DNA from: a virus
DNA: 26,679 bases
IMG/VR virus record: IMGVR_UViG_3300046488_000196
Span: 1 to 26,679 of that record
Strand: one strand, 5' to 3'
Position numbers and translations under genes: made by a program. The notes under the pieces are model-generated. The model was not told where the DNA came from and made no database searches. It saw only the letters and a program-made list of their open reading frames with translations. Below are positions 1 to 26,679 of this stretch, piece after piece; positions within the stretch are counted from its first letter, which is position 1; the number at the start of each line of letters is the position of its first letter.

Positions 1-78
1 ATTTCTGTATAAATCCCTCTGCGTTAAAGCAAACACAAAAGGAGCCAATAAGATTAGGATTAAATAAATAATTATCAT
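1..78 (-). CDS. Start of a small membrane or secreted protein (partial)
   Basis: An ATG at 78 overlaps the stop of the upstream fibre gene as ATGA, and 26 codons stay open to the window edge. The visible N-terminus begins MIIIYLILILLAPFVFA and then becomes polar, like a signal peptide or N-terminal membrane anchor. The ATGA coupling matches the style of other gene junctions in this window, which favours a real gene. The rest lies outside the window, so no function can be given. It could be a further adhesion or lysis-related gene. Confidence 0.55.
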   Translation of the reverse strand, partial: MIIIYLILILLAPFVFALTQRDLYRN

Positions 79-746
79 AAATCCGCCATTGCTACGTTTG
101 AAATAATTGTTACTATTATTGTCGAACCGTTATAACCGGAGATTCCTATGGCATCACAACCGCTTGCATACCCGCTCATAGGTGTAGTTAATGCACTACC
201 ACTACTTGCTAAAAGACAAGTTGAAAAATCTGGATATGGTTCTTCATTAGCCCTGCTATTACCACCATAATCATAGACATAAGCTAATTCCCCACTTTCT
301 CCATCCCAAGCATTGACAAACCAAGTATTTGCTGTCCAGCCAAAAGTATTAACATAAATCGTTTCAGTCGGTGTATTACCTGACAATTGCGCCCTATAGA
401 CATACTGTGCTGATGTTACGATTATGAAGGGGTTACTTGTTGCTGTAGTCGTCCCACCCACTTCGGTAAGTTTAATTAAACATTGAACTGAAACCACACT
501 TGATATGGGGTAGTCATTATAGCCATCAGATACATTTACTGCATCATCCAGCGTAGTCCACGTACTACCGTTATCTGTGGAAAGTTCTATTTTTATATTT
601 GTTATGCCCGAATAAGTCCAAGCAACATGTAAGCCTTGTGTATCACTATTTAACAAATCATTTCCGGCAGGCGAAGTAATCGCTAATGTTTTTGCAACCC
701 CTGAACTATATTGTACTATTCCGGATCTAAGCAATGAGATCTCCAA
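75..746 (-). CDS. Putative fibre/adhesin with Ig-like domain
   Basis: A 223-residue protein. Residues about 20-75 carry the pattern ITSPAGN...VAWTYSGITNIKIELSTD..GSTW, which is typical of the Ig-like beta-sandwich units (Kre9/KNH-like) found in surface proteins of Bacteroidota and Ignavibacteriota. The C-terminal half is rich in Gly, Ser, Thr, Tyr and Trp, as in receptor-binding tips, and matches no family I can name. There is no signal peptide. It overlaps the upstream fibre gene by 20 bases and lies at the distal end of the tail genes, which supports a structural adhesion role. Function is inferred from position and composition; the Ig-like call is a recognised motif. Confidence 0.6.
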   Translation of the reverse strand: MEISLLRSGIVQYSSGVAKTLAITSPAGNDLLNSDTQGLHVAWTYSGITNIKIELSTDNGSTWTTLDDAVNVSDGYNDYPISSVVSVQCLIKLTEVGGTTTATSNPFIIVTSAQYVYRAQLSGNTPTETIYVNTFGWTANTWFVNAWDGESGELAYVYDYGGNSRANEEPYPDFSTCLLASSGSALTTPMSGYASGCDAIGISGYNGSTIIVTIISNVAMADL

Positions 747-1230
747 GAATTAACCACGTATCGGTAGCGGTTTTTATTAATGAACAACCAACGTATTGAC
801 CGTTGATTGATTTGTTGCTACCCTTACTGTTTATTGTCACTCCTGAACCAGAGAATGTTACTTTCCCCGCTCCAATTTGCACGCAATCAATTTGCGTTCC
901 CACTGGAAATGCTACAGATGAATTTAACGGGATTGTAACCGCAATTGAAGAACCGTTAGAAAGAGTAATTAGTTTTCCCACATCGGTTAATACTAAAGTA
1001 TAGGTAGTACCTGTCTGTGCATTTATCCCTGCATATTTCCCCGATTCAGCTAATGTCGCATCAGCGTTAGGAAGTGTAAAAGTCTTTTCAGACGATGCAG
1101 GGCCCGTAAACTTGGTGAAACCGTTTCCGGTTCCACCATAATTTGAAGGGATCAATCCGTTAGGTAAAATTTCTTCTACCCATACGCCGTCAACATTCTT
1201 TTTTAATATGTATAGATCGTTTAATGCCAT
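727..1230 (-). CDS. Tail fibre protein
   Basis: A 167-residue protein with a short N-terminal segment followed by GGTGNGFTKFTGPAS and KTFTLPNADATL (about residues 32-60). This pattern recurs in phage tail fibres and collagen-like adhesins. The rest is a beta-rich, Gly/Ser/Thr-rich segment (SNGSSIAVTIPLNSS, KVTFSGSGVTINSKG) with the look of a distal fibre or knob domain. The start ATG has the ribosome site AAGGA at a good distance. It follows the longer fibre gene with a 9-base gap and overlaps the next adhesin. It probably assembles on the tail tip. Receptor and partner are unknown. Confidence 0.65.
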   Translation of the reverse strand: MALNDLYILKKNVDGVWVEEILPNGLIPSNYGGTGNGFTKFTGPASSEKTFTLPNADATLAESGKYAGINAQTGTTYTLVLTDVGKLITLSNGSSIAVTIPLNSSVAFPVGTQIDCVQIGAGKVTFSGSGVTINSKGSNKSINGQYVGCSLIKTATDTWLILGDLIA

Positions 1231-1239
1231 ATTATCCTT

Positions 1240-2259
1240 TTATGCCCATGAAGCCATTGGCCAGCGTCTCCAGGTGTTTGTCGCCGTCACTTTGTAGCCA
1301 TAGTTGGAATCGAATGCCATATGGCCCGCTACACCCGCCGAGGTCGATGTTGCTGGAGCTGACACTAATCCATCGAGTTTCCCATTGAACGTACTCCAAT
1401 CCGTATCAGATAACGCTCCATGATGACTTGCGTCCGCAAGCTGCAAAGATATTTCCTGTCCTGAAATACTTAACCCGTTTGTTGTCGTTACAGTAGCTGC
1501 CACATGAGGAGCCGCTCCCGCCTTCAATAACTTTCCTGAAGTGCTGTCAAATAAAGCCATAACTCCATCTGTAGCAGATGTGGGTCCTATTACCATGCCG
1601 TCATTATTAGTAGGCTCATTAGTCCAGTCTCCGTCAACATTGCCGCTTCCAGATCTGTCTACGGTTGCAACTATCATGTCACCAACTCTGCAAGCTTTCC
1701 CTTTAATCGTTCCGGCTGTTATAACCCGGTATGTCCAGCCCGCATTATATGCCGCTAATGAATTGAAAGCCGCGATCTCAAGCGTTCCGCCGGAGCCAAC
1801 CGTCCCCTTAAAGAGAAGCGCATCATTGGCCGCAAACAGTCCATCTGCATAAGCCTTTGTAGCAAGTGTCCCGGTTTCAGCGGGGTATGTTATTACAACG
1901 TCTTCCGTCAATACTTCGTTAGTTATAGTCATTGACTTATTTGCAGCGCCTAATGCAACATCAAAAATAATTTTGCCCAGAACAGAATCGCTGTCCACCG
2001 CAAAAGTATTATTAGTCGTACCCGTATCAGTACCCTGTGTATGAGCCCCGGCATTGGCAACCCATTTCATCCCTGATGCTTCATTGCTGTCAGGTTCCAG
2101 ATGATAACCGCCGTCTGGTCCCGCTGCAAGCACTGCCGGGAAATGATCAGCTCCGCCTGATAGCAAAGCTCCTTTACCTAAAACAACTCTTTTCTCCGCA
2201 AAATCTTCGCCTGAACCGGCAATGTTCTGCAGTAATAATAACTCATATTGTGTAGCCAT
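1240..2259 (-). CDS. Tail fibre / tail-tip structural protein
   Basis: A 339-residue protein rich in Gly, Ala, Thr and Asn. It contains AETGTLATKAYADGLFAAND (about residues 127-146), the kind of linker that recurs in phage fibres between a shaft and a collar-like repeat, and HHGALSDTDWSTFNGKLDG near the C-terminus, also common in fibres. No enzyme signature is seen. The ATG is preceded by GGAG. It follows the small coiled-coil gene and precedes two smaller fibre genes, so the three probably form the host-recognition end of the tail. The assignment rests on motif style and position. Confidence 0.65.
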   Translation of the reverse strand: MATQYELLLLQNIAGSGEDFAEKRVVLGKGALLSGGADHFPAVLAAGPDGGYHLEPDSNEASGMKWVANAGAHTQGTDTGTTNNTFAVDSDSVLGKIIFDVALGAANKSMTITNEVLTEDVVITYPAETGTLATKAYADGLFAANDALLFKGTVGSGGTLEIAAFNSLAAYNAGWTYRVITAGTIKGKACRVGDMIVATVDRSGSGNVDGDWTNEPTNNDGMVIGPTSATDGVMALFDSTSGKLLKAGAAPHVAATVTTTNGLSISGQEISLQLADASHHGALSDTDWSTFNGKLDGLVSAPATSTSAGVAGHMAFDSNYGYKVTATNTWRRWPMASWA

Positions 2260-2282
2260 TTTGAAACTCCATTTAATAAATT

Positions 2283-2576
2283 TTAATCGTTCTTTTCTTC
2301 TTCTGGTTTTTCTATAATATAAAGACGATATGGAATATGTATTGATTCTTTCGTGCCAAATTTCAGTTTTACCGCATTCAGAATATCTTCTTCAGTTAAA
2401 ATTGCTCCGCAGTAAAGATTTTTCCCTTCTAATAATTTATCGATCTGCGCCTGTACTATGTCTCTTTCAGTTTCCTGCTGCTTAACAAGCAAATTAAATT
2501 CCTCCCGGAGTTGCTTTGCTTTTTTCTCCGCGTCATCAATTTCATTAAGTTTCTTCTGCCTTTTCGAAATAGCCAT
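2283..2576 (-). CDS. Small coiled-coil protein of the tail-fibre region
   Basis: A 97-residue protein when started at the ATG at 2576. That start has AGGAGA just upstream; a longer reading frame exists but has no good ribosome site. Residues about 4-50 are highly charged and heptad-like (KRQKKLNEIDDAEKKAKQL, then EEFNLLVKQQETERD), predicting a coiled coil. A short C-terminal part ends in a charged tail. It sits between the baseplate-like protein and the first fibre gene, where small trimerisation or attachment proteins occur. Family not recognised; a role in fibre assembly is only a suggestion. Confidence 0.6.
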   Translation of the reverse strand: MAISKRQKKLNEIDDAEKKAKQLREEFNLLVKQQETERDIVQAQIDKLLEGKNLYCGAILTEEDILNAVKLKFGTKESIHIPYRLYIIEKPEEEKND

Positions 2577-2586
2577 CTTTATTCTC

Positions 2587-3138
2587 CTAAAAGTTTTTTG
2601 ATAACGGCATTCTTCCCCATAAACAATCACCCACCGCCTTATAAAAATAATCGTCGTCCCACGCCTCCATACCTTCAGTGCCTGAACTGTTATAATGCGA
2701 AGGCGGCGGCACTCTTCTTAAAGGAACTATTACATATCTAACCGCGTCCTCAGGTAGATCAGTTCCGTCATAAGGGCTCTGCACTGTCGGAATTATTGTA
2801 CAGGTCCCCATAAAATGCGTAGTCCCTGAGTTCAGATCATCGGGGATTTCCTCTAAAATATCATAATAATAGTTGCTCGCTGTTAGCCCCTCAGTATCCT
2901 CTTTAAGATAGAACATCTTAATAGTCAAAGTCCCGTCGCTGTATGTTACAAGCAGCTCATCATCGCCTCCGCCTGCAGCAGTGTTTTTCTTTTCTATTAC
3001 TCTCGAAGATGTTAACCCCTTGTCCGGCTTCACCACGAAAGTAAATTTGTTCGCTGTAGGATCTTCATCAACAGTTTTAACAAAGGTAATCGAGCCCTTG
3101 TTAAATCTTACAATCTCAATATTTTTTTCTATAAGCAT
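2587..3138 (-). CDS. Putative baseplate / distal tail protein (BppU N-domain-like)
   Basis: A 183-residue protein directly after the tape measure, sharing its start with the upstream stop (TAATG). The N-terminal half alternates beta strands (EIVRFNKGSITF, NKFTFVVKPDKG, DGTLTIKMFYLK) and reaches YYYDILEE and a GTCTIIPTV strand. This resembles the N-terminal beta domain of baseplate upper proteins of BppU type, which attach fibres to the tail tip. The family link comes from pattern and position only. A lambda M/L/K/I/J-like tail-tip set is not visible here, so this protein may take part in a simplified tail tip. Confidence 0.5.
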   Translation of the reverse strand: MLIEKNIEIVRFNKGSITFVKTVDEDPTANKFTFVVKPDKGLTSSRVIEKKNTAAGGGDDELLVTYSDGTLTIKMFYLKEDTEGLTASNYYYDILEEIPDDLNSGTTHFMGTCTIIPTVQSPYDGTDLPEDAVRYVIVPLRRVPPPSHYNSSGTEGMEAWDDDYFYKAVGDCLWGRMPLSKNF

Positions 3139-6100
3139 TATTGTTTACTCCGCTTCATTCTGCCAATTCCTTTAGAAGTTATCCGCCGGCATTCATCATC
3201 ACCAATCGCAACTGGCAAAGATGATACCCTGCTCATAATAGTATTCATGTCAGTTCTTAACCCCTGCAATTCTCTTGTCAGCTCAGCATTGTCATTTCTT
3301 AAAATGTTATTCACTGAATTTGAATATGAATACCCGCCGGCATATCCACCGCCTGAAAACTTATTTGCATTTATAATTTCTAATAAATTCCTGTGCCTTT
3401 CAGTAGCTGCTGCGTTCACAATAAATTCCCTGTTTGAAATCCTTGCAAAAATACTGTCACTTGTTCCCGATCCGGGGCCTTCAATAAGCCCTTTCGGTCT
3501 GAACATCATGCCTAGTATCACGCCTGGCAAACCTCCTACCGCGAACTTTGGAGCCTCCTGAGCTGATATCGCCGCCACATTAGCAAGTCCCGCCGCTATA
3601 GTCATCGCCGCTAATATTGGTCCCATTAAAGGACCTGCACCCATCGGTGGCGGTGCCAGAGCCGCCGCAGCCGCTGTATAAGTATTTACCATGGCACTTG
3701 CTATGCCCGCCGCTTTCTGTAACGCAAAAGCCAGTTTAATCCTTTCCTGCCCCTTTTTATTTGCTTCCTCGTCTATCTTATCTTTTTTCTTGGCAAAGTC
3801 ATCTTCTATCTTTTGTTTCTGCTGGTCCGTCCGTGCGCCGGCAAGAGCTGCTTTCTTCTGAATGTCCAGTTTATCGGTCTCTGTTTTCCTGTAGCTATCC
3901 GCTTCAGCTTGCCCCTTTGCCTGCTGCATACTCATAAGTGAATTAGCGCCCGCTTCAAATTGTCCAAGCACTTTCTGCATCGATTCAATTTCGCGCTGAC
4001 TTAAACCCGCAAGTTGACCCAGCCAGACATCATAATATTTTCTTTTTATTTCAAAAAGTTTTTCCTGGTGCGCTTGCAGCATTTCCGTTTCAATGTCATC
4101 TTTCTGCTTTCTGGTTAATAATACATCCTCTTCTATCTTGTCATGGTCATCTTTATATTTTTTTTCTTCATCTAATCGTTCAGCATTGTAGTCGTCATGA
4201 CCTCTGTTTGCCTTGCTTATTTCGATATCATATTTAGCGTCACGGGATCTCTGTATCATCCTCTTAGCCGTGTTCTCTTTATCAACGTCATTCATTTCAA
4301 GCTGGTGCCTCAGCTCCTCCACCTTTTCCGCCTGTCCAAACTCAACTGCTAAATCGATTTCCTTTTCTAAATAAGATTCCTTTAATAATAATCTTTCCAT
4401 TTCCCCGGCATTCTCAATCTCCATTCTTTTGGAAATCATTTCCTCATCATAATTCAGTTCCCTCTGACCTGCATCGAACCTTAACTTATCTTCCTCATTC
4501 TGCTGCTTCTGAACATCAAGTTTCCATTCATTCTTCTTCTGATTAGAAATAACAGGAAACTCCTTCTTCTTTGGATCCTTATCCCATTCCGCGCTTTGTT
4601 TCTCAACCTCCGCCATAATCTGAAGCATCGCTTTCAGCTTCGCTTCCTGTATCTCAATTTTATCCCCGCCGGCTGCTTCAGTCTTTACTTCCGCCTCTTT
4701 TACTTTGTCCTTCATCAGAGTATCGATACTCTTTTCAAGTTCCTCTCTGACTTTGAAGCGTCCCTTCTGTTGCTGCGACTTTGTTTTGAAATCGTCAATC
4801 ACTCCCTTGCCGTTCCTCACCACCATCTGATCAATCGCCGCCCATTTCGTATCGATTAAAGAATACATATCTTTCACCTGGTTCAGCGCGTCCAGATCCA
4901 TTTTTGTATCTTCCTTCAGATACTCCAGCCCTGTTCCGCCCGTTTTCCCATACCGCGTCTTGCTCAGCTCGTCAATCCTTGCCTGAACCCTCTTGCTTAA
5001 ATCGCTTCCTCTTACTAGTTTCCCGTTTATCTCTCCCAGCTCTTTTACTATCTTGTCAACCGCGTCATTTGTCAGCCCATCTGTAACTCTCTTTATTAAA
5101 TTCTCCGCAGTCACTTCCGGTTTTTCGGCATTCACGTTCTCATTAATCTTATAACTGTCAAATTTCTTTTGTGCCTCATCAACTTTTTTCTGCGCATCAG
5201 TTAGTGCATTATTTGCCAGGCTGCTCGCGGATGGCACTCCGCCCGGTGTCATTTTTATATCTGCTGCATACCCTGAAAGAATTGTTTCTTCTTTTCTCCC
5301 TGTATTATTTTTATCTGCCTCTTCCTTTTCTTTTTTCTTCTGGTCCCTGTCATGTTCCGCTTTCACCAATTCGTCTGAAGCTTCCTGCATCAGTTTTTCC
5401 CTTGAACGCATTTTAATACGTTCTTCAAAAAGCTCGTTCCCGTGTTCAAGAATTTTATTTTTCTCTGCTTCAGTCAGGTTCTCAAGTTTGCTCTGTCCTA
5501 TATATTCCGGGAAATTATCGGATAATTTTTTAGTGGCATCACCCCGCTCCTGAACACTTTTTGTCGAGTCTTTTATAATAGCAGATAAAGATTTATATTC
5601 TTTCTGCTGCTTCCTTAACTCCTTTTCCTCCTCGCTCCACCCCTTATCGCTATTAGCAACGGTATCGTTTAATAATCCCCAAACGGTAGCGAGTGCGGTA
5701 ATTCCAATTACAGCCCATCCTATCGGCCCCATACTAGCCCAGAAGCCCTTTGTCGCAACCGCCGCCTCATAAGCCGCAAGTGTCTGCGCCTGCTCAGCAA
5801 CGGTCATTTCTTTCGTCATAATTATGTTTTCAAGCTTCGCCACTTTATTTGCCCGCAAACCAAAATCATACATAAGCAGGTTCTTTATAGTCGCTCCAAT
5901 CCCCGTGGCGTTTAATATTCCGTATGCCATGGTAAGCTCTGTGGTCAGCATAATCCCATTTTTAATCGGAGCCGGCAGCTTATCGAATGCGTTAAACATA
6001 TTGCTTAACCCGGTCACTAATGGCTGGACTGCTAACAATTGCATTTCCCCTGCCTGCCTCTGGGCATCCTGCAGGGCATCCTTTGCCTGCTTTACCTTGA

Positions 6101-6800
6101 AAGCATCAGTCTTCTGGATCTCTTCGTTTACATCTTTATATTTACTTGCCAGGATGGATAAAACGTAAGACCGCATCTCATAAGCTTTCCCCTCCTCCTC
6201 CAGGGTTTTAATATGTTCCATTTCGTCGGCGCTCATCTTAAGCCCCAGCTTATTCAGAGCCCTCATCCCCTCCGCTCCCTGGTCAAGCGCCTTTGCCAGT
6301 GCAATGGTTGCGCCTCTTAAATCCAAACCTAGCACCTGCGTCAAGCCCATGGCTGCTTGCGTGGCTTCATCAATCGAACTGGCACCAATATTCTTGAATG
6401 TCAGAAAATATCTTTGAACCTGCAATATTTGGTCCCGATCGAACATGGAGCTTTTTTCAAATCTTTCCGCCGTCATCGCCATCTGTTCCGCGCTTATCTG
6501 GCTGTCCTTCCCGCCGGATCTTATAACACCATTCAAAGTGGCAAGTGATAACTGGTATTCAAGAGCCTTCTTAATCCCGGTCCCGAACACCCCCTCCAGC
6601 ATTCCCCATGCCTGCTGCGCTCCCTGCCCCAAATTCCTCATGTTCTGGAATGAACCAATAAAATTATCAGACATTGACCTCGTTGCCTGGTCAGCCTTCT
6701 TAACGGTGTCCACAATCTTCTGAAGGTTCTTGTCAGTTGCCTCCAGGGAAACATTTCCCGTGGTCCCGTCAATCGATAATTTTATGAGTATCTCATCCAT
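3138..6800 (-). CDS. Tail tape measure protein
   Basis: At 1220 residues this is the longest gene of the window. It sets tail length in siphoviruses and is thought to leave the tail during DNA entry. The N-terminal 300 residues are helical with patterns seen in tape measures. A hydrophobic stretch lies near residues 355-380 (SMGPIGWAVIGITALATVWG). A long charged coiled-coil centre follows, then an Ala/Gly/Pro-rich hydrophobic region near 1050-1100. The C-terminal part has PKFAVGG, GPGSGTSDSI and REFIVNAAAT, which are typical of tape-measure C-termini. It starts by TAATG overlap with the GT frame. By the usual proportion of about 0.15 nm per residue, the tail would be roughly 180 nm. Confidence 0.92.
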   Translation of the reverse strand: MDEILIKLSIDGTTGNVSLEATDKNLQKIVDTVKKADQATRSMSDNFIGSFQNMRNLGQGAQQAWGMLEGVFGTGIKKALEYQLSLATLNGVIRSGGKDSQISAEQMAMTAERFEKSSMFDRDQILQVQRYFLTFKNIGASSIDEATQAAMGLTQVLGLDLRGATIALAKALDQGAEGMRALNKLGLKMSADEMEHIKTLEEEGKAYEMRSYVLSILASKYKDVNEEIQKTDAFKVKQAKDALQDAQRQAGEMQLLAVQPLVTGLSNMFNAFDKLPAPIKNGIMLTTELTMAYGILNATGIGATIKNLLMYDFGLRANKVAKLENIIMTKEMTVAEQAQTLAAYEAAVATKGFWASMGPIGWAVIGITALATVWGLLNDTVANSDKGWSEEEKELRKQQKEYKSLSAIIKDSTKSVQERGDATKKLSDNFPEYIGQSKLENLTEAEKNKILEHGNELFEERIKMRSREKLMQEASDELVKAEHDRDQKKKEKEEADKNNTGRKEETILSGYAADIKMTPGGVPSASSLANNALTDAQKKVDEAQKKFDSYKINENVNAEKPEVTAENLIKRVTDGLTNDAVDKIVKELGEINGKLVRGSDLSKRVQARIDELSKTRYGKTGGTGLEYLKEDTKMDLDALNQVKDMYSLIDTKWAAIDQMVVRNGKGVIDDFKTKSQQQKGRFKVREELEKSIDTLMKDKVKEAEVKTEAAGGDKIEIQEAKLKAMLQIMAEVEKQSAEWDKDPKKKEFPVISNQKKNEWKLDVQKQQNEEDKLRFDAGQRELNYDEEMISKRMEIENAGEMERLLLKESYLEKEIDLAVEFGQAEKVEELRHQLEMNDVDKENTAKRMIQRSRDAKYDIEISKANRGHDDYNAERLDEEKKYKDDHDKIEEDVLLTRKQKDDIETEMLQAHQEKLFEIKRKYYDVWLGQLAGLSQREIESMQKVLGQFEAGANSLMSMQQAKGQAEADSYRKTETDKLDIQKKAALAGARTDQQKQKIEDDFAKKKDKIDEEANKKGQERIKLAFALQKAAGIASAMVNTYTAAAAALAPPPMGAGPLMGPILAAMTIAAGLANVAAISAQEAPKFAVGGLPGVILGMMFRPKGLIEGPGSGTSDSIFARISNREFIVNAAATERHRNLLEIINANKFSGGGYAGGYSYSNSVNNILRNDNAELTRELQGLRTDMNTIMSRVSSLPVAIGDDECRRITSKGIGRMKRSKQ

Positions 6801-7114
6801 TACTTTAATTCGTCCAGGTGTTTCTTGTAAGCAATTAAATCTCTCGTTTTATTTAAGTTCTCAACTCGCTTCTGATAATCATAACTGGCAACATCCCATG
6901 CTTTCATTTCTCTTATCAGTTTCATCCTTGTAGGATCTCCGTCACTCAGTCTGTAAACAACAAAATCGATCTTCCCTAAAACATCCTTGTCGGTCTCAAA
7001 AATCTCACTCTCATATTTATCAAGCTTTTTTAATTGTTCGCTTGCAATAACTTCAGCAGAGGAGAGAGCAGCGTTCCGGCCAATCCAGAAATCATCGAAC
7101 TCCCCTCTCCATCG
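6800..7114 (-). CDS. Tail assembly chaperone frameshift extension (T part of GT)
   Basis: This frame is -1 relative to the chaperone gene upstream and overlaps its end. It has no ATG or ribosome site of its own; the first candidate start is a TTG at 7156 directly after a stop. A -1 slip on T_TTT_TTC at 7114-7120 would join residue 111 of the G protein to 104 more residues, giving a G-T fusion of about 215 residues. The extension is helical and charged (SSAEVIASEQLKKLDKYE, then DYQKRVENLNKTRDL). It ends in TAATG at the tape-measure start, exactly where lambda T lies. In lambda, GT binds the tape measure through T and tail tube protein through G. Confidence 0.8.
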   Translation of the reverse strand, partial: RWRGEFDDFWIGRNAALSSAEVIASEQLKKLDKYESEIFETDKDVLGKIDFVVYRLSDGDPTRMKLIREMKAWDVASYDYQKRVENLNKTRDLIAYKKHLDELK

Positions 7115-7446
7115 AAAAAATCCCGCGCCGGCTTCTCCAGATCCTTCGCCACGCAATTAGAATAGAATTCCTCATTGAATTTATTCCCTTCCTCATCCTG
7201 CAGTATTAGCGCCATAAGTTTTGGATAAAACTTTTTCTTCCCGATGGATAAATTCATGCTTAAAATATTTTTTGCGAAGTCCCCCGTGTCCACCACTCCC
7301 AGATCAGCTATAAGAATATTTACCGCTTCCATTTCCCCCTGAAGCAGATCTTCCAGAAATAATTCCTTCTTTATTCTTTTCTTCCCTTCGAGATATCTTA
7401 TCTCGTATTTGTTTTTTGTTTCTTCCACAACAGCCTCATTATTCAA
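7030..7446 (-). CDS. Tail assembly chaperone, G-like
   Basis: A 138-residue soluble, mostly helical protein between the tail tube region and the tape measure, the conserved site of tail assembly chaperones. The start is a TTG at 7446 overlapping the stop of a possible 35-codon ORF; no ATG is near (the next Met is at residue 39), so the exact start is unsure. The last 28 codons after the slippery site are used only in the unshifted product. Family identity is by position, size and frameshift architecture, not by recognisable sequence motifs. Confidence 0.75.
   Translation of the reverse strand: MNNEAVVEETKNKYEIRYLEGKKRIKKELFLEDLLQGEMEAVNILIADLGVVDTGDFAKNILSMNLSIGKKKFYPKLMALILQDEEGNKFNEEFYSNCVAKDLEKPARDFFDGEGSSMISGLAGTLLSPLLKLLQANN
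7114..7120 (-). promoter_or_regulatory. Programmed -1 frameshift slippery site T_TTT_TTC
   Basis: In the G frame the codons read GAT TTT TTC, giving the heptamer T_TTT_TTC in correct phase for simultaneous -1 slippage. Three bases downstream begins GGAGAG (7105-7110), which is complementary to CTCTCC at 7061-7066. This could form a 6-bp stem with a loop of 38 nt. The shifted frame stays open for 104 codons to the tape-measure start. This matches the conserved G/GT arrangement of long-tailed phages. Confidence 0.78.
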
Positions 7447-7550
7447 TTGTTATTTATAAATTCCTTCATCTTCCGGTAATTTTTAATCATCCGGAAAAAT
7501 CTTGCAATTACCATTAGATCAGAAACACCTAAACCTTTAAAGCTAATCAT
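7443..7550 (-). CDS. Possible 35-residue small ORF before chaperone gene
   Basis: An ATG at 7550 opens 35 codons (starts MISFKGLGVSDLMVIARFF, ends in NNN) in the 106-base space between the secreted protein and the G-like chaperone. Its TGA overlaps the TTG start of the chaperone as TTGA, which would allow coupling. The peptide is basic and helix-like. There is no clear ribosome site, so it may be only a leader or a chance ORF. Confidence 0.3.
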   Translation of the reverse strand: MISFKGLGVSDLMVIARFFRMIKNYRKMKEFINNN

Positions 7551-7552
7551 GG

Positions 7553-8068
7553 TTATTCGTTCAGGGTTGTTATTAAATATTTGACAAGTCTCCCGGCTTT
7601 ATATACTTCATTAGCCAACACCACTTTAAGCAGTTGTAAGTTTTTTCTTAATATCTGATAATTCGTATTCTTCCCCGCTCCCCAGGTTATCTTATAAAAC
7701 TTTTCGTAAGACGTTGAATCAATATCTCCTGATTTCTCTATTACAAGAGGTTCCGTTTCCCAGGTCGTATCCACCGCAATGTTCTGACTGTTATATCCGA
7801 TATAACCTGCATAGAATTTCAGACTGTCGGTAACAAATGCCCCGGTGTCTTTAACCGTGAAACTTATGTTCTTATAGCTCAGAGCAAAATTATATACCCG
7901 CGTTGTATCGCCGGCTTTCACGCTGTCGGTCTTTGTCTTCCCAAACCCTACTGTCATCCATCCGGTGCTGGTTTGCGGATATGTTTCTTTAATCCCTGAT
8001 AATACAATCAGGGAGAAAATTGTAAAATAAAAAAGTTTGACTCTGGAAATATTGAAGACGGTTTTCAT
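7553..8068 (-). CDS. Secreted/exported phage protein of unknown function
   Basis: A 171-residue protein when started at the ATG at 8068. A longer frame from 8167 runs through a tRNA gene and is rejected. The N-terminus has basic residues, then a hydrophobic core (LFYFTIFSLIVLSG, about residues 12-25), then a polar mature part, as in a Sec signal peptide or membrane anchor. The mature part is beta-rich (SYKNISFTVKDTG, DSLKFYAGYIGY). It sits between the tRNA and the tail chaperones. In general design it resembles the secreted protein at 16453-16938, so the two could be distant paralogues. Function unknown; surface exclusion or a periplasmic role are possibilities. Confidence 0.65.
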   Translation of the reverse strand: MKTVFNISRVKLFYFTIFSLIVLSGIKETYPQTSTGWMTVGFGKTKTDSVKAGDTTRVYNFALSYKNISFTVKDTGAFVTDSLKFYAGYIGYNSQNIAVDTTWETEPLVIEKSGDIDSTSYEKFYKITWGAGKNTNYQILRKNLQLLKVVLANEVYKAGRLVKYLITTLNE

Positions 8069-8100
8069 GATGTTTTTCCCATTAAAATTATTTTTACTTG

Positions 8101-8173
8101 TAGCGGCGGTCAGACTCGAACTAACAAACTCCGGGTTATGGGCCCAGCGAGGTACCAATTCCTCCACGCCGCG
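8101..8173 (-). tRNA. Initiator-type tRNA-Met (anticodon CAT)
   Basis: A full cloverleaf of 73 nt: acceptor 5' arm CGCGGCG with 3' arm CGCCGCT, D-stem GAGG/CCTC, anticodon stem CTGGG/CCCGG with loop CCCATAA, T-arm GTTAG TTCGAGT CTGAC, discriminator A. Hallmarks of a bacterial initiator are present: no Watson-Crick pair at 1:72 (C and U), G2:C71, C3:G70 and G4:C69, A11:U24, and three consecutive G:C pairs in the anticodon stem. Position 33 is C instead of the nearly universal U. The 3' end continues CAA, so CCA is not encoded. It lies between the tail tube gene and a secreted-protein gene, inside the late region. Confidence 0.9.
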
Positions 8174-8198
8174 ATATCATTTTTTCAAAGAATTATAA

Positions 8199-8232
8199 CC
8201 CCCCGTGCCGGCAGGATCATTCCGGCACAGGG
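8199..8232 (-). terminator. Strong GC-rich hairpin after tail tube gene
   Basis: On the transcribed strand CCCTGTGCCGG pairs with CCGGCACGGGG (11 bp including one G-U) around a 10-nt loop. It begins 18 bases past the tail tube stop and is followed by TTATAATTCTTT, which is A/T-rich but not a clean T-run. It may be a terminator, a 3' mRNA stabiliser, or a processing signal for the tRNA whose 5' end is 26 bases further on. Confidence 0.55.
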
Positions 8233-8249
8233 AATAAGGCAGCGAACAA

Positions 8250-9158
8250 TTATAACTGAGCTTCCAGGGTTATGTTATTGCCTGTACTGGTATCAACAAA
8301 ATCGATATCATAAGAGCCCGTGAAGTGAACAGTACCGGTTCTTTTTTCATCATCAATTTCTGCTTCTCCCATCTGAGTAAGCCCGCCTTCTTTCAGGATG
8401 ATGTCATAAGGAGTTTCTACTCCAATCACCATGGTTAAGTCAGGACAGAATTCGTTTAATAAGAAATCGTTAAGCTCGTCAGGATCTATTCCGTCCATTA
8501 CAGCCATAAAATCAACATCAATTTTTGATACAATTGCTTTGTTGATGGCATTCTTTGTCTGTCTGCTCTTAAGATTCATCTTCCAGTCGCTTAGTCTGTC
8601 ATCGGCTATCGTGATGTTTCCAAACACTGGGGAGATATAACCCTTAACTATATTTTCGGCATCCAGGGCCGGAATTTTTAACGTCCCTTTAAGCGTATTT
8701 GTTTTAGAAGCTGTTATCAATGTGGTCGCGTCAGAAGCTTTGTAAGAATTTTCAAGTCCGATTGTTAAAATTCTTTCCTTTGGTGAAAGTGTCAGATCAA
8801 AATCTATTCCCAATGATTTTGTATTCTCAAACGTGAATATTCCGCCCGTTGCGGTAAAGTCGGTTACCTTGGCAACTCCTGAAGTAATAATTTTTGCTGA
8901 TACATCAGATGCCTTGCACGCTCCTATTATGAACTTTAGCAGATCATATCCCATTTGCTCGGTTTTTACTTCAGCCCTGAAATTTGTTCTGGAAGAGTAA
9001 ACTCTCCCGCTCTTGGACTTTATTTCCCCGAATGGTCCTGTCTTAAATGTGCTGGTATCTTTGTATCCTAAGCCAATTGCACCCGCGCCATCCGATGGGA
9101 AAGCTGCTGAACCCGGCGCAAGGTAAACTTCTTTTATTCCTGGCGATTTGAATGACAT
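8250..9158 (-). CDS. Major tail tube protein
   Basis: A 302-residue beta-rich protein without signal peptide. It follows the tail terminator and precedes the chaperones and tape measure, which is the standard place of the tube subunit. The N-terminus (VYLAPGSAAFPSDGAGAIGLG), repeated Thr/Ser-rich strands, and a C-terminal domain ending in GTVHFTGSYDIDFVDTSTG fit a tube protein with an added domain. The start ATG has AGGAGA at good spacing, stronger than at most genes here, in keeping with high expression. A strong hairpin follows the gene. No exact family name is claimed. Confidence 0.75.
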   Translation of the reverse strand: MSFKSPGIKEVYLAPGSAAFPSDGAGAIGLGYKDTSTFKTGPFGEIKSKSGRVYSSRTNFRAEVKTEQMGYDLLKFIIGACKASDVSAKIITSGVAKVTDFTATGGIFTFENTKSLGIDFDLTLSPKERILTIGLENSYKASDATTLITASKTNTLKGTLKIPALDAENIVKGYISPVFGNITIADDRLSDWKMNLKSRQTKNAINKAIVSKIDVDFMAVMDGIDPDELNDFLLNEFCPDLTMVIGVETPYDIILKEGGLTQMGEAEIDDEKRTGTVHFTGSYDIDFVDTSTGNNITLEAQL

Positions 9159-9198
9159 TGTTCTGTCTCCTATAAAATATTATTAAATAAATTCTCAG

Positions 9199-9693
9199 TT
9201 AAAATTTCCATACCGGCGTTGTATATGTAATCTCGAAAATAGCGTCCATCTCTCCGCGCGTCTTGTCGTTGCTTTCCGCTCCCTTCGCCCATTCATCGCC
9301 CGATGGTTTAATTTCACTCACGGAATATTTTTCGCAAAAACTGTCGTGAAATTTTCCAATTGCGGTAAGCACATCCTGCACGCCGATATTCAAAGTCGTG
9401 CTCGTATTCTTCCCGTCCGCGGTTACATGCGCAAAAGTTATAATAAGTTTGTGCAGCCAGTTGTTATTCCTGCTTGTCGGTATGCTTGCGTGATCATAAA
9501 TTATGTTAGCTGGTAGCTCTTTATCATTCAGCTCTTCCAGTTGAAAAAGAATATTTTTCACCGGGTTAGTCTTATAACTATTAGCTGTTTTGATATCTTT
9601 CAGCATGTCCAGCAAATCAAGTAATATGTTTGTGCGGACAGTTAAATTCGTGTCTATATTGCTGTTCACTCTGAATGTTACTTCGTCAGCCAT
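9199..9693 (-). CDS. Tail terminator / tail completion protein
   Basis: A 164-residue protein. After an N-terminal helical part (NILLDLLDMLKDIKTANSY) it shows alternating strands (NNWLHKLIITFAHVTADG) and ends MDAIFEITYTTPVWKF. This final strand with a TP-aromatic ending is common in tail terminator (lambda gpU-like) and tail completion proteins, which cap the tail tube and join it to the head. Its position just before the tail tube gene agrees. The ATG lies 3 bases after the upstream stop, suggesting coupling. The family is inferred from position and the ending motif. Confidence 0.6.
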   Translation of the reverse strand: MADEVTFRVNSNIDTNLTVRTNILLDLLDMLKDIKTANSYKTNPVKNILFQLEELNDKELPANIIYDHASIPTSRNNNWLHKLIITFAHVTADGKNTSTTLNIGVQDVLTAIGKFHDSFCEKYSVSEIKPSGDEWAKGAESNDKTRGEMDAIFEITYTTPVWKF

Positions 9694-9695
9694 TA

Positions 9696-10346
9696 TTATA
9701 ATCCAATTTTAAGTTTAGCTTCCAGCGATGGGTCCAGTGATGCCTTCCCGTCTCTTAAAGTAATATCTCCCTTCCCTTCAAGAGTCAGATAAAGGAATAA
9801 AAGCTTTGTGTTATATTCAAGAACCGGGAACAGGGAATAATTCAGTTTAGAATCAAACATTCTGCAGCTCCCGCCGATCCCCAGTTCCCACACGGGCACT
9901 TCCTTAATAATCCGGGTATTATTAGTCTCTGCCCTGGTATCCGTAGTTACCGCGATTGTTCGCTCCGGATATTTGAATTTATATTTAAACATATCTTCCC
10001 GGAACCAATACTCCACATGAACGCCCGTGCCATTGGTAAGAGTAGTATCGGCATATTTGTATGTTTCAATTGCCAGGTCATCGGTCGGTTTAACAACAGA
10101 GTCCTTCCCGGCACATGGAATCCGGGAAGGTTCTGTTTGGTTGGTGTGGATCTGTCCAGTCTTTGCAGGTATGCCCCCTGCAAGTTCTTTATAAACTATC
10201 AATGTATCCCGGATAATTTTTGTTATGGTATTTGTGCCTGTTTTTACTTCCGGGCATTTATGGAAATGCGAATAGCTGAACATCCCTGCGCCTCCCCCGA
10301 TTACTATACCAATAACAAAAACAATCGCTAATGTTTTTAAGTTCAT
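9696..10346 (-). CDS. Membrane-anchored protein of the lysis cassette, possible spanin analogue
   Basis: A 216-residue protein when started at the ATG at 10346, which has AAAGGA upstream and overlaps the end of the endolysin gene. One transmembrane helix lies near residues 5-25 (TLAIVFVIGIVIGGGAGMFS), followed by a polar part facing the periplasm. The C-terminal half alternates beta strands (VWELGIGGSCRMFDS, LFPVLEYNTKLLFLYL). Placement right after the endolysin suggests a lysis role such as spanin, but it lacks the long coiled coil of Rz proteins. Similar single-anchor proteins occur in Bacteroidota phages. Function unproven. Confidence 0.55.
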   Translation of the reverse strand: MNLKTLAIVFVIGIVIGGGAGMFSYSHFHKCPEVKTGTNTITKIIRDTLIVYKELAGGIPAKTGQIHTNQTEPSRIPCAGKDSVVKPTDDLAIETYKYADTTLTNGTGVHVEYWFREDMFKYKFKYPERTIAVTTDTRAETNNTRIIKEVPVWELGIGGSCRMFDSKLNYSLFPVLEYNTKLLFLYLTLEGKGDITLRDGKASLDPSLEAKLKIGL

Positions 10347-10347
10347 T

Positions 10348-10881
10348 TTATTTTCCTTTAATCGAATGGTATTTACCAAGTACCTCATCTGCATACTTGC
10401 CTGATAAATCCCCGTTCCAAAAACCCAGCATCTTCACAATGTTAGGTCCTGCCATCTCTCTTTTCTTCGATAACCACTTGCAGCCGTATGTAATCTGATC
10501 CATTAAGTTCTCACAGTAATCGTCAATAGCTTTCACAACTGCTATTTGAGAAAGTGGGCTTCCTAATAATTGTTGAACCGCCTGGGTCTGGCAATTAAAA
10601 TAATCCTCAAAATATCCTGCCAGCCTTAATGATTCCCCCATCATCTGTGTAACGCCGTAAGAAGCCGCTAACAGGATCTCCGTAGTCGTTGGTAGATTCT
10701 GTTTTTCGGTATATCTTGAATAAAATCCGTTTTCCAGTCGCGCTCTGTCAGGAGCAAAACAGCCGTCCTTTTTTCTTCCTCCTTCCTGAAGACATAAAGC
10801 CTGTACCAACTCAACTTCGAAATTAAAAGAAGGGGCAACTCTTTCACACGCGTCAAACACCTGTTCTCTGGTAAAAATCAT
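10348..10881 (-). CDS. Endolysin, lytic transglycosylase/lysozyme-like
   Basis: A 177-residue soluble protein. ALCLQEGGR near residues 28-36 holds a candidate catalytic Glu (E33). ARLENGFYSRY near 47-57 and AASYGVTQMMG near 72-82 match the order of motifs in goose-type lysozymes and soluble lytic transglycosylases (E, then E.G.Y, then S.G..Q). The enzyme would cut the glycan strands of peptidoglycan. No signal peptide is seen, so it needs the membrane proteins encoded upstream for release. Its start overlaps the putative holin stop as ATGA. Confidence 0.72.
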   Translation of the reverse strand: MIFTREQVFDACERVAPSFNFEVELVQALCLQEGGRKKDGCFAPDRARLENGFYSRYTEKQNLPTTTEILLAASYGVTQMMGESLRLAGYFEDYFNCQTQAVQQLLGSPLSQIAVVKAIDDYCENLMDQITYGCKWLSKKREMAGPNIVKMLGFWNGDLSGKYADEVLGKYHSIKGK

Positions 10882-11309
10882 TTTGATGCCTCGGTTATCG
10901 ATGAAGAAGTTTGTTTTATCTCTGTTAAGACAGTGGTAGCTTGTCTCTCCACATTCAGGAACCGCTTAAAGAGTTGGTCACTCCCCAGGTAAGTAACAGA
11001 TGCCGTACCGAAATAATCGATACAACCAGCCCATGGTTGATGCAGAAGGTTTCCGCTTATTGACATAATAATCAATTTCATTATTCCAACATCGAAAGCC
11101 CAGCAGCAGAAAAGTGCAATCGCAAAACTCAATACCGGAAATGATTCGCTCTTTAAATCTTTATTGTTTACCAATGCACCCCATAAGCCCTTTACTAGTC
11201 CCAATAATCCAATCGCGGATATCCCTTTTACAACTTCAATTATTGAAGTAATAAATACTGAAAATATCGCAAGTTGAATAACTGTTATAAATAATCTATT
11301 CCAATCCAC
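10878..11309 (-). CDS. Putative holin
   Basis: A 143-residue membrane protein starting with GTG at 11309 (AGG upstream). Hydrophobic segments lie near residues 5-24 (LFITVIQLAIFSVFITSII), 30-48, 58-80 (FPVLSFAIALFCCWAFDVGI) and possibly just after, and the C-terminus is polar. It is ATGA-coupled to the endolysin gene, and this coupling plus the topology is the main support for a holin. The C-terminal tail (QATTVLTEIKQTSSSITEA) looks like a short coiled coil. No holin family is claimed. Confidence 0.6.
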   Translation of the reverse strand: MDWNRLFITVIQLAIFSVFITSIIEVVKGISAIGLLGLVKGLWGALVNNKDLKSESFPVLSFAIALFCCWAFDVGIMKLIIMSISGNLLHQPWAGCIDYFGTASVTYLGSDQLFKRFLNVERQATTVLTEIKQTSSSITEASK

Positions 11310-11316
11310 TTTCTAC

Positions 11317-11616
11317 CTACTTTGATAAAATTTTAAGAGTCCCAATAATGCTTATAACGAAATAGACAAATCCGATAAAACCTAGCGCGACTTTAAAAAC
11401 CTTGCTAAACGCAAACGATGGACTCAGTTTGTTGTAAATAAGTTGATCAAATTCCTTTCTCTTGAATATGATATTATTATCTCCGCCATCAATTATGGGA
11501 ACGTTTTCCAGTTCTTCTTTAACTGATTCGAGTGTTGCTGTAATTTTGTCAATCTTATCCTCAAGGGAACAAGTCATTGCGCAATCAGGCAAAGATGGTT
11601 TATTTTGTTCTGGCAT
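11317..11616 (-). CDS. Small C-terminally anchored membrane protein of the lysis cassette
   Basis: A 99-residue protein with a polar, helical N-terminal part (EDKIDKITATLESVKEELEN) and one C-terminal transmembrane helix (ALGFIGFVYFVISIIGTLKI, about residues 77-96). It starts shortly after the FII-like stop and is followed 7 bases later by the putative holin. Small tail-anchored proteins in such places include holins of hemolysin-XhlA type and holin regulators, and the coiled coil plus terminal helix resembles XhlA. This is a position- and topology-based suggestion. Confidence 0.55.
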   Translation of the reverse strand: MPEQNKPSLPDCAMTCSLEDKIDKITATLESVKEELENVPIIDGGDNNIIFKRKEFDQLIYNKLSPSFAFSKVFKVALGFIGFVYFVISIIGTLKILSK

Positions 11617-11617
11617 C

Positions 11618-11935
11618 TTAGTTGTCCGTCGTTAATAGTAAAATGGATAATCCCGTTTCATCAGGAGGACGAATTTCTTTTATATAAAAAACTGTCGCGC
11701 CTATTGTAATCTTTCTGCCTTTCTCCACGCCTTCAACTTCAGATCCTAAACAATGAAATTCCGGCTTGCTTACAGAAATAGATACCTGATTCATTCTTGA
11801 AGTCTCGTCCGCCGAATAAAACAAACCCCTGACTATAACAGCCGGAGCTCCCGTTTCTAAGCTCTCAAGAACGCCGTCTTTCCCGGTGTTCTTGTCTCTC
11901 ATCATTGAAATATATGCTCGTTCGTATAATGACAT
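11618..11935 (-). CDS. Head-tail joining protein, FII-like
   Basis: A 105-residue protein after the capsid genes. It alternates strands and turns and ends in ITIGATVFYIKEIRPPDETG and LSILLLT, the pattern of lambda gpFII-type attachment proteins (a 'G..I.i....y.I..i..D..G...l.L' ending). Such proteins sit at the bottom of the connector and provide the site for tail docking. Length is close to that of gpFII (about 117). The ATG has only AAGAA upstream. The next gene begins one base after the stop. Confidence 0.62.
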   Translation of the reverse strand: MSLYERAYISMMRDKNTGKDGVLESLETGAPAVIVRGLFYSADETSRMNQVSISVSKPEFHCLGSEVEGVEKGRKITIGATVFYIKEIRPPDETGLSILLLTTDN

Positions 11936-11975
11936 TTCTTAAATCAGGTTTAATAAATTTGAAAATAAAAGTAGT

Positions 11976-12002
11976 GGGGACAGAAACTTAAGCCCTGCCC
12001 CC
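11976..12002 (-). terminator. Hairpin plus T-rich tail after capsid-adjacent gene
   Basis: On the transcribed strand GGGGGCAG pairs with CTGTCCCC (8 bp, one G-U) around an 11-nt loop, followed by ACTACTTTTATTTTC. The flanks AAGTAGT and ACTACTT can extend the structure with a bulge. It lies 12 bases past the stop of the 73-residue gene and before the connector gene, so it can act as a terminator or attenuator between head and connector genes. Confidence 0.6.
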
Positions 12003-12013
12003 TTTAATACTAC

Positions 12014-12235
12014 TTAAGTCTGTGGAGTCCCGGGAACAGCCGGATCAGATTCTTTCGCGTCTTTCCCGATTACAATGGTACCGCCGCTTGCAAGAAGTTG
12101 CGATTTATCATTACCGGAAACTTTAACAACCGCGCCTTTGTCGTAAAGTTTTACAGCCTTTGCGCCTTCCACTTTTACGCGGGTTGCTCTTGAAAGCTTT
12201 ACGAATTCAACTTTTTCAGGATCATATTTAGCCAC
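12014..12235 (-). CDS. Small capsid-adjacent protein (possible head decoration/completion)
   Basis: A 73-residue protein with GTG start at 12235 and AGAGG upstream. It has a beta-rich core with YDKGAVVKVSGNDKSQLLAS, like the many short phage proteins placed directly after the major capsid gene that have a 'G..v.V....A..L...G.A' core. The C-terminus is Pro-rich and probably flexible. Hairpins lie on both sides of the gene. It may be a minor head protein; the decoration role is only inferred from the gene order. Confidence 0.5.
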   Translation of the reverse strand: MAKYDPEKVEFVKLSRATRVKVEGAKAVKLYDKGAVVKVSGNDKSQLLASGGTIVIGKDAKESDPAVPGTPQT

Positions 12236-12292
12236 TTTAAGCCTCTACTAAATTTATTTTTGAATATTTTCGTTTACACCAATAAAATGACA

Positions 12293-12318
12293 TGCGGTCC
12301 CCCGGAAGGGAAACCGCA
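12293..12318 (-). terminator. Hairpin downstream of major capsid gene
   Basis: TGCGGT pairs with ACCGCA, with inner CCC/GGG pairing and a short loop, 12 bases past the capsid stop. The transcribed strand then runs TGTCATTTTATTGG. This may be a leaky terminator or a 3' stabiliser that raises capsid mRNA over downstream genes. Confidence 0.45.
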
Positions 12319-12329
12319 ATCAGAATAAA

Positions 12330-13640
12330 TTAATTAACACCTTCCGCAATTGAGATTGCTTCAGGATGTTCAGCCATTACGTTCATGGCTATGTTCGCTT
12401 TCACCTGGATATCGCCTGCAGCCCAGCCTGATCCCCATGGATTAGCTTCTACAAGTATATAACCCCATAACAACAGGACAAGGTTCGACCAGCCGCCGTA
12501 GAACAGATCGCCTTCGTCTACCTGGTTGCTTTCTTTTACTGGTCTTCCAACCATTACGTTATTGTCATCGCATAAGAACGAAGGATAGTTTGCTGCTATC
12601 TGTTTTTTCTGCAATGTTCCAACGGTAACCGGGTTAGCAACAAAATTGAAAGATCCGATCTCTGCATTTGCGGCTTTGATCGCCTGGCGCATGTCGATAG
12701 CACTGTCACGGTTGAATCCTCCGCCTAGTATTCCGTGCGGACCTGTCATGTTTACGAATCCAACCGGCTCAACTCCGCCGGCACCGTATGCAATCGTTCT
12801 GTCCATTCCTCTCATTACTGCACCAAGTAGTTTCCTTCTTGCCCATGCCTCTGAAACATTAGGAGACTGCAATAACATCTGTCTGGAGATGGATGTTAAT
12901 GATCCGCCTAATTTAGGATCATAAGTTTCTTTGGTGAATGTAACATCAGATGAATCAGGAGCTACTGTTTCAAGCTTGAAAGAAAATGTATGCTGGTTTG
13001 CTTCTCTTACTAACGGAATTGTTCCGCTAAGATTATCAAGAACAGTAACGCCGGCGTTAACAAATGCGAGCTGGTTATGCAGATATTCAACAAAGGTCTG
13101 TGGAACAGGAGTTTCGAATATGGTCAAACCTCCAAGTCCCGGAGTCCCTGCTACCTGGGCTCTCTTGGTCCCGAAACCGAAAGCGGATGTTGGAACTAAA
13201 AGCCCATTCCCGATATCCCTTCCGATCAGTTTTTGAATATGCTCATGCATTTCTCTTTCAATACCCAGCTTTGCGAATGCTGAACGGTCACTCATTGAAA
13301 GTATAGCTCTTGCAAGTCTATAATCCTTCATGTCCTTTTCGTCCGCACCGCCGTGCGCGTCAGCAGTCCTGGTTGCTTCAGGATCATGCATTTTCCCTGA
13401 ACAGAAATCATAGAACTCCTTGAAGTTTTTATCTTCACGGATATATTTCTGCCCCTCTGCCAATACATCAATGCCAGGCAGATTACGTTGAAAATCACCA
13501 GCCAATTGAAGAATGCTAGCGGCATTGTCGATAGCTCTCTTTTTTTCGGCTTCTGTTTTTTCCTTCAGTTCCTTATCCCATTTTTCCCTTAAAAGCTTTT
13601 CGGCTTCTTTCTCTGCAGCGGCTATTTCTTCCGGTGTCAT
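12330..13640 (-). CDS. Major capsid protein, HK97 fold
   Basis: A 436-residue protein. Residues about 2-60 are charged helix (EIAAAEKEAEKLLREKWD), like the scaffold-like delta domain removed during maturation. From about residue 145 come capsid-type motifs: GNGLLVPTSAFGFG, PQTFVEYLHNQLAFVNAG, then SRQMLLQSPNVSEAWARR and YGAGGVEPVGFVNMTG, in the order seen in HK97-like capsid proteins of the Phage_capsid family. The C-terminus (GWAAGDIQVKANIAMNVMAE) fits the last strand and helix. The start has GGAG upstream. It follows the protease directly. The protein forms the icosahedral shell. Confidence 0.9.
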   Translation of the reverse strand: MTPEEIAAAEKEAEKLLREKWDKELKEKTEAEKKRAIDNAASILQLAGDFQRNLPGIDVLAEGQKYIREDKNFKEFYDFCSGKMHDPEATRTADAHGGADEKDMKDYRLARAILSMSDRSAFAKLGIEREMHEHIQKLIGRDIGNGLLVPTSAFGFGTKRAQVAGTPGLGGLTIFETPVPQTFVEYLHNQLAFVNAGVTVLDNLSGTIPLVREANQHTFSFKLETVAPDSSDVTFTKETYDPKLGGSLTSISRQMLLQSPNVSEAWARRKLLGAVMRGMDRTIAYGAGGVEPVGFVNMTGPHGILGGGFNRDSAIDMRQAIKAANAEIGSFNFVANPVTVGTLQKKQIAANYPSFLCDDNNVMVGRPVKESNQVDEGDLFYGGWSNLVLLLWGYILVEANPWGSGWAAGDIQVKANIAMNVMAEHPEAISIAEGVN

Positions 13641-13699
13641 GTTTTTTGTACTCCGATTATGTTTGATTACAATTGTTTAATTGACTTTTTTTATGCTCA

Positions 13700-14425
13700 T
13701 TAATTAAAATTCTCAAATCTCCATCTCTTGGAAACTGCAAGGGCTATTTCTTTAGGTGTTGTTTCCCTGCTGGCCTGTTTATGGCTAACCGTAATTTTGG
13801 TTTCACTTCCTCTGTTAAATTCCCTTATCGCTTCCTCATAATTTCCGTTCAGGACAGTTAAAGAAATAGTAGTGGGAGCAATAGCTTCCCCCTCCTTGGA
13901 TCTCCCGTTGCCTACTGTCGGGTCCGCTCCGTCCGGTGTATGACAGGTATGAATCGGCTCCCAGTCTGTTATTCTGTATGTATCCACATTTTCAGTTTCG
14001 CTTTCCAGTACCAGGTCGTAGATATCATATGATATCGATACGTTCTTTCTTATCCCGTCAACAATATCTTTGAAGATCTGAACAGCACGGTCCGTGTTTT
14101 TACTAAACCGTACTTTTACTCTCAGTTTTTTCTCAGCTGAATCAATCCATGCTTTATCAACAATGCCTATCTGATCGCCTTTATGCCCGTCCCTGTGCGC
14201 CGCTCCGTCCGTTAATCTTCCCCATCGAATAGATGTAGATTGATGGTCAAGTATTTCGTTTCCAAACCATCTCATAACCGGGTATTCAGATGAAACAGAA
14301 AACTCAGCCGTGCAGCCTTCTTTATCAATAGTGGTTTCATCAACCTGCATATCCCTTGAAAGTTGAAAAGTTTGCTCTCCTCTCTGGCCCAATTTTTTAC
14401 GGATCTCTTCAAGTTTTAATTTCAT
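13700..14425 (-). CDS. Prohead protease, HK97 family (S78-like)
   Basis: A 241-residue protein between portal and major capsid. Features in order are an N-terminal beta part (TAEFSVSSEYPVMRWFGNEI, about 39-58), a histidine in AHRDGHKGDQIG as candidate catalytic His, a strand-rich part (KLRVKVRFSKN), IRKNVSISYDI as candidate Ser motif (VSISY), and RITDWEPIHTCHTPDGADP. These fit the U35/S78 capsid protease fold with a His-Ser pair. It would cut the delta domain of the capsid protein during head maturation. The C-terminal 70 residues are polar and may serve as scaffold. The ATG lies just past the portal stop. Confidence 0.8.
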   Translation of the reverse strand: MKLKLEEIRKKLGQRGEQTFQLSRDMQVDETTIDKEGCTAEFSVSSEYPVMRWFGNEILDHQSTSIRWGRLTDGAAHRDGHKGDQIGIVDKAWIDSAEKKLRVKVRFSKNTDRAVQIFKDIVDGIRKNVSISYDIYDLVLESETENVDTYRITDWEPIHTCHTPDGADPTVGNGRSKEGEAIAPTTISLTVLNGNYEEAIREFNRGSETKITVSHKQASRETTPKEIALAVSKRWRFENFN

Positions 14426-14429
14426 TTTT

Positions 14430-16046
14430 TCAACTCGCTAATTTTAATTTTTCTTTAGTCGCGGTATTGGTTTTATTTGCATCTTCGGCTCCGGGATCAG
14501 CATTATTCGATTGTTCCGAAACAGCAACCTTTATATCAAGAAAATCTGTTAACTCAGGACAGCCATATTTCAGCGCAAGCTTTTTAACATACTGCCTGTC
14601 TCTGAATATATCCTCTACGCTTCCGCCCTTTTCGTTAACAATATCAACTTTGGATGAGTACCCCATCTGCTCGCTCTTCGCGGCGCTCTCAACATCTTCT
14701 TTCGGACTAACCCATGACCATCTGCGCCCCTGGAAGTAATGGCTCAAATACTTTTCATAATTCGATGGATACAAAGGTGAAAGAGCTCCGCAGTTCAATG
14801 CGCTCTTAAGCCAGGCCTCATAAACAGGTAAAAGAAAAGCTTCCCGGAATAAACTCTGAGTCATCATCCACCCGCTTCTCTCGTTCTGCAATCCGGATCT
14901 CATTGAAGAATAGTTCACTCCCTCCAGGTCATTGGCAAATGAGTTATAGCTTAATCCTAAACCGGTGGAAATCTTTCTAAGCATCGCTTTTAAGAAAGGT
15001 TGATGTTGTTCATGTGGAAACTTTGGATCGAACTGTGCAAACTCATAACCGTATGGCAGCTCTTCGATGGATCCTGCGGTTATGTCCATGTATTTACCCG
15101 GAGCCGGCTTGAATTCTTCGCTTTTCCCCTTCCCCGCTCCTCCTCCTGAAAATGATCCGGCAGCGTCAAGTTTTGTTCTCTGAATAAAACCCATTTTCCC
15201 GGCGCTGAACTGTGCGTTAACAAGTGAGTAATCTTCCCATCTTGTCACGCCCTTTAATGATAAGATTACACTGCTTAGCGGTGTCATCCCTCTGGTCTGT
15301 TTCGGATGGTCCGGATCAAAGTCATAGATAAGTTCAGACATGTCAATTCTTATTCTCTGCCCCGAATATCCCGGCACTCCGTAAAGTTCTTCCTTTATTT
15401 TCCCGGTCCGCATCCAGATAGCCTTTACTTCTCTCCAGTTATTTATTTCCACACCGTTTAATATTATATTGTCTCCGTATTCTCCTGAGTACAAATAATC
15501 GATATCGTATGGGTCCAATAACTCTAGCGAAAATCCATAAGGATTATCTTTCGTTTTAAGGTTTGTAATTTTTCTTACCAGGAATTCCCCGTTCAGGCAT
15601 AACATGTTTTCAATCAGCCATTGCACGCGTAACATGCTGTACCGCTTACTCATAGTGCAGTATTCCTTCCTGCACCATAATGCAAATTTTTCTTCTATTA
15701 GGTTATTTGCGAAATCGTCATACTCTCCGGATGGGAACTTGCTTAACACCTGCAGCTTGAATCCTTCGTGGCCGATAATATTAGATTTAGATTCAATCAA
15801 ATACCCGCGTACATAAGGATTATTTTTCGATAAGTCATATACTCTGCTATCAATCCTGTTCTTCGAATTCCTTATCTCGCGATTTATGTCATTGCTTTCC
15901 GTTATCCAGTCTTCAGTAAACCTGGTTATTCTGCCCGCTTCATAAGCGCGTGCCGCAAACTTCTTTCCAAGATTTAACTGCGTCCGCACAGCATAATTAA
16001 GCCTGAAACGATCATATGCCTGCGATATGGAATCCAATATTCCCAT
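14430..16046 (-). CDS. Portal protein, lambda gpB family
   Basis: A 538-residue protein, the usual length of lambda-type portals. The order of motifs fits: an N-terminal SKNRIDSRVYDLSKNNPYVR (each-subunit arm), then NIIGHEGFKL, CLNGEFLVRK, LELLDPYDIDYL, ELIYDFDPDHPKQTRGMTPL, LVNAQFSAG, and LGLSYNSFANDLEGVNYSSM with a downstream RSGWMMTQ. These are known marks of the lambda portal family. Twelve copies form the DNA gateway at one capsid vertex and bind terminase. It starts at TAATG overlapping the preceding gene stop, so translation is coupled. Confidence 0.92.
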   Translation of the reverse strand: MGILDSISQAYDRFRLNYAVRTQLNLGKKFAARAYEAGRITRFTEDWITESNDINREIRNSKNRIDSRVYDLSKNNPYVRGYLIESKSNIIGHEGFKLQVLSKFPSGEYDDFANNLIEEKFALWCRKEYCTMSKRYSMLRVQWLIENMLCLNGEFLVRKITNLKTKDNPYGFSLELLDPYDIDYLYSGEYGDNIILNGVEINNWREVKAIWMRTGKIKEELYGVPGYSGQRIRIDMSELIYDFDPDHPKQTRGMTPLSSVILSLKGVTRWEDYSLVNAQFSAGKMGFIQRTKLDAAGSFSGGGAGKGKSEEFKPAPGKYMDITAGSIEELPYGYEFAQFDPKFPHEQHQPFLKAMLRKISTGLGLSYNSFANDLEGVNYSSMRSGLQNERSGWMMTQSLFREAFLLPVYEAWLKSALNCGALSPLYPSNYEKYLSHYFQGRRWSWVSPKEDVESAAKSEQMGYSSKVDIVNEKGGSVEDIFRDRQYVKKLALKYGCPELTDFLDIKVAVSEQSNNADPGAEDANKTNTATKEKLKLAS

Positions 16047-16345
16047 TAGTTTTTATACTTATTATCCCTGATTTCTAAAAGTTCAGGATGTGTTAATAAA
16101 AAGTGTCTGTTCTCCCTAAGGCCTGTCATAAAGAATTGACAGTCGCTATATCTGACCTGGCCTAATGAATCTGTCCTTGTCTGATATACAATCATTGTAT
16201 CAATGAAATGGTCACATAGTGAATCAATCTGGTTTATTCTCGTAAAGTCATATTGTTTCGGAGAACAATCGATTAAAGAAATGCTTCCGCCGATGATGAG
16301 AAGTTTGAGAATAAAGTATGTGAGTAAAATTATTTTAGTTTTCAT
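16046..16345 (-). CDS. Small exported protein or possible lipoprotein
   Basis: A 99-residue protein with a basic start and hydrophobic core (IILLTYFILKLLIIGGSISL, about residues 5-24), then DCSPK. Cys27 could be a lipid-modified cysteine, though the residue before it is Asp instead of the usual Gly, Ala or Ser, so an uncleaved anchor is equally possible. The rest is polar and charged. It sits between another exported protein and the portal gene, with TAATG overlap to the portal. Such genes between terminase and portal are not part of the lambda core set. Function unknown; superinfection exclusion is one possibility. Confidence 0.6.
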   Translation of the reverse strand: MKTKIILLTYFILKLLIIGGSISLIDCSPKQYDFTRINQIDSLCDHFIDTMIVYQTRTDSLGQVRYSDCQFFMTGLRENRHFLLTHPELLEIRDNKYKN

Positions 16346-16370
16346 TTTTTAGATATCCCGTTGCCTTAAA

Positions 16371-16386
16371 AATCCCCGGCCGGATT
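16371..16386 (-). terminator. Short hairpin followed by T-run
   Basis: On the transcribed strand AATCC pairs with GGATT around GGCCGG, followed by TTT then AAGG, in the 107-base gap after the secreted-protein gene. The stem is short, so this is a weak terminator candidate. Confidence 0.3.
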
Positions 16387-16410
16387 CCCTTTAACTAATG
16401 GAGAGTTTAG

Positions 16411-16430
16411 AAAAAGGTTCCCGACCGGGA
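16411..16430 (-). terminator. Short GC hairpin followed by T5
   Basis: TCCC pairs with GGGA around a 4-base loop, then ACCTTTTTC follows on the transcribed strand, 23 bases past the stop of the secreted-protein gene. A minimal terminator shape; the stem is only 4-5 bp. Confidence 0.35.
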
Positions 16431-16452
16431 GTCAGTTCATCGGGTGGGTTTA

Positions 16453-16938
16453 TTAATCTTTCTTTGCGATATAAATCCAGACTTCCTTATATACATCTGC
16501 CCGGTTTCCCGCTTCACCAACTGATTTTATTCTGTAGTATGGAAATTTATATGAACTGAATGTTGTTAACGTTGTAATCTGCAAAGTCTCCGCGCTGTCG
16601 GCAACTGTCTCAAGTGTATCTAAAATTAAAGCTACATCTTCAGCATTAAACGATGCCTCTATTGTCGTAGTTACGTGCGGCTTGGCAGTGGTACTTGTTT
16701 GCAGAATCGCTATTGTCGGCGGATAAGTAACAAACGATTGATCATCATAATCAGCCATCGTAAACCAATCCGAGCTTACAGTAGCGGTACTGTCTATATC
16801 CGTCCCCTGGTATAAAAGCAGTCCTCCCCCGGCTCCCAGCTTCGTTTGCTTTACAGTTGTGGTTTGCGCATCGGCTGGGAAAGTCATTAAAGAAACAAGC
16901 ACTAAAAGAAACGCGAAAAGTAACCCTGTGGTTTTCAT
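16453..16938 (-). CDS. Secreted protein with Sec signal peptide, function unknown
   Basis: A 161-residue protein with a classical signal peptide: Lys at position 2, hydrophobic core LLFAFLLVLVSLMTF, and an ADA-Q cleavage site near residue 24. The mature part (137 residues) is Thr/Ser-rich and beta-like with no Cys. The ATG has GGAG at good spacing. Its neighbours are head-region genes. The C-terminal pattern, a tyrosine/valine strand then YKEVWIYIAKKD, is faintly similar in design to the exported protein at 7553-8068. The product probably acts in the periplasm or on the outer membrane of a Gram-negative host; no family recognised. Confidence 0.65.
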   Translation of the reverse strand: MKTTGLLFAFLLVLVSLMTFPADAQTTTVKQTKLGAGGGLLLYQGTDIDSTATVSSDWFTMADYDDQSFVTYPPTIAILQTSTTAKPHVTTTIEASFNAEDVALILDTLETVADSAETLQITTLTTFSSYKFPYYRIKSVGEAGNRADVYKEVWIYIAKKD

Positions 16939-16953
16939 GATATTACTCCGTAA

Positions 16954-17484
16954 TTAAATAAATCTTATGTGATGAATTGTTGAGCCGCCATTCCCTGACT
17001 CATTCCTGATTTCGTTTTCGGCAATTTTTATTTGTTCCAGAACTTCAGACATTTTTTTATAGATGATCCTCTTCGCCCCGGGATCTACTTCAGCGGCGCT
17101 TGTTTGTGAAAGATCTTCGTAAGTAGTTTTCAGATCATCAAGTCTCTTTACCCACCAGCTTCTTTGATCCACTCCTGAAGTAAGCAGCGGATAAATATGA
17201 ACAGTCCCCTCGTGTAATACTTTAAGGTCATTCACATCGGTTTTATTTTCCGCCACTACCTGGTAATCATAATCCCCGTTTGTAATTGTAGAAGTCCATG
17301 CCTTCGTTTTGATAAATACAAAACTTTCCCCATTGGTAGTACCTTCAAGGATGATTGCGGGACCGGTGCTTTTTTTGAGAAGAATTTTAAGAGTATAATC
17401 TGAGGCAGGATAATCTGATAATGATTCTGTGAAGTTCCAGCTTGCGCCGGCGAAAAGTTTATATGTCAGAAAATTTAATTCCAA
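16954..17484 (-). CDS. Conserved-type head-region phage protein
   Basis: A 176-residue protein. The start is a TTG at 17484; an in-frame stop two codons upstream and no close ATG leave little choice. The N-terminal 105 residues form a beta domain (ASWNFTESLSDYPASDYTLK, then NGDYDYQVVAEN and GTVHIYPLL). A helical C-terminal part (VDQRSWWVKRLDDLKTTYED, then KMSEVLEQIKIAENEIRNES) follows. This two-part design, with DxRSxxxxxLxxL after the beta domain, is common in a family of unnamed proteins found between terminase and portal genes of lambda-type phages. Role unknown; minor head or connector function is possible. Confidence 0.6.
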   Translation of the reverse strand: MELNFLTYKLFAGASWNFTESLSDYPASDYTLKILLKKSTGPAIILEGTTNGESFVFIKTKAWTSTITNGDYDYQVVAENKTDVNDLKVLHEGTVHIYPLLTSGVDQRSWWVKRLDDLKTTYEDLSQTSAAEVDPGAKRIIYKKMSEVLEQIKIAENEIRNESGNGGSTIHHIRFI

Positions 17485-17601
17485 AAACTATAACTTTTAA
17501 AAGGTTGTTAAATTCAGTCCGCAATCTGAATCATTCCTTATTAAAAGTTTAGTGGTAAAAAAAAATTATTTGATGTGTTTTTGAACATATTTCGCATAGA
17601 C

Positions 17602-17621
17602 TAGTGGGGAAATCACCACTA
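17602..17621 (-). terminator. Hairpin overlapping stop codon
   Basis: TAGTGG pairs with CCACTA (6 bp) around an 8-nt loop. The first three bases on the transcribed strand are the stop codon of the HTH-like gene. No T-run follows, so function is uncertain. The rest of the gap (17485-17601) shows an A-run and A/T-rich DNA but no convincing promoter. Confidence 0.3.
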
Positions 17622-17864
17622 TTTATGCTTTTTATATATATAATCATGAATTGTGCCCGGTTCTAACCCATATTCCTTCCCAATTTCCACCTCCGCCTTT
17701 TCAATTGTAAGTCCTTCTTTTCTCTTTTTTTTGAATAATTCTTTGATCTTGAATACCTGATATTTTTTATCGTCTAACAGTCCCACCTTTGATGCCATCT
17801 TTGCGATATCATGGACTACATTCTCTGTTAAATAATCATCCTTGCAAAGTTCAATATTGCTCAT
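17619..17864 (-). CDS. Small HTH-like protein after terminase
   Basis: An 81-residue basic protein, ATGA-coupled to the large terminase. The C-terminal half (GLTIEKAEVEIGKEYGLEPG, then TIHDYIYKK) looks like a helix-turn-helix of the kind in which a short turn precedes a recognition helix. The N-terminal half is helical. In lambda this place holds gpW, a 68-residue head-tail joining protein, but the sequence here looks more like a DNA-binding protein. It could help packaging or regulate late genes. Moderate trust in the gene, low trust in any function. Confidence 0.6.
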   Translation of the reverse strand: MSNIELCKDDYLTENVVHDIAKMASKVGLLDDKKYQVFKIKELFKKKRKEGLTIEKAEVEIGKEYGLEPGTIHDYIYKKHK

Positions 17865-19993
17865 GCCATCCTCCTGGGCTCAGTTCTTCTTTGCCGGCCC
17901 GCCTGTTGTTCGTTTGTTTTTTTATCCTCTTTAATTTCCCCCTTCATCTCCTCCAGCTGCGCGTCAATGTTTTCCTTTAACAGATCCCATTTTATATTCA
18001 GACTCTTCATAGCGCAATAACTCCCCACTAATAAATCAAGCTCATCATTGGATGCTGATTTAACCTTCTTCTCATAAATCATAAAACTAAATATTCCGCT
18101 ATTCTTTTGAACGCCGTGTTCAGCTGTTAGTTCATCATAGAATTCTACATCGCAAAACTCTTTCGTAAAATGAAGCCACTTAGCACGTCCCTCTCCTTCC
18201 TTTAAAATATTCTTTACCTTTTCAGCAGCCCTCCCAGATCCGTTACTTAACCCGGCAATTCCCTCAAGTACATTATCAAAATTTCCATCGTTCAACTCTG
18301 CGGTCTTACTAAAAAGCTTTTCCGTTCCCGAATTTCTTCCCTCTGCAACTATATTCAACCTTGCATAAAGTTCGCCCTTCGCAGCCTGAGTGCCTATTCT
18401 TATTAGCATAGTCTTGTCGTTATTTACCATGGTCCCTTTTCTCGGAAGAAGAGGCGCTCCATATTGATTCGCCCCTTTCGTAGCATAATATCCTTGCCGC
18501 CATCTGCCCGCGCAAAAATCATAGACTGGTTGCGGTAAATAGCCCGAGTCAAAGAATCTCATTTCAAGCGGGATCTCTAGTCCATCCTTCCTGACATACT
18601 TTTTCGTTTCCAAATAATCTTCAAGCTTCTGCCAGGTTGCCGGCTCTGCAGGATTCCCGGGTATGATTTTCTTGTCCACAATCCATCCTTCTTCGCCCAC
18701 GCCCCAGCCGTAAGCTCTGAATAATAAACGTGCTGGCTTGCTTGCACTCCCTTGTTGAACATCCACCATCGAAGTAATAACCATAACCCCATTCGGGATC
18801 CCGGGAGAATCCGAGTTCATATAATCTTCACGTTTGTCCAGGAGCTGCTTTGCATCAGTTGCTTTCCCCTTTGTTTTCGGATAGGGAAGTCCCTTACAAT
18901 TATTCCAGTGAGATTCCAAAACAGAATCATCACCATTTGCGCTCGCTAATTCTGCCTCACATTTTTGTTTTGCAACACTTACCAGGTTACTTAATGGAGA
19001 CATAATTTCCGGAAGAAGCCAAGATGGATAATAATATTTCAAATGTTCATATTTATGCTTCCAGTGACCGGTAGTCTCTAATAAATGCATCCTCTCAGGC
19101 TCGTTATACATCACTCCGCATTTGGGACATACTGCTTTCGCGCTTTCATAATTATATTTAATAGGATTCCCCATAAGGTCCTTATCACTTTCAATATACA
19201 TCTCATCGTCTAAGAATTGTATCTCCTCCTGGCAGTGCGAACATATAATATAATACTGTCCCTGGCTGCCGGCAACTGTCTTAACATAGATATTGCTTTC
19301 GCCTTCAATTCTGGGAGTGGAAATATTTATATGAAGATAATCATACTTAAAAGAGCTGGTTCTTTTTTCAAGATTTGTAATAGGACTTCCTTCAGAATCC
19401 TTTGTCAACTTCAACGCATCGATATCATCTGCAAAAGTTCTTTTAACAGACCTCTGTCTAACTCTGCCCCTCGATGTTCCGGAAATAATCTCTGTCCATC
19501 CTCCCGGATACATTTTCTTCCTGGTAGAACTTTCTGCAGAGTCTCCTCTTTTCTTCCTTGCAACTTTTTTCTTAAGAATAGGAGACGCTTCAATGATTCT
19601 CTCGAGTTTTTGTTCCGCGAAAGACTTCACTTCCTGGTCTGTTGGTTGCATAATCAGCAAGGAAGACGGGTCCTTATCAACAAAATAAGCCCACAAAACA
19701 CATAATGCAATCGTTTTCCCGAACTGCGCGCACCCCATAATAGCACTATTTCTCACCGTTGGACATGTCCACAGCTCCAATATCTCCCTTAAATGAGGAA
19801 CATTTTTAATTCTAAACGGTCCCGGGATCGCAAAAGTTTCATCAAAATTTATATTTGCTTCCGCCCATTCGATAATTCCTTCCTTTGATGGAGGTTTAAG
19901 AATACTATTCCCCGCCTTTATAATATCCAGCATATTGGAAAGCATATACCGCCTCTCCAACCCATCCAAATAATATGAATAATTATTCTCCAT
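17861..19993 (-). CDS. Terminase large subunit, lambda gpA family
   Basis: A 710-residue packaging motor and nuclease, close to the usual length of lambda-type gpA (about 640). The gpA pattern is clear: FAIPGPFRIKNVPHLREILE near 54-73, the ATPase motif MGCAQFGKT at 86-94, LIMQPTDQEVKSFAEQKL at 113-130, ADDIDAL at 188-194 as Walker B, and a zinc-ribbon-like pair C251/C254 and C289/C292. The nuclease part has MVDVQQG and FDSGYLPQ with candidate metal-binding aspartates. It pumps DNA into the prohead and cuts the concatemer, probably at cos sites given the gpA type. It follows a membrane-anchored small protein gene. Confidence 0.93.
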   Translation of the reverse strand: MENNYSYYLDGLERRYMLSNMLDIIKAGNSILKPPSKEGIIEWAEANINFDETFAIPGPFRIKNVPHLREILELWTCPTVRNSAIMGCAQFGKTIALCVLWAYFVDKDPSSLLIMQPTDQEVKSFAEQKLERIIEASPILKKKVARKKRGDSAESSTRKKMYPGGWTEIISGTSRGRVRQRSVKRTFADDIDALKLTKDSEGSPITNLEKRTSSFKYDYLHINISTPRIEGESNIYVKTVAGSQGQYYIICSHCQEEIQFLDDEMYIESDKDLMGNPIKYNYESAKAVCPKCGVMYNEPERMHLLETTGHWKHKYEHLKYYYPSWLLPEIMSPLSNLVSVAKQKCEAELASANGDDSVLESHWNNCKGLPYPKTKGKATDAKQLLDKREDYMNSDSPGIPNGVMVITSMVDVQQGSASKPARLLFRAYGWGVGEEGWIVDKKIIPGNPAEPATWQKLEDYLETKKYVRKDGLEIPLEMRFFDSGYLPQPVYDFCAGRWRQGYYATKGANQYGAPLLPRKGTMVNNDKTMLIRIGTQAAKGELYARLNIVAEGRNSGTEKLFSKTAELNDGNFDNVLEGIAGLSNGSGRAAEKVKNILKEGEGRAKWLHFTKEFCDVEFYDELTAEHGVQKNSGIFSFMIYEKKVKSASNDELDLLVGSYCAMKSLNIKWDLLKENIDAQLEEMKGEIKEDKKTNEQQAGRQRRTEPRRMA

Positions 19994-19999
19994 CAGTTT

Positions 20000-20476
20000 T
20001 TATCGTAATCCAATTTCATCTTTTAGCTCAGTATAGCGGACATATTCAGCAATTAGTATATTCTGTATCTGATGAATGTGATCTTTAACTTCTTTTAATG
20101 TTGTAGGATGCAAATCCTGTATTAAACAAATTTTAGCCGGTAAAGAAGCATCAGCAATAGCCTGTTTCAATATCTTTTTTGTTGGTGATAAAGATTCTTC
20201 TATTAATTTTTTAATTTTATCTGGGGATGGCCATTCTATAAAATTAATTCGACCTGGGCGTGGGTCTATTGTCCCTGGACTTATCTCTTGAATATCTCCG
20301 CCGTGCTCCAATCCGGTTGGCATCCAACCAAAAGTCCAATTCCTCTCATGAAATTTCTTTTTAAGATTCCTTACAAGAGCTAATATCTTTATCTTCCATT
20401 TCTCATAATATTTTGTTACAAAAATTGTAATAATATCATATAAAAATATTAATAAAATAACCTCATATGGTGTCAT
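20000..20476 (-). CDS. Membrane-anchored protein of unknown function
   Basis: A 158-residue protein with one N-terminal transmembrane helix (VILLIFLYDIITIFVTKYY, about residues 5-23) and a basic stretch behind it, predicting an anchor with the rest in the cytoplasm. The later part has SPGTIDPRPGRINFIEWPSP and a helical C-terminus with KEVKDHIHQIQNILIAEY. ATGA-coupled to the zinc-ribbon-like gene upstream and placed directly before the large terminase gene. No family recognised. Confidence 0.6.
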   Translation of the reverse strand: MTPYEVILLIFLYDIITIFVTKYYEKWKIKILALVRNLKKKFHERNWTFGWMPTGLEHGGDIQEISPGTIDPRPGRINFIEWPSPDKIKKLIEESLSPTKKILKQAIADASLPAKICLIQDLHPTTLKEVKDHIHQIQNILIAEYVRYTELKDEIGLR

Positions 20477-20703
20477 AATAACCTTGGCTCCTTATTTTTA
20501 TTTCTAAATAATTCTGGTTGACTACAGCTGCTGAAATGAGCTATGTGTTCTCCATACCGGAATAATCTTTCCATCCCGTTGTCAAGATCTTCCTTATCCC
20601 GGGTAGTCAAAGAACTTGCGTCCACCGGAATAAATTTCCCATTCTTTGTCTTCAGGAAATATATTTCGGCAAGACATTTCTCGCACTTCTTATTCCTGTT
20701 CAT
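20473..20703 (-). CDS. Small zinc-ribbon-like phage protein
   Basis: A 76-residue protein with CEKC near residues 7-10, KTKNGKFIPVDAS near 18-30, then HIAHFSSCSQPELFR near 53-67. The order C..C, GK..PVD, H..HF..C, FR is shared by many small phage proteins of unnamed function; the cysteines and histidines probably bind one zinc ion. ATGA overlap links it to both the small terminase gene before and the membrane protein gene behind. Function unknown. Confidence 0.65.
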   Translation of the reverse strand: MNRNKKCEKCLAEIYFLKTKNGKFIPVDASSLTTRDKEDLDNGMERLFRYGEHIAHFSSCSQPELFRNKNKEPRLL

Positions 20704-21227
20704 TTTACTTCCTCAGGTTTGTCAAGCTCTTCAGCGTCAATCAGAGCCTCTTCATTAATAATAAACTTCTCGATATCCACGTTAGCAATGATTTCCAGGC
20801 AGCCGTCTACTAAATCATTCGCCTTTTTAGTCTTCACATCATTCAATTCTAATCCAACTATCAGCTCATATCTCAAAGAATTTACCTGACTTTTAACAAC
20901 ATTTACCTGGTTAGACCAGGCGATCAGTGCCGGCTTCTTCTCAATTACTTTGCCCAGAGATTTCTTTAATTCAATTTCTGCTCTTTTGTTTTTCAATTCC
21001 TGTTCCCTCATCTTTAATGTGGCCAGTCTCTCTCCCCCTTGTTGTAATTCAAAATTTTTATGTTCTAAAAATCTTATCTTCCATTTCATTACCTGAATAA
21101 AATCATATTTGTCCCGCTCCATTTTAGGCATCCCGATTTCTTCATCAGCAGCCCATATCTGGATCGTACGCACATCGCATCCGAAAAATTCAGCCAGATC
21201 ACCGGTTGTAACTAACAAAGGCTTCAT
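20700..21227 (-). CDS. Terminase small subunit, Nu1-like
   Basis: A 175-residue protein when started at ATG 21227, which overlaps the preceding stop as ATGA; a TTG three codons upstream is less likely. The N-terminus (LLVTTGDLAEFFGCDVRTIQ) is a winged helix-turn-helix of the lambda Nu1 type that would bind cos. The middle is a long charged coiled coil (ERLATLKMREQELKNKRAE). The helical C-terminus ends acidic and should contact the large subunit. Similar in size to Nu1 (181). It comes two genes before the large subunit, with small genes between. Confidence 0.85.
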   Translation of the reverse strand: MKPLLVTTGDLAEFFGCDVRTIQIWAADEEIGMPKMERDKYDFIQVMKWKIRFLEHKNFELQQGGERLATLKMREQELKNKRAEIELKKSLGKVIEKKPALIAWSNQVNVVKSQVNSLRYELIVGLELNDVKTKKANDLVDGCLEIIANVDIEKFIINEEALIDAEELDKPEEVK

Positions 21228-21457
21228 AAAATACAAGGCTTTTTAAAAACGGTTATGAAAATAAACTGAAAAAATGCCATATTTTGCCTTGTAATTTTCT
21301 GTTGAAATGCCAATTCTGTGATCATACCAACACCGCAAATACCTACAATACGAAACGAAACCGCAACATTTGACCCCAAAAATAATGCGTTCTTTGCGAG
21401 CCTGCCGTGCCCATACTTATTGTCTCTTAGGTAGTACCTTTTTTGTTTAGTGAGCAT
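21224..21457 (-). CDS. Small membrane-type protein of unknown function
   Basis: A 77-residue ORF. The start ATG at 21457 has AAGGAGG five bases upstream, among the best ribosome sites of the window, and the stop overlaps the small terminase ATG as ATGA. These two features argue for a real gene although the sequence matches nothing I know. The N-terminus is basic (KQKRYYLRDNKYGHGRLAKN), followed by a moderately hydrophobic segment (AVSFRIVGICGVGMI) and a second one (MAFFQFIFITVF), so it may be a small membrane protein. Alternatively it is a leader that serves translational coupling of the terminase gene. Confidence 0.5.
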   Translation of the reverse strand: MLTKQKRYYLRDNKYGHGRLAKNALFLGSNVAVSFRIVGICGVGMITELAFQQKITRQNMAFFQFIFITVFKKPCIL

Positions 21458-21459
21458 CG

Positions 21460-22053
21460 TCACCTCCTTCCTATTAGATACTTCGAAGCTTGCAGCAGTT
21501 CTTTGTTCGTTGCATCAGTAAAGATCTTCTGTAGTTCTATCTGCATTGTCTTGCCTCTGTTGCCAAGGAACATCTGGCTGATGCTCATACCTGTTACCTT
21601 TCTTATCCTTTGTCTTCTTTGTAAACCCGTTTTATGACTCTTTAATAATACCACTCTTAAGATCTTATCACCATAACGTTCAAACACCTGTCTGCTAGCT
21701 GCCCCATTTATATTCCTTCCTACTTCCAATATGAATGCATGCAGCCTGGTTAATCTGATTCCTTTACGGATAGAATAACTAACACCTTTCTTTGTCTGCC
21801 TGGCAGAAAAGTATATAAGTCCCAATGGTCTATGCGGGATGATGATCCTGGATTCATTCCGATTCTTATTCGCCTTAATGATGTTCACTTTACTTACTAT
21901 ATCTTTCTTCTTAATGTTGTATTTGTTGGTTATTATATCCTTCATACGAGCAACAGTTGTATTCGTTGCTCTATTAATAGCCATAACCTTTGCTCTATCC
22001 AGATCATTCGAGATGAGTTTGATTATATCTGATTTACTTATTGTTACACTCAT
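21460..22053 (-). CDS. Minor tail protein Z-like (gpZ family)
   Basis: A 197-residue, very basic protein. The N-terminal 60 residues (VMAINRATNTTVARMKDIIT, then NKYNIKKKDIVSKVNIIKA) carry the marked 'A.NRA...T..R......Y.i...d......i..A' pattern of prophage minor tail protein Z. Then follow RIIIPHRPLGLIYF and a C-terminal helix. In lambda gpZ ends the tail and helps DNA positioning for infection. Here the gene is the first of the morphogenesis operon, ahead of terminase, not among the tail genes. AAGG precedes the ATG. It follows the repeat-rich noncoding stretch. Confidence 0.75.
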   Translation of the reverse strand: MSVTISKSDIIKLISNDLDRAKVMAINRATNTTVARMKDIITNKYNIKKKDIVSKVNIIKANKNRNESRIIIPHRPLGLIYFSARQTKKGVSYSIRKGIRLTRLHAFILEVGRNINGAASRQVFERYGDKILRVVLLKSHKTGLQRRQRIRKVTGMSISQMFLGNRGKTMQIELQKIFTDATNKELLQASKYLIGRR

Positions 22054-22094
22054 TTCAATACCTTATTCGATTTTAATCTATTTTAACACTTTTA

Positions 22095-22355
22095 TGTAGT
22101 AGATGTAGTATGTATGTAGTAGATAAATTCGGGTCACATACTACACGCTAATTTCTTTATCTGTAAACACTTATAGTTATGTAGTATATGTAGTATATAA
22201 AATCAATCAATTTTAATTAAATAACTCTGTAATGTGTTAAGGGCTTTTATACATACTACACCCACTACACCACACCTAAACAATTTATTTGAAAGAACTT
22301 ATAATGTAGTACGTAAGCGTTTTTTACATACTACATTGAAACTACATCTACTACA
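22095..22355. repeat. Cluster of TGTAGTA/TACTACA heptamers
   Basis: Ten exact heptamers lie in 261 bases. TGTAGTA starts at 22095, 22104, 22115, 22180, 22189 and 22305. TACTACA starts at 22139, 22254, 22329 and 22349. Near copies start at 22263 and 22340. Four copies extend to the 10-mer TGTAGTATGT or its complement (22104, 22136, 22251, 22326). The last copy overlaps the helicase stop codon. The stretch is the only long noncoding gap (22054-22350) apart from the DGR template, and it parts replication genes from late genes. Candidate roles are iterons of a replication origin or operators for a phage regulator. Confidence 0.85.
22183..22210 (-). promoter_or_regulatory. Candidate promoter for the morphogenesis operon
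   Basis: On the minus strand TTGATT (22205-22210) and TATACT (22183-22188) are 16 bases apart and point toward the gpZ-like gene. The -10 box lies between and partly inside two TGTAGTA heptamers, which would place bound protein on the promoter. In DNA this A/T-rich such matches arise by chance, and the host sigma factor may prefer other boxes. Confidence 0.3.
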
Positions 22356-23742
22356 TATTAAAAGCCTCTGGCTCATCTACAGATGACTTTCCTTTCTTTA
22401 TATCAATAACAACAGAAGAATTAACAGGCTTCATTATATAGCAATCCCTGCATTGATTATTATGATGCTTCAGACGCTTCTTATCGGGTGGAAAGCCCAG
22501 AGATGCCAGAGTTTTACCTATTCTTTTAGCAACAGAATCGTTCGTGTTCATCTTTTTGTATGCATCCCGGCCAGAAAGGTCATACATAACGTCTGTAGGG
22601 GTCAAATATTCAAGATAGCTGCATGTATCAATATCCTCCTTAGTGGGAATGCACCAATGAAGCAGGATCAGATCCTCTTCTGGAGACCGGCGTCTGAATT
22701 GCTCATTACGCTCTTTAAGCGCATCGATCTCATCGCGGTCATAGTAAATATCAAAGCCATCCTTATAAAGAGCCAGGGCCTGCGCATATAGCAATCCAAT
22801 GTCAAAATCATTGTCCACGTCGATACTGTCTATTGCAAAAGGAATCCACCGCCTATTAGCTCCCTGGTCCGTAAGAAATCTATCATCATTGATTGAGCCC
22901 GCGAAGGAAGATCTGCGGAATAGATTAATTTCACCCCGACCGTAAGCCCTCCGCAATGTAACAGTGCGTTTTGACATTGTTGTCTTTATAATTTCAGAAT
23001 CCACCCGGTTAAGAGTAGCCATCTCATCTAAAAATATTAAGATCTTGGTACCCAGCATTTCTTCATGATCCTTGTCCCGTGGATTGAAATTACCTACAAA
23101 CAAATATTTAAGTCTTAGATCCTTTGGAATAAGATTGATAAAGAATCTTGTTTTCCCGCGTCCTTCCTGGCCGCTGAATACAATTGCAACTTCATTGATG
23201 ATGTCGGTATTGACCAATGAAGCTACCATGGTAACAAACCACTTTCTAAAAGCCTTGATCAAAAAATCCCGATTTGCTTTTTCGTCGTTCAGACTTATTT
23301 GTGTTAAGAATAAAGGAAACCGGTCCTTGCCATCCCACTTGGGGAGCATCATGATATATTCAAGGATTGGATCATAATCACTTGAGATCAAATTGCTGCC
23401 AATTAAAGAAAGAAGTCTTCCCTGGCTAATCGAATTACCATTGATATCGATGTTGTTATAAAGATTATCCAGAGCTCTCTCATCAAAGAACTCATATTTC
23501 TTTTCCTCCAATCTTCTGAACTCAGGTTTCTTTGCAAACAAATTATATCTGAATTCATAATGTTGTCCCAGGAACTCCATAACCTTCTTTATTTTATATT
23601 TATTATTTTTAACGGGTTCAAGCTCAATACCATATTTTTTCTTAAAAGATTCAATTTCCAATTCAATGGCGCTTTTCTTTACCGGTTCTTTGTCCGGATT
23701 CTCCGGTATATTTTTGAACTCCTCAGCTGCTTTCTTACTCAT
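22351..23742 (-). CDS. Replicative helicase/NTPase, VirE/D5-like
   Basis: A 463-residue P-loop ATPase. The N-terminal 130 residues are a linker and helical domain; LPKWDGKDRF at about 133-142 is a common lead-in motif of the VirE family. The Walker A is GQEGRGKTR at 191-199, the Walker B ILIFLDE at 234-240, and GSINDDRFLTDQGANRRWIP at 282-301 carries the sensor and arginine residues typical of the family. The enzyme would unwind DNA at the phage origin together with the primase whose gene ends 15 bases upstream. The C-terminus overlaps the last TGTAGTA-type repeat, so the putative origin lies directly behind it. Confidence 0.88.
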   Translation of the reverse strand: MSKKAAEEFKNIPENPDKEPVKKSAIELEIESFKKKYGIELEPVKNNKYKIKKVMEFLGQHYEFRYNLFAKKPEFRRLEEKKYEFFDERALDNLYNNIDINGNSISQGRLLSLIGSNLISSDYDPILEYIMMLPKWDGKDRFPLFLTQISLNDEKANRDFLIKAFRKWFVTMVASLVNTDIINEVAIVFSGQEGRGKTRFFINLIPKDLRLKYLFVGNFNPRDKDHEEMLGTKILIFLDEMATLNRVDSEIIKTTMSKRTVTLRRAYGRGEINLFRRSSFAGSINDDRFLTDQGANRRWIPFAIDSIDVDNDFDIGLLYAQALALYKDGFDIYYDRDEIDALKERNEQFRRRSPEEDLILLHWCIPTKEDIDTCSYLEYLTPTDVMYDLSGRDAYKKMNTNDSVAKRIGKTLASLGFPPDKKRLKHHNNQCRDCYIMKPVNSSVVIDIKKGKSSVDEPEAFNM

Positions 23743-23756
23743 ATATCATTAGTCTG

Positions 23757-24929
23757 TTAATCTGAATATTTAATGATAAAATCGTTCACATCCTTGGTGG
23801 GAAGTTTTTTAAGCTTTATCTGTTTTTTATGCTCTCTGAAATAATTACTTAATTTACTTATCAATGTTTTTCCCGCCTCATCATCGTCACCGATTATTAC
23901 GATATCATATTTTAACAATTTTGCCATTTGTTTTTCATCCGGCATATTTCCAACCCCGGGTATGCCTATAGCATTTCTGCGCAAGCTCTCGAGAGCAATA
24001 ACATCCATTTCCCCTTCTACCAGGTATAATTTTTCTCCGGAGATCCCGGTCAAAAAGAAATCCGAATTATAAAATCTTCTTGGACTATTAAGATTCAGCT
24101 GATCGTTTTTCAATCCCAGGTATTTACCGGATTTACTATCCTCCGGTACCTTGCTAAACTTTTCAAAGAAATACCTGCCTCTCAAATAGATAATTGACCA
24201 GTTCCACATATATGGGATTATTATCCGATGAGAATAAAAAATTAAATTCCCGTCACCATTTTCTTTAGTATTAAAAAGCCCGCTTCTTTGAAGGTCCTTA
24301 ATGTTGAACGTTTTTTTCATATGATTGTTAACCTGGCTATAATCCTTTATGGAGAATAGTCGGAATAGCTCAATAAAATATGGATCAAGTTTTCTTATCT
24401 TGATCAAATAATCATATGCATCCGGGTCCCATCCTTTCTCCGTACAATAACAGAATAATTCAAGAAATATTTTCTTATTCATCTCCAGCCGTTTCATCTT
24501 TACTTCTTTCAATGCAATCGATTCGTCCGCAATTGATAACCGTTCATTATAAAGCTCCAATTCCTCTTTACTTAAAGCCTCCTTATAATCAGTTCCCTTT
24601 GCAGCTGGAGCCGGTCTATTTAATTCCCGGGGAGAAACGTTCTCTCCTGATATATTGAACATCCCGGCCAGCTCTTTAATCGCGGTGCCGGCATCCAGGT
24701 TATATAATGCCATATAAAGATCGATAACACTTCCACCCTTCCTATCTGCAGTCCCGTAATCGCACCATGAATTTGTATCCGTAAAGATCTTGCATGATGC
24801 AGTCTTTTCCTGTCTTAAAGGTGATTTTATGAATAAGCTTCTACCGGTCCCGGATTTCTCTAAACCCAGTCGATCTATAAGATCAACTATCGAAACTTTA
24901 TTCTTTATTTCGCTTACCAGGTCAACCAT
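23757..24929 (-). CDS. DNA primase, DnaG/TOPRIM type
   Basis: A 390-residue protein. The N-terminal 95 residues keep the layout of the CHC2 zinc-binding domain (VDLIDRLGLEKSG, LFIKSPLRQEKTASCKIF, WCDYGTADRKGGSVIDLYM) but have only C46 and C56 there, so the usual zinc site is degenerate. The C-terminal TOPRIM part has YLVEGEMDVIAL (about 302-313) and IIGDDDEAGK (about 345-354) with the expected acidic residues. It would make RNA primers for the phage helicase encoded next. Its ATG lies 8 bases inside the end of the reverse transcriptase gene, a coupling that ties the DGR to the replication operon. Confidence 0.87.
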   Translation of the reverse strand: MVDLVSEIKNKVSIVDLIDRLGLEKSGTGRSLFIKSPLRQEKTASCKIFTDTNSWCDYGTADRKGGSVIDLYMALYNLDAGTAIKELAGMFNISGENVSPRELNRPAPAAKGTDYKEALSKEELELYNERLSIADESIALKEVKMKRLEMNKKIFLELFCYCTEKGWDPDAYDYLIKIRKLDPYFIELFRLFSIKDYSQVNNHMKKTFNIKDLQRSGLFNTKENGDGNLIFYSHRIIIPYMWNWSIIYLRGRYFFEKFSKVPEDSKSGKYLGLKNDQLNLNSPRRFYNSDFFLTGISGEKLYLVEGEMDVIALESLRRNAIGIPGVGNMPDEKQMAKLLKYDIVIIGDDDEAGKTLISKLSNYFREHKKQIKLKKLPTKDVNDFIIKYSD

Positions 24930-25920
24930 TTGAAATTATACTTCCTATTTTTCCCATGAACTTTCCAGAGCTACAATGCTTGCATAATCCCTGCAAGCTT
25001 GCCAATGATTTATTTACTTTATCCGGACTCGCGCCGGCCTTATTAAATTTCCTAAACTTTTTAAGATTCTTTACCATCACTCTTTTCCTAAGTATCCTGA
25101 CACCGGGGAACTGCCTGTAACCCAGAAAATCAATCCCGCGTTTAATGCTAAATATTGAAGTCTTCTTATTAAGCACTAACTTCAATTCCTTTTCAATGAA
25201 GTTCCTGATCTCAGAAAGCCATCTCCATAATTGCTTTTTATCTTTGTATAGAATAACCATGTCGTCCATATATCGCACGTAGTATTTAATTCTCAATGTT
25301 TCCTTTATAAAATGATCCAGGTAGTTCATATAAATGTTAGCGAACAACTGCGAAGTCAGGTTACCAACCGGAATACCCGGGTTGTCAGTTGAATCAATAA
25401 TTATATTTAGCAGTTTCAGCGTCCGCTTGCATCTGATTTTTCTTCTTAGAAATCTCTTAACCGTTTCATGGTCAATCGAATAAAAGTATTTCTGAATATC
25501 CATCTTCAGGCAGAAAACTTCCTTTGAGTCTTTAATATTTTGTTTTAGAAAATATTCCATTCTTTTCACGCCGGCCAGAGTACCTTTATTTTTCCTGCAT
25601 GCATAAGAATCCTTGATGAAGGTTTTCTCAAATAGCGGCTCTATAACAGAACAAATTGCCTGGTGAACCACTCGATCCCGGAATGGAAGAGCCAGGATTA
25701 ACCTTTCTTTTGGATCCGTGACTAAGAATTCATTATAACGAGATGGAGTATATGCCTCATATATCAGCTCGTTCTGAATTGTTATAAGATTCTCTTCCAG
25801 ATTGCTAGTGAACTCCAAAACATCATTTTTATACCGCTTATTCTTTCTTGCCTTCAAATATGCCTGGTGAAGATTATCGAAACTATAGATCCTTTCATAT
25901 AAATTATTATAAGTCTTCAT
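24922..25920 (-). CDS. Diversity-generating retroelement reverse transcriptase
   Basis: A 332-residue protein when started at ATG 25920 (GGAGG eight bases upstream); a GTG at 25935 is a poorer choice. RT motifs in order: EFLVTDPKERLILALPFRDR (about 64-83), FIKDSYACRKNKGT (101-114), LKMDIQKYFYSIDH (138-151) with catalytic Asp, GIPVGNLTSQLFAN (182-195), YYVRYMDDMVIL (213-224) with YMDD, and RGIDFLGYRQF (261-271). SQ in GNLTSQ is the mark of DGR enzymes; group II intron enzymes have QG..SP. No maturase or endonuclease domain is present. It copies the TR RNA with errors at adenines for transfer to the VR. The 3' end overlaps the primase gene. Confidence 0.95.
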   Translation of the reverse strand: MKTYNNLYERIYSFDNLHQAYLKARKNKRYKNDVLEFTSNLEENLITIQNELIYEAYTPSRYNEFLVTDPKERLILALPFRDRVVHQAICSVIEPLFEKTFIKDSYACRKNKGTLAGVKRMEYFLKQNIKDSKEVFCLKMDIQKYFYSIDHETVKRFLRRKIRCKRTLKLLNIIIDSTDNPGIPVGNLTSQLFANIYMNYLDHFIKETLRIKYYVRYMDDMVILYKDKKQLWRWLSEIRNFIEKELKLVLNKKTSIFSIKRGIDFLGYRQFPGVRILRKRVMVKNLKKFRKFNKAGASPDKVNKSLASLQGLCKHCSSGKFMGKIGSIISNG

Positions 25921-25989
25921 TAAAAGGTCCTCCACGCGGTATTATCCAGTATATCGGTTACTAACCGCATGGAAGAACAAGAATATTTT

Positions 25990-26008
25990 TGACGCTGACT
26001 TATCGTCA
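25990..26008 (-). ncRNA. Hairpin in DGR TR-RT spacer
   Basis: TGACG pairs with CGTCA around a 9-nt loop, downstream of the template repeat. In the studied Bordetella phage BPP-1 DGR the RNA behind the TR is structured and primes cDNA synthesis. This hairpin could be part of such a structure. The stem is short. Confidence 0.45.
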
Positions 26009-26039
26009 CGGTCTTTATCTCCTTTTGTTCATTGCTCAC

Positions 26040-26061
26040 TTTCAATTCCTTGAAATTGAAA
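26040..26061 (-). ncRNA. Perfect 8-bp hairpin directly behind the template repeat
   Basis: TTTCAATT and AATTGAAA form a perfect 8-bp stem with a 6-nt loop, 17 bases past the end of the conserved TR core. Its position agrees with the structured spacer RNA that DGR reverse transcriptases need for priming. No coding role: the frame across it belongs to the TR read-through. Confidence 0.55.
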
Positions 26062-26078
26062 TTCCGGCATAAAATAAG

Positions 26079-26208
26079 AGCCACACGGAAACCTATGTTG
26101 TTGTTCCTGATGTCGCGTTCGTTGTTCAGGTTCAGGTTGAACAGACCGGCGTTGTCTTGGTTGTTCCAATTGCCGCCGCGGATCGGTATCCGATTTTGCA
26201 GACAAGAC
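26079..26208 (-). repeat. DGR template repeat (TR)
   Basis: The adenine-rich template lies between avd and the RT gene. In the sense of the target protein it reads as a run of AAC codons (NWNNQDNAGLFNLNLNN, then RDIRNNNIGFR), the typical design of a DGR template, because mutation of AAC reaches many amino acids and never a stop. It aligns without gaps to the VR at the right window edge with an offset of 519 bases. The 15-base GGTTTCCGTGTGGCT at 26079-26093 is identical in both and marks the region where the initiation-of-homology sequence lies. The right end is uncertain since the matching VR part is outside the window; it may begin at the avd stop. Confidence 0.92.
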
Positions 26209-26538
26209 CTACCTTGCACTTTTTATCCATCCCCCTAGCATCTTGCCAATTTCGGTAAGCTGCCTGGACAAAATTTCATACTGTTTTAATTTCAGGAGCT
26301 GCAGATCTTTTGCGGCTCTTAATTTGAACCGCAAAAGATCGAGTTTTACATCTGCTTCATATAAATATTTCTTCTTGTACTGTGATTTATTCGCAGTCAG
26401 GAAGAGTGACAGCATTTCAAAGAACTCGTTTCTGATATCTGCTGCCAAAACAAACTTTTCCGATTTCGGGAAGTAGTTAAGCGCGTTATGCAGATATTTA
26501 AAGCAATCGCTTGCTTTCTCAATAATTACCAGTTCCAT
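26209..26538 (-). CDS. avd: DGR accessory variability determinant (Avd)
   Basis: A 109-residue, basic, all-helical protein. Four amphipathic helices are readable: CFKYLHNALNYFPKSEKF, IRNEFFEMLSLFLTANKS, EADVKLDLLRFKLRAAKDL and KQYEILSRQLTEIGKMLGGW. Size, helix layout and the closing GGW match the four-helix-bundle Avd proteins, which form a pentameric barrel and bring the RT to the template RNA. It lies between the VR and the TR exactly as in classical DGRs. The TAG stop comes at the start of the template repeat. Confidence 0.9.
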   Translation of the reverse strand: MELVIIEKASDCFKYLHNALNYFPKSEKFVLAADIRNEFFEMLSLFLTANKSQYKKKYLYEADVKLDLLRFKLRAAKDLQLLKLKQYEILSRQLTEIGKMLGGWIKSAR

Positions 26539-26585
26539 ATATCCAAACCATCCTAAAAATTAAAAACAGAGGACCAGAGAACAGA

Positions 26586-26679
26586 TTACAGAACAAAAGC
26601 CACACGGAAACCTACGTCGATGTACCTGAGGTCGCGTTCGTCGGTCAGGTACAGGTAGAACAGACCGGCGCTGTCTCGG
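26586..26679 (-). CDS. DGR target protein, C-terminal end (partial)
   Basis: The last 30 codons and TAA stop of a gene that enters from the right edge. The peptide starts RDSAGLFYLYLTDERD and ends VGFRVAFVL. An ending in GFR..F or GFR..L is usual for the C-type lectin / formylglycine-generating-enzyme fold that carries variable residues in DGR targets. The whole visible part is variable repeat. In phages such targets are mostly tail-tip adhesins; this cannot be decided here as the N-terminal part is missing. Confidence 0.9.
   Translation of the reverse strand, partial: RDSAGLFYLYLTDERDLRYIDVGFRVAFVL
26598..26679 (-). repeat. DGR variable repeat (VR), partial
   Basis: Gapless match to the TR. 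In the 67 bases at 26613-26679 there are 11 differences, each at a TR adenine: A to G five times, A to T four times, A to C twice. All 41 non-adenine positions are unchanged. The 15-base GGTTTCCGTGTGGCT follows without change. Further on, differences also occur at other bases, as expected where mutagenic copying does not reach. Confidence 0.93.

Follow-up and report, generated by a model that had tools for sequence, protein, structure and literature searches.

Of the steps by which a diversity-generating retroelement (DGR) works, the least understood is how its mutagenised cDNA reaches the target site and is taken up there. In BPP-1, the cDNA is made from TR RNA with errors opposite adenines and replaces the VR starting at the IMH. 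The end of a viral contig analysed here raises the question of what, in the DNA just 3' of a VR, marks that repeat as the recipient. The window, i.e., the whole stretch of 26,679 bases, is the complete IMG/VR record IMGVR_UViG_3300046488_000196, and its right end falls inside the VR. In the literature, the VR recipient is defined by the IMH together with a GRNA-loop hairpin, and the interval of 4–34 bp between the VR and the hairpin is treated as a spacer (PMC3240598). A perfect stem of at least 5 bp with a loop of 3–14 was found in the 70 nt after the VR neither in the window nor in its two closest relatives, L003 and L005. What stands there is a periodic array of four short words. The original prediction missed both the array and the absence of the usual hairpin.

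The retroelement at the end of the window

The features of the element are listed below in the order in which they follow on the minus strand.

26598-26679 (-): VR; 5' part cut off by the contig end; all 11 mismatches with TR lie at adenines
26586-26679 (-): 3' end of the target gene; 30 codons and a TAA stop (26586-26588); translation RDSAGLFYLYLTDERDLRYIDVGFRVAFVL followed by the stop; the gene runs past the contig end
26567-26592 (-): periodic array TCTG-TAA-TCTG-TTC-TCTG-GTCC-TCTG, enriched only after VRs of related DGRs
26589-26592, 26582-26585, 26575-26578, 26567-26570 (-): the TCTG copies of the array, spacing 7-7-8
26209-26538 (-): avd, accessory variability determinant; 109 aa; NF033474 2e-35, PF22296 1.5e-29, phrog_3206 7e-36
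26079-26183 (-): TR; the alignment with the VR covers 26079-26160; the 5' limit, 26183, is deduced by comparison with L003 and L005
25928-26080 (-): structured DGR spacer RNA, from TR to RT; Rfam RF02921 RT-14
24922-25920 (-): DGR reverse transcriptase (RT); 332 aa; start ATG 25918-25920; GNLTSQ and YMDD motifs

The RT matches the profile phrog_1423 with an E of 1.6e-131; among solved structures, the Bordetella DGR RT comes closest to it (8ub7_A, 2e-58). The catalytic motifs VGNLTSQ and YMDD are intact and fit the (I/V/L)GxxxSQ and YxDD patterns of the DGR clade. Avd scores above the curated cut-offs (121 bits vs. 80 for NF033474, 103 vs. 40 for PF22296) and also matches Bbp7/Avd structures. 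These profile matches and intact motifs bear out the predicted classical order of Avd, TR and an SQ-type YMDD RT behind the end of a target gene. The span originally given for the element, 25920-26679, takes in avd, TR and VR and leaves the RT gene outside. Judged by its sequence, the end of the window is shown to be an intact phage DGR, with target-VR, avd, TR, spacer RNA and RT in this order.

At an offset of 519, VR and TR can be compared over 67 positions (26613-26679), comprising 26 TR adenines and 41 other bases. Mismatches occur at 11 of them, every one at a TR adenine (A to G in five cases, to T in four, to C in two), and the recount agrees with the earlier figures. If base identity were ignored, the chance of all 11 falling on adenines would be 6.0e-6 over these positions and 5.5e-7 over the 82 nt reaching the end of the identical block. 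The VR has changed at A positions only, with neither a frameshift nor a stop. The claim that the element has rewritten its VR is confirmed by this bias, which is repeated in 86 of the 106 related loci fetched by RT, a count that is descriptive only because the pairs were selected for A bias. Announced as direct evidence of mutagenesis, one TR/VR pair in one genome is rather strong comparative evidence.

The identical IMH-proximal run of TR and VR is 17 nt long (26598-26614), not 15 as first counted. Past it the repeats differ by C/T at 26597 and A/G at 26594. Since both recur in L003 and L005, they represent a fixed IMH*/IMH difference, and A/G is not counted as mutagenesis. These shared differences uphold the proposed IMH/IMH* boundary, which lies where VR and TR end on their 3' side.

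The RTs of L003 and L005 are 75–76% identical to that of the window; full target genes are present in both, and their VRs also differ from their own TRs at adenines. Relatives with identical TRs were compared as well: L013 and L017 have 18 VR differences, 18/18 at TR adenines, and L073 and L087 likewise 18, with 17/18 at TR adenines. Such pairs show VR change that appears to be ongoing. L004 and L005, considered as a population pair, turned out to have identical sequences and are uninformative. Given the differences at adenines in relatives and the identical-TR pairs, the window DGR adds one more ordinary member to a well-known family and is probably active. It is most improbable that it is an inactive relic: the usual hairpin behind the VR is indeed missing, but RT, avd, TR, spacer RNA and IMH are all intact, the changes in the VR are confined to A positions and leave its frame open, and the two relatives share the hairpin-less layout (at 75% RT identity) together with rewritten VRs of their own.

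The spacer between TR and RT covers the whole RF02921 model above the gathering score, with nothing notable that differs, and 7 of 10 relatives tested match it as well. Its fold has a z of -3.8 against shuffles, and compensatory changes are seen at 20 of 23 predicted consensus pairs across 12 loci. The spacer RNA has been reported to recruit RT-Avd (PMC12875486), and the window spacer agrees with this published role. An open frame spanning the TR (25920-26219), 75% identical in L003 and L005, was considered as a protein and rejected. Within the spacer, substitutions fall evenly over its three codon positions (7, 8, 8 and 7, 8, 9 of 51), which indicates that its conservation is that of RNA and not of a coding sequence.

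Since the record ends inside the VR, the target gene is present only as 30 codons and a stop. The complete L003 target, of 999 aa, combines a GDSL hydrolase domain with a C-terminus that is FGE-sulfatase-like (PF03781, 8e-6); that of L005 has 389 aa, a signal-peptide-like N-terminus and no domain match. A check for the C-type-lectin (FGE-sulfatase-like) fold thus had only the last 30 codons to go by in the window, and found PF03781 in L003 and nothing in L005. The two targets (L003 4335-7334, L005 6158-7327) carry the same C-terminal VR domain on quite different N-termini, and the DGR cassettes of these relatives are near-identical (RT 94% identical). The cassette and the VR domain look as if they had been moved between target genes. 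Signal-peptide-like starts (e.g., MKNIIKMSLLIILLISGFANAQ) are seen at 16453-16938 and 7553-8095 (-) of the window and at 2538-3026, 5638-6156 and 6158-7327 of L005, the last being the DGR target. With such starts on phage proteins, it may be that some DGR targets here are not virion fibres but proteins destined for export.

As for the phage itself, a megablast comparison of its body with named phages gave no match, and a search for the same phage elsewhere by the exact TR or by A-to-N TR patterns gave none either. At 24922-24929, the end of the RT gene, with its stop, is shared with the beginning of a gene for a DnaG-like primase (23757-24929), and the DGR sits directly upstream of replication genes. 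A tRNA-Met gene (anticodon CAT) at 8100-8173 (-) lies among phage structural genes. In L003, a gene at 10842-13307 (-) beside the phage encodes a C-terminal sorting domain of type IX secretion (PF18962), a hint that phages of this lineage have hosts from the Bacteroidota/Ignavibacteria group.

A periodic array behind the VR

On the sense strand the window reads ...GGTTTCCGTGTGGCT-TTTGT-TCTG-TAA-TCTG-TTC-TCTG-GTCC-TCTG-TTTTTAA, and the first linker, TAA, is the stop codon of the target gene. The same register is found in L003 (TCTG-TCC-TTTG-TAT-TCTG-GTTC-TCTG) and L005 (TCTG-TCC-TCTG-TTC-TTTG-GATC-TCTG). Nowhere else in the window, on either strand, do four or more NYTG words follow one another at 7/8 spacing.

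The statistics of the array come from 61 regions downstream of VRs, with less than 70% identity between any two of them; the first 60 nt behind each VR were used, and expected counts were taken from dinucleotide shuffles. Four or more NYTG words chained at 7/8 spacing are present in 37 of the 61 regions vs. 0.14 expected, and three or more in 46 vs. 1.4. Chains of either length are absent from the 60 nt after the TR of the same loci (0/61 for at least four) and from the 60 nt upstream of the VR (0/59); between 60 and 120 nt after the VR, at least four words are found in 0/61 regions and at least three in one. The distances between NCTG pairs peak at 7 (68 vs. 2.3 expected) and 8 (47 vs. 2.4), with further peaks at 14–16 and 21–23. 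Between nearest neighbours, 15% of the cells have changed at YTG positions vs. 37% in the linkers, the pairs being not fully independent.

The array was also sought blindly, as the exact pattern TCTG-N3-TCTG-N3-TCTG-N4-TCTG, in 2.9 million viral contigs, and a site was scored if a DGR RT lay 0.3–1.5 kb downstream on the same strand. This was the case at 37 of 88 distinct sites, and at 31 of 82 sites for the clade variant ACTG with the same 7-7-8 spacing. Of the two controls, TCTG at 9-9-10 had a DGR RT at 0 of 84 sites among the matches listed and TGTC at 7-7-8 at 0 of 12. Raw match counts were dropped as proof of specificity: the 9-9-10 control gave at least 120 matches too, so that only RT adjacency is taken as informative. 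Among the 51 of 88 TCTG sites with no DGR RT in the contig sequence, some follow VR-like peptide ends and others are plainly background. The VR-like peptide was discarded as a criterion: with 4 of 12 controls scoring positive, it proved too loose.

On these sequence comparisons, the array is shown to be a conserved, register-dependent DNA element, specific to VRs. No description of it was found in the openly accessible DGR literature searched, and its novelty is therefore provisional.

Distribution of the array and the hairpin

Of 65 related regions, 43 have the hairpin; as a rule its loop is of the GRNA type and it lies 30–50 nt after the VR. The array and the hairpin occur together in 31 of the 65; 19, including the window, L003 and L005, have the array only, 12 the hairpin only and three neither. 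Like the array, the published target-site hairpin/cruciform lies 3' of the VR (PMC3240598); the array is distinct from it and stands between VR and hairpin. The hairpin behind the VR is a feature of a subset of DGRs and is not required for DGR membership. A near-perfect 15-nt inverted repeat within avd of the window (26304-26340, GATCTTTTGCGGTTC AAATTAA GAGCCGCAAAAGATC, z -6.8) was considered as a replacement for it and rejected, being not conserved in L003 and L005.

The array occurs across Bacillota, Pseudomonadota and other hosts. It is present in 50 of 64 loci with an Avd homologue vs. 0 of 7 without (Fisher p 9e-5, confounded by RT phylogeny), and 14 of the 64 Avd-type loci, YPCBV-1 among them, have no clear array. 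Among named phages that bear Avd, it is found in BalMu-1, FP_Lagaffe, Dulem virus 37, VP58.5 and VHML. The cassettes of the first three have the gene order and Avd of the window and NYTG arrays behind the VR, at an RT identity of about 38–45%; BalMu-1 and Dulem virus 37 differ from the window in having a hairpin after the array. The words themselves vary: ACTG belongs to the RT clade with L071, L077, L095 and L100, and TTTG/CTTG to a Vibrio/Aeromonas clade. Arrays of phiARM81mr and ACA1 are in TTTG/CTTG/ATTG versions; phages of Aeromonas and Pseudoalteromonas, and in part those of Vibrio, have NTTG words, while TCTG is kept in Bacillota loci. In YPCBV-1, Pseudomonas phage Bise and the Helicobacter ganmani prophage the hairpin is present and a clear array was not found; in the latter two the hairpin begins within about 15 nt of the VR. 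Bacuni F1, with two VRs, has at most an array remnant, behind one of them.

In the checked multi-target phages that carry the array, it is repeated behind every VR. L084 has two VRs (4891 and 11817) with about 7 kb between them, and behind both come a four-word array and a hairpin; linkers and stems differ between the copies, and the second VR is not followed by avd. Three more contigs with at least two VR-like ends (IMGVR_UViG_3300010163_003536, 3300037400_000491 and 2859142826_000001) have an array behind each and a hairpin in most copies, and their diverged copies are identical at 36–48 of 70 positions. In phage nd12, the first VR is internal to a coding gene, and the array register is kept behind it, in frame within that gene (7913-7950, TCTT-AAA-TCTT-CTA-TCTT-GGTA-TCTG, 7-7-8).

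The DGR of BPP-1 (mtd-avd-TR-brt) shares with the window the gene order, Avd, the SQ/YMDD RT, adenine-only VR changes, a TR-RT spacer RNA of about 150 nt and the IMH/IMH* contrast, and holds the best solved RT and Avd relatives. Unlike the window, it has a GC-only 14-mer, a 21-bp IMH and, 4 bp past the IMH, a GRNA-loop hairpin of 8 bp. Where the window has a regular four-copy array and no hairpin, the NYTG series of the 21-bp IMH is only partial (TCTG-TGACCA-CCTG-ATT-CTTG), and CCTG is lost from the TR copy of this IMH (IMH*). This suggests that the 21-bp IMH could be a degenerate version of the array. Homing of BPP-1 with such a partial series, together with the 14 Avd-type loci noted above, indicates that the array is not universally required.

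Possible readers of the array

The conservation, position, spacing and specificity of the array are read from the sequence, and from them we infer its function and its reader. With good confidence, we regard the locus as an intact DGR whose array acts in cis as one component of the homing target, most likely read by RT-Avd. The DNA just 3' of the VR would then be no passive linker. The array would be recognised in a sequence- and spacing-dependent manner, most likely by the DGR's own RT-Avd complex; it would mark the VR, and not the TR, as the recipient and position the cDNA at the IMH. RT-Avd is favoured as the reader since the word variant tracks the RT clade and not the host. In the window and its two closest relatives, the array would do so without the usual GRNA-loop hairpin.

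The main rival is a host DNA-binding or nicking protein that reads the array in place of the DGR proteins. The endonuclease and processing steps of cDNA integration are still unassigned (PMC3240598, PMC12875486), which leaves room for such an enzyme. This reading is unlikely, however, as the choice of word goes with the clade of the RT and not with the phylum of the host, and the array spans Bacillota, Pseudomonadota and other hosts.

Less likely still is that the CTG words are DNA primase starts on the lagging-strand template, placing an Okazaki primer beside the IMH for cDNA joining. DnaG of the E. coli type starts preferentially at CTG. DGR homing is also more efficient when the strand complementary to the cDNA is the lagging-strand template (PMC12875486). 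Nevertheless, the arrays of Aeromonas, Pseudoalteromonas and some Vibrio phages have NTTG rather than CTG words, the exact 7–8 nt spacing is not expected of primase starts, and BPP-1 DGR editing was unchanged by over-expression or weakened recruitment of DnaG, a result that its authors call inconclusive (PMC12875486).

It is very doubtful that the array is a leader or a translation/transcription signal of avd that stands after the VR by chance. In most loci, including the window, avd does begin 30–60 nt past the array, but remote VRs with no avd behind them carry arrays of their own (L084 at 11817 and the other two-VR contigs), which refutes this as the sole reason; besides, the nd12 array lies inside a coding gene, and a hairpin stands between array and avd in many loci. 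A neutral simple-sequence tract left by slippage or repeated retrohoming would fit the short, repetitive look and the A/T-rich linkers of many loci, yet is hardly credible, as the linkers vary within and between loci (TAA/TTC/GTCC in the window, TCC/TAT/GTTC in L003, TCC/TTC/GATC in L005) while the words and the 7-7-8 register persist, also in unrelated phages, and the nearest-neighbour comparison (15% vs. 37%) disfavours it.

Taking the array as a part of the homing target read by RT-Avd, one may tentatively go further and suppose that Avd-type DGRs in general share a four-word NYTG array of 7-7-8 spacing between the IMH and the hairpin, read in register by RT-Avd, perhaps with one word for each protomer of multimeric Avd, as the mark of the recipient, with the 21-bp BPP-1 IMH as a degenerate form and the window's lineage as a case in which the array alone is the address. 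We consider this wider proposal possible, and put it well below the reading of the locus itself. An array behind the VR and absent behind the TR would explain the asymmetry between donor and recipient. With it, remote VRs can be sought by their DNA sequence alone, and it may offer a design rule for aiming DGRs at chosen genes.
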